Made by a program: the position numbers and the translations under genes
Assembly (NCBI RefSeq): GCF_002156705.1
Contig: NZ_CP019893.1
Coordinates: 1,860,001 to 1,924,000, forward strand
DNA from: Natrarchaeobaculum aegyptiacum
Lineage (GTDB): Archaea; Halobacteriota; Halobacteria; Halobacteriales; Natrialbaceae
Direction: 5' to 3'
DNA: 64,000 nucleotides
Part shown: positions 1-64,000 of the stretch, piece by piece
Position numbering within the stretch: position 1 is the stretch's first letter
How the letters are laid out: every line of letters begins with the position of its first letter
The notes under the pieces: generated by a model
What the model was told of the DNA's origin: nothing
The model's input: the letters and a program-made list of their open reading frames with translations, nothing else
The model's database searches: none

Positions 1-48
1 GCTTTCCTGCTGTGCCAAAGAAAATCGTGGATGGTCAGTGTAGGCCGC

Positions 49-360
49 TCAGACCGTGATTTCGCCCGAGTTGATCTTGTTCGCCTGGTTGTAGCCGTCG
101 TACGCTGCTGCGATGTGGACGAAGGGCCACAGGAGGTACAGCAGGAATCCGAGGCCGAGGGTCAACGTTCCGACGATTGGAACGAAGAACCACCAGAAGC
201 CGACCCCGATGACGAGCCATGCCACGAGAACGATTGCGCCTCGCTGCATTTCACCGTTGTAGAGGTTGCCGACTCCTGGAATGAAAAACGAAAGGATCGC
301 GGATACGATTGGATTGACTTCGTCCCCACTACCGCTTGCAGTTGGTGTTGCTTCTGCCAT
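49..360 (-). CDS. TM2-domain-like small membrane protein
   Basis: About 103 residues from the ATG at 360. The frame opens further upstream (408), but a TATA-like box at 391-400 would lie inside that longer version, so 360 is preferred. A short polar N-terminus is followed by two or three hydrophobic segments. The first, with AILSFFIPGVGNLYNG, and a second helix ending near AAYDGYNQAN match the TM2 fold (PF05154-like). The biochemical role of this family in archaea is unknown. It is the last of a minus-strand series of membrane-protein genes. Confidence 0.75.
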   Translation of the reverse strand: MAEATPTASGSGDEVNPIVSAILSFFIPGVGNLYNGEMQRGAIVLVAWLVIGVGFWWFFVPIVGTLTLGLGFLLYLLWPFVHIAAAYDGYNQANKINSGEITV

Positions 361-390
361 AGCTGTGTTCAGCCTATCAAAGAGATTTGA

Positions 391-400
391 CTTATACCTT
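391..400 (-). promoter_or_regulatory. TATA-like box of the TM2 gene
   Basis: On the minus strand this reads aaggtataag, centred about 36 nt before the ATG at 360. That distance predicts a transcript starting within roughly ten bases of the start codon. Confidence 0.45.
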
Positions 401-459
401 TCTGCCAAATTCTGTTGCTCGTTTATCGTCGGAACCGGTCGGGAAAAACGAGACGACGC

Positions 460-1071
460 TTACTTTCGGACGAGGACTGCGACGACGACTGCCCCTGCAG
501 TCGCGAACACGAGCGGGTAGAGGAGTCCCCCGAGGACGACCGCGGGGACGAGTTCGGGTGCCATCGAGCCCGAGGCCTCGATTCCGAAGAACTCGGCTTC
601 CGACGTCGTCTCCGCGACGACCGCGCCGAGGCCCATGACGATCACGTAGCCGAGCGTGACGGGTGCGCCAACGGAGACGGCGGCCCCGACGTTGGTGGCC
701 CCCAGGTGGTACGCGAGGACCGCACCGACGAGCACCAGCACCAGTGGCGGCACGACATACAGCAGGCTCACGCGCGCGGTCTCCGACTGGGCGATCAGGT
801 CCATCGTCCCGCCGCTGCTGACGCTCCCGAAGTCGCCGAAGTCGGCACCACCACTGACTTCGATCTCGACGAGGTGAGCGTTGTAGTAGTACCACGCGAC
901 TGCCTTCCACGAGGCGACGTCTTCGCCGACGGCCGAACGGACGTCCGCTGGAACCAGTACGTACGTGGTGAGCACCCCGACGATGGCCGCCAGGACGCCG
1001 AGTCCGGCACTGGCTGCGACGCTCGAGCCGGTCGGGACCCCCGTCGTGGATGCGTATCGTGATCGCGCCAT
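460..1071 (-). CDS. Haloarchaeal multi-pass membrane protein
   Basis: 203 residues. Hydrophobic stretches lie near residues 20-42, 100-122, 128-150 and 170-200, and an extracellular-type acidic/polar loop (about 45-97) separates the first two. The sequence is rich in A, V and G and has no catalytic motif I can recognise. It resembles conserved haloarchaeal membrane proteins known only as domains of unknown function. Start codon ATG at 1071. Function unknown. Confidence 0.75.
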   Translation of the reverse strand: MARSRYASTTGVPTGSSVAASAGLGVLAAIVGVLTTYVLVPADVRSAVGEDVASWKAVAWYYYNAHLVEIEVSGGADFGDFGSVSSGGTMDLIAQSETARVSLLYVVPPLVLVLVGAVLAYHLGATNVGAAVSVGAPVTLGYVIVMGLGAVVAETTSEAEFFGIEASGSMAPELVPAVVLGGLLYPLVFATAGAVVVAVLVRK

Positions 1072-1158
1072 TGTACCGCCGCCGATGACACTTGGTATAA
1101 TATGCTTTGTGTTCGAACGTGTGGGTGTTAGACGCTGACCCGCCTCAGATTTCCTGCG

Positions 1159-1674
1159 TCAGACCGTCACGTCTTCGTCTGCGACCGCCTCGAGCTGGTC
1201 GCTCAGCAGGCTCGAGGCGTGTTCCGGGCGCGGGACGTGCTCGAAGGTCAACTCCGGATCACCGGAGCCGGCGGTGTAGACGGTCAGGTTGCCATACCCC
1301 AGTGCGCGACCGACCATCGTCTGGTTCAGGCTGGTGTTCTGGACCCGCGAGAGCCGAAACTGGGTGACGTCCCGCGAGATCACGCCCCGTTTCTTGTACA
1401 GTTCGCTCGAGGTGATGACGTAGCGGGTGTTCGTCCAGAAGAGGTAGCGGACGAACGCGAAGCCGCCGGCGACGAGTGTGAACCCGAGGCCCAAGAGCGT
1501 GAGCGCGAGGACATTCTCGACGAGCCCCCAGGCGAGCACCCCGAGTCCGAGGACGATCACACCGACGGCGACCGGGAAGCCGGCCCCGAGTTCGATCGGG
1601 TGGGGGCGACTCTCCCAGACGAGTTCCTCGTCGTCCCCGATGTGAAACCAGTCGGGCGTGGAGCCGAGGGCCAT
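1159..1674 (-). CDS. Bacterial-PH-domain membrane protein (YdbS-like)
   Basis: 171 residues. A short N-terminus (WESRPHPIE) leads into two adjacent transmembrane helices (about 28-70), then a soluble domain beginning FWTNTRYVITSSELYKKRG. That block, with the later ISRDVTQFRLSRVQNTSLNQ, is the signature of bPH2 (PF03703, YdbS/YdbT-type) proteins. Family members are membrane anchored with the PH-like domain in the cytoplasm, and their ligand is unknown. Confidence 0.85.
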   Translation of the reverse strand: MALGSTPDWFHIGDDEELVWESRPHPIELGAGFPVAVGVIVLGLGVLAWGLVENVLALTLLGLGFTLVAGGFAFVRYLFWTNTRYVITSSELYKKRGVISRDVTQFRLSRVQNTSLNQTMVGRALGYGNLTVYTAGSGDPELTFEHVPRPEHASSLLSDQLEAVADEDVTV

Positions 1675-1750
1675 CGAACGCGGGTATCACGTCCTCTCGC
1701 GTAAAACTACCGCCGGTACGGACGGCTTTCCGGGTGCCAGCCGGGTGTCG

Positions 1751-2296
1751 TCACTCCTCTCCGCTCGAGCCGGAACGGGTACTCGACTCCGCGTTCAACC
1801 TCGAAGTCGGTTCTTGATCCCGTCTCGAGCGGGCGGCCGTCGACGGAGTTGTCGCCGACGTTGCCGATGTCTCTGCTGTTGCCGACGACTTCGGGCTGGA
1901 CGAACGTTCCGGGCGTCGGGACGAACTCGTCGAGCCGTGTGTGTACAGTACGTACAACAACAACCCGGCGATCACAACGTCGATTCCGTGTTCGACGAGG
2001 TGGTGGACGACCATGGGAACGACGCCGAAGACCGTCCCGAGACCGACGATCGATCTGACGACGAGCAACCCGAGAACGACCGCGATCGTCCCATGTCTTA
2101 CCGTTCGCCGGCGGCGGTACCCCACAACCCCGGCCAGAAAGAGGACCGTCGTCCCGACCGCCGCCAGCAGGATGACCGTGACCAACACCGGCGCGGCCGT
2201 CGGTGAGAGCCAGCTGTCGACCGTAGGTGTCCAGAACAGTGTCGTCGCCCTCTCGAGTCCGACTTCCGTCGCGTAGCCGGACGACTGCACAGTCAT
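1751..2296 (-). CDS. Haloarchaeal four-helix membrane protein with Ser/Thr/Arg-rich tail
   Basis: 181 residues. Hydrophobic helices lie near residues 35-60, 70-92 and 97-122, followed by a tail (about 123-181) of almost only S, T, A, R, E and P that looks disordered. I recognise no family function. It lies upstream of the bPH gene on the same strand (gap 76 bp) and could be co-transcribed with it. Confidence 0.7.
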   Translation of the reverse strand: MTVQSSGYATEVGLERATTLFWTPTVDSWLSPTAAPVLVTVILLAAVGTTVLFLAGVVGYRRRRTVRHGTIAVVLGLLVVRSIVGLGTVFGVVPMVVHHLVEHGIDVVIAGLLLYVLYTHGSTSSSRRPERSSSPKSSATAETSATSATTPSTAARSRRDQEPTSRLNAESSTRSGSSGEE

Positions 2297-2690
2297 CGCC
2301 GCTTTTCACCTCCGGCAGATCCCGGACACTCGCGTGGCGCTCGAGGTCGATGGTGCTGCCGGTGCTCGTGTCGGTGGCGATGGTGGCGAGCTCGGGTTAT
2401 GGCAGGTAGCGGTCGGTACACGTGTCGGTGGCTGTTCGGTAATCGGTCGACGAGTTCGTGGATCGTCGTGATTGATTTCGGTCGGTCGCGAACGTGTCGT
2501 CCCTTCGGCGATATCGAGCCGGTACAGTTTGCCGCTCTCGTTCGTACGATAATCCACGACTCACTCCCCTAAACCCCATTTGGTAGTGTTCTCGAATCCG
2601 CTCGGGGCGGTCTCCGGGTGACCGACACCGGGTCGTCGAATCCCACCGCGATGGCGACGCTTTTTGACCGTGGGTGCCTACCTCCCGAGT
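2297..2690. other. Intergenic region upstream of lipA with a possible gene remnant
   Basis: This region separates the minus-strand membrane genes from lipA. A minus-strand frame (about 2557-2440) starts plausibly (DYRTNESGKLYRLDIAEG). A neighbouring frame then gives a convincing stretch (ITTIHELVDRLPN), as if one small gene had been frameshifted. I cannot show it is a real gene. The lipA promoter should lie near 2660 (the cgctttttgacc stretch), since the start at 2691 has no obvious Shine-Dalgarno sequence. Confidence 0.35.
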
Positions 2691-3659
2691 ATGAGCAGCG
2701 CGCGCAAGCCCGACTGGTTGAAGATGCGACCGCCGTCGGGCCGGGAGTTCGCCGACATCCGCGAGACCCTGCGCGACCACGGCCTGCACACCGTCTGTGA
2801 GGAGGCGAACTGTCCGAACCTCGGGGAGTGCTGGTCCGGGCGCAGCCGGTCGTCGGGGACGGGACCGGACGGCACCGACGACGCCGGCGGGACGGCCACC
2901 TTCATGTTGATGGGCGATCGGTGTTCTCGGGGCTGTAACTTCTGTGACGTCGAGACCGGGGGAATGGAACCGCTCGATCCGGACGAGCCCGCGAACGTCG
3001 CGAGCGCGGTCGCCGAAATCGGCCTCGATTACGTCGTCCTGACGAGCGTCGACCGGGACGACCTCCCCGATCAGGGAGCAGGTCACTTCGCCGAGACCAT
3101 CCGCGAGATCAAAAAGCGCCACCCCGGCATTCTGGTCGAGGTCCTCATCCCCGACTTCCAGGGCGAGGAAGAGCTGGTCCAGCAGATCGTCGACGCCGAA
3201 CCGGACGTGATCGCTCACAACGTCGAGACCGTCTCCCGCCTCCAGGTTCCCGTCCGCGACCGCCGAGCAGGCTACGAGCAGAGTCTCTCGGTGCTCGAGT
3301 ACGTCGACCGGGTCTCTGATATTCACACCAAGACCTCGATCATGCTCGGCCACGGCGAGTACGACCACGAGGTCTACCAGACGCTCGCCGACTGCCGCGA
3401 ACGCGGCGTCGACATCGTCACGCTCGGTCAGTACCTCCAGCCATCCCACAGCCACCTCGACGTGAAACGGTACGACCACCCGGACAAGTACGAGACGTGG
3501 CGACGCGTCGCCGAGGACGAACTGGGGTTCCTGTACTGTGCCAGCGGGCCGATGGTCCGCTCGTCGTACAAGGCGGGCGAGCTGTTCGTCGACGCACTGC
3601 TCCGGGAGGGCTCGAGTGTGGAGGAGGCACGCCAGCGAGCGCGAGCGTCGGCTGACTAA
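2691..3659 (+). CDS. lipA: Lipoyl synthase
   Basis: Radical-SAM enzyme that inserts two sulfur atoms into octanoyl groups on lipoyl domains, here presumably those of the E2 protein encoded downstream. From the ATG at 2691 the protein has 322 residues. The auxiliary-cluster motif is CEEANCPNLGEC (C36, C41, C47) and the radical-SAM motif is CSRGCNFC (C78, C82, C85); both are hallmarks of LipA. An in-frame ATG at 2664 would add nine residues (MTVGAYLPS). The 2691 start is preferred because it begins at the usual LipA N-terminus (KPDWLKMRPPSG). The residues between the two cysteine motifs include a short haloarchaeal Gly/Ser/Thr-rich insertion. Followed by the dehydrogenase genes it serves. Confidence 0.95.
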   Translation: MSSARKPDWLKMRPPSGREFADIRETLRDHGLHTVCEEANCPNLGECWSGRSRSSGTGPDGTDDAGGTATFMLMGDRCSRGCNFCDVETGGMEPLDPDEPANVASAVAEIGLDYVVLTSVDRDDLPDQGAGHFAETIREIKKRHPGILVEVLIPDFQGEEELVQQIVDAEPDVIAHNVETVSRLQVPVRDRRAGYEQSLSVLEYVDRVSDIHTKTSIMLGHGEYDHEVYQTLADCRERGVDIVTLGQYLQPSHSHLDVKRYDHPDKYETWRRVAEDELGFLYCASGPMVRSSYKAGELFVDALLREGSSVEEARQRARASAD

Positions 3660-3959
3660 CACCGGCGGCAACGCATTTTCCCGGCTCATTTCGATCGCTG
3701 ACCGAACGAGTACGGTATCGACGTTTCTATCGGAACCCGTGAATACGCGGCGAACGCCCGCAATCGGGCAACGCTCGGTCACATCGCTGCTCACTCGAGT
3801 ACGTCGCCAGCCACATCCGCACACGTGACCGCTTTTTCGCCGATAGGTCGAACAGACGGGGACTGGTGTGGCAAGAATCTCATAGACAGTAACGTATATC
3901 GGGGAAAATCCTTTATCCTGAGCGATATATTGTGTGGGTATGTGCCGGAGGGTCTCCCC
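3660..3959 (+). promoter_or_regulatory. Leader and promoter of the 2-oxoacid dehydrogenase operon
   Basis: Noncoding. A TATA-like ctttatcc lies at 3910-3917, placing transcription start near 3940, and GGAGG at 3947-3951 sits eight bases before the GTG at 3960. This is the only clear Shine-Dalgarno plus short leader I noted among the first genes, and it decides the E1-alpha start. A second AT stretch (cgtatatc, about 3893-3900) could be an alternative box. Confidence 0.5.
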
Positions 3960-5090
3960 GTGAGTACGTTACAGCGCGATCCCCGGGAGCGAGTACAGAT
4001 CTTAGACGAGTCCGGCCGGGTCAGGGAGGGTGCCGAGGTTCCGGACCTCTCGCCGGACGACCTCCGTGAGATGTACGAGCAGATGCGTCTGGTTCGTCAC
4101 TTCGACGAGCGAGCGGTGAGCCTCCAGCGACAGGGGCGGATGGGAACGTACCCGCCGCTGTCCGGCCAGGAAGCCGCCCAGATCGGTAGCGCCCACGCTC
4201 TCGACGACGAAGACTGGGTGTTCCCGAGCTACCGCGAGCACGGCGTCGGGCTGGTCCGCGGGATGAGCCTCGAGCGAACGTTGCTGTACTGGATGGGCCA
4301 CGAGCGCGGGAACGCGATTCCGGAGGACGTCAACATGTTCTCGGTGGCAGTGCCGATCGCGACCCAGATTCCCCACGCGACGGGTGCTGCATGGGCGTCG
4401 AAGCTCAAGGGTGAGCAGAAGGCGTTTATCTGCTACTTCGGCGACGGCGCGACCTCGGAGGGTGACTTCCACGAGGGACTCAACTTCGCCGGCGTCTTCG
4501 ACACCCCGACGGTCTTCTTCTGTAACAACAACCAGTGGGCGATCTCGGTACCGCGGGAACGCCAGACGGCGAGCGCGACGCTCGCCCAGAAGGCACGGGC
4601 CTACGGCTTCGAGGGCGTTCAGGTCGACGGCATGGACCCACTGGCGGTCTACACGGTCACCCGCGAGGCAGTCGAGAAGGCCAAAGACCCGACGGCGATC
4701 GAAGACGATGCGATGGGGTACGCGACCCGGCCGACGCTCATCGAGGCCGTCCAGTACCGATTTGGCGCTCACACGACCGCGGACGATCCGTCGGTCTACC
4801 GCGACGCCGACGAGGTCGATCGCTGGAAGCAAAAGGACCCGATTCCGCGACTCGAGAGCTACCTTCGTTCACGTGGCATCCTCGACGACGAACGGGTCGA
4901 CGCGATCGAAGAACGAATCCACGAACAGGTTGGCGAGGCGATCGAGATGGCAGAGTCGACGGCGCGACCCGAGCCAGCGGAAATCTTCGCGCACGTCTAC
5001 GCGGGAATGCCCAAACGATTACGGCGACAACGCGAGTACCTCGAGACCATCCGCGACCGACACGGTGACGACGACCTCATGGAGGGATAA
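3960..5090 (+). CDS. pdhA: 2-oxoacid (pyruvate) dehydrogenase E1 subunit alpha
   Basis: 376 residues from GTG 3960 (VSTLQRDPRERV). The frame is open to 3825, but that extension has no homology-like sequence and would include the promoter. This thiamine diphosphate subunit decarboxylates the 2-oxoacid. The ThDP/Mg motif is visible as GDGATSEGDFHEGLNFAG, ending near FCNNNQWAIS; PSYREHG and RFGAHTTADD are typical E1-alpha phosphorylation-loop regions. It works as an alpha2-beta2 heterotetramer with the next gene (one base between stop and ATG). Haloarchaea carry several such complexes whose substrates are not all pyruvate, so the substrate is inferred. Confidence 0.92.
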   Translation: MSTLQRDPRERVQILDESGRVREGAEVPDLSPDDLREMYEQMRLVRHFDERAVSLQRQGRMGTYPPLSGQEAAQIGSAHALDDEDWVFPSYREHGVGLVRGMSLERTLLYWMGHERGNAIPEDVNMFSVAVPIATQIPHATGAAWASKLKGEQKAFICYFGDGATSEGDFHEGLNFAGVFDTPTVFFCNNNQWAISVPRERQTASATLAQKARAYGFEGVQVDGMDPLAVYTVTREAVEKAKDPTAIEDDAMGYATRPTLIEAVQYRFGAHTTADDPSVYRDADEVDRWKQKDPIPRLESYLRSRGILDDERVDAIEERIHEQVGEAIEMAESTARPEPAEIFAHVYAGMPKRLRRQREYLETIRDRHGDDDLMEG

Positions 5091-5091
5091 C

Positions 5092-6117
5092 ATGGCGACA
5101 GAACCAGAGACAGACACGGACGCGCAGGCCGACGCGGCGACGACCGAGCAGCGGACGCTGGTCGAAGCGGTCCGCGACGGCCTCTATACCGAGATGCACC
5201 GCGACGAGGACGTGATCGTCCTCGGGGAAGACGTCGGCGAGAACGGCGGCGTGTTCCGCGCGACGGAGGGACTGTACGAGGAGTTCGGCGAGGACCGGGT
5301 GATCGATACCCCGCTCGCCGAGTCGGCCATCGTCGGCACGTCGATCGGGATGGCCGCCTACGGGATGCGACCCGTCCCCGAGATCCAGTTCATGGGTTTC
5401 ATCTACCCTGCGTTCGACCAGATCGTCTCCCACGCCGCCCGCCTGCGGACGCGATCGCGCGGCCGATTCACCTGCCCGCTGGTGATCCGCGCTCCCTACG
5501 GCGGCGGCATCCGCGCGCCCGAGCACCACTCCGAGTCGACCGAGGCGATGTTCGTCCACCAGCCCGGGCTGAAAGTCGTCGTCCCCTCGACGCCCTACGA
5601 CGCGAAAGGACTGCTGGCGAGTGCGATCCGCAGTCCCGACCCCGTCGTCTTCCTCGAGCCGAAACTCATCTACCGGGCCTTCCGAGAGGACGTACCGACC
5701 GACGCCTACGAGGTCCCGATCGGCGAGGCCGCCGTCCGCCGCGAGGGCGAGGACGTCTCGGTGTTCACCTGGGGAGCGATGACCCGGCCGACGCTCGAGG
5801 CCGCCGAGAACCTCGCGGGCGAAATCGACGTCGAAGTGGTCGACCTCCGGACGCTCTCGCCGCTGCCCGAGGAGGCGATCCTCGAGTCGTTCGAGAAGAC
5901 TGGCCGGGCGGCGGTCGTCCACGAGGCCCCCAAAACCGGTGGGCTGGCCGGTGAGATCATCGCCACCATTCAGGAGGAAGCGTTGCTCTACCAGGAAGCG
6001 CCGGTGACGCGCATCACGGGCTTCGACACGCCGTTCCCGCTGTACGCGCTCGAGGACTACTACCTGCCCGAGGCGGCCCGCATCGAAGACGGCATTCGCG
6101 AGGCGGTGACGTTCTGA
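5092..6117 (+). CDS. pdhB: 2-oxoacid (pyruvate) dehydrogenase E1 subunit beta
   Basis: 341 residues from the ATG at 5092, just after the E1-alpha stop. The N-terminal acidic tail of about 20 residues (EPETDTDAQADAA) is a halophile feature. The transketolase-like pyrimidine-binding domain (VILGEDVGENGGVFRATEGL; GMRPVPEIQFMGF) is followed by the C-terminal transketolase domain (VVDLRTLSPLPEEAI; HEAPKTGGLAGEI). It completes the ThDP active site with E1-alpha. Its stop at 6117 is one base before the E2 ATG at 6119, so the genes are probably translationally coupled. Confidence 0.93.
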   Translation: MATEPETDTDAQADAATTEQRTLVEAVRDGLYTEMHRDEDVIVLGEDVGENGGVFRATEGLYEEFGEDRVIDTPLAESAIVGTSIGMAAYGMRPVPEIQFMGFIYPAFDQIVSHAARLRTRSRGRFTCPLVIRAPYGGGIRAPEHHSESTEAMFVHQPGLKVVVPSTPYDAKGLLASAIRSPDPVVFLEPKLIYRAFREDVPTDAYEVPIGEAAVRREGEDVSVFTWGAMTRPTLEAAENLAGEIDVEVVDLRTLSPLPEEAILESFEKTGRAAVVHEAPKTGGLAGEIIATIQEEALLYQEAPVTRITGFDTPFPLYALEDYYLPEAARIEDGIREAVTF

Positions 6118-6118
6118 C

Positions 6119-7720
6119 ATGGTCCGTGAATTCAAACTGCCGGACGTCGGCGAGGGAGTCGCCGAAGGGGAACTGGTCTCGTGGCTGGTCGCCGAGGGCG
6201 ACGAGGTGAGCGAGGACCAGCCGGTCGCGGAAGTCGAGACCGACAAGGCCCTCGTGGAGGTGCCCTCGCCCGTCGACGGCACCGTCCGTGAACTGCACTA
6301 CGCGGAAGGTGACGTGATCCCGGTCGGTGAGGTGTTCGTGACGTTCGACGTCGCAGGAGAGGCCGAGGAAGACGGCGACATCGACGTCGACGCCGACGAT
6401 CTCGGTGAAGCCGACGTCGAGAGCGACCCTGCTGGCGACCCCGGCGCGACGGGTGCGACCACCGAGACTGTCGACACGCCTCAGGATCGAATCTTCGCGC
6501 CCCCGCGCGTGCGCCAACTCGCTCGAGAAGAGGGGGTCGACCTCTCGACGCTCGAGGGGAGCGGCCCGGGTGGCCGGCTCACGACGACGGACGTGCTGGC
6601 TGCGACTGGTGACGCGCCAGCGGCGAGCGCGTCGACCGCGGAGGCGGATCCGACGGACCCTGACGGGGCGACCACCACGACGACAGACGCGGCCGAGACA
6701 GCAGCCGACGAATCGACGGCGGACTCGAGCCCGGCTCTCTCCGCGGACGCACCGTCGACGCCGACCGATCGCGAGTCGGCCGACCGGGACCGGACGCTCG
6801 CGGCCCCGGCGACCCGACGGATCGCCGAGGAGGAAGGCGTCGACATCGACGCCGTGCCTGCAGTCGAGGAACGCGACGGGGAGGCGTTCGTCACGCCCGA
6901 GGCGGTCCGGGAGTACGCCGCGGCGCAGACGCGGGCACAGGAGGCCGACCGGGAGGCGGTCGCGGCCGGCGAACCGAGTGGGACGGGGGCGGCGTTCGAA
7001 CCCGGCGAGCGAGAACGACGGGAACCGTTCACGGGCGTCCGCAAGCGCATCGCGGAGTCGATGGTCGATTCGAAGTACACCGCCCCGCACGTCACCCACC
7101 ACGACGAGGTCGACGTGACCGCGCTCGTCGAGGCCCGCGAACGCCTCGAGTCACGCGCCACCGATCAGGGGATCCGACTGACCTACCTCCCGTTCGTGAC
7201 GAAGGCGGCCGTCGCCGCGCTGAAAGAATTCCCCGAGATGAACGCCGTCATCGACGACGAAGCCGACGAGATCGTCTATCGCGACTACTACAACGTCGGC
7301 ATCGCCACGGCGACCGACGCGGGCCTGATGGTGCCGGTGCTCGAGGACGCAGACCAGAAAGGTCTCCTGCAACTGGCCTCGGAGACGAACGAACTCGCCG
7401 AAAAAGCCCGCGAACGGACGATCAGTCCGGACGAACTGCGGGGCTCGACGTTCACGATCACCAACATCGGCGGCATCGGCGGCGAGTACGCCACGCCGAT
7501 CCTCAACTACCCCGAGGCCGGAATCCTCGCGCTCGGACGGATCACCCGGAAACCCCGCGTGGTGACCGCCGACGACGGAACCGAGTCGATCGAACCCCGC
7601 TCGATCCTGCCGCTGTCGCTGTCGGTCGACCACCGACTGATCGACGGCGCCGTCGCCGCCCGCTTTACGAACGAACTCGCGGAGTACCTCGAGTCGCCGG
7701 AACTGCTCTTGCTCGAGTGA
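6119..7720 (+). CDS. pdhC: 2-oxoacid dehydrogenase E2, dihydrolipoyl acyltransferase
   Basis: 533 residues. It transfers the acyl group from E1 to CoA through a lipoyl-lysine arm. The lipoyl domain is residues 1-77 with ETDKALVEV (K43 lipoylated). A D/E-rich linker follows, then a peripheral-subunit-binding domain (about 122-160, with GSGPGGRLTTTDV). A second, more degenerate one lies at about 220-265 (LAAPATRRIAEEEGVDID). The catalytic domain starts at about 300 and ends with DHRLIDG (H505, D509). Linkers are Thr/Ala/Asp-rich. It is the core of the complex and the substrate of LipA. Confidence 0.94.
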   Translation: MVREFKLPDVGEGVAEGELVSWLVAEGDEVSEDQPVAEVETDKALVEVPSPVDGTVRELHYAEGDVIPVGEVFVTFDVAGEAEEDGDIDVDADDLGEADVESDPAGDPGATGATTETVDTPQDRIFAPPRVRQLAREEGVDLSTLEGSGPGGRLTTTDVLAATGDAPAASASTAEADPTDPDGATTTTTDAAETAADESTADSSPALSADAPSTPTDRESADRDRTLAAPATRRIAEEEGVDIDAVPAVEERDGEAFVTPEAVREYAAAQTRAQEADREAVAAGEPSGTGAAFEPGERERREPFTGVRKRIAESMVDSKYTAPHVTHHDEVDVTALVEARERLESRATDQGIRLTYLPFVTKAAVAALKEFPEMNAVIDDEADEIVYRDYYNVGIATATDAGLMVPVLEDADQKGLLQLASETNELAEKARERTISPDELRGSTFTITNIGGIGGEYATPILNYPEAGILALGRITRKPRVVTADDGTESIEPRSILPLSLSVDHRLIDGAVAARFTNELAEYLESPELLLLE

Positions 7721-7797
7721 CCCTCTGATCCGGCCAGCATCGGTGGCTGGTCGACGACCGTCGACCTGTTCAGGGTTACTGGTCTCCCGACGCCGTG

Positions 7798-7809
7798 TAC
7801 AATTAAACC
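7798..7809 (+). promoter_or_regulatory. Promoter of the E3 gene
   Basis: The AT-rich box tacaattaaacc ends 22 bases before the ATG at 7831, in otherwise GC-rich sequence. It fits a TATA box for a leaderless transcript. E3 can therefore be transcribed apart from E1/E2, as expected for a subunit shared between complexes. Confidence 0.5.
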
Positions 7810-7830
7810 CTCGCGGGCGAGACTAGACCT

Positions 7831-9345
7831 ATGGTCGTCGGAGACGTCACCACCGGGACTGAGGTACTGGTCATCGGCGCGGGGCCCGCAGGCTACGTGG
7901 CTGCGATTCGCGCCGGACAACTCGACCTCGACGTCACGCTCGTCGAGAAAGACGCTTACGGAGGCACCTGCCTGAACTACGGCTGTATCCCCTCGAAGGC
8001 GATGATCACCGCCACCGATATCGCCCACGAGGCCCGCCACGCGGAGGCGATGGGCATCCACGCCGACCCCGCGATCGACCTCTCTGGGATGGTCGGCTGG
8101 AAAGACGACGTCGTCTCCCAGCTCACGAGCGGCGTCGAGAAACTCTGCAAGGCAAACGGCGTGAACTTGCTCGAGGGAACGGCCACCTTCGTCGACGAGA
8201 ACACTGCCCGGATCGCCCACGGCGGTGAGGGACAGGGCTCGGAGACGATCGAGTTCGAACACGCCATCGTCGCCACTGGTTCTCGCCCCATCTCCATCCC
8301 CGATTTCTCGTTCGACGACCCGCCCGTCCTGAACTCCCGGCAGGCGCTCTCACTCGAGTCCGTCCCCGACTCGATGGCCGTCGTCGGTGCCGGCTACATC
8401 GGGATGGAACTGGCGAACGTCTTCGCCAAGCTCGGCACCGACGTGACGGTGATCGAGATGATGGATTCGATCCTGCCGGGGTACGACGACGACCTCAAAC
8501 GTCCGGTGAAAAAACGAGCCGAAGATCTCGGGATCGACTTCCACTTCGGCTACACCGCCTCGGAGTGGTACGAGCCGGGCGTCGACATCCGCGTGGTAGC
8601 CGAACCGGTCGATGGCGCGGCAGCCAATGGGGGAAGCGAGGCGCCACGGGCCTCGGAAACTGGGAGCGGTGAATCCGCGAGCGCGAGTCGAGAGACCATC
8701 GAGGACGAACGCCTCGAGCTCGACGTCGAAACGGTTCTGATCGCTGTCGGTCGTGAGCCCGTCTCGGACGCGCTCGACCTCGAGGCCGCGGGCGTCGAGA
8801 CCGACGAGGGCGGGTTCATCGAAACCGATTCGCGCGCGCGAACGACCGTCGACCACATCTACGCCGTCGGTGACGTCGCGGGGGAACCGATGCTCGCCCA
8901 CACGGGCAGCGCGGAAGGCCAGGTCGCCGCGGAGGTGATCGCCGGCGAACCCGCAGCGCTCGATCACCAGGCGATGCCAGCCGTGGTCTTCACCGATCCC
9001 GAAATCGCGACGGTCGGCATGACCGAGACCGAAGCCGCGGAGGCTGGATTCGACCCCGTCGTCGGCCAGTTCCCGTTCCGGGCCAGCGGCCGCGCGCTAA
9101 CCACGGGTGAGTCCGACGGCTTCGTCAAGGTCGTCGCCGAGGAAGACGACGGATTCGTCCTCGGCGCGAGCATCGTCGGCCCCGAGGCCTCCGAACTCAT
9201 CGCCGAACTCGGGCTGGCGATCGAACTCGGGGCGACCCTCGAGGACGTCGCCGCGACCGTCCACGCCCATCCGACGCTCGGGGAGTCGGTGATGGAAGCC
9301 GCCGAGAACGCTCTCAGTCGAGCGATTCACACACTGAATCGGTGA
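7831..9345 (+). CDS. lpdA: Dihydrolipoyl dehydrogenase (E3)
   Basis: 504-residue flavoprotein that reoxidises dihydrolipoyl groups with NAD+. It has an FAD-binding Rossmann motif (GAGPAGYVAA), a redox disulfide GGTCLNYGCIPSK (C47, C52), an NAD-binding motif (VVGAGYIGMELA), a second FAD motif (IYAVGDVAGEPMLAH) and the C-terminal catalytic HAHPTLGES. A Ser/Ala/Glu-rich insertion at about residues 255-290 (around AAANGGSEAPRASETGSG) is not in typical E3 and is probably a surface loop. It closes the catalytic cycle of the upstream complex. Confidence 0.95.
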   Translation: MVVGDVTTGTEVLVIGAGPAGYVAAIRAGQLDLDVTLVEKDAYGGTCLNYGCIPSKAMITATDIAHEARHAEAMGIHADPAIDLSGMVGWKDDVVSQLTSGVEKLCKANGVNLLEGTATFVDENTARIAHGGEGQGSETIEFEHAIVATGSRPISIPDFSFDDPPVLNSRQALSLESVPDSMAVVGAGYIGMELANVFAKLGTDVTVIEMMDSILPGYDDDLKRPVKKRAEDLGIDFHFGYTASEWYEPGVDIRVVAEPVDGAAANGGSEAPRASETGSGESASASRETIEDERLELDVETVLIAVGREPVSDALDLEAAGVETDEGGFIETDSRARTTVDHIYAVGDVAGEPMLAHTGSAEGQVAAEVIAGEPAALDHQAMPAVVFTDPEIATVGMTETEAAEAGFDPVVGQFPFRASGRALTTGESDGFVKVVAEEDDGFVLGASIVGPEASELIAELGLAIELGATLEDVAATVHAHPTLGESVMEAAENALSRAIHTLNR

Positions 9346-9368
9346 CCGACGTCACCGGGCTGGGACGG

Positions 9369-9659
9369 TCACTGCACGTACAGGGAGTACGCGATCACGA
9401 CGAACCCCGCCAGGACGAGCAGACTCTCGAGCAGGATACCGGTCTCGAGGCTGACCCCGAGAATCTCGTAGAGCATTCCCGCGAGGACGAACCCGAGCGT
9501 CACCAGCCCGAACCCAAGCGCGAGCAGGCCGAGCGCCCGTTGTCTGGTCCGTCGATACGCCTTGAACGAGAAGTAGGTGATAACGCCCCCGACGAGGAGG
9601 AGCAGCGCCTTCACGACCGCGAGCGCGATCGCCACTTCGATTGCACCGATTGTACTCAT
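9369..9659 (-). CDS. Small three-helix membrane protein (partner of adjacent HTH gene)
   Basis: 96 residues from the ATG at 9659. It has three hydrophobic helices (about 6-28, 40-63, 70-94) and little soluble sequence. Its start overlaps the stop of the winged-helix gene upstream (ATGA), a strong sign of coupled expression. Such HTH/membrane pairs are common in haloarchaea (DUF7521-type proteins) and are suspected sensor-regulator couples. The upstream in-frame ATG at 9683 lies inside the HTH gene and is less likely. Confidence 0.7.
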   Translation of the reverse strand: MSTIGAIEVAIALAVVKALLLLVGGVITYFSFKAYRRTRQRALGLLALGFGLVTLGFVLAGMLYEILGVSLETGILLESLLVLAGFVVIAYSLYVQ

Positions 9660-10033
9660 GTCTCCTTTCGCACCTCCGACCACAGATCCGCGAGCCGCTC
9701 GTCGGCCGTCCGGGCTGGTCGCTCGATTTCGACCGATAGCTCTCGGTTCTCGTCCAGCGAAACCGTGATCTCGTCGAACGCAACCGAATACTTGCTCGCG
9801 TGATGACCGTCGCGCCTGATCTCCGTCGACTCCTCGAGCAGCGTCGCGTCGGTCAACAACTCGAGTTTCCGATAGAGCGTCGACTGGGGAATATCACACC
9901 GATCGGTCAACTCGGCAGCCGTCATCGGCTCCTCGAGATTCCGGATAATCTCACGGCAGTCGGGGTCGTCGAGGGCGGAACAGATCTCCGCCGCCGTTGG
10001 CGCCGACTCCGACGCGAGCGGGTCCCGGACCAT
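9656..10033 (-). CDS. Winged-helix transcriptional regulator (ArsR-like)
   Basis: 125 residues. The N-terminal winged helix (about 13-75) contains the recognition helix region MTAAELTDRCDIPQSTLYRKLELL and a wing near LLEESTEIR. The C-terminal half is a beta-rich stretch (SKYSVAFDEITVSL) of a kind seen in haloarchaeal ArsR-like regulators. It overlaps by four bases with the downstream membrane-protein gene and probably regulates its own operon. Confidence 0.8.
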   Translation of the reverse strand: MVRDPLASESAPTAAEICSALDDPDCREIIRNLEEPMTAAELTDRCDIPQSTLYRKLELLTDATLLEESTEIRRDGHHASKYSVAFDEITVSLDENRELSVEIERPARTADERLADLWSEVRKET

Positions 10034-10539
10034 TCGTACACCCCTTACGACCCAGGTGGTTTATCGCCATCGATACCGCACTCTCGGCCCGCCTCGAGTC
10101 GTCTGGCTCCTAACCTGACTCGTCGATCGTCCTGATTACCGTCCGATGAATAACACGTCTCGAGCCACGGACGTCTCGCGATCGCGACGTATCGACGTCC
10201 GTGCCAGTTCTTCAGCCCCCGACTCGACTCTCATCCCGGACCCGAGCCAGCACGGCCGAACAAAGCCTTCTTGCGCGTGCGCACCCGAGCGAGATGCACG
10301 CGGGTCTGACCCGGTCCGACCACACCTGCGAGGGCGGGATGACCGACCGACCTCCGCCCGCGTGACACTCTTCGACGGCCAGCGGCGCCGGTAGGTGGTG
10401 ACTCGAGCGATGAGTTCCCACTTCGACACGCACGCGCGTCGGATTGTGAACTGATACGGACTCGAGTCAGTCGTACCGATCGCTCGATGTGGCGTGAAAC
10501 TGGCTCCCGTGGTAGAGGGTTCCGGAGCCTCTCGTCTTC
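10034..10539. other. Intergenic region before the rRNA promoters
   Basis: Between the divergent HTH gene and the first rRNA promoter box. Open frames here are arginine/proline-rich with no recognisable protein and look like chance frames in GC-rich DNA. I see no gene. Confidence 0.4.
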
Positions 10540-10905
10540 GACGGCCTTATGTATGGACCCGGGACTCTGATAGAATGCAAACGACGTGGCCCACCCGGGC
10601 CGCGTCCTCCGGCCTCACCGGCACGGAGGTGGAAACGGTATCCCAGTGTCCGGTCGCTCACCGCGACTGCACGCGGATACGGATCGACGCGAACTCGAGA
10701 CGACGCCCTTATATACACAGGGCGGTTCGGTTGGGGTACGCAGAAATCGGCTGCCGGATGCGGTTTCCGGGGGCCGAACCCGATCCGTAGCCCTTAAGTG
10801 TATCAGGGCACTCGGATACGGTTACACGACGCGTGATGGCGAGGCCATCTGGGCCTCGTCGTCGGGCCGATCGCGAGTCCGAAGACGAAGGGGTTATGTA
10901 CCCCG
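10540..10905 (+). promoter_or_regulatory. Tandem promoters of the rRNA operon
   Basis: Four TATA-like boxes occur in otherwise GC-rich sequence: ccttatgtat (10545-10554), cttatatac (10708-10716), cccttaagtgtatcagg (10791-10807) and gggttatgta (10891-10900). Multiple tandem promoters before 16S are the known arrangement in haloarchaeal rrn operons. The third box is nearly repeated in the 16S-23S spacer at 12836. Start sites would be roughly 25 bases after each box. Confidence 0.65.
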
Positions 10906-11003
10906 GACGGACTACGATCAGGTCCGAAGGAAATGAGGATCCTACCCCTGCGGTCTTCCGTACAGATGGGATCTGATGTTAGCCTTGGTAGTTCGGTGAC
11001 GCC

Positions 11004-11037
11004 CGATCGGTTGACGGTTGGTGTCATCGAACGTGGA
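11004..11037 (+). other. 16S processing stem, 5' strand
   Basis: The sequence starting CGATCGG and ending CGAACGTGGA pairs over most of its length with 12636-12668. This forms the long helix that brings the 16S ends together for bulge-helix-bulge cleavage by the archaeal splicing endonuclease. Confidence 0.75.
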
Positions 11038-11100
11038 CCTTTGTGTGAGTGCATTGCATTCACCGCCAAACTAGACCTCCCCGCAGTAGCGGGGAAGAGC

Positions 11101-12574
<1,474 letters not shown>

Positions 12575-12635
12575 CAGACCGGGATCAGGGCGATGCCCTG
12601 ACCCACCTAAAGTCGTGGCCTGACGGGCCGCGCAC

Positions 12636-12668
12636 TCCACGTTCGATCGACCCACCGTTGGCCGATCG
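12636..12668 (+). other. 16S processing stem, 3' strand
   Basis: Complementary to 11004-11037 (begins TCCACGTTCGATCGA, ends near CGATCG). Confidence 0.75.
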
Positions 12669-12737
12669 GGCACCTTTGAACTACCAAGGCTAACGCAAGC
12701 TCCCTCGTCCCGACCGATGGTGGTCGGGGCGAGGGAT

Positions 12738-12809
12738 GGGCCCATAGCTCAGTGGGAGAGTGCCTCCTTTGCAAGGAGGATGCCCTGGGTTCGAATCCCA
12801 GTGGGTCCA
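12738..12809 (+). tRNA. tRNA-Ala (TGC)
   Basis: The acceptor stem GGGCCCA pairs with TGGGTCC, the anticodon stem CCTCC/GGAGG encloses loop TTTGCAA (anticodon TGC), and the T arm contains GGTTCGAATCC. The discriminator is A; CCA is not encoded. It sits in the 16S-23S spacer, its standard place in haloarchaea. Confidence 0.97.
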
Positions 12810-12835
12810 TGTCTCGGAGCGAATCGAGATCCGTG

Positions 12836-12852
12836 CCCTTAAGTGTGGCAGG
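12836..12852 (+). promoter_or_regulatory. Internal promoter in the 16S-23S spacer
   Basis: cccttaagtgtggcagg differs at only a few bases from the leader promoter box at 10791-10807, and gactctgat-type sequence follows as it does after the first leader box. A spacer promoter that boosts 23S transcription is known in haloarchaeal rrn operons. Confidence 0.6.
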
Positions 12853-12961
12853 GGACTCTGATTCAATCCGAACGCAAACCGATGCACCACCTCGCGCAAG
12901 CGGAGGTGGGAAGGGTTGATGCAGCCCCGTTTGTCAGCGGGGGTGCGGATGAGACCGTGTG

Positions 12962-13001
12962 TACGTGTAGTCCAGGCGTCCACTGGACCCGTTCCCGGGT
13001 C
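12962..13001 (+). other. 23S processing stem, 5' strand
   Basis: TACGTGTAGTCCAG and CTGGACCCGTTC within this stretch are complementary to 15972-16012. This is the helix from which 23S is excised. Confidence 0.75.
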
Positions 13002-13035
13002 ACAATCGTTGCATCTGCAACGTCGATCCGATGAA

Positions 13036-15950
<2,915 letters not shown>

Positions 15951-15971
15951 TACTACAACGCATCTGGATCG

Positions 15972-16012
15972 GACCCGAGAACGGGTCCAGACGCAAACTG
16001 GACTACACGTAG
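15972..16012 (+). other. 23S processing stem, 3' strand
   Basis: Pairs with 12962-13001 (GGACCCGAGAACGGGTCCAG and CTGGACTACACGTA). The segment GGACCCGAGAACGGGTCC is also itself a near-palindrome, so a local hairpin could compete. Confidence 0.7.
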
Positions 16013-16094
16013 ACGCGGTTTCTGAGTACGCAGCATGTCGTACCACCGGACGACCGATACTGGTATCATCACGGTTCGAATCCGTGAATCGGCG

Positions 16095-16216
16095 TTACGG
16101 CGGCCAGAGCGGCGGGGTACCTCCCGTACCCGTTCCGAACACGGAAGATAAGCCCGCCTGCGTATCGGCAACTACTGGAGTGGGAGACCCTCTGGGAACG
16201 TCGATTCGCCGCCGAC
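16095..16216 (+). rRNA. rrf: 5S ribosomal RNA
   Basis: It has the archaeal 5S pattern: starts ttacggcggcc, contains cccgaacacgg-type core (cgttccgaacacggaagataagc) and ends attcgccgcc, complementary to the start. About 122 nt. Confidence 0.95.
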
Positions 16217-16235
16217 TCCTCATACTTCATTCACA

Positions 16236-16268
16236 GGCCCACACAGCACACGCTGTGTGGGCCATTTT
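16236..16268 (+). terminator. rRNA operon terminator hairpin
   Basis: A perfect 12-bp inverted repeat, GGCCCACACAGC / GCTGTGTGGGCC with a four-base loop (16236-16263), is followed by ATTTTC. It lies 20 bases after 5S, the right place and shape for an intrinsic-type terminator. Confidence 0.7.
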
Positions 16269-16348
16269 CAGTTCGGACAGCGAGCGATAGCGTCGCGAAT
16301 CCCGTTCTCTCCGATAGACTCATCGTTCGAGTGAGATATCTTGTCGCT

Positions 16349-16775
16349 ATGACAGCACTATCGAACGAGTCAGAGACGCATATCTCCACAGTGAGGTTCG
16401 ACCTCGAGTTCGACGACGTGTGGTCGATGTTGACGAACCCGCTCGAGTTTCCCGCGCTGGTTCCGAACTGGGTAGTGTCGGTCGTGTGTGACGACGGCGT
16501 GTGCCGCGGAACCGGACCGGCGGGCGACGAGTTCACGATCGAGCAGGTGGTCGATCGCAGTGTGGGGGGTGATCGATGTCGAGGTCGTCGCCGGGGATGG
16601 CAACGTCGAGCGCTCGCGATCGCGGCTGTTCGCCCTCGAGGGTGGTCGGTGCCAGTGGGTCCACCTGGCCCAGCGGTGGGCGGGCGTCACTGACGAGGGG
16701 TGGCGTGCACACGTCGAGGCAACCGATCAGGATCTCGAGACTGCAAAACGGGTGCTCGAGGAGCGTGTCGGGTGA
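16349..16775 (+). pseudogene. SRPBCC-like protein gene, frameshifted
   Basis: The first frame (ATG 16349) gives about 72 residues (ETHISTVRFDLEFDDVWSML...) that look like the start of a START/SRPBCC polyketide-cyclase-type protein. It then enters nonsense after a run of six G at 16563-16568. The next frame immediately supplies the missing C-terminal half (VWGVIDVEVVAGDGNVERSR... to 16775). One base gained or lost in the G run explains this; a sequencing error at the homopolymer is equally possible. The gene lies between the rRNA terminator and tRNA-Cys. Confidence 0.65.
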
Positions 16776-16823
16776 ACCGGGGACCGTAACCGTTATGCGC
16801 GCGACGCGACTACGATGAGGTGC

Positions 16824-16899
16824 GCCAAGGTGGCAGAGTCCGGCCGAACGCAGCGGCCTGCAGAGCCGCCTACCGCCGGTTCAAATCCGGCCCTTGGCT
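16824..16899 (+). tRNA. tRNA-Cys (GCA)
   Basis: The acceptor stem GCCAAGG/CCTTGGC and anticodon stem GCGGC/GCCGC enclose loop CTGCAGA (anticodon GCA); the T arm is CCGGTTCAAATCCGG. Foreign-looking genes begin about 120 bases downstream, so this tRNA is the likely integration site of the element. I could not find a second copy of its 3' end in the window. Confidence 0.97.
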
Positions 16900-16904
16900 T
16901 GAAT

Positions 16905-16990
16905 CTTCAGGTTCAAAGCGTCTACCTTCTGGTACCGTTATTCTCGAGGCTTCTGGGTCGAGTAGCGATCCGAACCTCAGGTTCGAAGCC
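16905..16990 (+). repeat. Two imperfect 16-bp direct repeats next to tRNA-Cys
   Basis: cttcaggttcaaagcg (16905-16920) and cctcaggttcgaagcc (16975-16990) match at 13 of 16 positions, and both contain a GGTTC(A/G)A core like the tRNA T-loop just upstream. They lie between the putative attachment site and the first element gene, so they may be recombinase arm sites or operators. This is inference. Confidence 0.35.
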
Positions 16991-17016
16991 GTTGCAAGTT
17001 CGGGAGGTGTCGCGGC

Positions 17017-17289
17017 ATGATGCGGCTCGAGTTCGAGTCGCAGGACCCCTCTCGCTGTCGAACCTGCGAGTCCCACGTCACGCTCCAGTTCAGGCGAAGC
17101 TACGGCGACGACAACGACGTCGCTCACCGCTGCACCGAGTGTGATACTTACGAACGCCTGAGCAACGGGAGTGCTGCGGGGAAAGTCGTCGACCTTCCCG
17201 ACCCGATCACGGATCCGTCGCGGTTCAACTGCGGATTCGAGGTGCCATCGTCAGTAGCCGGCGACGACGGAGGTGAGGTCGATGGCTGA
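17017..17289 (+). CDS. Small zinc-finger protein (DUF7563-like)
   Basis: 90 residues. CRTCESHVTLQFRRSYG followed by HRCTECDTYERL forms two CxxC knuckles of a zinc ribbon, the pattern of short haloarchaeal plasmid/provirus proteins of the DUF7563 type. The C-terminal half is acidic and probably flexible. It is the first gene of a tightly overlapping operon that runs to 20,229; the next start lies inside its 3' end. Confidence 0.7.
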   Translation: MMRLEFESQDPSRCRTCESHVTLQFRRSYGDDNDVAHRCTECDTYERLSNGSAAGKVVDLPDPITDPSRFNCGFEVPSSVAGDDGGEVDG

Positions 17290-17386
17290 CGGGACCCTCG
17301 AGGAGGTGTTCTTCCGGGCGACGATCGTCGAGTCCAATGACGGTCTCGAGGTCGAGCGGGATCTTCGGGGTGGTGAGTGTGACTGA
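17282..17386 (+). CDS. 34-residue acidic protein
   Basis: The ATG at 17282 overlaps the preceding gene by eight bases and the frame closes at 17386 (MADGTLEEVFFRATIVES... GGECD). It is preceded by GGAGGTGA, an excellent Shine-Dalgarno, at 17271-17278. Supported by the chain of overlaps rather than homology. Function unknown. Confidence 0.5.
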   Translation: MADGTLEEVFFRATIVESNDGLEVERDLRGGECD

Positions 17387-17981
17387 ACGCAGCACTCCAT
17401 CGAGCGGTGCTGATCGATCTGAACGCGCTCGAGGAGACTGCGGATCGTCGACGACGGTCCACACGACGTACTTCGGCGGCATCAGTCAGTTTGATCCGTC
17501 CGAATCAGCCGACGTCTTCGGCGTCGTTCGCTATCCGAAGGACTTCGTCGAGCGCGTCACCGACCGGAACATCCCGGCCGTCGCACCACCTTCGGACCTG
17601 CTGGACGCCTACAGAACGGTCGAGGACGCCGCCGAGACCAACGGTGAACCGAATCCGTCGGCAGTCGCGTGGAACTCCGTCGATTTCGAGCGACGGTACC
17701 ACGAACACCTCGAGCAGCCGGAACAGCGGGCAGTGATCGACGAGCTGGTCGATCGTGCTCGAGAGCGGGACATCTGGCTCGTCTGCTGGGAGAAAGACTG
17801 CAGATGGTGTCACCGGCGGCTGCTCGCGAACGCCGTCATCGCTCACCTTGGGGACGCGGAGGTCGTCCACCATCCGGACCCATCGACGATCCCGGTCGAC
17901 GAGGAGCTCGACGTCGAGGGCGGTTCGACGCTGACCGATCTCGAGCAGTTCGCGACCGACGGAGGTGAGTCCCGTGACTGA
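17373..17981 (+). CDS. DUF488-family protein
   Basis: 202 residues from GTG 17373 (VSVTERSTPSSG), which overlaps the previous gene's end; an ATG at 17337 is also in frame but lies deep inside the neighbour. The core from TVHTTYFGGISQFD to WLVCWEKDCRWCHRRLLANAV fits DUF488: an N-terminal TxxYF strand and the diagnostic C-terminal CxE...CHRxxLA motif. The molecular function of DUF488 is not settled. Here it is part of the early operon of the element. Confidence 0.65.
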   Translation: MSVTERSTPSSGADRSERARGDCGSSTTVHTTYFGGISQFDPSESADVFGVVRYPKDFVERVTDRNIPAVAPPSDLLDAYRTVEDAAETNGEPNPSAVAWNSVDFERRYHEHLEQPEQRAVIDELVDRARERDIWLVCWEKDCRWCHRRLLANAVIAHLGDAEVVHHPDPSTIPVDEELDVEGGSTLTDLEQFATDGGESRD

Positions 17982-18105
17982 GCCGTTCGTTCGCGCGAAT
18001 CGGCTCTACGACGTCGAGACCCGGACCACGACGGTCGTATACTGGGCACTCGCGTCGGATGAAGGACCAGTGATCACCGGGTCTGAGGCCGGTGATCGTG
18101 AATGA
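17974..18105 (+). CDS. 43-residue protein
   Basis: GTG at 17974 preceded by GGAGGTGA at 17961-17968; reads VTEPFVRANRLYDVETRTTT and ends at 18105. It overlaps both neighbours (the upstream stop at 17981 and the downstream ATG at 18102, as ATGA). Too short to assign; the Shine-Dalgarno and the chain of overlaps are the evidence. Confidence 0.5.
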   Translation: MTEPFVRANRLYDVETRTTTVVYWALASDEGPVITGSEAGDRE

Positions 18106-18455
18106 CGGTTCGACAAACCGCTGATGGGCTTCGTGGGAACCGTACGATAGTCGTTTCTGCGAATTACGATAAATACCTCGATACAGCGTTCTGTCCCGCC
18201 TGTGGGAAGGATCTTTCCGATACGGTCGGGACCCCATCAGTTCCCGCGTCGATGATCGACGCCGATCTGGATCAGGATCCAGTTCCGGTGTTTGGCTGGC
18301 GGTGTGACTGTCGTCGCGCGGAGATGGCCGTCGTTGCTCCAGCCGAACACGCGCCGGAGAACTACGTCTCGGTCGGTCTGCTCAGGGACGACGTCACGAT
18401 CGCCGTTCCCTCGCCGGTCGTCGACGGTGTGGAGGTGACCGTCGATGGCTGCTGA
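18102..18455 (+). CDS. Cysteine-containing protein of the early operon
   Basis: 117 residues. FCPACGKDL and WRCDCRRAEM supply two cysteine pairs spaced about 40 residues apart, suggesting a zinc ribbon. The rest is acidic/hydrophobic beta-like sequence. I recognise no family. It overlaps the 43-residue gene by four bases and the large downstream gene by eleven. Confidence 0.6.
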   Translation: MTVRQTADGLRGNRTIVVSANYDKYLDTAFCPACGKDLSDTVGTPSVPASMIDADLDQDPVPVFGWRCDCRRAEMAVVAPAEHAPENYVSVGLLRDDVTIAVPSPVVDGVEVTVDGC

Positions 18456-20229
18456 GGCACCCCCTCGAAACGTCGCTGGAGCACTCGACAGGCCACAGGC
18501 GACGCTTCCTGCAGTGGGTGACGAAGATCACGAGAACCTCGTCACCGGTCATACGCTCCACGACTACCCCGATCCGATCGATCACGGTCACGGTGTCGAG
18601 GTCGTCCTCGAGGACAAAGCGGACGGGCCGCACGAAGAGATGTTTTATACCCGTATCTGGCGCGGCTGGGGTGATTTCGTCGGCGATCGCGATGCAGAAC
18701 CGTACGTACTCGTCGAGGACGTCCACCAGCTGTTCGACTGGCTCCACGACGACTATCCGGCCCATCTGGTACTCAAATCGAAGGGGTGGATGGTCGGACG
18801 AGACGCACAGGACGGTGAACTCGTGGGCCAGTACTACGAGTACAGCGTTCAGGTGATGCGCTACGACGAGGACTCTGGAAAACTCGCCGACGAAATCGAC
18901 GCGAACCTCCGCGCGCCGACGTCGTTCCAGTGCTGGATCCAGCCACAAAACTCCGATCTCGTCCTCCCGAGCGGTGATCCGATGGTCTGCCAGCACGGGG
19001 AAGGGACGAAGTTCAAGACGCAGACGACCTATGCGGGTTCTCGAGAGTCGTTCACCCGAACGGTCGAAGTGATGAATCTGGTCGCTGGCGCGCTCGATAT
19101 CGAGCGACCGGCGTGGGAAACGATGAACCGTGGCTCTTGGAAGGCCTGGAAAGGTGAAGTCCACCACCGATTCACGAAGTCAAAGATGCAGACTGCCGTC
19201 CACCGGCTGCAGGAGGCGAAGAGCCTCCTTGAGTACGGTGGTGGAGGCGACGTCCACTCTAGCGGGAAGATGCGGAAAGGCCGTCACGTTGAGGAGTACG
19301 TCGTGAGCGATCGGTGGGAGAAACTCGGGATCGCGATCCCCGAACCACTCGATGACGCGAAATTCGGGGTCAAGGTCTATCGGATCAACGGAAACCCCGC
19401 AGACAAACGCCTGCAGGAGCCAAAACTCGAGGCGTTCCTCGCTGGCTCCGGGGACGAACTCCCGCACGCAGACGACTGGCCGATGATCCGGTCGGTCCTC
19501 CGCCAGCTCGTCGATACGTTCGCCGTTCGCTCGAACCTGAACCTCGGTGATCTCAAGGAAGACGACTACTACAAACCGCGCGACCGGCCGATGCTCGACT
19601 TCTACCTCCCGGAAGGATGGCGTCACGCCGTTCAGGAGGCGAACGAGGTACGGCTGATGAAAATGACCGACGTCGTCCGTGCGGCACAGACGTCGTCGAA
19701 GCTCGACATCGTCTGGACCGTCGCCGATCGTAACGGTGCGAGTTACGACGAACTCGCTGCCGTCACTGGTCTGTCGAAAGACCGTGTCCAGGAGATCGTC
19801 GCCGAGTTCGTCGACCAGGACGTCCTCCTGCGACTTGCGATGCCCCGGATCATCGCGTTCGACAACGAGGAGTTGCGGCTGAACGTCCTCGACGAACTCG
19901 AGGCACGCTTCCCGGACGACGCCGATCCGCGGGCGATCGAGAAGCGAGCTGACGAACGTCGAGAACGGCGTCGCCGTCTCCGTGAGAAACGACAGCAACA
20001 GGAAGAGGGTGACGACGCCGTCGACGAGGCCACCGAGGATAGGAACGCTGCCGACGACCTCGATCAGGATGATCGCGACGATAGTGACCTCGAGGACGAA
20101 TGGCAGCGCGTCGACCTCCTGAAGTACTGTCGCGAGGACGTCGGTCGATTTATCGAACGTGGAGACATTCCGGCCCGAGACGTCAAGGTGCGCGTGTCAG
20201 CCCATCGGTGGCTGATACCGCACGGATAG
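18445..20229 (+). CDS. Large winged-helix protein, putative replication initiator of the element
   Basis: 594 residues, the main product of the early operon. The N-terminal two-thirds is unassigned, with conserved-looking aromatic blocks (FYTRIWRGWGDFVGDR, YYEYSVQVMRYD). At about 410-480 a winged helix is evident (SYDELAAVTGLSKDRVQEIV). This is followed by an Arg/Glu coiled segment (RERRRRLREKRQQQEE), an acidic linker, and a conserved-looking C-terminus (DVGRFIERGDIPARDVKVRV). Similar large HTH proteins occur in integrated haloarchaeal plasmids and betapleolipovirus-like proviruses, where a replication role is suspected. No rolling-circle HUH or primase motif is visible, so the function is inference. 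Confidence 0.6.
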   Translation: MAAEAPPRNVAGALDRPQATLPAVGDEDHENLVTGHTLHDYPDPIDHGHGVEVVLEDKADGPHEEMFYTRIWRGWGDFVGDRDAEPYVLVEDVHQLFDWLHDDYPAHLVLKSKGWMVGRDAQDGELVGQYYEYSVQVMRYDEDSGKLADEIDANLRAPTSFQCWIQPQNSDLVLPSGDPMVCQHGEGTKFKTQTTYAGSRESFTRTVEVMNLVAGALDIERPAWETMNRGSWKAWKGEVHHRFTKSKMQTAVHRLQEAKSLLEYGGGGDVHSSGKMRKGRHVEEYVVSDRWEKLGIAIPEPLDDAKFGVKVYRINGNPADKRLQEPKLEAFLAGSGDELPHADDWPMIRSVLRQLVDTFAVRSNLNLGDLKEDDYYKPRDRPMLDFYLPEGWRHAVQEANEVRLMKMTDVVRAAQTSSKLDIVWTVADRNGASYDELAAVTGLSKDRVQEIVAEFVDQDVLLRLAMPRIIAFDNEELRLNVLDELEARFPDDADPRAIEKRADERRERRRRLREKRQQQEEGDDAVDEATEDRNAADDLDQDDRDDSDLEDEWQRVDLLKYCREDVGRFIERGDIPARDVKVRVSAHRWLIPHG

Positions 20230-20685
20230 CGGGCCGAGAGGCCCACGGGCCAGCCGGTCCGTAGTGGCGACACTCTCGTTTCTGACTTTTTTACGCCGGA
20301 ATGGCTGGAGAAAACCACGGGCGCACGCGAAATTTCATCTTTCAGCTACTTCGTTGGCGATCAGGACGCCGTCTCGAGCGACGATCGCGAAAATCTCGAC
20401 CTGTTGCTCGAGTCGTTGTGAGGCCAGTATTGGCTTCTTTCGCTACCCTAGTGGCCCAATTCTGGCGTTTCAACGGTTCCGGTAGTTTCCTTTCTCCCCC
20501 AGGGGGCCTACGGTAGTTGCCCGTAGGCGGCAGTACCAATTGCGCGGCTCGCAGAACGCTCGCCGCGCGTAGTGGCTGGTCGGTTTGGCCGATACCCAGC
20601 GGTAAAACAGCTGAAACCCTCCGGTTTCCCCTATCACGCTGGGGGATTAACCACCCTCAACATCCCTACGGTAAGATTCACCCCG
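20230..20685. other. Hairpin-rich intergenic region, candidate replication origin
   Basis: No gene. A T-run (cttttttac, about 20286) could end the early operon. Further on are stacked inverted repeats: CCCCCAGGGGG (20496-20506), GCCTACGG/CCGTAGGC (20506-20528), GCGCGGC/GCCGCGC (20542-20568) and GAAACC/GGTTTC (near 20612-20627). A cluster of structured repeats directly after a putative rep gene suggests an origin or a structured RNA. Confidence 0.4.
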
Positions 20686-21171
20686 TCAACCCGGCTGCGA
20701 GACAAATGCCTTGTCCAGATGTTTTCGAAGGTGCTGGGCCTTCTTTGGTTCTTCACGATAGCTATCTGCCAGGGTTGGGTGCCAGTCAATATCCAGAAGA
20801 CGGACCGGTGGAAACACCTTCGTGAAATTCGCTCCCCGTGCTGTTGCGTGGTGCCATATTCGCGTTACTGGTCGCTTTGATAGGCCGACGTAGAGTAGTC
20901 GTTCACTCCGGGCCGCACCGATAACCCACCCTGGAACGCTCTTGACGTCGAGCGCATTGATCGCGAGCAACTTGGCGCTCTTCTCTGGTCTATGGCGACA
21001 CTCGAGAACGTAGACAGCGTGGTTGAAATACGGGTTATCTCGTGTTTTTCCAACCATTCTGCTGATTTCACTCTGTGAGGAGGCATGGCAGAGACAGTCA
21101 TCAGGGCATGGATCGGCTTCCCACCACGGTGTGAGGAACCGGTCCTCGACCAATTTTTCCTCCAGAATCAT
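20686..21171 (-). CDS. GIY-YIG-like nuclease-superfamily protein
   Basis: 161 residues. AVYVLECRHRPEK and LLYVGLSKRPVTRIWHHATARG correspond to the two conserved strands and the R-x(3)-H helix of GIY-YIG domains (family pattern: YVLxC...LYVGxTxxPxxRxxxH), here with about 35 residues between them instead of ten. AHLRKH/EEPKKAQHLRKHLD supplies a candidate metal-binding glutamate. The N-terminus has a Cys-rich PCPDDCLCH. It lies alone on the minus strand between the origin-like region and an AT-rich segment. Nuclease activity is inferred. Confidence 0.6.
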   Translation of the reverse strand: MILEEKLVEDRFLTPWWEADPCPDDCLCHASSQSEISRMVGKTRDNPYFNHAVYVLECRHRPEKSAKLLAINALDVKSVPGWVIGAARSERLLYVGLSKRPVTRIWHHATARGANFTKVFPPVRLLDIDWHPTLADSYREEPKKAQHLRKHLDKAFVSQPG

Positions 21172-21530
21172 TATTTATCCCATTCCGACGGTGTTATATA
21201 ATATTCACTTTGAGTTCGATGCTATCACCCTGTACTCCGCACAAGGTGATGCCGGAAACGACTGCTCACAAATCGTCGACGCTACCGTTGAAAAAAGAAC
21301 GATCGCATAGATTACCACCCAGGCGCTGGGTGGGGCTGTACGGCGTGTACCGTAAGGGTACACGCGGGCCTGACGGCCCGCTCAACAAAGAACCAGGGCT
21401 CAACAGGATGCACGTGAAACAATGGTTGTCCGAAGAAATACGGGGAAGTGATCTCCCTTTGCTATTGCTAAATAGGGGTTAAAAATGAGTTTTATGTATT
21501 CGTATTCTCACCCACAAGATTCTTGTTACG
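21172..21530. other. AT-richer intergenic region with three consecutive hairpins
   Basis: Starts AT-rich (ttatataatattc near 21196, a likely promoter box). It contains three adjacent stem-loops: CCACCCAG/CTGGGTGG (21315-21333), CGTGTACC/GGTACACG (21344-21364) and GCGGGCC/GGCCCGC (21364-21381). No coding frame is convincing. The hairpins could belong to a small RNA or an origin element. Confidence 0.45.
21315..21381. ncRNA. Triple stem-loop, possible structured RNA
   Basis: Three perfect stems of 8, 8 and 7 bp with loops of 3, 5 and 4 bases, separated by at most ten bases, in a gene-free stretch. Strand cannot be decided, since inverted repeats fold either way. It could instead be a DNA-level recognition site. 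Confidence 0.3.
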
Positions 21531-21737
21531 ATGGCGCGTAGGGAAGGCATGGGATTTAGGTTAATTGACACTATTGTAAAACTAATTGTAATAGCGATTA
21601 TTATATTTGCACTCTGGTTCTACTTTTCAACCAACTTGTGGCTTTTTTACTTACTGGTTGGATTAGTTGGTAGCGTCCTTTTATTTGGAGTTATTGTTTA
21701 TTTATACGATAGGATCAGATATAGAATTAATATATAA
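21531..21737 (+). CDS. 68-residue two-helix membrane protein
   Basis: Short basic N-terminus (MARREGMGFRL), then two hydrophobic helices (about 12-32 and 35-58) ending in a basic tail (YDRIRYRINI). Base composition is clearly more AT-rich than the core chromosome, as in the neighbouring split gene. It lies tail to tail with the 3' part of that gene (stop 21750). Function unknown. Confidence 0.6.
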   Translation: MARREGMGFRLIDTIVKLIVIAIIIFALWFYFSTNLWLFYLLVGLVGSVLLFGVIVYLYDRIRYRINI

Positions 21738-21749
21738 ATCAGATTATAT

Positions 21750-22031
21750 TTAGTCTAGAGATTCATAGCTAATAGTCTGAAGATCTAGGCCCCTACCTCC
21801 TGTATAATAATCAACGCTTGAACCGCCACCACCGGAGGACGCCTCAACGTAGATCTCCCCCCAAGCCATTATCGTACCAATGTCTGATGGGAAATAGAAT
21901 TGTGCAGTGGATTCATTGTATCCTTCATCTCGACCAGTTGGCGTTTCTAGCTCAGCAGTTACAGTGTTAAACTGACCACCACTAATGTAGTTTATTTCAA
22001 GATTTATTTCGGCATCTCCAGTTACAGCATC
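21750..22031 (-). pseudogene. 3' part of a Tat-secreted-protein gene split by an IS
   Basis: Read on the minus strand from the IS junction this gives 93 residues (DAVTGDAEINLEINYISGG ... LQTISYESLD) and a stop at 21750. It has no start of its own. Its frame continues exactly from the 5' part at 44558-45253 across the shared target duplication CCGATATGGG. Gly/Ser-rich, beta-like sequence of a secreted protein. Separated from its 5' half by IS insertion followed by inversion. Confidence 0.85.
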
Positions 22032-22041
22032 CCCATATCGG
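22032..22041 (-). repeat. 10-bp target duplication (copy 1) of the split gene
   Basis: CCGATATGGG on the minus strand, abutting the IS end. The partner copy is at 45244-45253, not at the other end of this IS copy, which is diagnostic of rearrangement. Confidence 0.9.
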
Positions 22042-23514
22042 CATCCGTTCTAGCTTAGCGACTAACTGAGACGGTGATCACGCCGAAAATGCGTCGAGTC
22101 TCACCGCAATCATACCGAGATAGCTGCTGCTCAAGCAAACCAGCCGGTTCTTGGTCATGTCTCCCGTCGAAGGCGGCGCACTCGCAGTCGTGAGTGCGCC
22201 GCCGTTCCAGAGCCGTCGCTGACCAGCCTGGGCGATCCAGCCCGTCTCGTCAGGCGAGTTCGTTACCAGAACTCGCCTGACTCCACCTGTTCACGTAACC
22301 TCGGACGGTGTGGATTTGGATCTCGTGACGACCACAGCAACAACGAATCGAGATCCGGTAGCTCGTACCCCAGATCCAACATCAGGTACAACTGGATCAG
22401 ATGAGCGTGGCGTTCGACAGCGTGTGAACATCGTCGTCGAGGAAGCCGCGTCGACGACGCCGCGGCGTCGTCGGCGCAGTCTCGCTGCTTTGCGTCCAGT
22501 TTCTGGAGTTCGTCGACGATAACCCGGCTCATCATCCGTTCTAGCTTAGCGACTAACTGAGACGGTGATCACGCCGAAAATGCGTCGAGTCTCACCGCAA
22601 TCATACCGAGATAGCTGCTGCTCAAGCAAACCAGCCGGTTCTTGGTCATGTCTCCCGTCGAAGGCGGCGCACTCGCAGTCGTGAGTGCGCCGCCGTTCCA
22701 GAGCCGTCGCTGACCAGCCTGGGCGATCCAGCCCGTCTCGTCAGGCGAGTTCGTTACCAGAACTCGCCTGACTCCACCTGTTCACGTAACCTCGGACGGT
22801 GTGGATTTGGATCTCGTGACGACCACAGCAACAACGAATCGAGATCCGGTAGCTCGTACCCCAGATCCAACATCAGGTACAACTGGATCAGATGAGCGTG
22901 GCGTTCGACAGCGTGTGAACATCGTCGTCGAGGAAGCCGCGTCGACGACGCCGCGGCGTCGTCGGCGCAGTCTCGCTGCTTTGCGTCCAGTTTCTGGAGT
23001 TCGTCGACGATAACCCGGCTCATCATCCGTTCTAGCTTAGCGACTAACTGAGACGGTGATCACGCCGAAAATGCGTCGAGTCTCACCGCAATCATACCGA
23101 GATAGCTGCTGCTCAAGCAAACCAGCCGGTTCTTGGTCATGTCTCCCGTCGAAGGCGGCGCACTCGCAGTCGTGAGTGCGCCGCCGTTCCAGAGCCGTCG
23201 CTGACCAGCCTGGGCGATCCAGCCCGTCTCGTCAGGCGAGTTCGTTACCAGAACTCGCCTGACTCCACCTGTTCACGTAACCTCGGACGGTGTGGATTTG
23301 GATCTCGTGACGACCACAGCAACAACGAATCGAGATCCGGTAGCTCGTACCCCAGATCCAACATCAGGTACAACTGGATCAGATGAGCGTGGCGTTCGAC
23401 AGCGTGTGAACATCGTCGTCGAGGAAGCCGCGTCGACGACGCCGCGGCGTCGTCGGCGCAGTCTCGCTGCTTTGCGTCCAGTTTCTGGAGTTCGTCGACG
23501 ATAACCCGGCTCAT
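22042..23514 (-). repeat. Tandem 491-bp repeat, three units
   Basis: Units at 22042-22532, 22533-23023 and 23024-23514. Each runs from the IS terminus to the codons for MSRVIVDELQ in the transposase and appears identical to the others. The junction ggctcat/catccg shares only about two bases with the normal sequence (ggctcat/cagcag), so the first duplication was not driven by long homology. Confidence 0.92.
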
Positions 23515-24573
23515 CAGCAGCGAGAGTGCTGCCATGATGATCAGCGCCTCGATGATGTAGGCGTCGGTCGTGTTGATCTCGTCCAGACCGAACCGTGATT
23601 TGAGTTCTTTGAACAGCAGTTCGATCTCCCAGCGCGCCCGATAGAGCTGTGCGATATCGGGCGCGCGGTAGTCGTCTCTCTCCAGATTCGTCAGGTACAG
23701 ATGATACTCGCCGCTGTCATCGTTGCGAACGCCGACTAATCGGAAGGTTCGGGTCGCGCTGGCGCCCGACCCTCGTTTGCGGTCGAACGAGAGCGTGATC
23801 TGTACGTCAATTTCCTGTCGCTTCAGGTCGTCGAGGACGGCCTGCAGCGACTGGCCTTCTAGCGGAATGCTGTTCCCTCGCCACGTCCGGAGTTCTTCGA
23901 CGATTTCGAAGTCTGCGTTTTCTTTGACGCGAGAGACGAACCAGCCATCATTGGCGTCAATGCGGTCGAACAGCCAGAAATCGTAGTAGCCGAGATCGAA
24001 CAGAATGAGGGCGCCAGCTACCCACTCGCCGGTGGGTAGCTGGCTCCGTTCATGGGTGCTCGCGTCGGTCGTCCGAAATCGCGTTGGAAGTCCCGTTGAG
24101 AGCGATTCGGTGAGATGGAGTTTCGCCCCGGCTCGGTCATCATCGAGTGCGTAGACATCTTTGGCGTCTTGGTAGAGCGAGATGATCGTCGCGTCGACGA
24201 TGAGGACGTCTCGAAATCGTTCGAGACGTCCGCTCAGCTCGGTTTGGCCGGTGTCGAGATTCTCGATGGCCTCATCGAGAATCTCTCGAAGGAGTGCGAC
24301 GAACCCTGGTTTGAACCAGCCGTGAAACGTCGCATACGAGAGTTCGTCGCAGTCAGCCATCTCGACGTAGCGTTCGAGAAACGCCTGAATGGATCGATCA
24401 GAACCAGCGGCAAAGCCGAGGGAGAGCGTGTAAAACAACGCGACGACGTCGAGTTTCCGCTCTCGCTGGATAAGATTCGTTGCGCGAGCACGCTCGCGCA
24501 ACTCATCGGATGGAAACGCTCTTTGAATTCGGTTCACAACTACTGAATCCGGTGGTTTGTACACACTTCCCAC
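23245..24573 (-). CDS. IS4-family transposase (ISH8 group), copy A
   Basis: 442 residues. DDE transposase: first catalytic Asp in LIVDATIISLYQDAKD, second in ILFDLGYYDFWLFDRID, and the IS4 YREK signature as YRARWEIELLFKELKS supplying the Glu. The protein is identical to that encoded at 45333-46661. Two partial repeats of its last 90 codons lie downstream (22263-22535 and 22754-23026). Confidence 0.95.
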   Translation of the reverse strand: MGSVYKPPDSVVVNRIQRAFPSDELRERARATNLIQRERKLDVVALFYTLSLGFAAGSDRSIQAFLERYVEMADCDELSYATFHGWFKPGFVALLREILDEAIENLDTGQTELSGRLERFRDVLIVDATIISLYQDAKDVYALDDDRAGAKLHLTESLSTGLPTRFRTTDASTHERSQLPTGEWVAGALILFDLGYYDFWLFDRIDANDGWFVSRVKENADFEIVEELRTWRGNSIPLEGQSLQAVLDDLKRQEIDVQITLSFDRKRGSGASATRTFRLVGVRNDDSGEYHLYLTNLERDDYRAPDIAQLYRARWEIELLFKELKSRFGLDEINTTDAYIIEALIIMAALSLLMSRVIVDELQKLDAKQRDCADDAAASSTRLPRRRCSHAVERHAHLIQLYLMLDLGYELPDLDSLLLWSSRDPNPHRPRLREQVESGEFW

Positions 24574-24652
24574 CGGATTCTCACATTCCTAGTTACTGAC
24601 GATTCTAGCTTGGCGTCTCTGGATACCCCGACCTGTTAAACTAGAACGGATG

Positions 24653-25165
24653 GGGTGTTGGTGAAGTCTAATGCTCGACCAGCTAGTCGAACGGGAACGC
24701 GATCAAAGAGGGTACCCCGAGAAGATACACCGATCGAACAGCGGTTGAAACGGCGTTTCTGTACCATCTGGGTCTCTCGTACCAACAGGTGGGCGAGTGG
24801 ATCGGCTACTCGCATCAGGCGGTTTTTCGACTGCTTTCCGTACAGAAGCTCGTGGCAGTCAGTTGACCGCTGGACGAAAGATTTTAAGACCCTACACTAT
24901 AGGGGGTTACCGCTAACACCCTTGGAAATGCCCCTGTGGAGCGAAAAGCAGGATCATGCCAGGATCCATGCCTTCGCGGCTATTGACGTGAACATCCTCA
25001 CAGGGTTTTGCAACCAGCACCTGTATGCTCGGGAATGAGCCTCACCATCGACGACTTCACCAGTTCATCGGTGATGATCCCGACAACAACGAGGAGGCCC
25101 CGCTAGGTAACGCGCTCAAAGAGTTGGCCGTCGGGGTCGATTCTATCGAAGCGGTGCGAAACGTT
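24653..25165 (+). pseudogene. Decayed IS transposase remnant
   Basis: After the inverted duplication GGGTGTTGGT (24653-24662), three frames together give fragments of a transposase: LDQLVERER, LYHLGLSYQQVGEWIGYSHQ (HTH-like), then ARIHAFAAIDVNILTG with the first catalytic Asp of a DDE domain. Frameshifts and stops are frequent. A last fragment (GNALKELAVGVDSIEAVRNVR) ends near 25165. Not functional. Confidence 0.6.
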
Positions 25166-25312
25166 CGCTAGCGTAGTGAAGCTATTTTCTATCCGAACAT
25201 CATCGTCGCGGTAGTTACGCGAGATACTGACCGGTCTGATACTGCCGCCACAACGCTCAACGAGTTCGACGATACGTACACCTGATTCAGGAACGATTCT
25301 GGCAACGTCCGG
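25166..25312. other. Short gene-free gap after the integrase
   Basis: One frame gives FYPNIIVAVVTRDTDRSD, which reads like a gene fragment, but with no start and an early stop. It lies next to the integrase stop, where an attachment site would be expected; I found no match to the tRNA-Cys 3' end here. Confidence 0.3.
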
Positions 25313-25900
25313 TCAAAGCCAGGGAATCTTTTCCCGCTCTCGTTTCTGTGCTTCGGGTGAGAAACTACCCTTGTAATGCTTGAGGAACGTCTCGAGATCG
25401 TTCCAGCCACCCCAGTCACAGACGAGCAACGGATCCACGTCAGCTGAAGCCAGTGCCGTCGCCCAGGTCCGCCGCAGGTCGTGAAACCCGAGGTGACTCC
25501 AGCCGATGTCTCCGGTCTGCTCGTGCAGCTGGTCGACGGCCGATCGAAGCCAACGGCGCAACGAGCGTGTGCTCGAGATCTCGATCAGCGGCGCGCTCGA
25601 AGGAGCGTCGCGAACGTCGTCAACGGTCCGGATCGTCGTCGCGAGATCTCGAGGCACGGGCGTCTCTCGCATCTTGTCTCCTTTGCCGTGCCATACGCGA
25701 ATCATGGTACCGGCATTGGTGTCGACGACGTCCTCGGGAGCGACCTCGAGGACCTCGTGGGACCGAAGGCCACAGCGAGCACCGAGGGCAAACGCGATTC
25801 GTTGCTGGGTTCCGTCGGCCGTCTCGAGTAACTGTTCCACTTCGGACTGACTGAGCCAGACCTTCATGTCGTCGCGGTTCTCGTGCTGCTGGAGATTCAT
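25313..25900 (-). CDS. Tyrosine recombinase / integrase, short form
   Basis: 195 residues covering essentially only the catalytic domain: Arg in ARCGLRSHEV (R46), beta-hairpin lysine in WHGKGDKMRE, HDLRR (H140, R143), and the nucleophile in LKHYKG (Y176). The usual N-terminal core-binding domain is missing or reduced to about 15 residues; ATG 25900 is the first start, and an internal ATG at 25867 would remove more. All catalytic residues are present, so it may be active. It is the likely agent that placed the element at a tRNA. Confidence 0.85.
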   Translation of the reverse strand: MNLQQHENRDDMKVWLSQSEVEQLLETADGTQQRIAFALGARCGLRSHEVLEVAPEDVVDTNAGTMIRVWHGKGDKMRETPVPRDLATTIRTVDDVRDAPSSAPLIEISSTRSLRRWLRSAVDQLHEQTGDIGWSHLGFHDLRRTWATALASADVDPLLVCDWGGWNDLETFLKHYKGSFSPEAQKREREKIPWL

Positions 25901-26072
25901 GTCCGGGAAGCGGGCTACCCGGCCAGTTTCGAGGGGGAATCGTAGCTGTTTCGGTGGTCACCCCATCTCGATCGGAGCCGATCGACGGGGTCGGTGTCCG
26001 ACTTTGGGGGAAGAGTCGGACACTGTGACCGTAGCAACGAAACGAGAACATCCAGAATGCATATTGAGTAGT

Positions 26073-26243
26073 TCAAATGAGGCTGCGAAGAATATCAACT
26101 GCTGCAGACATGCCCGGTTGCTCGTCTTCATGATACCATCGGAGAGCCAGCGTTGTACCTAATAACGAGCCAACAGTGATGAATCCGAAGAGAACGACAA
26201 GCGACATTAAGAACCGAAGTACTGGAATGATAATGTTCTCCAT
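26073..26243 (-). CDS. 56-residue membrane protein
   Basis: Minus-strand frame from ATG 26243 to TGA at 26073. One long hydrophobic helix (IIIPVLRFLMSLVVLFGFIT) continues into GSLLGTTLALRWYH and a polar tail. The composition is that of a genuine small membrane protein, and an AT-rich promoter-like stretch (tattaatt, near 26265) lies upstream. No family recognised. Confidence 0.5.
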   Translation of the reverse strand: MENIIIPVLRFLMSLVVLFGFITVGSLLGTTLALRWYHEDEQPGMSAAVDILRSLI

Positions 26244-26315
26244 ACCTTAATTGCTAGCTGTCAATTAATATTGGTTTTGATCACTATATAACCTATACTT
26301 GCCACGCTTCCAGTA

Positions 26316-27287
26316 TCAATCGTCGACATCAGCACCAGTCTGAAAACTCGTGAGGTCGTTAATCCGCTCTTCGAGCGCATCGATTTCCCGGCGAAGCGTT
26401 TCAGCGTCTTCACCCCCAGTCGCAGCGAGTTGTTCCTTGAGCCCCTGAAGACGGGATTCTTTGACGTCTTCGTCGACGTCGGCCTTGCGAACGTAATCCC
26501 GGTCCTCGATCTCGTATACTGCTGACTCGGAGAGATCCGTGACCTCGAGTGCGTCGTCGACTTTCGAGCGGTCGAGTCCCAGCACGCGCTCGCGGTCAAT
26601 TCCGGCTTCCTCTAGGGCGTCGAATACCTCGTCTTCGTCTTTGAGCGAACGGTTTCGCCGAGTCGTCCGCTGGACAGACCCGAACGGCCCACTGACTGGG
26701 CGGTCGTGATGGAGCCGGTTCAACAAGACGTCTGAAACGTCCGTGCGGAGATCGTTTGCGTTGCGCTGGACGTCCGAGAGTAGCGTGTAGAGCGTCACGA
26801 GTGTCCCGGTCTCGAGGTCCTCCATCGCGGTGACGTCGTGGCGCTCGAGTGTATCGACGAGCAAGAGCGCGTCTGCGTAAATGTCCAGCTCTGGCTCGGT
26901 TCGGGGCTCGTGTGCATCAGCTGATCCGGTGTCGTCGAGGACGTGACTCGAGGAGGGATCGTCGGTCTCGAGGATCGCCCCTGCCTCTTCGTCGATCTCG
27001 TAGTGTGGGTGGAGACTCACCACCGCTGGATATGGATCCCCATCCGGTGGCAACCGCTCGAGGTCGAAGCGGCCGTTTTCGTCTCGAATTCGCCGAAAGA
27101 GCGTCTCGAACTGTTCTCGTTGCAACGGTCGCTTCTCGTCTCGGTCGTCGAACTCGATCACGACCCGGTGTTCCTGAACGTCGCTAATCTGGAACGAGCT
27201 GTGAGATAGCGGTGTGAGTAGCGTCACGTCCGGTGGAAGCGACTCGAGTTCTTCGAGAAGGGTATACCAGTGCTCAGTGGCGCTCAT
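26316..27287 (-). CDS. Acidic soluble protein of the element, unknown function
   Basis: 323 residues from ATG 27287. The N-terminal 60 residues (HWYTLLEELESLPPDVTLLTP) look like a small alpha/beta domain; about 160-205 is helical (LVTLYTLLSDVQRNANDLRTDVSDVL). The last 100 are charged, ending in a coiled coil (DAETLRREIDALEERINDL). Similar proteins are known to me only as hypothetical proteins of haloarchaeal mobile elements. It has its own upstream gap (150 bp). Confidence 0.65.
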   Translation of the reverse strand: MSATEHWYTLLEELESLPPDVTLLTPLSHSSFQISDVQEHRVVIEFDDRDEKRPLQREQFETLFRRIRDENGRFDLERLPPDGDPYPAVVSLHPHYEIDEEAGAILETDDPSSSHVLDDTGSADAHEPRTEPELDIYADALLLVDTLERHDVTAMEDLETGTLVTLYTLLSDVQRNANDLRTDVSDVLLNRLHHDRPVSGPFGSVQRTTRRNRSLKDEDEVFDALEEAGIDRERVLGLDRSKVDDALEVTDLSESAVYEIEDRDYVRKADVDEDVKESRLQGLKEQLAATGGEDAETLRREIDALEERINDLTSFQTGADVDD

Positions 27288-27438
27288 ACATCGATATTGC
27301 TCGACGACGGTAAAATGGTATTCCAGAGCGGCCAGCGTCTGGCAATTCGATTATTATAACCCTGTTTTTGCTGTAATCAACAACAGAGCCACTAACTCAC
27401 AATTTTGCAGAAGGTTCAACCGTCGCAGCAGGGTCTAT

Positions 27439-28284
27439 TTACGATCGCGTGAATTCGTCGTGCTTTCCTGTATCGCGAATTCCCTCGGACGTTCGTTCAG
27501 CAAACCCGTACTGTTCGAGGTACGCATATCGACGTTCGACCTCCTCGTCAGAAACGCTCAACTCCGTGGCCAGTTCGCTCACAGACTTCGGAGTGTCCTC
27601 TTCTAACTGCATTCGGAGTTCGTGACCCTTCATATACCGCAGATAGTACTCATGAACGGCGTCATCGAGTGGCGTTTGGATTCCCTCATTTTCGTCGAGT
27701 CGCTCCAGGGATTCGGAGACCACCGTGACGAAGAACTCCCCACCAAGGAGCTTTACCTGGCGTTCGAGCTCGGATTCGATGACGTCGAAGTCGAGATCCG
27801 TCTGAACGAGCGTGGCCATGTCGCCGATATCGTCTGGGCGCTCTGCGACGGCTTTGAAAAGAAAGATGTCCTCGAATGAGACGAGGCCGACCGAGAAATC
27901 CTCCTCCGAGAGAAATGGTTTGCTTCGCGCTTGCATCCCATCGCTGAAAAACAGCTTATCGGCGATCTGTCGATAGAAAACATCGAACTGACAGCCAGCG
28001 TCGTTTCGTACGCAGTGGCGTGCGCCCAGCCGATCGTACTCGGCACCGAGATCGGAGACTTCCTCGTACCCGAGGTCGTCGAGTGCCCCCATCAGGCGGC
28101 CGAGAGCCGCTTCGTCCACGACAACGAGATCGATATCTTTGGTCGTGTCCTTGAGAGACGGCTCGTGGAGAGACATCGCGCCACCGCCGATGAGATACGC
28201 CTCGACGTCAGTCTGGAGATGAGCTGCGATCCGCCGGAGTTCGGCCTCGATATAGTCACGGCCGAATCGTTCACGAGAACTCAT
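27439..28284 (-). CDS. Nucleotidyltransferase, AbiEii/DUF6036-like (putative toxin)
   Basis: 281 residues. AYLIGGGAMSLHEPSLKDTTKDIDLVV is the nucleotidyltransferase signature: GGGAMS followed by two metal-binding aspartates in KDIDLVV; QFDVF later could supply a third. The C-terminal third has an HTH-like SVSELATELSVSDEEVERRY. It overlaps the upstream winged-helix gene by four bases (ATGA), the arrangement of AbiEi/AbiEii-type toxin-antitoxin pairs. The toxin role is inferred from that arrangement and the fold. Confidence 0.75.
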   Translation of the reverse strand: MSSRERFGRDYIEAELRRIAAHLQTDVEAYLIGGGAMSLHEPSLKDTTKDIDLVVVDEAALGRLMGALDDLGYEEVSDLGAEYDRLGARHCVRNDAGCQFDVFYRQIADKLFFSDGMQARSKPFLSEEDFSVGLVSFEDIFLFKAVAERPDDIGDMATLVQTDLDFDVIESELERQVKLLGGEFFVTVVSESLERLDENEGIQTPLDDAVHEYYLRYMKGHELRMQLEEDTPKSVSELATELSVSDEEVERRYAYLEQYGFAERTSEGIRDTGKHDEFTRS

Positions 28285-29231
28285 ACAGTAACCTCATACT
28301 CTCTGGCTGTTTGTTTGAAGTCTTCCCAGTCGGGCAGTTGCTCAGCCGTGTTAGTGCCCTCTGACTCCAGAAATTCGATGAGTTCGTCGATAATAGCGTA
28401 TAGATCGATTGTCGCCTCGGATACGTAGTGTTCAGCGCGCTCTCGGAGTACAGTTCGATCGAGTTCCTGTTTTTGGATCAGCAACAGACAATACGTTCGA
28501 TATCGCGAGTCATCATCGATGAGCAGCGTCTGGCAGACTAACTCTGCGGGGGTGATTTCCGAGAGCCGATTCGTTCGGAAGTAATGTCGTCGATCACGGG
28601 TGAGAAGTGGAACGCCGAACTCACCGAACAGTGCTGGCCCAGTCAGATGAAACCCATCAGCGCTAACGTCGGAGTCGCACGCGAAGAGATACTCGTCGTG
28701 TGTTTCCCAGATGAAATTGAGTCCAGTCGCATATTTCTCTACTTCGCGCCGGTGTTTCTGGTGGAACAGCCCTCTGGCTATCGAGACCAGTACTGTAAAC
28801 GGATCGTTGAGACGATACCGAGACTTCGATTTCCCGACGACGCCAACGCGCTGGAGGTCATCCAGGCGACGGTACACCGTTGCCTGGCTAACACCACTCC
28901 GCTCGGCCAACTCGGTCGCAGTCCGTCCGTGATCGAGATAATAGAGAACCTGTAACCCAGAACCGGCGATGAGGCCGGAGAAATCCATATGGCTGTATTC
29001 GGCGAGGAGCCCCTCGAGTTGCTCGATCGGTTCGATATCCGTAAGCGAGACCAGCTTTTGCCGACCGCTCTGGTTGGTCTGGACGTACCCGTACGCTTCT
29101 AGTTCGGAGACGATGCGTGAAGCGTGGCCAGGGCTCCAGTCGAGTTGATCAGCGAGCGTGCTGATACTCACTTCCGATTCACCCTCTTCTATGAGGTGTG
29201 ATACAACCCGGAAGTGACTCTCTTTGACCAT
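28281..29231 (-). CDS. Double winged-helix protein, AbiEi-like antitoxin/regulator
   Basis: 316 residues with two HTH regions: ISTLADQLDWSPGHASRIVSEL (about 23-45) and TATELAERSGVSQATVYRRLDDL (about 108-130). A mixed domain follows (FHLTGPALFGEFGVPLLTRDRRHYF) and then a helical C-terminus. It is first gene of the pair, so it probably represses it. An AT-rich stretch upstream (ggaatataaatcc, about 29250) is a good promoter box. Confidence 0.75.
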   Translation of the reverse strand: MVKESHFRVVSHLIEEGESEVSISTLADQLDWSPGHASRIVSELEAYGYVQTNQSGRQKLVSLTDIEPIEQLEGLLAEYSHMDFSGLIAGSGLQVLYYLDHGRTATELAERSGVSQATVYRRLDDLQRVGVVGKSKSRYRLNDPFTVLVSIARGLFHQKHRREVEKYATGLNFIWETHDEYLFACDSDVSADGFHLTGPALFGEFGVPLLTRDRRHYFRTNRLSEITPAELVCQTLLIDDDSRYRTYCLLLIQKQELDRTVLRERAEHYVSEATIDLYAIIDELIEFLESEGTNTAEQLPDWEDFKQTAREYEVTV

Positions 29232-29399
29232 ATCGTCTCAAAATAGGCAAACGGAATATAAATCCCTTTCGTGATTTGAGAGGACTGGTCCGCATTCCAA
29301 TAGATAGACCCTCAGAAATTACTAATGAGATATCTATCTCAGAGAGGGAGAACCATCTCTGTTGTAGACTCCTAAGTGTCTATTCGGAAGAAACAGTCT

Positions 29400-29435
29400 C
29401 AGTACTTCACAAAGCGACCTGTTTGGGTGCTTTGA
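29400..29435. mobile_element. Solitary ISH3-type terminal repeat
   Basis: CAGTACTTCACAAAGC at 29400-29415 is identical to the terminal 16 bases of the ISH3-type element at 61000-62389 (right end), but no transposase is attached. It abuts the decayed operon copy and is best explained as the scar of an IS-mediated deletion. Confidence 0.55.
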
Positions 29436-29640
29436 GGTAACCGACACTTGGAATCGCATATGCGATCCAGTATCCTGTCAAGAGCAACGGAACTGTCCAC
29501 TGGTTCGGTATCACCACGACGAGCCAACTCCCCACTAACGGTGCCACGGTCAGGCCGACGCCGGGCAACAGCCCGCCACTGCCTCGCCGGCGAAGCCGCC
29601 GTAGATCTCGAGCACCAGCTCGAGTGAGGCTGGGAGATCA
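29417..29640 (-). pseudogene. Decayed chimeric copy of two operon genes
   Basis: On the minus strand the first part copies the IYGGFAGEA region of the gene at 31143-31460 (with a one-base loss). It then joins, at GLTVAPLVGSW, a diverged copy of the end of the gene at 30793-31146 (GYWIAYAIPSVGYL versus GYWTVYTIPSAGDL). An internal deletion has fused the two genes and the frame is broken. It is a relic of a second copy of the membrane operon. Confidence 0.7.
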
Positions 29641-30147
29641 CGTATCAAAGCCAACGAGATCGTCACCGTCCCAGATCACCCGGGTCAGAACGTTGGGAAG
29701 CTGTTCTAAGCGCCGATAAAAGATCGCGCCGGGATGTTCGTCGATGGGGTCGACAGACATCCGATCGACGACCGAGCCACCCTGAGTTATCTGGAGGTGT
29801 GTCGGACCGAGGTCGGGATGATCGTCGTCCCGGTGCCACCCGAGCATAAACGAGCGCTCTGGTTCGATCCAGTTCATCCAGTACCAGTAGTCGGTATCTT
29901 CCGGTGAGTCGGTAAATCCGACCTCGAGACGCGCATCAGTCGCCGGATAGTCAGGGTCCTCGAGAATCCAGTTCGTTCGCGTCGATCCGACGACGCGGTA
30001 GGATCCTCGCTCCCGCGGTCCCGCGAGTCGAAACCGTACCGTCTCGAATCGGTCGTCGTTCTGGAGCGCCTGTGTGAGGTGGACTCGATGGAGAGCCCGC
30101 ATCCCGGGTCGCATCCAGTTAACGAGGAATATCGGAATAGAAACCAC
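29638..30147 (-). CDS. Haloarchaeal hypothetical protein paired with an HTH gene
   Basis: Up to 169 residues; ATG at 30114 (MRPGMRALHRVHL) or 30102 may be the true start. Charged at the N-terminus (LHRVHLTQALQNDDRFETVRFRL), then a compact beta-like domain rich in W and Y (DYWYWMNWIEPERSFMLGWHRDD). No catalytic motif recognised. It follows the HTH gene at 30172-30696 on the same strand, and such pairs recur in haloarchaeal genomes. Function unknown. Confidence 0.6.
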   Translation of the reverse strand: MVSIPIFLVNWMRPGMRALHRVHLTQALQNDDRFETVRFRLAGPRERGSYRVVGSTRTNWILEDPDYPATDARLEVGFTDSPEDTDYWYWMNWIEPERSFMLGWHRDDDHPDLGPTHLQITQGGSVVDRMSVDPIDEHPGAIFYRRLEQLPNVLTRVIWDGDDLVGFDT

Positions 30148-30171
30148 CTGAAAGGGAGGAGAACGGATCGG

Positions 30172-30696
30172 TCATACGGTAATCGGCGTGTCTCCGTTCG
30201 ACTGCGATAGCTGTGAGAGATCGTCGTACAGCTGGAGGGCGTTTTTCAGTAATCGAATCTCGAGTTCGAGTGCTCCCCAGGTGTCGCTGACGTTACGGAT
30301 CTCCCGGATCTCGTCGGCTGAAACGTCATCGTCGGTCAGTAGTTCACGGAGATTCTGGGCCGAGGCGACGTCGTACTCCGACTCCAGCGACTCGACTTCC
30401 TCCTGATATTCCTGTAGCTGCGACTCGAGTTCGGCTCGCGAGTGGGTTTCGATCAGGCGAACGATCTGATCGAGGAACTGCCGAACTGGATTCACCTCGT
30501 ATCGGCCATCCTCTCGCTTTCGAACGGTGTTCTCCGCCTCGAGCCGAGACAGTTCCTTGTCTGCGGTTTCCCACGCGACAGCCGCGCGCTCGGCGATGCT
30601 GTTGACCGTCGCTGGCTCCTCGAGCGTGTCGACCACCAGCCGAACGCGTTCGCGTCCACTGGTGTGATCGGTCCAGTCGTCCGGCGGTGTGTCCAT
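30172..30696 (-). CDS. Winged-helix protein with coiled coil
   Basis: 174 residues. The winged helix spans about 16-66 (VNSIAERAAVAWETADKELSRL, wing VRKREDGRYEV). A long helical region of dimerisation type follows (RAELESQLQEYQEEVESLES, LELEIRLLKNALQLYDDLSQ). The pattern is that of haloarchaeal TrmB-like or DUF7342-type regulators. Probably controls the adjacent hypothetical gene. Confidence 0.75.
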   Translation of the reverse strand: MDTPPDDWTDHTSGRERVRLVVDTLEEPATVNSIAERAAVAWETADKELSRLEAENTVRKREDGRYEVNPVRQFLDQIVRLIETHSRAELESQLQEYQEEVESLESEYDVASAQNLRELLTDDDVSADEIREIRNVSDTWGALELEIRLLKNALQLYDDLSQLSQSNGDTPITV

Positions 30697-30792
30697 CAGG
30701 TACTAGTGACGGGTTGAGACTCAAATAATTTGCCCCAGTCTCGATAATCTCGAACTGGTTGGAGTGGTGCTGGACTGGAACAGTCGTCTGGC

Positions 30793-31146
30793 TCACTCCG
30801 GAACTGTAAGGTCACCAGCACTTGGGATCGTGTAAACGGTCCAGTACCCCACCAGAAGCACCGCCACCGTCCAATGCACCGATGTTTCCAAGACGAGCCA
30901 ACTCCCAACCAGCGGTGCCATGGTCACTCCGACGGTCGTGGGAGCGAGCTTCGCGAGGCGGCAACGCCACCGGGGTGCGTCTGCACACCAGACAACCGCG
31001 ACGGCCGGTACAGGCCAGACCTCGAGCCGGACGTCCTCCGCGACGGGTTTCGCGAACACGTAGTGAGTCGCTTCGTGGGCGACGATTGCAGGCACGAGGA
31101 GGAGTGTCCCGAGCAGACAGACGAACCGCACGAACCGGCGGATCAT
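30793..31146 (-). CDS. Membrane protein with HEXXH zincin motif
   Basis: 117 residues from ATG 31146, which overlaps the upstream stop by four bases; the longer open frame is antisense-like noise. Helix 1 carries VPAIVAHEATHYVFA: HEATH is a perfect HEXXH zinc-protease motif inside a transmembrane segment, as in site-2-type or DUF3267 proteins. Further helices lie around 70-90 and 92-110. It is the last gene of the long membrane operon. Proteolytic activity is a prediction; a third zinc ligand is not evident. Confidence 0.6.
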   Translation of the reverse strand: MIRRFVRFVCLLGTLLLVPAIVAHEATHYVFAKPVAEDVRLEVWPVPAVAVVWCADAPRWRCRLAKLAPTTVGVTMAPLVGSWLVLETSVHWTVAVLLVGYWTVYTIPSAGDLTVPE

Positions 31147-31460
31147 ACCACGTACCTCCAGAGCAGCGTGAACGTGGCACTGACTCCGCCGAGGATGATG
31201 AACACCACGGCGATCTGCTGGTAGTCGCCCGGCAGCACACCGTAAAGCACCGGCGAGATCAACAGCAACACCACCGTCGGCAACGCCATATCGCCGGAGT
31301 GGACGTACAGCGCCACCATCAGGCCGACGCCGAGCAATAGCCCGACCACGGCCTCGCCGGCGAAACCGCCGTAGATCTCGAGCACCAGCTCGAGCCACGC
31401 GCCGGGACCCTCGGCGAACACCTGCGGATCGAGTTCCGGACCGATCTCGAGTGGAATCAT
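31143..31460 (-). CDS. Three-helix membrane protein of the element operon
   Basis: 105 residues: a short acidic amphipathic N-terminus (EIGPELDPQVFAEGPGAWLELVLEIYGG), then hydrophobic helices at about 35-52, 58-75 and 82-100. Overlaps both neighbours by four bases. A decayed copy of part of it is at 29.6 kb. Function unknown. Confidence 0.65.
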   Translation of the reverse strand: MIPLEIGPELDPQVFAEGPGAWLELVLEIYGGFAGEAVVGLLLGVGLMVALYVHSGDMALPTVVLLLISPVLYGVLPGDYQQIAVVFIILGGVSATFTLLWRYVV

Positions 31461-31828
31461 TGGATGACGAACCCCCGGATCAGCTGTGCGAAGCCGAGCG
31501 CCAGGATCAACTGTGACACCCGGCCGAAGAGCGTTGCGAACCAGCCGGGAAACCCGAGCGCCTCGAGTGTCGACGGGAGGTAGATCAGCACGCTCCCGAT
31601 CGAGGTGACGGTGTTGACGGCCTGGATGGTCGACCCGAGGAGGCTGTCGCCACCTCCCTCGTCAGGGTCGAACTCGCCGTCCGTGGTTTCCTCGGCTGCC
31701 GTGTCGAACTGTTCGTCGATGTCGGTCTCGGGGCTGTGTCCCAGCTCGTCGGCGACGCCCGAGAGCTGGAACGCGCTGATCGACAGTGCGACCGCGATCG
31801 CGAAGACGAGGACTGGCATCAATCTCAT
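31457..31828 (-). CDS. Signal-anchored membrane protein of the element operon
   Basis: 123 residues from ATG 31828 (MRLMPVLVFAIAVAL). An N-terminal hydrophobic signal or anchor, an acidic exterior loop (ETDIDEQFDTAAEETTDGEFDPDEGG), then one or two C-terminal helices (SVLIYLPSTLEAL; VSQLILALGFAQLI). Begins two bases after the stop of the large surface-protein gene. Function unknown. Confidence 0.65.
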   Translation of the reverse strand: MRLMPVLVFAIAVALSISAFQLSGVADELGHSPETDIDEQFDTAAEETTDGEFDPDEGGGDSLLGSTIQAVNTVTSIGSVLIYLPSTLEALGFPGWFATLFGRVSQLILALGFAQLIRGFVIQ

Positions 31829-31830
31829 GA

Positions 31831-33930
31831 CTATGGTGGGTAGGCCTGCGGGTGGCTCCCCGCGTCGGCGAACTTGAACACGAGCGCGACCATCCCGGCG
31901 AAGACCAGGATCGAGTACGGGATATCGATCGCACCGAAGGCGGTCAGTCCGAAGGCGACGACGACGGTGACGACGGCACCAGTTCGGGACATCGAGCCAC
32001 CGAACAGCGTCGCGACGCCGACGATCGCGAACAGCGCGAACGCCGCCAGCCACGAGCCGTCGATCGGCCAGTCGAGCGGGCCGACTCCGCCGATCGGTAT
32101 CGTCCCGGTCGCTGGCTCGGTCGGATCGTCCTCGATGACCTCGTACTCGAGGTGCCAGTTCTGTTCCACCTCGTCAGCGTCGAGGCGATACAGCTGCTGG
32201 TGTCTCGTTGAACCGGTCACCTCGGTCTCGGTCAGGAGGTTGCTCTCGTTGTGACGTTCGTAGATTCGATACTCCAGCCGGTCGACGCTGTCACCGCGAT
32301 CGAGGAATCGAACTGCGATCACGTCGCCGCCGAGCTCCCCTTCGATGGTTTCGATCCCGGCGTCGATCGTCCAGGCGTCGTCCTCTCCCACATCGAGCGG
32401 AACGTTCCCGACCTCGAGGGGCAGGATATCGTCGGTCTCGGGCGTGTGTGACCCGAGGACGCGCGAGTCGCCGTCGGTGTTTTCGACGGTCAGCCGGTAA
32501 CGCTCCCCGCGCTCGAGGATCGCGGTGAACTCGCCGTGAGCACCGAAGTAGTCGCCGGCGATCACCTGGTACTCCTCGTCCTCGCCAGCGGGAAGCGGTC
32601 GCTCGATATACATCCGGGTCTCCGAACTGTCGAAGTCGCCCGTCCGGTCCTCGAGGGCGAACTCGTTGAGCACCGAGTCGGCGTCCTCGTCGAGGAGGTA
32701 GACCGCGTTCTGTCGGTAGATGTTCTCGACGATAATCCGGCGATCCTCGTACCCCTCGGCGCTGGCGAAGACGACGAATTCCTGATTGGCGGGCAGGTCA
32801 CCCATGTCGACGGTACCGTCGTCGGTCTCGCGGGTGATGACCTCGTCTGCGGAGATTTCGCCGTCTTCCTCGACGAAGAACCGGACCTCGACGTCGGCGT
32901 CGTCATCGGCGATCAACTCCTGAGTCTGCTCGTCGCGGATCTCGATCTCGTCGGGAGCTTCGAACGTGAACGTCTCCGAGACAGTTTCCCCGCCGTAGGC
33001 GTCCGTGGCCACGACGTACCATTCGTTTTCACCCGTCAGCGTCGAGTCAGGGTTCGCGACGACGCGGTCTGCCTCGATGATCGTCTCCTCGTGGATCAGC
33101 TCGTCGTCACCGTCGCGGAATTCGACGTCGACCTGATCGCCCTGAACGGTATCGAACTGCGCGTCGTCAACGTCGATCTCGAGGGTGGGTGCGAACTCGG
33201 AGAGGAACTCGTCGTCGGGGCTCGCATTGGAGAGTTGCGGAGCCTCGTTCTCGAATCGGACACCGTCCTCGAGGATCTCGGCGTTCCAGTCGTCGGCCCC
33301 GCTGTCGCGATCGAGGTCGATTTCGACGCGCCACTCGTCGTACTCGTCGCCGTGGGCCGAGAGATCGGTCGTGTGCTCGCCGCTCTCGGACACCTCGTCG
33401 GTGGCGACCGTTTCCCACGTGTCGCCGTCGTGGCCTTCCCAGTTGACGGTCACCGAACTGTCCTCGAGGACGAGATCGACGTAGCCTTCCTCGACGTCCT
33501 CGGCAACGTGGGGCGCTCTGGTGAGATCGTCTCTGTAGTAGTGGAACGTGCCGACCTCGATGGTACTGTTCTCCGGAGAGATCGACGTTTCAGACTCGTC
33601 AGAATCTCCCCAGTAGGGGTTCGACAGGACACTCGTTCCCTGCCCGACTGATGTGGAGGTCGTAACCGGTCCCTGATCGATCTCGAGGGCGGTTTCGGCT
33701 TCAGCGTCGAGATCCACCGTCCATTGGTCCGGCTCGATCGCGAGAGAGTGCTCGAAGTGGACCGTAAACCCGTCCGGGACGTCCCTATTCTCCTCGAACT
33801 GCTCGACCAGCTGGTCAGGCTCCTCGTTGGCAATCTCACCGGTGTTCGTCTCGACTGCCCCGACGACTGGACTCAGGGTTGCACAGCAGACGATCACGAG
33901 AACGAACGCCAGCACGGTCGTCCGCCTCAT
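31831..33930 (-). CDS. Large secreted, membrane-anchored surface protein
   Basis: 699 residues from ATG 33930. Signal peptide (MRRTTVLAFVLVIVCCATLSPVVGA), then about 570 residues of acidic exoplasmic sequence with beta-sandwich-like stretches (FVVFASAEGYEDRRIIVENIY resembles a carboxypeptidase-regulatory-type fold). Three C-terminal transmembrane helices follow (about 605-690) and a short tail. It is the largest exposed protein of the operon and the best candidate for a spike, adhesin or envelope protein. I do not recognise it as a pleolipovirus spike. Confidence 0.7.
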   Translation of the reverse strand: MRRTTVLAFVLVIVCCATLSPVVGAVETNTGEIANEEPDQLVEQFEENRDVPDGFTVHFEHSLAIEPDQWTVDLDAEAETALEIDQGPVTTSTSVGQGTSVLSNPYWGDSDESETSISPENSTIEVGTFHYYRDDLTRAPHVAEDVEEGYVDLVLEDSSVTVNWEGHDGDTWETVATDEVSESGEHTTDLSAHGDEYDEWRVEIDLDRDSGADDWNAEILEDGVRFENEAPQLSNASPDDEFLSEFAPTLEIDVDDAQFDTVQGDQVDVEFRDGDDELIHEETIIEADRVVANPDSTLTGENEWYVVATDAYGGETVSETFTFEAPDEIEIRDEQTQELIADDDADVEVRFFVEEDGEISADEVITRETDDGTVDMGDLPANQEFVVFASAEGYEDRRIIVENIYRQNAVYLLDEDADSVLNEFALEDRTGDFDSSETRMYIERPLPAGEDEEYQVIAGDYFGAHGEFTAILERGERYRLTVENTDGDSRVLGSHTPETDDILPLEVGNVPLDVGEDDAWTIDAGIETIEGELGGDVIAVRFLDRGDSVDRLEYRIYERHNESNLLTETEVTGSTRHQQLYRLDADEVEQNWHLEYEVIEDDPTEPATGTIPIGGVGPLDWPIDGSWLAAFALFAIVGVATLFGGSMSRTGAVVTVVVAFGLTAFGAIDIPYSILVFAGMVALVFKFADAGSHPQAYPP

Positions 33931-34034
33931 TCGTCGCTCACCTCGAGTTGCGTGGCTACCGGTGGACGCTCTGGATCGATCTCGACGTCGAGACAGGTCT
34001 CGTCCCGGAGGCGCTCGAGGTCCTCGGTCGTCAT
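33927..34034 (-). CDS. 35-residue acidic protein
   Basis: MTTEDLERLRDETCLDVEID..., ATG 34034, stop overlapping the next ATG (33930) by four bases and start overlapping the upstream stop. A single cysteine. The double ATGA-type overlap is the reason to call it. Confidence 0.5.
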   Translation of the reverse strand: MTTEDLERLRDETCLDVEIDPERPPVATQLEVSDE

Positions 34035-34315
34035 GGCGGGCCAACCCTCCGTTGCTGTTCTTCCCGACGCGTCCGGACGATCGGGCCGACCAGCAGCCAG
34101 ACGAACAGCCCGACCAGCATGATCGCGATCGGGAAGTAGCGGATGTCGACGGCAAGCTGGAACGGCGTGCTGAACGGCCCCTCGGAAAGCCCGTACTGCT
34201 CGCCGAGTTCGATGATCGGAACCGTGACGCCGTCGATCACTATCCCCAGAACGAGCAGCGCCAGAAACGCGATCAACACGAGGATGATCCGGCGCAGGTG
34301 GCTCAACACGGACAT
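34031..34315 (-). CDS. Two-helix membrane protein of the element operon
   Basis: 94 residues. Basic start (MSVLSHLRRI), helix about 9-30, acidic/polar loop of about 30 residues, helix about 60-82, then a basic tail (RTRREEQQRR), so both ends are probably cytoplasmic. Directly abuts the upstream gene. Function unknown. Confidence 0.65.
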   Translation of the reverse strand: MSVLSHLRRIILVLIAFLALLVLGIVIDGVTVPIIELGEQYGLSEGPFSTPFQLAVDIRYFPIAIMLVGLFVWLLVGPIVRTRREEQQRRVGPP

Positions 34316-34561
34316 TCAGATCCCTCCGTAAGCACTCGAGCGGTTGTAGATCGCGCCCGCGACCAGCAGGACGACGATCGAGAGCAGTACCACGAACGGC
34401 ATCCACTCGGCGGCCTCGGTGAACCAGCCGACCAGTGGCGACTCCGCAGGCCCAACGTCCTCGAGAACGGCGACCAGTTCCCGGACCGGGTGGAGCCAGA
34501 ACCAGATCGCGACGGCTGCCGCGAGAAAGACGATCGCGGCCGCCAGCAGGATCCAGAACAT
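34316..34561 (-). CDS. Two-helix membrane protein of the element operon
   Basis: 81 residues from ATG 34561 (MFWILLAAAIVFLAAAVAIW); the stop of the upstream gene overlaps this start (TGATG). Helices at about 2-22 and 53-73 with an amphipathic connector (HPVRELVAVLEDVGPAES). Size and topology resemble its downstream neighbour. Function unknown. Confidence 0.65.
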   Translation of the reverse strand: MFWILLAAAIVFLAAAVAIWFWLHPVRELVAVLEDVGPAESPLVGWFTEAAEWMPFVVLLSIVVLLVAGAIYNRSSAYGGI

Positions 34562-37500
34562 CAGGACCACCCCCACGGGTCACCGGATTCCTCTACATCG
34601 TCCCCGAAGATGGCCTGACCCTCGGGAAGGTCCTCGGCCTCCGCGATCGGGACGTCGAACTCCGCCGCATCCATGTCGAACCATGCGCCTCCCGTGTCCG
34701 CAGGCTCTGGATCCTGCTCGGGCCACTCCGGGAACGGCGTTCGACGAGGTGCTGGTCGCGTGGGCGGTCGAACGGGTGTCCGCGTCGCAGTGGGCTGGTC
34801 GACAGTCGTCGTCAGCTCCTGATCCATCACCGTCGGCTGGTCCGTCGCGAGCGTGGTGTCGAGTCCGACGGCCTGCGTGACCGTCTGATCGAGTGTCGTC
34901 TCGAGATCCGTCGTCGGGTCCACAGTGAGGTCCTCGTCGACAGTCGGATCGGCGAACGGAGCCTCGAGGTCCAGTTCCGCATCTGCTACTGTGTCGACTG
35001 CCGTCGCCGTCTCCTGACCAGTCGGATCCGTGAACGCAGTGTCCAGCTCGAGGTCTCCCGTGGGATCAACATATTCGTCCGTCGCAACTATCTCGGAAGC
35101 CGCTCCGGGATCGCCGTACACCGTTGCGGTGCGCTGCTGGGCCGGAGGGCCGACGACGGCGTCCGCGGTCGTCGTCTCGAGCGCTCCGGGGTCACCATAC
35201 GGGCTCTGGACGTCGGCCTGCTGCTGGGTCTGCTGGAGTTGCTGGCGTTGTTCGAGCTGCTGGCGCTGCTCGAGTTCGCGCGCCCGCTGGAGTTCGCGCT
35301 GGTACTCGTCCCAGCTGCCGAACTCGTCGCGCATCTGCCGGATTCGCTCGACGGGCGTTGCGTCAGGCTCGACCTGTGGGCCAGCCTGCTCGACCTGTTC
35401 GCGAAGGATCTCCTCCTCACGACGTCGAAGCGCCTGCTGGTAGGCCTCGTCACTGGGAAAGGCCTCTCGAGGCGGCGCTCGGCCCTCGGGCGTCGGTGCT
35501 GTCGGGTCCGCGGGCTCGAAGGCCTCGTCGGGGAGGTCTCGCTGACGCTCGCGCTGGATGGTGAGTTCCATCTGGCCGCGATCGTCGCGGGCGAACGATC
35601 GCCGACGTCCCGCCTGTCCACTGAGGAACCTCGTCCCGCGGACCGCTGCCCCGGGAACACCGACTCCGGTACCGATCGCGGCCCCGGCGGACGCACTGGC
35701 CTCGAGGGGCTGGAAGTCGCCGTCGTCCCGGATGGTCGACTCGAGAGTCGACTCCGTCCACTCGAGACCGGTCTCGAAGGCGTATTCGCCACCCGAGCGA
35801 ACGCGACCTCCCGCGTGCTGTGCACCAGTCGAGGCCTCGAGGCCGAGGGCAGCCCCGTGGACGGGATCGTCACGAAAATCCTCGTAGTCCATCGTCGCGA
35901 GGTCCTGGGCAGCCTCGAACTGCGCTCGTCGCCAGTCGACGTTTTCCTCGATCGCCCAGCGACCGGTGTCGCCCGCAGTGAGTGCGAGACCCGCCGGATC
36001 CAGTACGCTGATGCCGGTCTCGACAGCCCCGCCACCGATGTCACCGAGCGCTTCCTCGGTCGTGATCGGAACCGGATCACCGGCGAACGTCGGCGTCGTC
36101 GCGAGCGTCACCTCGACCTCTCCGGGGACGCGATCGCGAACCGCGTCACCGGCGCGTTCTGCACCCGACTGCCAGCTGTCGCTCCAGCCCTCGAGCGTTC
36201 GGCCGACCCATGTCGCACGCCCCTCGTCGATCTCCGCCCGGAGTTCGCCGTCGACGGTCTCGACCGTGACGTCGTCTGGGTCGACGTCCTCTTCGTCGGC
36301 GACCTGCTCCCGGAGGAGTTCCTCCTGTGCGTCCTGCGTTGGCCGAACGCCGGGAGCCCCGTGCTGGAACGTCGGGACGAACTGCTCGGGCTCGAGGCCA
36401 GTCTCTTCAGCAGCTTCCTCCTGGAGCGCCTCGAGTTCTTCTTCCTCGAGCGTGGCCGCGGGCTCACCGCGCAACTGTGAGAGGGCGGGGCCGAGCGTCT
36501 GCTGGGCGAACTCGCCGACGATGGGTTGCTGGAACGACTGCGACATCTCGTCGTCCCGTGCCATCGCAGTCCGGGCCTCGTCGGTCAACTCGAGTCGTGG
36601 TTCGTCGCCACCGAAGTCGATCGCCTCGACGTCGTCGGCCTCGATCTCGTCGGCCCCGGCGAGGAGATCGTCCAGGAACTCGTCGTCGACGTCATCCGGG
36701 TCGACGACTTCCGTAGGACGGAAGTCGACGCCATCGTCGGTCTCGATCTGCTCGAGTTCGGCGGGCTGAACGCCGTAGGCGTCGACCTGTTCCCGGCGGA
36801 ATTCCTCGAGCTGGTGCTCGTGGACAGCGTCCTCGTCGACCTGTATACGCTGACCGCCGTCCTCGAAGTCGACGTCCACTGCCGACGCTGGAACGGTCGC
36901 ATCGTGTTCCTCGCTAAGCGCCTGTGCCTGTTCTTCGGCGATCCGCTCTCGAGCGTCGCTCCGAAGTTCGACATCGGGACCAGAGCGGCCAGTCGGATCG
37001 ACGTGTACGTCGACGTCGTCGATCCGGATAGCAGGGTCACGGGCGATCTCCTCGGCGATCGTTTCCTCGCGCTGTCGAGCCGCGTCCCGTCGCTGGCCAC
37101 CGACGTGAAGGCTCTCCTCGAGCGGCGTCGCTCGTTCGACGAACCGATCTTCGTGCTCACGAACTTCCTCGAGGAAGGCGACAGGATCGTCCTCGGCCAG
37201 CTGCCGTCGACGCTCGATCGCCTCGAGTTCCTCCTCGACGCGCTGTTCGGCGTCGACGTTCAGGGAGTTGCCCCAGAACTCCTCGAAGCGATCTGGATCG
37301 GTTCGCTCGAGTGCCTCGACGGGGCTCCCGACGGCTTCCCGGCCCTCGAGGGTCGCGTCGACCTCCGAAACGCTCTCGATCCGACCGCTCTCGAGTTCCT
37401 GCCGGTAGATATCCAGAACTGGTGCACTCCCCTCGAGCGGGACGTACACGTCGTCAGGGTGAGCGAGTTCGTCCTGCATCCGCTCGATCCGGTGGCGTGC

Positions 37501-37809
37501 GACGCGTTCCTCTGCGTCCTCGGTGAGCCGAACCTCGTCATCCTGGACGACGACGTCCTCGCGGTAATCGAGGTCGACACCGTCGACCTGCTCGGTCAGC
37601 TCACGGCGGGCCTGGATCTCGGGATGGACCTCGACGTCGCCATCCTCGGTGACGATCGTCCCGTCGCTCGGCGAAACACCTTCCTCCTCGGCCAGTTCGC
37701 GGCGCTCACGCTCGATCTCACGGCGTTCGGCACGCTGCTGGGCAACCTCCCGCTGCCGTCGCCGCTCCTCGAGGCGGTCATCCCGGCCATCGTTCACAGA
37801 TGCCGCCAT
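34561..37809 (-). CDS. Giant acidic coiled-coil protein of the element operon
   Basis: 1,082 residues from ATG 37809, two bases after the upstream stop (an in-frame GTG lies at 37818). The N-terminus is a charged coiled coil (RLEERRRQREVAQQRAERRE). Residues 50-450 are repetitive acidic segments with many ERV/EEL blocks. About 580-760 is the only region with Gly/Ala-rich hydrophobic patches (SASAGAAIGTGVGVPGAAVRG). Gln-rich heptads (RELEQRQQLEQRQQLQQTQQ) precede a Thr/Asp/Pro-rich C-terminus. No enzyme motif. Length and composition suggest a structural or tape-measure-like scaffold, which is inference. Confidence 0.65.
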   Translation of the reverse strand: MAASVNDGRDDRLEERRRQREVAQQRAERREIERERRELAEEEGVSPSDGTIVTEDGDVEVHPEIQARRELTEQVDGVDLDYREDVVVQDDEVRLTEDAEERVARHRIERMQDELAHPDDVYVPLEGSAPVLDIYRQELESGRIESVSEVDATLEGREAVGSPVEALERTDPDRFEEFWGNSLNVDAEQRVEEELEAIERRRQLAEDDPVAFLEEVREHEDRFVERATPLEESLHVGGQRRDAARQREETIAEEIARDPAIRIDDVDVHVDPTGRSGPDVELRSDARERIAEEQAQALSEEHDATVPASAVDVDFEDGGQRIQVDEDAVHEHQLEEFRREQVDAYGVQPAELEQIETDDGVDFRPTEVVDPDDVDDEFLDDLLAGADEIEADDVEAIDFGGDEPRLELTDEARTAMARDDEMSQSFQQPIVGEFAQQTLGPALSQLRGEPAATLEEEELEALQEEAAEETGLEPEQFVPTFQHGAPGVRPTQDAQEELLREQVADEEDVDPDDVTVETVDGELRAEIDEGRATWVGRTLEGWSDSWQSGAERAGDAVRDRVPGEVEVTLATTPTFAGDPVPITTEEALGDIGGGAVETGISVLDPAGLALTAGDTGRWAIEENVDWRRAQFEAAQDLATMDYEDFRDDPVHGAALGLEASTGAQHAGGRVRSGGEYAFETGLEWTESTLESTIRDDGDFQPLEASASAGAAIGTGVGVPGAAVRGTRFLSGQAGRRRSFARDDRGQMELTIQRERQRDLPDEAFEPADPTAPTPEGRAPPREAFPSDEAYQQALRRREEEILREQVEQAGPQVEPDATPVERIRQMRDEFGSWDEYQRELQRARELEQRQQLEQRQQLQQTQQQADVQSPYGDPGALETTTADAVVGPPAQQRTATVYGDPGAASEIVATDEYVDPTGDLELDTAFTDPTGQETATAVDTVADAELDLEAPFADPTVDEDLTVDPTTDLETTLDQTVTQAVGLDTTLATDQPTVMDQELTTTVDQPTATRTPVRPPTRPAPRRTPFPEWPEQDPEPADTGGAWFDMDAAEFDVPIAEAEDLPEGQAIFGDDVEESGDPWGWS

Positions 37810-37811
37810 GG

Positions 37812-38882
37812 TTACCACCCCAGCAGGAGCGGCTGGACGGCCATCGGGATACTCGAACCACCGCCGTCACCGCCGCCGATCGAGCCGATCAGTTCCGGCG
37901 CGAGCATGATCCCAAGGGTCAGTGCAACCCCGAGCAGCAGGTAGACGATCTTCGACCGGGCGTCGTCGCCGAAGGCCTCAGCGAGGCGACCGCGGTCCTC
38001 CTGCTTTTTCATCTCCTCGTTGCCCGCCTGACTGTGCTGGAGTTCGTAGTGCTTCTCGAGGCTGACGATCATCCCCTCGGCGTCGGGGTTCGAGTTCGCC
38101 CAGTTGATGTAGACGTCCTCGAAGGGCTCGCCGTTCCACTGGTTCAACGAGCGGGCGAACAGGCCGGTCGCGGAGTAGTTGCCGCCGTCGGCACGGACCT
38201 GCTGTCCGCCTGCAGCGGTGGCCGCTGGCTCGTGGCCTTTCTGCTGATTGGCCTTCACCCGCTGGTTGAAGTTCTGGACGTAGACGGCGTCTTTGAGGTC
38301 GAGTTTCTCCGCGGTTCGCGCACCGACGGGGGTCACCAGTTCGTGGGCGTCCGCGACGCCCCAGACGACGTTTGCCTCGCCGAGGGTGTAAGACTGTAGT
38401 CCGTCGGGCAAAGACCACTGCTCGCCGTTTTTCGTCCGGATCACCTGCTCTTCCTCGTCGACCTCCGCGAGTCGCGGGACGATCTCGCGATCGCCGTAGA
38501 TCGTCATCGCGATCAGGTGTGCCCCGGTCTTTTTCTGGAGCCCTTTGAACCCGAGGTCGATGCACTTCCTGTACACACGGACCCGGCCGGGAATCCGGTT
38601 CGCGACGACCACCACCGGCGAGACGAGGAGCAACAGGATCGTCGCGCTGAACCCGAGGACGCGAGCCCACGCACTGTGAATCCGCGACGTGCGCCCTTCC
38701 CCGGCGTGAGCCTCGAGGACGTTCGGTTCGCCTTCTGGGATGTCGTCCGTCTCCTCTGATTCACCGGTCTCGTCGTCGGAGGACTCTGTCCCGATACGGT
38801 CCAGCGTCTCGTCGACCTCGCTCACGACGCGTTTCGTCTCGTCGTCCAGATCGTCGGAATCGGATGGAATCTCGTCAGTCAT
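37812..38882 (-). CDS. Membrane protein with soluble central domain
   Basis: 356 residues. An acidic N-terminal 60 residues, helix at about 75-98 (LGFSATILLLLVSPVVVVAN), then a domain of about 200 residues (VYRKCIDLGFKGLQKKTGAHLIAM; YTLGEANVVWGVADAHELVTPVGA). A second helix lies near 310-335 and a Gly-rich end follows. The topology could fit a secretion or assembly platform protein. No family recognised. Overlaps the upstream gene. Confidence 0.65.
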   Translation of the reverse strand: MTDEIPSDSDDLDDETKRVVSEVDETLDRIGTESSDDETGESEETDDIPEGEPNVLEAHAGEGRTSRIHSAWARVLGFSATILLLLVSPVVVVANRIPGRVRVYRKCIDLGFKGLQKKTGAHLIAMTIYGDREIVPRLAEVDEEEQVIRTKNGEQWSLPDGLQSYTLGEANVVWGVADAHELVTPVGARTAEKLDLKDAVYVQNFNQRVKANQQKGHEPAATAAGGQQVRADGGNYSATGLFARSLNQWNGEPFEDVYINWANSNPDAEGMIVSLEKHYELQHSQAGNEEMKKQEDRGRLAEAFGDDARSKIVYLLLGVALTLGIMLAPELIGSIGGGDGGGSSIPMAVQPLLLGW

Positions 38883-39216
38883 GATCCTGCAGGAATCGCT
38901 CGCTGTGGAATTCGTAGCCGGTACGTGCGCCGACCGGGTGCGGGAGCCACCGGTAGAAAACGCGACAGTAGCCGTCGTGAGTCTCGGCCCGGAAACGACT
39001 GAAGAACACGACGCTCCAGAAGAGACCGAAGTAGCCCCAGGCGACCGTCTCCGGGTTACCGAACGAGGATCCGATCGCGAGGAGCAGGAAGCCCGCGATG
39101 AAAAACAGGCTCCCGAGGACCATCAGCTCGGTGAGCTGGTGAGAAGAAATCAGGCGCTCGGCCTCGAGCGTGTCCCGGTCAGGATCGACACTCCGGAACG
39201 GGTTGTCCCCCATCAT
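38875..39216 (-). CDS. Two-helix membrane protein (VirB3-like topology)
   Basis: 113 residues: cytoplasmic N-terminus, two closely spaced helices (about 30-50 and 58-72), then a basic/aromatic tail (YCRVFYRWLPHPVG). ATG 39216 overlaps the upstream stop (ATGA); the next codon is also ATG. Size and topology resemble small inner-membrane subunits of secretion systems such as VirB3/PrgI, but no sequence signature supports that. Confidence 0.6.
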   Translation of the reverse strand: MMGDNPFRSVDPDRDTLEAERLISSHQLTELMVLGSLFFIAGFLLLAIGSSFGNPETVAWGYFGLFWSVVFFSRFRAETHDGYCRVFYRWLPHPVGARTGYEFHSERFLQDHD

Positions 39217-39782
39217 TTGCCGAACACCCGTGAGAAGGCTGCGCCCATTCGGCCCTGCTCTTGCTCGTCGCCACCCTCCTTCCGGGTGACTGCGGTCGAC
39301 TCGGTGACGGCCTTCAGGCCGCGGTTCCCGATCGCGAGGCTCTGAAAGGCAGTCTTGACCTTCGAGGCATCCCAGACCATGCGTCGCTCCTGGTCGGTGA
39401 ACTCGACGTTCACCGGCTGGTCCGTCCGGTGGACGCCCTGGGCGACGGCCGCGACCGGGCCCTTGCAGAGACGACCGGGGTTGTGTTCCGCGATGATCCG
39501 CTCGGCAAGATTCTCGTTCAGCCAGAAGTGGCGGTTGAACTCCTCTTTCCCCTCGTTCGCGAGCATCAGCGGCCGGGCCATCTCCGGGCCCAGCAGCGAC
39601 TCGAGGTGCGGGAAGAACTCCGAGTCGACCTCGGGGTCGCTCAGCTTGTCCAGGAACTCGGCACTCTGGAGTTCCTCGAGTTGCTGGGTCGCGTGCTGTG
39701 CCATGTTGGAGGCAGCAGCCTGGTGGGCTGCCATCTCCTCGCGTCGGCGTTGCTGGTCGTCTGCGTCAGGATGTTTGCTCAT
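39213..39782 (-). CDS. Soluble helical protein of the element operon
   Basis: 189 residues, no membrane segment. His/Gln-rich helical N-terminus (QRRREEMAAHQAAASNMAQH), central domain with FWLNENLAERIIAEHNPGRL, and a basic C-terminus. Four-base overlaps with both neighbours. Possibly a cytoplasmic partner of the adjacent membrane proteins. Function unknown. Confidence 0.6.
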   Translation of the reverse strand: MSKHPDADDQQRRREEMAAHQAAASNMAQHATQQLEELQSAEFLDKLSDPEVDSEFFPHLESLLGPEMARPLMLANEGKEEFNRHFWLNENLAERIIAEHNPGRLCKGPVAAVAQGVHRTDQPVNVEFTDQERRMVWDASKVKTAFQSLAIGNRGLKAVTESTAVTRKEGGDEQEQGRMGAAFSRVFGK

Positions 39783-41293
39783 GGATTATCCTCCGGTGTG
39801 AACTGGCCTGTCTCGCGATCCCGCATGATGCCGGGATCCGTTCGATTCTCTGGCGAGGGGACGAAGAGCCCCGACCGGGCAGACCGCTCACCCGGTGGGA
39901 ACCGCGTCTGGACGGTGTCCGTCGAGACCATCTGGCCCGAGGCCGTCGAGCGTTCGATCTCGACGGCCACGCGACGGCGGAACTCCTGTTCGGAGATTTC
40001 ACCAGTCTCGACCTGCCTGCGGAGCGCCTCGACCTCCGATTCGTCCATGTCGCAGTCCTCTTTCAGGACGCGACAGGCGGCCTCGTGGCCGTCCTCGCAG
40101 CCACTGCGAGCATGGTCGCACTCCTCGTCCATCACGCGATGATGGGCGCGGGCCATCCGGCCCAGCCGGGCGGCCTCGGTGTCGTCGTGATCGAGTCGAT
40201 CACCACGATCGTCGCGACGGGCACGGTCGGCGATCGATCGGTGTTCGTCGACGGACAGCGTTGGATCGTAAATCGCCAGCCAGTCCGTGATCCCTTCGCC
40301 CGTGAGCACACCCTTAACGGCCTGTGCGTGGGGGACGTTCGTCTCCGAAAAGTCGATTCGCTCCCGTTCGGACTCGGTGAGCTCCAGCTGGCCGTGCTGT
40401 TCGGCCTCGTGTGCGCGGGAGTCCGCTGCCATCCCGACGACGCGATCGAGCGACCGGTCGTCGACCTCGTCGACGTCGATCTCGATCGTCCGGTGTCGCC
40501 CGTCGTACCGGTCGGTGACGAGCGCCCCGTCGTCGAGTTCCGCTCGAGCGCGTCTGGCGGCGTCTCGGGAGCCGAATTCGATCGTCTCCGTCCGCTGCGG
40601 TCGATCGAACAGGTCGTCGGGGGCGTGCTCGCTGTCTCCGTTCGGCCCGCTCGGCTCGAGAACGCCAGCGGCCGCCGCGGCCTCGAGGTTGTCCTCGATC
40701 TCGTCGCGATCGTGAACGCTCGCGAGGTCCTCGGCGATCAGATCCTCCATGGGATCGGCGTCGAAGCTGTCCAGATCGGAAGCGTAGCGACTCCGGGACG
40801 CGGCCGGCTCTTCGAAGTCGTCGGGTGCCAGTCCGGTCCCGAGGAACTCCCGTTCGTCGTGGCCGCCGTTGACGTCGAGATAGTCCCACTCGCCGTAGTC
40901 AGCGGGCGACGGGCCCGGATCGTAGACGTCGGCGAAGACGTCGGCAGTGCCAGCTCCCGGTTCCATCCAGTCTGGTTCCTCCTGGACCCGGGCGACATCG
41001 CCGAAGAGGTCCGCCTGCTCCTCGAGTTCTTCCTCGACGGCGAACAGGCCGGTCTGCTCGCTCTCGGTTCGACCTCGCCGGTCGGCTGAGTCGTCGACGA
41101 ACGCTGCGGATCCCTCGAGACTCGAGTCACGCCGAGATCGACCCCGTGTGCGGGCAGCCTCGTCGCCGACATCGAGCGTGGCCTGCCGATCACGATCGTC
41201 GACGAACCACGACGAACCATCCTCGCCGGCGTCGGTCCACGCACTCGAGGCGCGCTCTACGACGTCTTCGGCGTCGTCGTCACTCGGGATCAT
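39779..41293 (-). CDS. Large acidic soluble protein of the element operon
   Basis: 504 residues, strongly acidic, no hydrophobic segment. The N-terminal 200 residues look disordered. About 255-400 is more ordered (TIEIDVDEVDDRSLDRVVGM; AQAVKGVLTGEGITDWLAIYDP). About 405-435 has four cysteines with histidines (HHRVMDEECDHARSGCEDGHEAACRV), which may bind zinc. Overlaps neighbours by four bases. Function unknown. Confidence 0.6.
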   Translation of the reverse strand: MIPSDDDAEDVVERASSAWTDAGEDGSSWFVDDRDRQATLDVGDEAARTRGRSRRDSSLEGSAAFVDDSADRRGRTESEQTGLFAVEEELEEQADLFGDVARVQEEPDWMEPGAGTADVFADVYDPGPSPADYGEWDYLDVNGGHDEREFLGTGLAPDDFEEPAASRSRYASDLDSFDADPMEDLIAEDLASVHDRDEIEDNLEAAAAAGVLEPSGPNGDSEHAPDDLFDRPQRTETIEFGSRDAARRARAELDDGALVTDRYDGRHRTIEIDVDEVDDRSLDRVVGMAADSRAHEAEQHGQLELTESERERIDFSETNVPHAQAVKGVLTGEGITDWLAIYDPTLSVDEHRSIADRARRDDRGDRLDHDDTEAARLGRMARAHHRVMDEECDHARSGCEDGHEAACRVLKEDCDMDESEVEALRRQVETGEISEQEFRRRVAVEIERSTASGQMVSTDTVQTRFPPGERSARSGLFVPSPENRTDPGIMRDRETGQFTPEDNP

Positions 41294-41595
41294 AGTTCGA
41301 AATCACTCCATAGCGGATCGCGGTCCTCGGGATACCAGCCCATCAGTGCGCCGAGGAACGCGGCGAGTGAGAGGATCGCCAGTCCGGCGAACACGTACTG
41401 GGCGGCACCGGCGGTCACCGTCGACGTGGTTCCATCGGAGACGACGTCGATCGCGCCGCCAGAGACGGCCGCGATCCCCCAGCCGGCCCCGGCGACGGCG
41501 GCCATGAACTCGACGGAGCGCTCCTCGACGACGTAGAAGTACGTTGCGACGCCAGCGATCGCGAGCACGGCGAGGTAGACACCGGCCCACATCAC
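41290..41595 (-). CDS. Three-helix membrane protein of the element operon
   Basis: 101 residues, helices at about 3-21, 29-48 and 64-88, ending in a short acidic tail. ATG 41595 or the adjacent ATG 41592; the start overlaps the upstream stop. Function unknown. Confidence 0.6.
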   Translation of the reverse strand: MMWAGVYLAVLAIAGVATYFYVVEERSVEFMAAVAGAGWGIAAVSGGAIDVVSDGTTSTVTAGAAQYVFAGLAILSLAAFLGALMGWYPEDRDPLWSDFEL

Positions 41596-42029
41596 AGCTC
41601 ACCCCACGCTGCCGCTGCGAGTGCCGCGGCGAGACACGTGAAGAGGACGATCGCCTCGACGTACCAGCCGTCGAAGACCGACAGGAGGTTTCCGACGTTC
41701 CTGGTCTCTTCCGTCCGGATCTCCGCTGGATACTCGATCTGGGCAGTCGCTCCGTCGAGGTCCTCCTCGAGGGTTACGACGTCCCCGCTGTGCCACTCGA
41801 AGTCGTCGCCCGGCTCGAGTTGGTCACTCTCGACGACGATCGTCACGTCCTCCGCCGTCGCGAGTGCTTCGCTGGCGTACTCGACGGAGACCGGCTCCTC
41901 GGCGTCGAGCGTGAGTTCCTCGTCGACGAGACGCTCTCGCTCGGCGTCGTCGAAGCTGATCCCGACCGCGGGGAGCATGACACCGACGAAGACGAAGGCA
42001 ATCAGGACGACGAACAGTTTTCCGTTCAT
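41592..42029 (-). CDS. Secreted/membrane-anchored protein of the element operon
   Basis: 145 residues. Signal peptide or anchor (KLFVVLIAFVFVGVMLPAVG), an acidic exoplasmic domain of about 95 residues (VTIVVESDQLEPGDDFEWHS), and a C-terminal helix (IVLFTCLAAALAAAAWG). The layout is a small version of the 699-residue protein further along the operon. Function unknown. Confidence 0.65.
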   Translation of the reverse strand: MNGKLFVVLIAFVFVGVMLPAVGISFDDAERERLVDEELTLDAEEPVSVEYASEALATAEDVTIVVESDQLEPGDDFEWHSGDVVTLEEDLDGATAQIEYPAEIRTEETRNVGNLLSVFDGWYVEAIVLFTCLAAALAAAAWGEL

Positions 42030-42092
42030 AGTGGGTGCTCAGGGTACAGTGTGGTCGAAAAACGGGACACGACGCGGAGCCTGACCTCGGTA

Positions 42093-42488
42093 TCACCGGG
42101 TGGCAAAGCCGCTGCCCCCGAAGAAGCGCATGACCGCCGACGCGGCGACGACGATCAGCGCGAGGACGAGGATCACCAGCGCGGTAACGCCGGTCGACTC
42201 GAGGGAGTCGGCGACGTCCTGGAACGGCCCCTCCTCGATCTCGATCGAGTTGTAGATCTCGTTGAGGACGAATACGATCAGGAAGATCATGATGAGGGCC
42301 CCGCCGACAAGCTGGACCTCCCGCATGATCGGCATCCGATCGTACACTCGTTCCTCGTAGTGGGCCGCCGTCGGTCGCGCCAGGAGCAGCGCATTGGTCG
42401 TGACTCGATCTGCGAACTGTGCGAACGATCTCAGGAACGCGAGCGCCAGAAGGGCGAACGCGAGGGGGTTAGTGCGGATCCGGCTCAT
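42093..42488 (-). CDS. First gene of the membrane operon, multi-helix protein
   Basis: 131 residues: an N-terminal hydrophobic region (LAFALLALAFLRSFAQF), helix at about 60-78 (LVGGALIMIFLIVFVLN), and a C-terminal helix (ALVILVLALIVVAASAVM). It is divergently transcribed from the AbrB-like gene at 42617, the two sharing the operator-bearing gap. Function unknown. Confidence 0.65.
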   Translation of the reverse strand: MSRIRTNPLAFALLALAFLRSFAQFADRVTTNALLLARPTAAHYEERVYDRMPIMREVQLVGGALIMIFLIVFVLNEIYNSIEIEEGPFQDVADSLESTGVTALVILVLALIVVAASAVMRFFGGSGFATR

Positions 42489-42567
42489 GTGTTTGCAACA
42501 TGGCGCGAGGCCATGCTCGGCCGGTCACTACTGGGCCGTATCAAAATTGCCGCGAGTACAAACCGTG

Positions 42568-42590
42568 GTTTAAACTCGGGTTTAAACTTA
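42568..42590 (+). promoter_or_regulatory. Twin GTTTAAAC operator overlapping a promoter
   Basis: Two copies of the 8-bp palindrome GTTTAAAC (42568-42575 and 42580-42587) lie 12 bases apart in a GC-rich region. The second overlaps the TATA-like tttaaactta, which is 27-36 bases before the ATG at 42617. Spacing just over one helical turn and overlap with the promoter suggest binding by a dimeric repressor, probably the AbrB-like protein encoded next. Confidence 0.6.
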
Positions 42591-42616
42591 TGTAAGGTGG
42601 TCAAATACGGCGGGCC

Positions 42617-42841
42617 ATGGCACCCATCACCGCCGAGGAACTGGAACGCCGTGGCATCGAAACGGACGACTCGAGGATCAAGCGGATCGGCGACGGGAAG
42701 GTCCAGCGAATCTCCAATGCCCACTACGCCGCGATCCTCGATCCGGCGCTGAAGGCCTTCGGGGTCGAGAAAGGCGACGAGTTCACCGAGTACGCCGACT
42801 TCGAGAACGGCATTGTCATCTTCACCTTCGACGATGAGTGA
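42617..42841 (+). CDS. AbrB/SpoVT-like small DNA-binding protein
   Basis: 74 residues. The C-terminal 45 (IGDGKVQRISNAHYAAILDPALKAFGVEKGDEFT...) have the swapped-hairpin AbrB pattern: a strand with a polar turn, a short helix ending in GVEKGD, then a final strand (NGIVIFTFDD). First gene of a three-gene operon facing away from the membrane operon, and next to the twin palindrome it may bind. Leaderless start. Confidence 0.65.
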   Translation: MAPITAEELERRGIETDDSRIKRIGDGKVQRISNAHYAAILDPALKAFGVEKGDEFTEYADFENGIVIFTFDDE

Positions 42842-43400
42842 CGAGGAATACAACCCGATCGCCTACTCGAGGACGCTGAACGAGGCGATCCAGCGAATGC
42901 ACCGGGCCCGCTCGCTGTTCCTCCGCCAGCGGATCAAGGAGGGCGGCGTCTCGCACGACACGCTGACCGATTTCGAGGAGGCGATCGTCACGATGTACTA
43001 CGAACTGCGGCCACACGCCGCAACCGACAAACGAACCAAAGAAGAGTGGGAGAATCATCAGATCGACCGAACCGTCCAGCAATGTGGCCAGCTCGTCGAA
43101 CAATCCGGCGAGTTCACTGGCGGCGGGATCGTCCAGCAAAAACGCGAGTCGACTGTCAACCACCTCGATGGGGCGATTCTGCTGCGGCTCTCTCGGGTAT
43201 TCGACGAGATGTCCCACGAACTCGGCTTCGGCGCGCCGACCTCAAGCGAGCCCCACGAGGACAACCCCGGTCTCGGCGATCTTCGCGGCCTGCTCATCGA
43301 TCGTGGACAGACCGAGGCAGCCGAGCAGCTTCCGAACCTACGAGGCGACGGTCGGGAGGAAGACGAGGACGCAAACGACCTCGAGGACGGTGATTCCTGA
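42834..43400 (+). CDS. Helical protein of the regulator/ATPase operon
   Basis: 188 residues from ATG 42834 (ATGA overlap with the regulator stop). All-helical (LNEAIQRMHRARSLFLRQRI; FEEAIVTMYYELRPHA), acidic C-terminus. Its stop overlaps the ATG of the ATPase gene. It may act as a partner or adaptor of that ATPase. No family recognised. Confidence 0.65.
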   Translation: MSDEEYNPIAYSRTLNEAIQRMHRARSLFLRQRIKEGGVSHDTLTDFEEAIVTMYYELRPHAATDKRTKEEWENHQIDRTVQQCGQLVEQSGEFTGGGIVQQKRESTVNHLDGAILLRLSRVFDEMSHELGFGAPTSSEPHEDNPGLGDLRGLLIDRGQTEAAEQLPNLRGDGREEDEDANDLEDGDS

Positions 43401-44317
43401 TGGCAGTCGACGACCGAACCGGCTATCGCGAGGCGTTCCTGACGCCGTCGCTCGATCCCGAGAAGTTCGAGACCAGCGTCGAGGGAGAACCGCCAGAGAT
43501 CGAGGAGCGACCCGACGCCGAACTCCCGGTCGACAGCATGGGCAGCTTCCAGGGGCCGTTCTTTCAGGCCGTCGGGAAACGCAAACTCGAGAGCCGGGAC
43601 GCCAAGATACTCGTCACAGCAGACCACGCACAGACCGGCGTCGGCAAGTCGAACTGCTGTGACTTCCTCGGGTACGTCCTCGACACGACCGAGCGCGGCT
43701 TCGCCCCGCACAAGATCGCGATCGACCCGCCAGAGTTCTTCGCCATGTACGGCAAGGTCCCACTCGAGTCGGCGATCGTCCTCGAGGAAGGCGAGCAACT
43801 GGACCCACGGCGAGCGATGTCCAACCAGAACGTCGACGCCCGGCAGACGTGGGCGAAAGAGCGCGTTCGCGAACTCGTGGCGCTGATCAACCTCCCCAGC
43901 CCGGAGATGATCGACGGCGACCTCGAGCTACTCGCCGACTTCTGGGTCAACGTCGAACGCCGCGGTCGGGCCAAGATCTACCAGAAGAAGGTCAACCGGA
44001 TGAAAGGCCTCGTCTACTACGAGACCATGCAGATTCTCGAGTGGCCCAACATGGACGGTTCGGAGACCTTCAGGAAGATGAACCGGGAGAAGATGGACCA
44101 CCTCGACGACGACCAGGCCGCCGACAACTGGATCCGACAGAGCGAGGTCGACGAACTGCTCGAGCGACGAGAAACGGAGGTCCGAACCGAGGTCCGAGAC
44201 GACCTCCTGACGTCGCTCTATCGGGAGACGGAGCTCACCGCTGCGGACATCGCTCGTTGTTCTGCGGTCGAGATCGGAGCCAGTCGCGTCAGGCAGATCG
44301 CCAACAGGAGCGGCTAA
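43400..44317 (+). CDS. P-loop ATPase of the element
   Basis: 305 residues. Walker A AQTGVGKS (77-84), a hydrophobic Walker B strand followed by acidic residues (SAIVLEEGEQLD, 124-135), a helical region (MKGLVYYETMQILEWPNMDG), and a C-terminal helix-turn-helix (TAADIARCSAVEIGASRVRQI). It resembles stand-alone ATPases carried by haloarchaeal mobile elements. It is the only evident ATPase that could power the adjacent membrane operon; no VirB4, HerA or terminase was found there. Confidence 0.75.
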   Translation: MAVDDRTGYREAFLTPSLDPEKFETSVEGEPPEIEERPDAELPVDSMGSFQGPFFQAVGKRKLESRDAKILVTADHAQTGVGKSNCCDFLGYVLDTTERGFAPHKIAIDPPEFFAMYGKVPLESAIVLEEGEQLDPRRAMSNQNVDARQTWAKERVRELVALINLPSPEMIDGDLELLADFWVNVERRGRAKIYQKKVNRMKGLVYYETMQILEWPNMDGSETFRKMNREKMDHLDDDQAADNWIRQSEVDELLERRETEVRTEVRDDLLTSLYRETELTAADIARCSAVEIGASRVRQIANRSG

Positions 44318-44557
44318 CGCTTACCCACTGAGAAACGCACGACGGAGAACGGGTGCACTGTCGTTAGTGACCGGAGAGACAGTATACATACACCCAAACG
44401 CGCATAGCAAGTCGGCTGGACCTGATTACGTAGCAGATTGCATTTCTAATTCAAAAGCATGTCGTGGAGCGCAAAGTAGATTCACCGCATGAATATCTGG
44501 GGAAGACTTAATACCAATACAAAATATATAGAATTCATGGTTGGAAAACCTAATAAA
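44318..44557. other. Intergenic, becoming AT-rich; promoter of the split gene
   Basis: A switch from GC-rich to AT-rich sequence occurs near 44430. The TATA box aaaatatata (44521-44530) lies 28-37 bases before ATG 44558 and fixes that start. Two upstream in-frame ATGs (44489, 44537) would precede or crowd the promoter. Confidence 0.6.
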
Positions 44558-45253
44558 ATGTCTCGGAGGAAAGGGATTAAAGCAGCTGCAGGAACCATTT
44601 CTGGGCTAGCAGTTTTCCCAATATCTGTTTCAGGTCAGTCCGAATCAGAACTCAAATCAGACCTGAAACAAGCGTACGGGGAAAAGGAAGGAGAGATTCT
44701 CTACGATATCATAAAGGATAAGCAAATATCAGATGGAGGGCTACAATCACATGAAACTAAAAATCAGTACGAAGAAATCACTGAGGAAGTTTTGGATAAT
44801 TCAAACCTCAAAAATGTTAAAGAGGAAATTGAACGTATTGACCGTCGAAAACCCAAAACCAGAAGGGATGGTGAAGAGGACGGTTTGACAAGAAACGGGC
44901 ATAAAATTTACCGAGTTGATGTCGAAGAAGCAACTAAAGATGGGAAAGAAATTATTGAAAGGTTGGAAAAGGGTGATAAAGAGAGGTTAGAGGAGTTGGA
45001 ATTAGACACACACGATTCAGAAGAAACATCAACCTGGCAGTATGGCGATTCGGATGCTGAGGACGGCTCCCTTGGTTCGGCTAGGGCAAGAACAGAAAGA
45101 GAGACCGGGTCCTCTTATTATGAATCAGCACACGCAGAAGCGAATGTCTATGGATATGGAACGGCTTGGGCGTACGCACGTCTTCAAGCGGCTCAAGTAG
45201 ATCTTGAGGGAGGAGCAAATTATAATGTTACGGTTGACTATAACCGATATGGG
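44558..45253 (+). pseudogene. 5' part of a Tat-secreted-protein gene split by an IS
   Basis: 232 codons from ATG 44558 to the IS junction; the residual frame runs a few codons into the IS (GHPF then stop). The N-terminus MSRRKGIKAAAGTISGLAVF is a twin-arginine signal. Then a Lys/Glu-rich helical part, and repeats of A/Y/G (ESAHAEANVYGYGTAWAYAR). The rest of the gene is at 21750-22031 on the other strand; joined, it would encode about 325 residues. More AT-rich and Lys-rich than neighbours, suggesting recent acquisition. Confidence 0.85.
45244..45253 (+). repeat. 10-bp target duplication (copy 2) of the split gene
   Basis: CCGATATGGG, partner of 22032-22041. The base after the opposite end of this IS copy is not this sequence. 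Confidence 0.9.
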
Positions 45254-46882
45254 CATCCGTTCTAGTTTAACAGGTCGGGGTATCCAGAGACGCCAAGCTA
45301 GAATCGTCAGTAACTAGGAATGTGAGAATCCGGTGGGAAGTGTGTACAAACCACCGGATTCAGTAGTTGTGAACCGAATTCAAAGAGCGTTTCCATCCGA
45401 TGAGTTGCGCGAGCGTGCTCGCGCAACGAATCTTATCCAGCGAGAGCGGAAACTCGACGTCGTCGCGTTGTTTTACACGCTCTCCCTCGGCTTTGCCGCT
45501 GGTTCTGATCGATCCATTCAGGCGTTTCTCGAACGCTACGTCGAGATGGCTGACTGCGACGAACTCTCGTATGCGACGTTTCACGGCTGGTTCAAACCAG
45601 GGTTCGTCGCACTCCTTCGAGAGATTCTCGATGAGGCCATCGAGAATCTCGACACCGGCCAAACCGAGCTGAGCGGACGTCTCGAACGATTTCGAGACGT
45701 CCTCATCGTCGACGCGACGATCATCTCGCTCTACCAAGACGCCAAAGATGTCTACGCACTCGATGATGACCGAGCCGGGGCGAAACTCCATCTCACCGAA
45801 TCGCTCTCAACGGGACTTCCAACGCGATTTCGGACGACCGACGCGAGCACCCATGAACGGAGCCAGCTACCCACCGGCGAGTGGGTAGCTGGCGCCCTCA
45901 TTCTGTTCGATCTCGGCTACTACGATTTCTGGCTGTTCGACCGCATTGACGCCAATGATGGCTGGTTCGTCTCTCGCGTCAAAGAAAACGCAGACTTCGA
46001 AATCGTCGAAGAACTCCGGACGTGGCGAGGGAACAGCATTCCGCTAGAAGGCCAGTCGCTGCAGGCCGTCCTCGACGACCTGAAGCGACAGGAAATTGAC
46101 GTACAGATCACGCTCTCGTTCGACCGCAAACGAGGGTCGGGCGCCAGCGCGACCCGAACCTTCCGATTAGTCGGCGTTCGCAACGATGACAGCGGCGAGT
46201 ATCATCTGTACCTGACGAATCTGGAGAGAGACGACTACCGCGCGCCCGATATCGCACAGCTCTATCGGGCGCGCTGGGAGATCGAACTGCTGTTCAAAGA
46301 ACTCAAATCACGGTTCGGTCTGGACGAGATCAACACGACCGACGCCTACATCATCGAGGCGCTGATCATCATGGCAGCACTCTCGCTGCTGATGAGCCGG
46401 GTTATCGTCGACGAACTCCAGAAACTGGACGCAAAGCAGCGAGACTGCGCCGACGACGCCGCGGCGTCGTCGACGCGGCTTCCTCGACGACGATGTTCAC
46501 ACGCTGTCGAACGCCACGCTCATCTGATCCAGTTGTACCTGATGTTGGATCTGGGGTACGAGCTACCGGATCTCGATTCGTTGTTGCTGTGGTCGTCACG
46601 AGATCCAAATCCACACCGTCCGAGGTTACGTGAACAGGTGGAGTCAGGCGAGTTCTGGTAACGAACTCGCCTGACGAGACGGGCTGGATCGCCCAGGCTG
46701 GTCAGCGACGGCTCTGGAACGGCGGCGCACTCACGACTGCGAGTGCGCCGCCTTCGACGGGAGACATGACCAAGAACCGGCTGGTTTGCTTGAGCAGCAG
46801 CTATCTCGGTATGATTGCGGTGAGACTCGACGCATTTTCGGCGTGATCACCGTCTCAGTTAGTCGCTAAGCTAGAACGGATG
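45254..46882 (+). mobile_element. IS4-type (ISH8-like) element, copy B
   Basis: 1,629 bp. Ends CATCCGTTCTAGTTTAA and TTAGCGACTAAC-side CTAGAACGGATG are inverted repeats over at least 12 bp. A strong hairpin (GGCGGCGCACTC/GAGTGCGCCGCC) lies near 46721-46752, after the transposase. The right flank ACCAACACCC (46883-46892) pairs as a target duplication with 24653-24662 at copy A, not with its own left flank. Confidence 0.95.
45333..46661 (+). CDS. IS4-family transposase (ISH8 group), copy B
   Basis: 442 residues, identical to the product of 23245-24573. Intact DDE/YREK motifs (YRARWEIELLFKELK), so probably an active source element. The inverted terminal repeat lies 79 bases before the start. 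Confidence 0.95.
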   Translation: MGSVYKPPDSVVVNRIQRAFPSDELRERARATNLIQRERKLDVVALFYTLSLGFAAGSDRSIQAFLERYVEMADCDELSYATFHGWFKPGFVALLREILDEAIENLDTGQTELSGRLERFRDVLIVDATIISLYQDAKDVYALDDDRAGAKLHLTESLSTGLPTRFRTTDASTHERSQLPTGEWVAGALILFDLGYYDFWLFDRIDANDGWFVSRVKENADFEIVEELRTWRGNSIPLEGQSLQAVLDDLKRQEIDVQITLSFDRKRGSGASATRTFRLVGVRNDDSGEYHLYLTNLERDDYRAPDIAQLYRARWEIELLFKELKSRFGLDEINTTDAYIIEALIIMAALSLLMSRVIVDELQKLDAKQRDCADDAAASSTRLPRRRCSHAVERHAHLIQLYLMLDLGYELPDLDSLLLWSSRDPNPHRPRLREQVESGEFW

Positions 46883-46892
46883 ACCAACACCC
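46883..46892 (+). repeat. 10-bp target duplication of IS copy B
   Basis: ACCAACACCC; its inverse complement GGGTGTTGGT is at 24653-24662 beside copy A. Together with the CCGATATGGG pair this shows both IS copies made normal 10-bp duplications before the intervening DNA flipped. Confidence 0.9.
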
Positions 46893-46939
46893 ATTAGCTC
46901 GTGCATTTCCATCCTCATATCACTGACACCCCTTTCGCT

Positions 46940-47396
46940 TCACCCTCCAGAAGCTCACTATACACACAGACATCCACTCAGCCCACGTCGAGAGCCTTGG
47001 CAAGAGTACGGCTGGCGTCGTTCGGTCGATCCTCCACGATCTCCCGGTATTGACCCGGCGACGAACACTCCACGCGAGGATCTATGCATCGAGCTACGCG
47101 AACGCGTCGACCGGTCGACGATCGTCATCCTCGACGAGGCGTATGACCTGCCAGCGACTGCTGCGCTGGATCGGCTGGGCGACGTAGATAGGCTATTCGT
47201 CGCCGCGATATGCCACGACTGCGAGCAGTGGCTCTCACAGTTAGGGAGTCAGCTCCGTTGACGGCTGTTGCAGAAGGAGCTGACACTCGACCGCTTCGGC
47301 GTGAACGAACTGGCGGACAAACTCGAAGCGCGCGCGACGTGGGCTACCCTCGGGTGTGGTCACGCGCGAGCAGTTGGAGGAGATGGGTAGATAATG
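46940..47396 (+). pseudogene. Decayed Orc1/Cdc6-like AAA+ gene
   Basis: Fragments in two frames: VESLGKSTAGVVRSILHDLP (a damaged Walker A, 46987 on), then ELRERVDRSTIVILDEAYDLP (Walker B DEA, from 47091) and LDRLGDVDRLFVAAICHDCE. An in-frame stop lies at 47259, then LTLDRFGVNELADKLEAR. These match the order of Cdc6/Orc1-type AAA+ modules. The gene has lost its start, has a frameshift and a stop. Confidence 0.7.
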
Positions 47397-47497
47397 AGTC
47401 CAATGGCGGTAATTTTGGTGAAAGACAGAATATCTCCAATTCAAATAGATTTCTACTCTATATGGTAAATCAAATAACATCGATCAATTTCCCGGAA

Positions 47498-47506
47498 CCT
47501 TTAAGC
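47498..47506 (+). promoter_or_regulatory. Promoter of the defence-like cluster
   Basis: cctttaagc lies 24-32 bases before the ATG at 47530. Fits a TATA box for a leaderless or nearly leaderless first gene. Confidence 0.45.
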
Positions 47507-47529
47507 TAGTATCGATCTCGTTAAAGACT

Positions 47530-49392
47530 ATGTCCCAATTCTATCAGGATGCGACCCCTGATCAAGCTCAACTTTTACCCACGAAGGACACACTCACTGC
47601 GCTCAAGTCTGACGTAACGCTCGAATCAGCGATTCTGGAGCTGTGCGACAATTCACTTGATGCCTGGAAACGGTCCACTGATAGGACAACACCTACACAA
47701 ATCGAAATCGAGATTGAGGAGAATCAGAACAAGACGGAACTAATCATTCGTGACACTGCGGGTGGGATTCCCCGAGAGGATGCAGCGATGCTGTTTGGAC
47801 TTGGCAAGACGGCCAAGAACGAGGTCCCTGGTGCGATTGGTACGTTTGGAGTTGGTGCAAAGAAGAGTCTCGTGAATCTAGGCCTCCCATTCCAAATCAT
47901 CTCGCGAGATGAGTCTGCTGACACAGGTTGGACCTATCGTATCACAGAGGGCTGGTTCGATGACGACGAAGACTGGACAGTTCCAGTACACGATGCGGAC
48001 GATATCCCCCCGGGAACAACTGAGATCCACATTGAGGATCTCAATTACAACTGGACTGAGGAGACCGCCAATGGATTGAGGGACCGACTCGGAAGAGCGT
48101 ACAACCTATTCCTAAGCGAAGATATGCAGGAGCTCCGAGGTACGGACTACGAACTAGATATCATCGTCGACGGAACCCCCGTTGAACCTGAAGGGATTCC
48201 TGACTGGTCGTACCCTCCACTTGATGGACTCCATGCTCGTCGGTATGAGAATATCGAACTGGATCTTGAGGAATTCGACGAGACCGTTTACCTCCACATC
48301 ACAGTAGGCCTGCTGACTAAGAAAGATAATCAAAAGGCAGGCACAGATATTTACTGTCAGGAGCGGAAAGTCGCAGGCCGACTTCGTGATGACCAAGGTG
48401 GGTTCGGGACTGGGAAGAATAGACTTGGCAATTTCAACCCTCGTCATCAACGTCTGAAGGTAATCGTTGAACTAGAAACTGAGGGCGATGGCCAAGCACT
48501 CCCGTGGGACACACAGAAATCCTCAATCGACAGACACAACCCGCTGATGCGAGGGACCGACGACTGCCGTGGCGTATACAATTGGCTTCGGAGGACTGTC
48601 CAGGCATACTTCGACATGGATGCAGATCGAGTTCCGCGCGCCTTCTTCGAGCCATATGACGCAGATCATCCCGCAGCAGCTAACGGAGGAAAGCCAGAAG
48701 TCCACGACTATTCCGGTCGGGCGCATGTAACAAAGGAACACCGCCCAGACACAGATATCCCCCAGGTCAAACTGGTAATGCAAAAGGCACAGTCAGATGC
48801 TATTTTGCGAATCTCTCGTGAAAATGTTATAGAGGACGGCCTGGTTGATGCATACAAAATTCAGCTTGAGCACGAGAGTGACCGAAACCGAGAGAATTTG
48901 ACCCAGATCACCTCGGAACCACCAGAAGAAGCGGTCAAAAGGACACACGAAATAGCAGGCCAAATTGGTGAGCTGGCGCGGCGCCATTATGATAAAGGCG
49001 TTTATTATCCTGATGAGTTGGAAGATTGGGAGGCTGCCCGTTATAATTCCTTCATGGAGCGACACGGGAAACAGGACTTGAGAGTGGTTGATGAACTTTC
49101 AGGAGTTCTCCCAGCCTCCCGGGAAGAATTGTCTTTATCAGACGGGAGTCAGGCTACAACTGAACATAGTGCTGCTGTCTATACGGGTAAGGAACTTGAG
49201 GACGACTCAAAAACAAGTGAGGACGCTGAGCTCTTCCTCGTGTTAGGTGGCGAAGGCGAAGATGAACGAGGGTCGAAAGTAATGGACACCACCCGTCGCG
49301 AGCTAATCGGACAACTCAATATTGACCAGTCGGCGTCTGACGAAGTTCTCTGGGAAGAAGTGAAACACCGACTCGAGGATGCGCTGAACTGA
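47530..49392 (+). CDS. GHKL-type ATPase (MORC/HATPase_c_3-like), first gene of defence-like cluster
   Basis: 620 residues. The Bergerat ATP fold is complete: N box ILELCDNSLDAW (E37, D40, N41), G1 box RDTAGGIP (D75), G2-type loop GAIGTFGVGAKKS (101-113). The following transducer-like region (TTEIHIEDLNYNW) and the C-terminal half are unassigned; the C-terminus is acidic (LVLGGEGEDERGSKV). Such ATPases clamp or remodel DNA (MORC, Hsp90/MutL fold) and occur in several antiphage systems. AT-richer than the chromosome. No nuclease domain recognised. It precedes the methyltransferase by 45 bases. Confidence 0.8.
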   Translation: MSQFYQDATPDQAQLLPTKDTLTALKSDVTLESAILELCDNSLDAWKRSTDRTTPTQIEIEIEENQNKTELIIRDTAGGIPREDAAMLFGLGKTAKNEVPGAIGTFGVGAKKSLVNLGLPFQIISRDESADTGWTYRITEGWFDDDEDWTVPVHDADDIPPGTTEIHIEDLNYNWTEETANGLRDRLGRAYNLFLSEDMQELRGTDYELDIIVDGTPVEPEGIPDWSYPPLDGLHARRYENIELDLEEFDETVYLHITVGLLTKKDNQKAGTDIYCQERKVAGRLRDDQGGFGTGKNRLGNFNPRHQRLKVIVELETEGDGQALPWDTQKSSIDRHNPLMRGTDDCRGVYNWLRRTVQAYFDMDADRVPRAFFEPYDADHPAAANGGKPEVHDYSGRAHVTKEHRPDTDIPQVKLVMQKAQSDAILRISRENVIEDGLVDAYKIQLEHESDRNRENLTQITSEPPEEAVKRTHEIAGQIGELARRHYDKGVYYPDELEDWEAARYNSFMERHGKQDLRVVDELSGVLPASREELSLSDGSQATTEHSAAVYTGKELEDDSKTSEDAELFLVLGGEGEDERGSKVMDTTRRELIGQLNIDQSASDEVLWEEVKHRLEDALN

Positions 49393-49437
49393 ATACCGGG
49401 CAACTTTAGAGATGCCGCCTTCATGTGAATAACAGGA

Positions 49438-50346
49438 ATGGCAGACCCGATTTTGCGTTGGGCTGGCGGGAAGCGCCAGATTATCGACGACATCGTTACT
49501 AGGTTGCCCCCCGAAAGAGATTACAACGACTATTACGAGCCGTTCTTTGGAGGCGGTGCTGTCTTCTTTGAATTGGAGCCCGACAACGGGTACATCAACG
49601 ACATTAATGAGACTCTAATGAATTTTTACGAGTTGTTCAAGGACAATATAGATCACATAATCAGGGAAAATAAGAAGATAGACGACGACCTCAATCGTTA
49701 CAATACACTTGACGAAAAGAAAGAGTTCTATTATACCCGGAGAAGGGAGTTCAACGAGTTGCAAAACGGATGTTGTGAGGATGAGTTGCGGGAAGCAGTT
49801 CTCTTTCTATTCCTGAATCGAACTTGCTTCAATGGTCTCTATCGTACCAACGAGAAAGGTGATTTCAATGTCCCGATGAAAAAGAAGGTGATTATGACCG
49901 AATCAATTGAGGATAATCTAAAAAAAGGTCATAAAGTATTACAGAGTGCAAAAATACACTCTCGAGATTTCAAATATATCCGAGATGAAGTTCAAGGCGG
50001 TGATCTCGTATTTTTGGATCCGCCTTATATTAATAACTCCGATGCGAGATACTTCGATCAGTATAGTCCAGGTGGATTCGATAGAGATCAGCAGGTTAAA
50101 CTCCGAGACATTGCTCTAGAACTACACCATCGAGGTGCGTATGTGATGATCACGAACTCTGCTCAAGCTGAAGACCTGTATAGGAGTGACGATAACTTCA
50201 TGGAACACTTCAGAATTAAGCCAGTCGAAGCTGCTCGCTCGATCAACAGTGACTCATCTCAGCGGTCGCAGATTGGAACTACTGATATTATTGTCACTAA
50301 TTCGCCACAGTTCTGGGAACAGAGAAATTTTGACGATTACCGATGA
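49438..50346 (+). CDS. Dam-type (D12 class) DNA adenine N6-methyltransferase
   Basis: 302 residues, full length for the family. N-terminal RWAGGKRQI (7-15), SAM-binding motif YYEPFFGGGAVFFE (32-45), and catalytic DPPY at 194-197 (VFLDPPYINNS), with a helical target-recognition insert between. The family methylates adenine, most often in GATC, though relatives differ, so the target is not predictable here. A 45-bp gap with actttaga could hold its own weak promoter. In this context it is the candidate modification (self-marking) enzyme of the cluster. Confidence 0.9.
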   Translation: MADPILRWAGGKRQIIDDIVTRLPPERDYNDYYEPFFGGGAVFFELEPDNGYINDINETLMNFYELFKDNIDHIIRENKKIDDDLNRYNTLDEKKEFYYTRRREFNELQNGCCEDELREAVLFLFLNRTCFNGLYRTNEKGDFNVPMKKKVIMTESIEDNLKKGHKVLQSAKIHSRDFKYIRDEVQGGDLVFLDPPYINNSDARYFDQYSPGGFDRDQQVKLRDIALELHHRGAYVMITNSAQAEDLYRSDDNFMEHFRIKPVEAARSINSDSSQRSQIGTTDIIVTNSPQFWEQRNFDDYR

Positions 50347-50447
50347 TAGGTGCATAATCTATGGCCCGTGACAGCCGTCATTGACTTATATGACACTTAG
50401 GTTTGCAGGGTTGAACTACAATTAAATTCGAGGTGCAGTTGTGTCGT

Positions 50448-50477
50448 AGGGATATCCCTTAGCAAAGATTTATCTTA
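50448..50477 (+). promoter_or_regulatory. Palindrome plus TATA box before the F-like gene
   Basis: A perfect 12-bp palindrome AGGGATATCCCT (50448-50459) stands eight bases before atttatctta (50468-50477), itself about 34 bases before the ATG at 50511, in a 164-bp gap. The three downstream genes can therefore be transcribed separately from the ATPase and methyltransferase, with a possible operator at the BRE position. Confidence 0.5.
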
Positions 50478-50510
50478 TACTACTCAAACATATCAGGCGA
50501 CACGACGCCA

Positions 50511-52232
50511 ATGCCACTAACAAAATCAAGTGATTCTCTTTACGACTTGTTGTATGCCTGTCAACGTGGACAGCGAGTGGCAATCGTTGGAAGCCATACA
50601 GACGAAGACACCCTCCGTGAGGGGTTGTATGTACAACAAGATCAGGATGAACGTATTGCCGATTTTTTTGAGAAAGAGTACGACGACGATGGGCGACTGA
50701 TGATACTGACCGGAAGTGCTGGTGATGGCAAGAGTGCTTTGATAGCCCGTGGCTATGAGAAGGCCAAAGAGAAAATCCCTGAAGAGCGCGTGAAGATGGA
50801 CGCGACAGAGGCACGACGACGGGATGAAAATTATTCTGACCGCCTCACCTCTTTTTTCGAAAAAATTGAACCTGACGTTCAGTCTGAGTCTGGCCCACGA
50901 AGTGCGATTGCTATCAACTATGGTCTTGCCATCGACTATTTTCAGCGGAAAGGGATGGCAGACACCTTTGATGGGATCTGGAGTGCAATCGACGAATCAC
51001 AGAATGAACTCTTCCACCAGTCGGACGAGCACAATATTTCTGTACTCAATCTAAGTCACCGCGAGACATACGTGACTGATCCTGACTCATTGGGCGAAGG
51101 GTTAGTTTATGACCTGATTGATCGCTTTGACCCAACGAACGAAAATAGTCCGTTCGCAGAGGCGTACGAAAGGGAAAAGTCAGAGTGTCCCGCCGGGGAT
51201 AACTGCCCACTTCAATACAATATCCGCCAACTTACGAGCACATCAGTCAAACGGCAACTTGCGCGGTTATTTGCAGGATGGAGTGTGGTCACTGGTTCGT
51301 ATCTGAATCCACGGACCATAATTGACAATATTGCCTCGCTCCTACTCCCCAAATCGCAGCCTCACGATCAAGACCATGAGGTCTGTCCCATCGGTGCTGC
51401 AATCGAGAATGGTACCACAACTGCACACCCAGAGGACCTCATATGGAACGCAACTTTCCGTACATTGGGGACAAATAACCGGACTGAAGCAAGTAAAATC
51501 GATCCTGCAAGTCATACAACATTCGCAATTGACCAACAAGCGTTGGAGTGGGCAACTGAGGCTAACGGGACCGAAGAAAAACTGCCTTCGCTTCCAGCCG
51601 TTGAATTCGACGGATCGGTCGAACGCGTCCGTACAGTCTTGCGAAAGCAATACCTGAACAGTGGCGATGGGGAAACCATCATTGATAACCCAACATTCAA
51701 AGAGTTTGCCGCCGCACTGACGTTCTTCAACAATGATCAGCCGCAAAAACACGTTCGTCGGACACAGGAGTTGCTCAGCACTGTGCAAAAGGCTTTGGGT
51801 GGCTGGACTGGCCGGCAAAGAGACGATGGCCTGGTTGAGTTCATTGACGCAAAACGGTCCGCGTCATATCGATACCTCTCGGACTGGGAACAGCCTGAGT
51901 TTGATGCTGAAATGTGTGCAAAGGAAACCGAATCGCTAGCCGTTCCTGGACGTCTCAAACTAATGGCCAAGCCGTCGAGCAGCGAAGAGTCACTTATTCC
52001 GATCCCGATCTCGTTCAATATCTATCAATTATTGACACAAGTAAGCGAGGGGTATACTCCCAATGCAACAGACCTCAATCAGTCGCACGCTATCAGGGTA
52101 CTCCACTCACGCTTGGAAGACTTCACGAACAAGCGAGAAAATGTGGTCATTGAAGGCCGATCAAATAAAACGAAAGTGATTATCGAAGACGACAACCTCG
52201 CTTTGCGAATATCTCGAGAGGTCAGCAAATGA
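50511..52232 (+). CDS. DptF/DndF-like P-loop ATPase
   Basis: 573 residues. Walker A LTGSAGDGKSAL (67-77) follows an N-terminal helical part, as in DptF (DndF), an ATPase of phosphorothioation-dependent restriction. The rest is helical. A cysteine pair (SECPAGDNCP) is near 225. Placement directly before the G- and H-like genes supports the assignment more than any motif does. Stop overlaps the next ATG (ATGA). Expected to act in a complex with the H-like translocase on unmodified DNA. Confidence 0.65.
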   Translation: MPLTKSSDSLYDLLYACQRGQRVAIVGSHTDEDTLREGLYVQQDQDERIADFFEKEYDDDGRLMILTGSAGDGKSALIARGYEKAKEKIPEERVKMDATEARRRDENYSDRLTSFFEKIEPDVQSESGPRSAIAINYGLAIDYFQRKGMADTFDGIWSAIDESQNELFHQSDEHNISVLNLSHRETYVTDPDSLGEGLVYDLIDRFDPTNENSPFAEAYEREKSECPAGDNCPLQYNIRQLTSTSVKRQLARLFAGWSVVTGSYLNPRTIIDNIASLLLPKSQPHDQDHEVCPIGAAIENGTTTAHPEDLIWNATFRTLGTNNRTEASKIDPASHTTFAIDQQALEWATEANGTEEKLPSLPAVEFDGSVERVRTVLRKQYLNSGDGETIIDNPTFKEFAAALTFFNNDQPQKHVRRTQELLSTVQKALGGWTGRQRDDGLVEFIDAKRSASYRYLSDWEQPEFDAEMCAKETESLAVPGRLKLMAKPSSSEESLIPIPISFNIYQLLTQVSEGYTPNATDLNQSHAIRVLHSRLEDFTNKRENVVIEGRSNKTKVIIEDDNLALRISREVSK

Positions 52233-53683
52233 CATATCGCGGGTTTGGGTTCATCCCGGAATTCGATTCCGCACCTGGTCGGACAAATCAGCGTGCGTAC
52301 TTCCCGGTATCAATATCCGCGACAGTCCGAGAAGCAACATTCTCCGAGACGCTATCCGGAATCTTAGATGCCAATCCTAGCCACGACATTGCTGATTTGG
52401 AGCAGTCGTTCAAGGATCTACCAGAACTGGAGGGTGATGACGAGACAGCAGAGGAGTTGTGGACTGCCTTCATCTCTAGCTACGGTGTCTCAGCTGAAGG
52501 ATTTGGTCGAAAGAATGATGAAGCGGACTACCTAGTACCGTTCAATCACGCAGTGGCGTCAGCAATCAAGATCGACCAACGCCGCTGGTCACGCCTCTAT
52601 TGGCTATTGATGACCGACCCAGAGCATGGTGTCGCTGAAAATCTCCATTCAGAATTCGTCGATGCTCTCTTCGATATGGAGACATCAAATCTCCTGGAGG
52701 AGATTGTAATTAGCGGGATTGAGAATCTTGAGGGTGTTGAGCTGGCGTCAGATGCTACTGAAATTCTCTCCAATCAGACGCCAATTGAAATTGATCCGCT
52801 CGTTCCGGGGTGTGCGGAAGCATTTCGAGAAGATCTCAGAGCGTGGCTCAACGTCCGAGAATCTGAATCTGCCTCCCGGTGGATGCTTGGACTGCGGGAT
52901 ATCCTTAACTTCCATTATATGATGTACGTCATCCAAACCGCCTATACACTCCAAGAAGAATACAAGACGATCAAAGATGAGCAATCGTACGAGTACTCAT
53001 TTGACATCATTCCAGTGCCGTTTGGATTAGCGAGTGAAACTGCATCCAAATCTAGGGAGTTCGTGGATATCTGGAAAGGCGATGGTCTATCGAGAGCCCT
53101 GTACGACTCTTGGGGTCGGCTTGCGGTATTAAATCACGTTGTGAGCGTTGCGATGGAATCCAAAAATCAGATTGAGGCAAAGCCCTACACACTCTCAGGA
53201 GCACTTGAAGCATTCCCAGATGACCTCCAACAGGAAGTTATCGATCGGTTACTCGATGAGTTCCCCGATGAACAACGACCTGATGTCGACTCCGACCTCG
53301 GAGACGTAGCGATCAGATTTACACATTCAGTCCGACGATACTACGAAAATATGGGTAAAACACCGTCATCACAAACCGCCTATTCGGCAGGCGAGAATTC
53401 AGTTCGCGATCTTGGAACAGGTGCGGAACGACAATTTATAGAGCGACGTCGTGGCGTCGGGACGATTCTCCGTCTGGACAGAGGGAGCCTTCGGTTGTTT
53501 GCTCGACTCTTTGACGCGCGGAAGCAGCGGGGTCACATAGACGAATTCTGGGAGTATATGCGAGGGAGGGGAATTAGATTTGACCGCCGGTCAAAAGAGG
53601 AAGTCATCTCACAATTAGAGGCAATGGGACTGCTGCAGAAGCAAAGCGACAGTGGGGAGGCAATGTATGTCGAGACCCTTTGA
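52229..53683 (+). CDS. DptG/DndG-like protein
   Basis: 484 residues, no enzymatic motif. The C-terminal 90 residues (RRGVGTILRLDRGSLRLFARLF; RFDRRSKEEVISQLEAMGLL; QKQSDSGEAMYVE) resemble the winged-helix-like end of DptG as I remember the family, and length and gene order agree. The role in DptFGH is structural/accessory. Overlaps F by four bases and H by 17, so the three are one translational unit. The assignment is by context and impression and needs a profile search. Confidence 0.55.
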   Translation: MTYRGFGFIPEFDSAPGRTNQRAYFPVSISATVREATFSETLSGILDANPSHDIADLEQSFKDLPELEGDDETAEELWTAFISSYGVSAEGFGRKNDEADYLVPFNHAVASAIKIDQRRWSRLYWLLMTDPEHGVAENLHSEFVDALFDMETSNLLEEIVISGIENLEGVELASDATEILSNQTPIEIDPLVPGCAEAFREDLRAWLNVRESESASRWMLGLRDILNFHYMMYVIQTAYTLQEEYKTIKDEQSYEYSFDIIPVPFGLASETASKSREFVDIWKGDGLSRALYDSWGRLAVLNHVVSVAMESKNQIEAKPYTLSGALEAFPDDLQQEVIDRLLDEFPDEQRPDVDSDLGDVAIRFTHSVRRYYENMGKTPSSQTAYSAGENSVRDLGTGAERQFIERRRGVGTILRLDRGSLRLFARLFDARKQRGHIDEFWEYMRGRGIRFDRRSKEEVISQLEAMGLLQKQSDSGEAMYVETL

Positions 53684-56600
53684 GCAGAACGTCGCTCGGT
53701 GGTTCCATGAACAGATGCCGGAACTGGATCCTCAGCCTGGGGACCGGTATGCAGGGAAGCTACCAGACCCCGGGACGGCCGAGAAAATTACTGAATATAT
53801 CCTCGATAACTCCGGGGGGTCAGTTAGGTCTCAGACTGTCGAGTATGAGGGCGAACAACAGGAAGTTCCGGTGATTGATCTCGATGGAACGTCTGTGATC
53901 GTAGTTTCTGTCCGGAGAGAGGGCGATGCTGTGAGCCGTGACTTTGAGGTATCCCGATCGTACGCTACAACGTTACGGAACATTATCGCTGAGGGGGAAG
54001 ATGACCTCTCTGATAATGCGCTCGTCATGATTTATGAGTCCGGTGTGGCCATTGAAACGCTTGAGACCACTCACCTTCTCTTTGCACACGACGAACAACT
54101 ACCCCTAACTGACTTCCAAGAACGGATACTCGGAAGCAAAGAAAAGCTGCCTATCCCTGGACAGGCGCTTATCGAGATCGTTGAATCGCGAATTGACCTT
54201 CCGGATAACCCACTAGACAACCTGGATCCGCTCCGTACGTATTGTGATATCTACGATGCCTGTATGCGGTCCGATGGGGATGTAGTGCCCGGCCTCATTC
54301 CGAAAATTGGCACATACCTGACAGAGACTGCCTTTGATGACGAATGGTTTGACAAAACAAATAGCAAGTCTGAACTCCAAAGCCAGGCCGAACAGATCCT
54401 AGAACGTAATCAACAACATGCAGAGCGGATTGCGGACGCAAAGAGTGTTACAAAGGATGAGGAAACAGAACTGGGAGCATACTACACAGAGGAGTTTATC
54501 GAAAGTGTCGTCAGCAGATCAGACTGGGGAACGATAACTCGGTCTGACGCTGCTGAAGGAGAAGTCAGTACTATGGATAGTGGCAGTTCTACGGGGTCAG
54601 GCTCTGGAACCAGTGGTAAAACCATGAGTACCTCAGGTACGTCTAGAACTGCGGCAAGTCGAGATCCGAAATTCCAGGACATAAGCATCGAGCAAGACTT
54701 GGTCCGGATCTACGGAGCTGGAAGTCAGACGGAGGGTGACCGGAATGTCATCATCGGGATGACCAGTGGAAACCTCTCAGTAGCGATCGAGTATGATATC
54801 GATGTCTCAGGAGAGCCGGTGAAGCTAACTGATGGGGCTGGTAATGAGAAGGATGCCTGGGAAAAACAAAACAATGAGCTCAAGATCTCGTTGTCGGGAC
54901 TCGATCCAGATGTGCCCCAGTTCTACCGCCTTGAAGTGTATATCGGACACAAGACGAAGCGTGGAACGCCACAAAACCAATTCGATTTTGCACTCATCCC
55001 TGAGTCATTATTCAACACGTTACCGACTGGTGATAAGACGTTCGGTGTCGATGTTGGCGAGGAATCTCTAACAGCATTTGACGAGGAATTGATCGAGCTT
55101 ACACCGCCGGGAGCAGATGAGAGTAGTAACCCAGAAACGGTTGAAATCACTGAGAAGACCTATTATGAAGCAGATCAGCATGCCCTTCTCCGGCCCAAGC
55201 CACTCCCTGGAGACAGACAGGTCCGGTGTAAACTCACACTTCCATCAGGAACACCTGTACCACTTAATATTGACTTCATATCTGAGGTAGATGAGCCGAC
55301 AAAGGAAGAAGTCCAATTTCCGCTATCTTTCGCCGCACTGATGTCACCGACAGACTGGGCAGAGGATGATTCATTAGAAATCGATTCTGCAGTCGTCACC
55401 AACATTGACATTGGCGAATTCCACTCGCCGACCCGCGGCCGGATTGAAATCCCCGACCCTGATCGGAAACTGCTTGCTCTAGAACAGGGAATTGTGCAAG
55501 AAGGGACGATAGCTCCTCGTGAGACAGCACAAGTCGATGTTGGACTGGGAGTCGCTCCTGATGACGGGCTTGAGAATATCGCACCAGATCTCATCAGTGC
55601 ATATACGGCATTGCTTGAACACTTCGATCAACGTGATACTATACCGTCGACAGACATTTGGGACCAGGAAACGCAGGACTGCGTTGAAGCGGTTTTGGAG
55701 AATTATAGGAAAGCGATACAAGCGTTGGAGACGGGAAAAACCACTCCCCAATTCAATCCGTATCGGCGGCTCGGCACGATTCAGTCAACATCCGCGAATG
55801 TCGTTTGGTTGACCCCCTTCCATCCCCTGATGTTGGCATATGGGCTGCGGGTAACACGATGGCGGGATGAACTGTCGGAAGCTGGACTGACTGATGGATT
55901 TAGATTTAGCAGGTTTCGGTCGCTGTTCAACCCCGTTGGGTTCTCACCGTTCAGGTGGAGCCAAAGCGACGGTGGAAACATACTTTCAGGGCACACGATG
56001 GAAAACAACCACCTTTGGGCTTCTTATGCCCCTATCTCGGGCCCGGGATCAGACACTCCAAACTATATTGCTGATGTAATCTCGGATAAGTTGGAGGCAT
56101 TCGCCAGAGCGTTCCCACTCCTATTCAAACTGCATAAGGACCGAACTCTCCGCATTAATCTAGTGAATATGGGGGACCTAGGACCGGTAATTGAGGGGCT
56201 TTATGACTTCTTCAAATATGTCGACGACCATCCAGAGTTGAATCTCCCACAGGTCAATCTGCAAATCTACGGCGGTCCCAATGAAGGCCGGACGATCGAG
56301 CGGTTCTTTGCAACAGATAGTGGGGACTCGCCACTTCGAGAGCAGTTAGGGGGCTCGTCAGATACAGATGAGATCCTGGAAAAGTTAGACCGGCGTGTGA
56401 GCTATGTCCGGGCTGATTCTGAATTCAACGAGGACACTCAGCGATCCGCCCATCTTACGCTTTTCCGCGGCATTCTGGAAGAACAGCCAGGCGCTGTGAA
56501 AACTGAAAGCTTCCCCAGAGCAACACGGCTGAATGGTCTCCTGCCCAGAGACCAAATCCAAGTCGAGTCCGCAGGGAGTGAGATCGTTTCCCGCTCAGGC

Positions 56601-59378
56601 TCTGCATTCGATCCATCTGAGAGCGGAATTCTCAGTGAGATCGGTGCCGCTGTCAACACATTGGAAGCGAGTATGCGTGACAGTGAGTTCAACTACGGCC
56701 GGACACTCAGCAAAGTGGTCACGACTGGTGGGCGGGCAAACCTGCCGCACATATGGAACCAATCGCTGTGGGTCCTCCACGTCGAGCCAAAAGTGGATCT
56801 CAGCTTCTACATCAATTCTACTTCCCAGTCGTCGGACATCTCAGACGAGGCCTTGATGATCCACTACAGCGATCAATATGACGCCGCGTCTCCCGGATTC
56901 GATATTATCACAACGACGGACAAGCGAGATCCATATATCAAGACTCTGGAAAGAGAGTTAGGGGCAACTCCAGGTTTGGACGGATTGGACCCTGAATCTG
57001 TGCTCACGCGCTTAGTTGCTATAGACGGAGAATTGGCGTTAGATCTCCAAAGCGCAGAAAACAACACCGTCATGGAACTACTCGGTCTGGTTGGTGGACT
57101 GGCAGTCAGCGGAGAGTTGCTTGCGCGGGAATTACCTGAGTATGAGTGGATCCCAATTAGTTTAGACGAATTTGCTCGCCACGATCGCAAATATCGCGGC
57201 GGACAGGAAGGCCTGCTTCAGTACTTCGGTGAGGGAGCAGCGTCGGATGATTTGTGTTTCGTCGGAGTCCCGAAGGACGTGGAGTCCGGAGATCTCAACC
57301 TCTATCTTTGGATTGTCGAGACAAAAGGCGGAACATCGGGCATCTCGAAAGGAGTCGAGCAGGTCAAAGGGGCAAAAGAGAACCTCACAGAGCTGTTTGA
57401 CCCGGACGAGGATTATGCAGATACCGAGGTTCTCCGTAGTGAATTTGGCGATGTTATCCTGCAGATCGCGCGTAGACTGTATCACTACGGGGTGATGTCT
57501 GAAGCACAGCTACAGACAACCGAACAACATACAGAGTCCCTAGTCGACGGTGAATACTCAATCAACCTGTTAGAGGATAGCCAACGAAGAATTGGAGAAG
57601 TTATTCGAATACAACGAGATATTGCGCTTCCCGACTTGCAGACTCAAGATGGTGTTCGCGTTCTCAAACTACCGGCCGACGTGCTATCACTGATCAATAG
57701 TAACAACCTTGGAGAGAATGAGATCCATCAGGACCTGAAAGCCGAGGAAGTCTCATTCGAAGCACCGGCAAATGCAGAAGAGACAGAGACGACTGTAGCC
57801 GAGGCCGCCACCTCCGAACAGACACAAACGGCTGAAGCCACGTCAGCAAGCGCTGAGGGGACAGAACCGACTGAAACCCCCTTTTCAGGCTCGGAAGAGA
57901 CAGAGGCAGAAACCTCTGAATCAGCAAGCTCGACAGACTCAGATGCTCAAACTGAGCAATCTGAAAACCAACCGGAACAAACAGAACATTCTGAGACAGC
58001 CAGCGGACAGGAATGTGATACTGACACTGCTGCGGCTGAGAAACAGAGCGAACAACAAGAGGAGGAAGGGGCAACTGATAGTACCGACACTGAAGAGGCT
58101 CCAGCATCCACCCAGAGTCAGAAGTCCGAAGGTGATGAGGAAGACTCTGACAGTGAAGTAGATGAGGACACAGCAGAAGTCTCGGGCACACAGGCGGCGG
58201 ACACACGCGGCACGAGGGCCTACTCATGGACATCGAGTGACAGACAGAAATTGATCGAGACATTGGACCCGAGTCCTGAACAAGAATTATCTCTAGACGT
58301 AACACGGCTCACGACCGACCTAAAGGAGCAATTCGAATCGTTAGGGATCAATATCTACGAACCGAACCCTGCCGATGTGTCAGTCGGTCCACGGAAAATC
58401 AGCGTGAATATTCGACCGAAATCGGGGCAGAAAGTTGACAGTATACTTAATGTTCTGAACTCGGTGAGTGTGCATATCCAAGCGTCAGGTTCCGTCACTG
58501 GTGTCGCCAACCCCGCGGAAGGGGCAATCCGGCTAGAAATCCCGCACGGAGAACCGCGAGACATCCACCTTCGTGAGGGGCTAGAGGCGTCGGCTGAGTC
58601 GTTTGATGAGCCGCTTCACATCCCACTTGGAGTGACCACAGAAAACGAACACAAAACGATCGATTTGCTTGAGGAACATCATGCACTGATTGGTGGTGCC
58701 ACAGGCTCTGGCAAGTCGAATTTCCTCGCATCTGTTATTTGCAGTCTCGCCGTCAATTACTCGCCCGACCAAGTCAAGATGAGTCTACTCGATCCCAAAG
58801 GAATTGACTTTGGCCGATTCGAGCCTCTACCACAGGTAGATACCTACTTAGACACTGGCGAACAGTGCGTTGAGTACTTAGAGGGCCTCCTTGAGTCCGA
58901 ATTAGAAGAACGTCGTGACCTACTGCAGGAAATGGGTGCGTCATCGGTACAAGAGTACAACCAGCTCGCAGAGACACACGATATCGCTCCGATTCCCTAT
59001 CGCGTCATCATCATCGACGAGTACGCTGACCTCATTATGGCTCTATCTGATAGCCAGCAGGAATTTGAAGATGCAGTGGGCCGGCTTGCGCAGATAGGAA
59101 GGGCTCTTGGCTACTCGATTTTGCTTGCGACTCAGCGACCCGACGCCAATATCGTGTCCGGCAATATTAAGACAAACTTCAACTGTCGGATTAGCTTTGA
59201 ACTCCCTTCAAACACTGACTCTCGGGTCATCCTTGATCAGCCGGGCGCAGAAGATCTGGAGGGTGCTGGAGACATGATTGCCCTGACGTCTGCCGGGGAG
59301 GAATATCACCTGCAGTCTTATCTACTTCGTCCCGAGGACGCTCTAGCTATTAGGGGGGAAATCACCGGCAATGATTAG
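53667..59378 (+). CDS. DptH/DndH-like giant FtsK-type translocase
   Basis: 1,903 residues from ATG 53667 (MSRPFEQNVARWF); an upstream ATG at 53652 is less likely. Residues 1-300 and 340-1360 are unassigned multi-domain sequence, including KGGTSGISKGVEQVKGAKENL. At about 1368-1518 is a low-complexity Glu/Thr/Ser/Gln linker. The C-terminal 270 residues are an FtsK/HerA-like motor: Walker A GGATGSGKS (1676-1684), Walker B VIIIDEYADL (D1784, E1785), sensor LLATQRPDANIVSG. DptH has the same architecture. Probably the DNA-translocating core of the restriction complex. Confidence 0.75.
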   Translation: MSRPFEQNVARWFHEQMPELDPQPGDRYAGKLPDPGTAEKITEYILDNSGGSVRSQTVEYEGEQQEVPVIDLDGTSVIVVSVRREGDAVSRDFEVSRSYATTLRNIIAEGEDDLSDNALVMIYESGVAIETLETTHLLFAHDEQLPLTDFQERILGSKEKLPIPGQALIEIVESRIDLPDNPLDNLDPLRTYCDIYDACMRSDGDVVPGLIPKIGTYLTETAFDDEWFDKTNSKSELQSQAEQILERNQQHAERIADAKSVTKDEETELGAYYTEEFIESVVSRSDWGTITRSDAAEGEVSTMDSGSSTGSGSGTSGKTMSTSGTSRTAASRDPKFQDISIEQDLVRIYGAGSQTEGDRNVIIGMTSGNLSVAIEYDIDVSGEPVKLTDGAGNEKDAWEKQNNELKISLSGLDPDVPQFYRLEVYIGHKTKRGTPQNQFDFALIPESLFNTLPTGDKTFGVDVGEESLTAFDEELIELTPPGADESSNPETVEITEKTYYEADQHALLRPKPLPGDRQVRCKLTLPSGTPVPLNIDFISEVDEPTKEEVQFPLSFAALMSPTDWAEDDSLEIDSAVVTNIDIGEFHSPTRGRIEIPDPDRKLLALEQGIVQEGTIAPRETAQVDVGLGVAPDDGLENIAPDLISAYTALLEHFDQRDTIPSTDIWDQETQDCVEAVLENYRKAIQALETGKTTPQFNPYRRLGTIQSTSANVVWLTPFHPLMLAYGLRVTRWRDELSEAGLTDGFRFSRFRSLFNPVGFSPFRWSQSDGGNILSGHTMENNHLWASYAPISGPGSDTPNYIADVISDKLEAFARAFPLLFKLHKDRTLRINLVNMGDLGPVIEGLYDFFKYVDDHPELNLPQVNLQIYGGPNEGRTIERFFATDSGDSPLREQLGGSSDTDEILEKLDRRVSYVRADSEFNEDTQRSAHLTLFRGILEEQPGAVKTESFPRATRLNGLLPRDQIQVESAGSEIVSRSGSAFDPSESGILSEIGAAVNTLEASMRDSEFNYGRTLSKVVTTGGRANLPHIWNQSLWVLHVEPKVDLSFYINSTSQSSDISDEALMIHYSDQYDAASPGFDIITTTDKRDPYIKTLERELGATPGLDGLDPESVLTRLVAIDGELALDLQSAENNTVMELLGLVGGLAVSGELLARELPEYEWIPISLDEFARHDRKYRGGQEGLLQYFGEGAASDDLCFVGVPKDVESGDLNLYLWIVETKGGTSGISKGVEQVKGAKENLTELFDPDEDYADTEVLRSEFGDVILQIARRLYHYGVMSEAQLQTTEQHTESLVDGEYSINLLEDSQRRIGEVIRIQRDIALPDLQTQDGVRVLKLPADVLSLINSNNLGENEIHQDLKAEEVSFEAPANAEETETTVAEAATSEQTQTAEATSASAEGTEPTETPFSGSEETEAETSESASSTDSDAQTEQSENQPEQTEHSETASGQECDTDTAAAEKQSEQQEEEGATDSTDTEEAPASTQSQKSEGDEEDSDSEVDEDTAEVSGTQAADTRGTRAYSWTSSDRQKLIETLDPSPEQELSLDVTRLTTDLKEQFESLGINIYEPNPADVSVGPRKISVNIRPKSGQKVDSILNVLNSVSVHIQASGSVTGVANPAEGAIRLEIPHGEPRDIHLREGLEASAESFDEPLHIPLGVTTENEHKTIDLLEEHHALIGGATGSGKSNFLASVICSLAVNYSPDQVKMSLLDPKGIDFGRFEPLPQVDTYLDTGEQCVEYLEGLLESELEERRDLLQEMGASSVQEYNQLAETHDIAPIPYRVIIIDEYADLIMALSDSQQEFEDAVGRLAQIGRALGYSILLATQRPDANIVSGNIKTNFNCRISFELPSNTDSRVILDQPGAEDLEGAGDMIALTSAGEEYHLQSYLLRPEDALAIRGEITGND

Positions 59379-59473
59379 CCCCTAACAATATCTTAATTAT
59401 AATATATTGATATATTTGACTTTACTATCGTAATCAAGTTCCATTTATTGCGGTCGTGTGAACAGATAAGACT
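59379..59473. other. AT-rich gap before the Orc1/Cdc6 gene
   Basis: The stretch aatatcttaattataatata and following bases are the most AT-rich in this part of the window and lie directly before an orc1/cdc6 gene, as a DNA-unwinding element would. agttccattt may be a fragment of an origin recognition box, but no full inverted pair is visible. Confidence 0.35.
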
Positions 59474-60487
59474 ATGATATGCAATGCTCGAGCGCTCGAG
59501 ACAGCCTATGTCCCCCAGGATCTCGAGCACCGGGATGGCCAGATCAGCCAGCTGGCCGCGGCACTGAAACCGATCACGGAGGGGCTCAGTGGTGAGCACT
59601 GTCTGATCTTCGGCCCGTCGGGATCGGGAAAGACGACGCTCGCGAAGTACGTGGTCAGGATGCTTCGCGAGGAGTCGTTCGGCGTCAGGCGGGCGTACTG
59701 GAACTGTATGTCGGGATCCTCGAAAACGGAGGTCCTCCACGGACTCGCCCAGGACTCCGAGGTCGGCCGGTATCTTTCGAAAGACGGCACTGCCGCAAGC
59801 ACGTTTATCGAGGAGTTCCGGTCGATCGACGACCACGTCGTCGCGATCATCGACGAGGTCGACGTCCTCGAGGACGAGACGCTGTTGCTCGGACTCGGGA
59901 ACCTGCCGAACGTGACGATCGTCGCGATCACGATCGACGAGGACGACTTCTTCGCGAACCATCGGCTCAACGGTCGGGTGAAATCCCGGTTTTCGAGTGC
60001 CGAAACCCTGCGGCTCCGGAAGTATACCACCGACCAATTGACCGACATCCTTCTTGCACGGATCAACGCTGGCCTGCGTCCGGGTGTGATCGACGAGACG
60101 GTCGTCGAGTACATCGCCGACTACGCCGCCGGTGACGCTCGCACGGCGATCAAGGTACTCAAGAAGGCCGTAATCCGGGTCGATCGCGAAGAGCGTTCGA
60201 GCGTCACGCTCGAGGACGTCGACGCGGTTCACGACGAGGCACTGGTCGATCTCCATCAGGAAGACGTCGAGTCGCTCGGGACCCACAAGCGGTTACTGTA
60301 CGACATCGTCGCCGAAGCTGGCGAAATCGGCGTCACTCAGCTCCATGCACGGTACGAGGAACGGGCACCGGACCCGAAGGCCAACCGGACCCGTCGACGG
60401 TATCTCTCGACGCTCGAGGGGAAGTACGGCCTGCTCGAGTCGACAGGGAGCGGGAAAGGGAAGATCTACACGATCCCTGACCCGTGA
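59474..60487 (+). CDS. Orc1/Cdc6-family replication initiator, short form
   Basis: 337 residues, shorter than chromosomal Orc1 (about 400). Walker A GPSGSGKT (47-54), Walker B VVAIIDEVD (D127, E128), arginine-rich lid (RVKSRFSSAETLRL), C-terminal winged helix (GEIGVTQLHARYEERAP; YLSTLEGKYGLLES). GC-rich like the core genome, unlike the upstream cluster. It may initiate replication of a plasmid-derived part of the island. Confidence 0.85.
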   Translation: MICNARALETAYVPQDLEHRDGQISQLAAALKPITEGLSGEHCLIFGPSGSGKTTLAKYVVRMLREESFGVRRAYWNCMSGSSKTEVLHGLAQDSEVGRYLSKDGTAASTFIEEFRSIDDHVVAIIDEVDVLEDETLLLGLGNLPNVTIVAITIDEDDFFANHRLNGRVKSRFSSAETLRLRKYTTDQLTDILLARINAGLRPGVIDETVVEYIADYAAGDARTAIKVLKKAVIRVDREERSSVTLEDVDAVHDEALVDLHQEDVESLGTHKRLLYDIVAEAGEIGVTQLHARYEERAPDPKANRTRRRYLSTLEGKYGLLESTGSGKGKIYTIPDP

Positions 60488-60625
60488 ACCTCGCTCATTT
60501 TGGATTAGGCTATCTCACTATTCTTGTGGTATTTATATCTGTAAAATACACTCCATACATGGAACATCTATCTAAGTTATGACAAAATACTAATTACTAT
60601 GATGGTTCCTGAATAACCGTGCTCT

Positions 60626-60889
60626 ATGCCAAAATGCGATGCCTGTGGAGAAGGAACCAATATGCCCTACACGTGCAACTACTGTGGGCAAGAACATTGT
60701 AAGAAACATCAACTACCGGAGAACCACAATTGTCCTAACATCGCTGAAGCAAATACACTCGGTCCTGAACTCAGACGCGAGTATCAAACTGTCCCTTCGA
60801 CCTCTAAATCAAAATTAGAGGACAAACGAGTGTGGATTACGGTTGCAGTCGTTCTCGTAGGACTTCTGACGGTTTTGCTACTGCTGTGA
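60626..60889 (+). CDS. AN1-type zinc-finger protein with membrane anchor
   Basis: 87 residues. CDACGEG...CNYCGQEHCKKHQLPENHNC is the AN1 finger spacing of Cys/His ligands. A linker follows and a C-terminal helix (VWITVAVVLVGLLTVLLLL) anchors it. Such small proteins are common in haloarchaea with unknown role. An AT-rich promoter region precedes it. Confidence 0.85.
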   Translation: MPKCDACGEGTNMPYTCNYCGQEHCKKHQLPENHNCPNIAEANTLGPELRREYQTVPSTSKSKLEDKRVWITVAVVLVGLLTVLLLL

Positions 60890-60937
60890 AATAACAACAG
60901 TCAACTTTTGTTGTCTGGTGAGGATTCAATAGAACCG

Positions 60938-60994
60938 TTATTTCAGATTCTCCAAAATCTGGAGGAACCGAAATGCGGGGGCACCGTAGTCAGA
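60938..60994 (-). pseudogene. 3' end of the nuclease-like gene cut off by ISH3-type element
   Basis: Nineteen codons (SDYGAPAFRFLQILENLK, stop at 60938) that continue the frame of the gene at 62390-62917 exactly when the IS and one copy of the AGTAT duplication are removed. Confidence 0.85.
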
Positions 60995-62394
60995 AGTATC
61001 AGTACCTCACAAAGCGTCCCTGCCAGCTTGGACTGAAGCCGCAGTTTCATCCTGATCGGTAGTGATTGACGGGAGTTCTGACCGAAGATCGAGCAGAGTC
61101 GTCGCTGTCGGCGGCGGTCAGCCGCCGACGCGACGGCGTTGCCACTCGCAGGAAGGCTGACTTGGTCGGGCCTTAGCGGTGGAACCGATCGTCCGGTGGC
61201 CGATTTGCAGGGACGGCCCGACGCACCGCGAGGGCCGTCCATGTTGCCCGGCACAGCATCTTGATGAACTCCTTGAACGACCAGGACCAGAGGCGACGCC
61301 CGCCACGGCGGGGCGTCGCCACGTACTCCCAGTGCAAGTACCGCCAGACGTTCTGTAACAGCAAGCTCACCACAACGTACAGCAGCCGTACTACCGGGTT
61401 TTGTGTCGTCGTTGTTGCAATACTTTGCTCGGAGAGCCGGTACGTCGCCTCGATACCGAAGCGTTTCGCGTAATGGTATCGAGCGTCTCGTGGTGAGTTG
61501 ATGAAAGGCGCGTCAGCGGCGTAGCCGTGACGCGCCACCCCGTGTTCGTCGTATCGCCCGTTTTGGTAGGTGCAGTCGATGTAGACGGGAAACTCGACGG
61601 TCCAGCTGTGACCGTCGAGTTTCGCCGTCAGATCGTGCTGGATGACGCGGCTCCAACCTTCCGAGAGTTCCTGCTTGATCGTCTGTCCCCAGCGGATGAT
61701 CGGCATCACATAGGCGTGGTTGTGCGCCTGAAGCAGCGTGAGACACTTGCTATCGTAGAATTCACGGTCAAGATAGACGGCCTTGACGCTGAGGTCAAGG
61801 CCGTCGAGAATACCGAGAAACTCGGCGAGGACGCTGCTGGCGGTGTCGCCGTCGGTGAGACGGCGCACCGCCAGCGTATAGCGCTTGTTCTGTACACGCG
61901 CGTAGAGTGTAGCATAGGCGTGGAATGCGGTAGTTCCACGTTTCGCTTCCGAATGATAGAGGCCGTCTGTGTCGTCTTCGTCACCGTAGTAGGGCCGCAG
62001 GTGGAGGTCTGCGCAGACCTCCACCTGCTCAGGAAGCACAGTGAGTACGTCCTTCTGGAGAAGCGTGTTCCCAACTTGTTCAACCGATTCGAGGTCGAAT
62101 TTCTCGCGGAGATGGTACAGAACGGTGTTTTGGTGAGGAGAGTCTTCACTGTCCTCGCAGAGTGTCGAGACCGAGGTCCCGTCGGCGCACGCGCCGACGA
62201 GGACCTCATAGATGTCTTCAGCATCGATTTGAGCATTATCGCTCAGACCGAGAGAAACTTCCTCGTCAATCGTGTTGACGAGGAAGTTAAGGAGCTGGTC
62301 CTCGTGGATTGAACCGTCTGCTTGCTGTGGGTTCTTAGGCACAACTTCAGCAAGCAGACGTCTCAACTAACCAGCTTTGTGAAGTACTGAGTAT
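60995..62394 (-). mobile_element. ISH3-family insertion sequence with 5-bp duplications
   Basis: IS body 61000-62389 (1,390 bp). Ends CAGTACCTCACAAAGC (left) and CTTTGTGAAGTACTG (right) are inverted repeats with one mismatch. Both are flanked by AGTAT (60995-60999 and 62390-62394), the 5-bp duplication typical of ISH3-like elements. It interrupts the gene at 62390-62917 near its 3' end. Confidence 0.92.
61173..62366 (-). CDS. ISH3-family transposase
   Basis: 397 residues. DDE catalytic residues are probably in EVCADLHLRPYYG (first D), KAVYLDREFYD (second D) and the KRFGIEATYRL helix (E). The C-terminus is basic (WTALAVRRAVPANRPP). Intact, so the element may be mobile. Confidence 0.93.
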   Translation of the reverse strand: MRRLLAEVVPKNPQQADGSIHEDQLLNFLVNTIDEEVSLGLSDNAQIDAEDIYEVLVGACADGTSVSTLCEDSEDSPHQNTVLYHLREKFDLESVEQVGNTLLQKDVLTVLPEQVEVCADLHLRPYYGDEDDTDGLYHSEAKRGTTAFHAYATLYARVQNKRYTLAVRRLTDGDTASSVLAEFLGILDGLDLSVKAVYLDREFYDSKCLTLLQAHNHAYVMPIIRWGQTIKQELSEGWSRVIQHDLTAKLDGHSWTVEFPVYIDCTYQNGRYDEHGVARHGYAADAPFINSPRDARYHYAKRFGIEATYRLSEQSIATTTTQNPVVRLLYVVVSLLLQNVWRYLHWEYVATPRRGGRRLWSWSFKEFIKMLCRATWTALAVRRAVPANRPPDDRFHR

Positions 62395-62917
62395 CTCCCT
62401 TTGCTTCCTCACGAAGAGAACGGATACGCTCAGTGTAATCCTGATTGATAACGAGCTCGAGTTCTTCACCCGTTTCGTCTTCAAACCGCCTGCCGAGTTC
62501 CTCGAGGCCGTCGATTAACCCACTCCCTCTTGCCCAACCGGTGACCACGGGTGCCCAGAACTGGTACACGTGATCGTCGGCATTCGCAAAAGTATCATTC
62601 ACGTAGTCGTAGTCCTTGGAGAACTTCTGCTCGAGCTTTTGAAGCGAGAACCGGTGTGCTTTGGTGTTTGTGAATTGGTCCCACCAGCCTTCCTCGGGAT
62701 CTCCCGAGTAAAGTTTTCCACTCATGTGAGTAACGACTTCACAGACGTAGACAGTCTGCTGATCCGTATCCCGATCGTTGTCGATCGCGATAACATCAGC
62801 TTCCATCTGGTTCCCACGCTCTCTAGAACGGTTGTTATAGCTGATGACTTCACACCCATTCATCCGTTTGTGGTACGCTCCAACCAGCAGTTCACCCCAG
62901 GTTGCATTTATCGGCAT
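62363..62917 (-). CDS. Nuclease-like protein gene, C-terminus replaced by IS sequence
   Basis: 184 residues as it stands. Native codons run to 62390, then eight codons come from the IS end (QYFTKLVS). The core GNQMEADVIAIDND...QQTVYVCEVVTH has the acidic-x-acidic arrangement of PD-(D/E)xK enzymes (E-D...CEV-T). The original protein would end SDYGAPAFRFLQILENLK, about 194 residues. Probably still folded, since the cut is close to the C-terminus. Nuclease assignment is tentative. Confidence 0.6.
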   Translation of the reverse strand: MPINATWGELLVGAYHKRMNGCEVISYNNRSRERGNQMEADVIAIDNDRDTDQQTVYVCEVVTHMSGKLYSGDPEEGWWDQFTNTKAHRFSLQKLEQKFSKDYDYVNDTFANADDHVYQFWAPVVTGWARGSGLIDGLEELGRRFEDETGEELELVINQDYTERIRSLREEAKGDTQYFTKLVS

Positions 62918-63234
62918 TGCGCGTAAATTGTGCTAATTTGATAAGAGACCTTGGGTACAGAGAGTCACCAGAAATGTCTAATTCCGACGCATGCGTCACT
63001 ATCTGACTCTCCAGTAAATCGACAATAAATGTAGAGCTACCACTTGTTTATAAATGAGGTCTTGAGCATCTATTCGCTGAATCGACTGTGCCGATTTCCC
63101 GGCCAGTTTCCGGCCAGTTTCCGGCCACGAAGTACAGCCTCTCTCGTGCGTGTCTTTCGGCCCATGAGCCGATATGACGATTTTCCGGCCATCACCGGTG
63201 TAGCAATATCACCAATGGCATCTTCGAGTCTGGT
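62918..63234. other. Intergenic region with a repeat cluster
   Basis: No gene. AT-rich at first, then the TTTCCGGCCA repeats (63096-63192) and a probable TATA box gcaatatcac about 25-30 bases before the ATG at 63235. Confidence 0.45.
63096..63192 (+). repeat. Short TTTCCGGCCA-type repeats upstream of 63235
   Basis: Three 11-base units in tandem (63096-63128: TTCCCGGCCAG, TTTCCGGCCAG, TTTCCGGCCAC), a diverged one near 63153 (ctttcggccca) and another at 63182-63191 (TTTCCGGCCA). Unit length is one helical turn. They lie just before the promoter of the gene at 63235, which suggests an operator or iterons. Confidence 0.6.
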
Positions 63235-63525
63235 ATGTCTCAGAGTACTACCAGTACACCCCCGAAAGCAACCGATTCGCTCGGAAGGTTCGACGTCGAG
63301 ACACCGGAGGGATCGGGAACAGTAGAGGTAGCCGGAACACCGACCAACCGGGCCCGGATCGACGTCGAACTCGAGAGCGGTCGCCGGTGGATCTTCGGTG
63401 TCAACGACGACGTCGCGGCGCTGGTCCTGGTGTTGAACGAGAACGGTGCACGCGTCGACCCGGAACTGCCCAGCTGGATCGAGCCGGTGATTCAGCAAAC
63501 TGGGCTCGAGGGGGTCGAATCGTGA
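63235..63525 (+). CDS. Small hypothetical protein downstream of repeat cluster
   Basis: 96 residues, acidic, with a beta-like core (GTVEVAGTPTNRARIDVELESG; ALVLVLNENGARVD). No family recognised. Expression is probably governed by the repeat cluster upstream. Confidence 0.55.
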   Translation: MSQSTTSTPPKATDSLGRFDVETPEGSGTVEVAGTPTNRARIDVELESGRRWIFGVNDDVAALVLVLNENGARVDPELPSWIEPVIQQTGLEGVES

Positions 63526-63583
63526 TGTCTGCGATGATCATCGATCCATGCAAACCGGGAGTCGGAGTCCGTCGTCCGTCGTG

Positions 63584-63847
63584 CTACTGCATGAAGTCCG
63601 GGAGCTCACGGCCGTCGGTGTCGACGACTTCGTCGGGATCGATCCCGATCTCGCGAAGGAACTCCTCTTCGTCCTCGATCGGTTCGCCTGCCTCTCCTGT
63701 GTGGAGTGCTACCGCCTCATCGAGGTTATCGAGTGCTTCCTCGCGGGTTTTGCCCTGGCTGGCGACGCCGACCCCCTCGTCGATCGCCGACCACCAGCCG
63801 TCGTCTTCTTCGATCAGACGAATCTCGCGACGGTCCTGTGCGCCCAT
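63584..63847 (-). CDS. HicB-like antitoxin
   Basis: 87 residues from ATG 63847; the longer open frame upstream would read through the probable promoter. RLIEEDDGWWSAIDEGVGVASQGKTREEALDNLDEAVALH is the HicB partial RNase-H-like fold (strand, Gly-rich turn, TxEEAxxNLxEA helix). No HicA toxin gene (small double-stranded-RNA-binding fold) is visible on either side inside the window, so it may be an orphan. Confidence 0.75.
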   Translation of the reverse strand: MGAQDRREIRLIEEDDGWWSAIDEGVGVASQGKTREEALDNLDEAVALHTGEAGEPIEDEEEFLREIGIDPDEVVDTDGRELPDFMQ

Positions 63848-63884
63848 GGAAGAGATTATGACTGACCTGCAGATAAGCGTTCGA

Positions 63885-64000
63885 TCACTCTGGCTCGAGA
63901 TCGTCCGCGTCGAGTTCACCCTCGAGGTACGCTCGACCATCCTCAGTGATCACGTAGTATCCTGCATCGTCAACCTTCTGGACAAATCCGACACTGCAGA
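63885..64000 (-). CDS. C-terminal part of a winged-helix (PhiH1-repressor-like) gene
   Basis: Minus-strand frame entering from beyond the window and ending at 63885: VQKVDDAGYYVITEDGRAYL then EGELDADDLEPE. The wing (GYYVITEDGRAYLEGEL) is typical of haloarchaeal PhiH1-repressor-like MarR/wHTH proteins. Partial; the HTH itself lies outside. Confidence 0.65.
   Translation of the reverse strand, partial: CSVGFVQKVDDAGYYVITEDGRAYLEGELDADDLEPE

Follow-up and report, generated by a model that had tools for sequence, protein, structure and literature searches.

The five-gene locus and its genomic setting

Five genes lie on the forward strand at positions 47530-59378 of the DNA analysed here, a window of 64,000 nucleotides from the chromosome of Natrarchaeobaculum aegyptiacum. 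They encode a GHKL ATPase (47530-49392, 620 aa), a Dam methyltransferase (49438-50346, 302 aa) and three proteins referred to below as F, G and H: DptF/DndF (50511-52232, 573 aa), DptG/DndG (52229-53683, 484 aa) and a DptH/DndH-like protein (53667-59378, 1903 aa from its ATG, or 1908 aa from an alternative GTG start at 53652). F and G overlap by 4 bp, and G and H by 17 bp. All five same-strand reading frames of the original prediction, made from the sequence alone, were recovered at these positions. The host chromosome is haloarchaeal, 3.93 Mb in size, assembled as one contig and 99.84% complete.

The block has a GC content of 50.1%, against 60.5% for the remaining window, and a third-codon-position GC of 0.48-0.52, against values of mostly 0.6-0.9 in the neighbouring genes. 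Due to this lower GC, both overall and at third codon positions, the block stands out as foreign to its surroundings. Directly 3' of it, at 59474-60487, lies an Orc1/Cdc6-family gene (TIGR02928, 174 bits, slightly below the cut-off of 181) with high third-position GC, which falls outside the transferred unit. Transposase-like open reading frames, judged by eye from their translations, are located on either side of the block at 45333-46661 and 61173-62366, an arrangement that would be consistent with a mobile-element hotspot. The viral contigs searched held no relatives of the GHKL protein or of F, and hence gave no sign of a virus carrying the unit.

Transfer, selection and promoter-like stretches

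The same five genes are found in G058, a genome of a different family within the same order, with 85% DNA identity over 11.9 kb. The match spans 47491-59366, its left end lying 39 bp upstream of the GHKL ATG, and across the 20 kb compared no similarity was detected beyond it, the flanks being unrelated. Since the identity is confined to this interval, the transferred unit comprises exactly these five genes. Between host and G058, dN/dS amounts to 0.05-0.09 for each gene, so all five have been kept functional under strong purifying selection. Taken together, the 85%-identical copy in another family and these low ratios indicate that the unit is not a product of chance.

The two halves of the unit have separate divergence histories. 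More specifically, dS between host and G058 is 1.28-1.31 for GHKL and Dam and 0.46-0.59 for F, G and H, and the differences at fourfold sites show a change-point near the Dam/F boundary (0.49 to the left vs 0.32 to the right; reached in 0 of 2000 permutations). The dS gap and the change-point together imply that the halves have been exchanged separately at least once.

Each half is preceded by a promoter-like stretch that is conserved in G058. The first (47491-47529, forward strand) belongs to the GHKL-Dam unit and also forms the left edge of the transferred unit. It contains CCGGAAC-CTTTAAG and is TATA-like about 25-30 bp before the ATG; the DNA upstream of it is unrelated in G058, and the CCCGGAAC(C/T)TTTAA stretch is kept in that homologous locus, unlike the intergenic DNA around it. 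The second, GCAAAGATTTATCTTAT (50464-50482, forward strand), belongs to the FGH unit, where a TATA-like GCAAAG(A/G)TTTAT stretch 5' of F is kept amid otherwise diverged intergenic DNA. This conserved pattern supports one putative promoter per half, and with it the earlier suggestion that FGH may have a promoter of its own. Scans with sigma-70 and terminator models, which are not applicable to archaea, remained near chance level.

The difference in dS (1.3 vs 0.5) fits modularity, but it also fits mere neighbours. The main rival to the coupled unit that we propose below holds that two independent defence systems lie side by side, a methylation-sensing GHKL-D12 system and a stand-alone, mark-blind FGH, which share a defence island or a carrier. 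We regard this as rather unlikely. The unequal divergence of the halves and their separate promoter-like stretches speak for it, as does the published model of a stand-alone DndFGH that uses no modification (PMC10853773), but the five genes were co-transferred exactly, with nothing else.

The GHKL ATPase and the Dam methyltransferase

The GHKL protein is matched by the Pfam model HATPase_c_3 with 47 bits. Its ATPase motifs, which had been read as complete, are borne out by comparison with 17 homologues, in which the N, G1 and G2 motif residues are invariant (E37, D40, N41, D75, G78, G79, G104, G107, G109 and K111); Lys330 is likewise invariant in all 17. An AlphaFold (AF2) model built with 17 sequences reached a mean pLDDT of 80.5 and a pTM of 0.73, and supersedes the fold search made with an earlier model from 7 sequences (pLDDT 50.8). 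The best PDB folds for the newer model are MORC2-DNA, MORC3, SMCHD1, Hsp90/TRAP1 and topoisomerase VI-B, with TM-scores that are modest throughout (0.33-0.53). On the strength of the predicted structure, it is justified to describe the N-terminal part as a MORC/Hsp90-like module, a label that stops short of any named MORC family, and the C-terminal part as a helical region.

These fold matches also bear on a regulatory reading, in which the GHKL protein controls the transcription or expression of adjacent immune genes, like the GHKL kinase CapK. Such a role would suit the position of GHKL-D12 pairs upstream of several different effectors (see below). However, the fold resembles MORC, Hsp90 and TopoVI modules, and no STAS substrate partner or HTH was seen, the invariant partner being a methylase instead; we therefore give this reading very little credence.

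The second gene encodes what is, judged by its sequence, a Dam-family (D12, N6-adenine) DNA methyltransferase. It scores 238 bits against TIGR00571 (cut-off 114.85), is the sole Dam above cut-off in the genome, and has intact FFGGG and DPPY motifs, confirming the complete D12 enzyme of the original prediction. The nearest solved structures are DpnM (2dpm, E=5e-44) and E. coli Dam (E=8e-27), both of them GATC enzymes, and the motif block LNR..NGLYR..FNVP is retained. The predicted methylation target is probably GATC or a close relative. GATC shows no depletion in the host genome (O/E 1.01), which is neutral if a protecting methylase is present and is uninformative on the target there. Across three Dam-FGH genomes, GATC stands at 0.94-1.01 of expectation, compared with 0.55 in G238 (120 kb), the genome with the fourth FGH locus described below.

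The F, G and H proteins and the search for sulphur modification genes

Profile searches bear out the identities of F, G and H as DptF, DptG and DptH. F scores 80.2 bits against the DptF profile TIGR03238 (curated cut-off 50) and, in alignment, shows a GSAGDGKS P-loop and the DndF-type Asn in its Walker B motif (LNLSH). G scores 65.4 bits against the DptG profile TIGR03236 (curated cut-off 20) and clusters in a tree with the G proteins of other FGH loci. H reaches 222 bits against the DptH equivalog TIGR03237, under the curated cut-off of 620.65, yet is matched by the wider PADLOC DndH models with E-values down to 3.7e-87; due to this combination, we classify H, by its sequence, as a divergent DptH/DndH.

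The layout of H consists of a DndH core, a PD-(D/E)XK nuclease, a low-complexity linker and a C-terminal FtsK/HerA motor, so that both the nuclease and the motor typical of DndFGH are present. The nuclease domain (residues ~1040-1350; 56784-57716, forward strand) contains D1194/D1195, E1218-x-K1220 and Q1232, and this SDD...ExK...Q pattern aligns with phosphorothioate-linked bacterial DptH, the Dam-linked DptH of Priestia megaterium, and MAD8 of the methylation-associated defense system (MADS). The FtsK/SpoIIIE translocase domain (residues 1647-1825; 58605-59141, forward strand; PF01580, FtsK_SpoIIIE, 112.8 bits) contains a GGATGSGKS Walker A, an IIIDEYADL Walker B and an ATQRP motif. Over the final 450 bp of H (58930-59378), 62% of fourfold sites are different in G058, compared with ~32% across the remaining FGH, which suggests that the end of the FtsK domain may have been locally exchanged.

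Trees of F and G, drawn from a small sample and with some long branches, separate the haloarchaeal proteins, as a supported clade (F 100/100, G 95/98), from a dnd-linked clade. The bacterial plasmid loci that combine FGH with dnd genes are those of P. megaterium Mes11, Massilia, Pseudoalteromonas and Aliivibrio. A Levilactobacillus plasmid has FGH with neither dnd nor Dam/AlwI genes annotated nearby, and its protein falls inside the dnd-linked clade. The plasmid of P. megaterium YC4-R4 (L098:9220-22703) carries Dam, an AlwI nuclease and DptFGH; its annotation shows no dnd genes near them, and it is an independent bacterial case of Dam-linked FGH. Its Dam-type methylase is 708 aa long and consists of two methylase-like halves, as judged by PADLOC matches.

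The original prediction saw no sulphur-modification gene at the locus, and this holds for the whole assembly. DndC (TIGR03183) is absent from the host and from seven related genomes tested, the host yielded no gene of DndC/SspD type, and the host proteins of the PAPS-reductase family (PF01507) are otherwise assigned, namely as CysH-like, CysD-like and NcsA. On these grounds, a dependence on phosphorothioates with dnd genes elsewhere in the genome was rejected. An orthodox phosphorothioate-dependent DptFGH could also draw on dnd/ssp genes located, for example, on an unassembled plasmid, with Dam being incidental; annotation pipelines do label the proteins 'phosphorothioation-dependent'. But DndC is missing from the near-complete single-contig host and from G058, G292 and G238, and the sampled dnd-linked F proteins form a clade apart from the haloarchaeal ones, leaving this explanation scarcely credible. 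With the 573-, 484- and 1,903-residue proteins related to DptFGH, dnd/ssp genes not found and the methyltransferase linkage conserved, the original prediction stands in all three respects.

Distribution and gene neighbourhoods

Homologues of the GHKL protein occur in 26 of 391 Halobacteria genomes. Among close relatives the pairing with Dam is obligate: Dam is adjacent in all seven homologues with at least 50% identity, and the GHKL and Dam distances correlate (Mantel r 0.94, 4 of 5040 permutations). In G300, G049 and G380, more distant GHKL proteins likewise have a D12 methylase as partner, and 7 of the 17 GHKL loci examined have no D12 gene in the DNA stretch inspected. Because GHKL tracks the methyltransferase and not FGH, it belongs to the modification/sensing half of the unit and is not an FGH-specific sensor.

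Intact DptF/FGH is found in 4 of 392 Halobacteriales genomes. A sample of 295 genomes across the phylum yielded no convincing DptF outside Halobacteria, and a scan of genome contigs returned only two loci. The FGH genes lie repeatedly next to base methylases. GHKL-Dam adjoins three of the four intact loci, those of the host, G058 and Natronorubrum aibiense (hypergeometric 1.4e-5, inflated by the kinship of two of them), and a base methyltransferase adjoins all four. Because the copies in the host and in G058 are recently related, only about two intact co-occurrences count as independent, with one degraded case in addition.

In N. aibiense, a Dam-GHKL-Dam array is divergent from dptFGH, and a Dam gene lies immediately 5' of dptF, in the place of dndB in P. 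megaterium Mes11. This agrees with the original prediction, which had placed an adenine methyltransferase in the position of the modification module. The fourth FGH locus, in G238 (L062:1675-12572), is bordered directly 3' of H by a C5-cytosine methylase and directly 5' of F by a MutH-fold gene; its H is without an FtsK domain. In Halorhabdus tiamatea pHTIA, fragments of F and H (65% and 61-80% identity, respectively) are located within 6 kb upstream of an intact GHKL-Dam pair, while PbeA/PbeC and an McrB-like gene lie on the opposite side of the pair. Within this debris (L071:12935-17756), the N-terminus of F sits beside C-terminal pieces of H, split by ISH transposases. A conserved Dam-GHKL-FGH linkage is seen in the host, G058 and N. 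aibiense, and as debris in H. tiamatea.

These neighbourhoods also bear on the reading as two independent systems. Four genomes (G143, G329, G078 and G199) have GHKL-Dam but no intact FGH, so the dependence is not mutual, and G238 has FGH without GHKL-Dam. Both observations favour independent neighbours, whereas the adjacency at three of the four intact FGH loci and the base methyltransferase beside all four argue against them and for the coupled unit.

GHKL-Dam was further found beside quite different defence modules. In Natronorubrum thiooxidans (L046:6946-17021), GHKL, Dam, McrB-like, McrC, PbeA and PbeC genes share one strand, McrBC and Pbe apparently being combined with an adenine methylase. 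A UvrD-PDDEXK protein converges on Dam in G143, and a PbeA-like helicase lies near GHKL-Dam in Halalkalirubrum salinum, where GHKL is at the contig end. G049 and G380 share a tight four-gene operon of D12 methylase, GHKL ATPase, PycC-like cyclase and PycTM effector, 69-85% identical between the two haloarchaeal genomes (L060:143-4723, reverse strand; L061:8411-13007, forward strand). This range of partners suggests that the GHKL-methylase pair is a swappable self/non-self module.

McrBC, which restricts modified DNA, adjoins GHKL-Dam in two genomes, and winged-helix m6A readers are known (PMC11037411), so that DndG-type winged-helix proteins could read m6A. Both points would suit a type IV-like, modification-dependent system, in which Dam or viral methylation marks the targets and GHKL-FGH attacks methylated DNA. 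However, an active-looking Dam within the unit would lay the host chromosome itself open to attack, and we consider this arrangement quite improbable.

A proposed mechanism

The reading that we favour, and hold to be reasonably probable, is that of a restriction-modification-like, mobile antiviral or anti-plasmid unit of two modules, in which Dam would mark self, FGH would restrict unmarked DNA, and GHKL would couple both. In the first module, Dam would write an N6-methyladenine self mark, and the GHKL protein, remaining with the methylase, would act as a dimerising, MORC-like ATPase clamp. The second module would be a Dnd-family nuclease-translocase complex of DndF, DndG and DndH, in which G and H may scan and recognise DNA, the FtsK motor would move it, and the H nuclease would nick or cut DNA without the mark. 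GHKL would most likely read the mark or the status of the methyltransferase, via DNA clamping or protein contact, and so license or activate whichever effector module is linked. This licensing role is strengthened by the recurrence of GHKL-D12 with Pycsar effectors elsewhere.

More tentatively, GHKL and the D12 methylase may form an undescribed, portable methylation-status sensor cassette, plugged into DndFGH here, McrBC-Pbe in N. thiooxidans, and a Pycsar cyclase with a membrane effector in two haloarchaea. If so, DNA-methylation surveillance would feed from upstream into DNA restriction as well as into cell suicide via cyclic nucleotides.

In annotation, DndFGH is treated as a bacterial sulphur-dependent nuclease. 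Its occurrence with base methylases and without sulphur genes, in the host and a few sampled loci, points to a general self/non-self nuclease that can use different marks.

Comparison with known systems

The unit shares with Dnd systems the homologous F, G and H of DndFGH/DptFGH, in the same order and with the same overlaps, together with the DndF P-loop features, the DndH nuclease site and the HerA/FtsK motor. It differs in that DndABCDE is absent and Dam with GHKL takes the place of partner, in that H falls below the DptH equivalog cut-off, and in that the haloarchaeal F and G form a separate clade. Archaea were said in 2019 to lack DndFGH (PMC6459918); in 2024 it was found there, decoupled from DndABCDE (Rakesh et al., PMC10853773). 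That stand-alone DndFGH likewise occurs in archaea without dnd genes, but no dedicated modification partner is proposed for it and the text makes no mention of GHKL or MORC, whereas the present unit has Dam and GHKL.

MORC-type ATPases in restriction-modification systems were predicted by Iyer et al. (2008, PMC2292703). In the portion of that work consulted, a GHKL ATPase module is likewise placed in restriction-modification gene neighbourhoods, with a proposed DNA-looping role. The MORC/paraMORC operons described there mostly contain SF2 helicases and cytosine methylases, and adenine methylases rarely, in contrast to the Dam of the host unit, and the same portion holds no mention of a pairing with FGH. 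The present unit offers a tractable archaeal case in which a prokaryotic MORC-like ATPase accompanies a methylase, as long predicted (PMC2292703).

PbeABCD/CxC ABC-ATPase systems (PMC6459918) are likewise haloarchaeal defence systems that can adjoin methylases, and they lie next to relatives of GHKL-Dam. However, the host unit contains neither an SF2 helicase like PbeA nor an SMC-like ATPase like PbeC. Identity with PbeABCD was rejected, as there is no PbeA or PbeC match among the five proteins; this settles the question of Pbe gene identity raised by the original prediction, PbeA-D being different proteins (PMC10853773, PMC6459918).

The nearest functional precedent is MADS (doi 10.1016/j.chom.2024.07.005, by Maestri et al. 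2024, as described in PMC11980395 and PMC12904381), a bacterial system based on an N6-methylase. Its loci in Bacteroides, Hymenobacter and Piscinibacter contain an N6-methylase with an FGH-like MAD6 C-terminus, MAD7 and MAD8. An N6-adenine methylase is thus combined with a DptF-like (kinase-fused MAD6), a DptG-like (MAD7) and a DptH-like protein (MAD8), with the nuclease motif in common. In contrast to the large N6-methylase, HsdS-like MAD5, MAD3 ATPase and kinases of MADS, the host unit has a small Dam and a GHKL ATPase, with no S subunit and no kinase. Membership in MADS was rejected on profile scores: all five proteins fall short of the MAD2, MAD5, MAD6, MAD7 and MAD8 equivalogs, only MAD7 being listed for them, at 22.7 vs 410 bits. 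The restriction mechanism of MADS was given as unknown in a 2026 review (PMC12904381), and the sequence evidence sets MADS beside Dnd.

The claim of an undescribed defence system stands for the Dam-GHKL-FGH combination, of which we found no description in the open-access literature searched, but is tempered by MADS and by the stand-alone archaeal DndFGH (PMC10853773). Similarly, the proposal that FGH has been re-paired with base methylation is supported by the FGH identities, the lack of sulphur genes, and the position and linkage of the methyltransferase, although MADS shows that such a pairing is not the first. As a whole, the locus is a real, selected and mobile five-gene unit, and a probable variant of methylation-coupled FGH-type defence.
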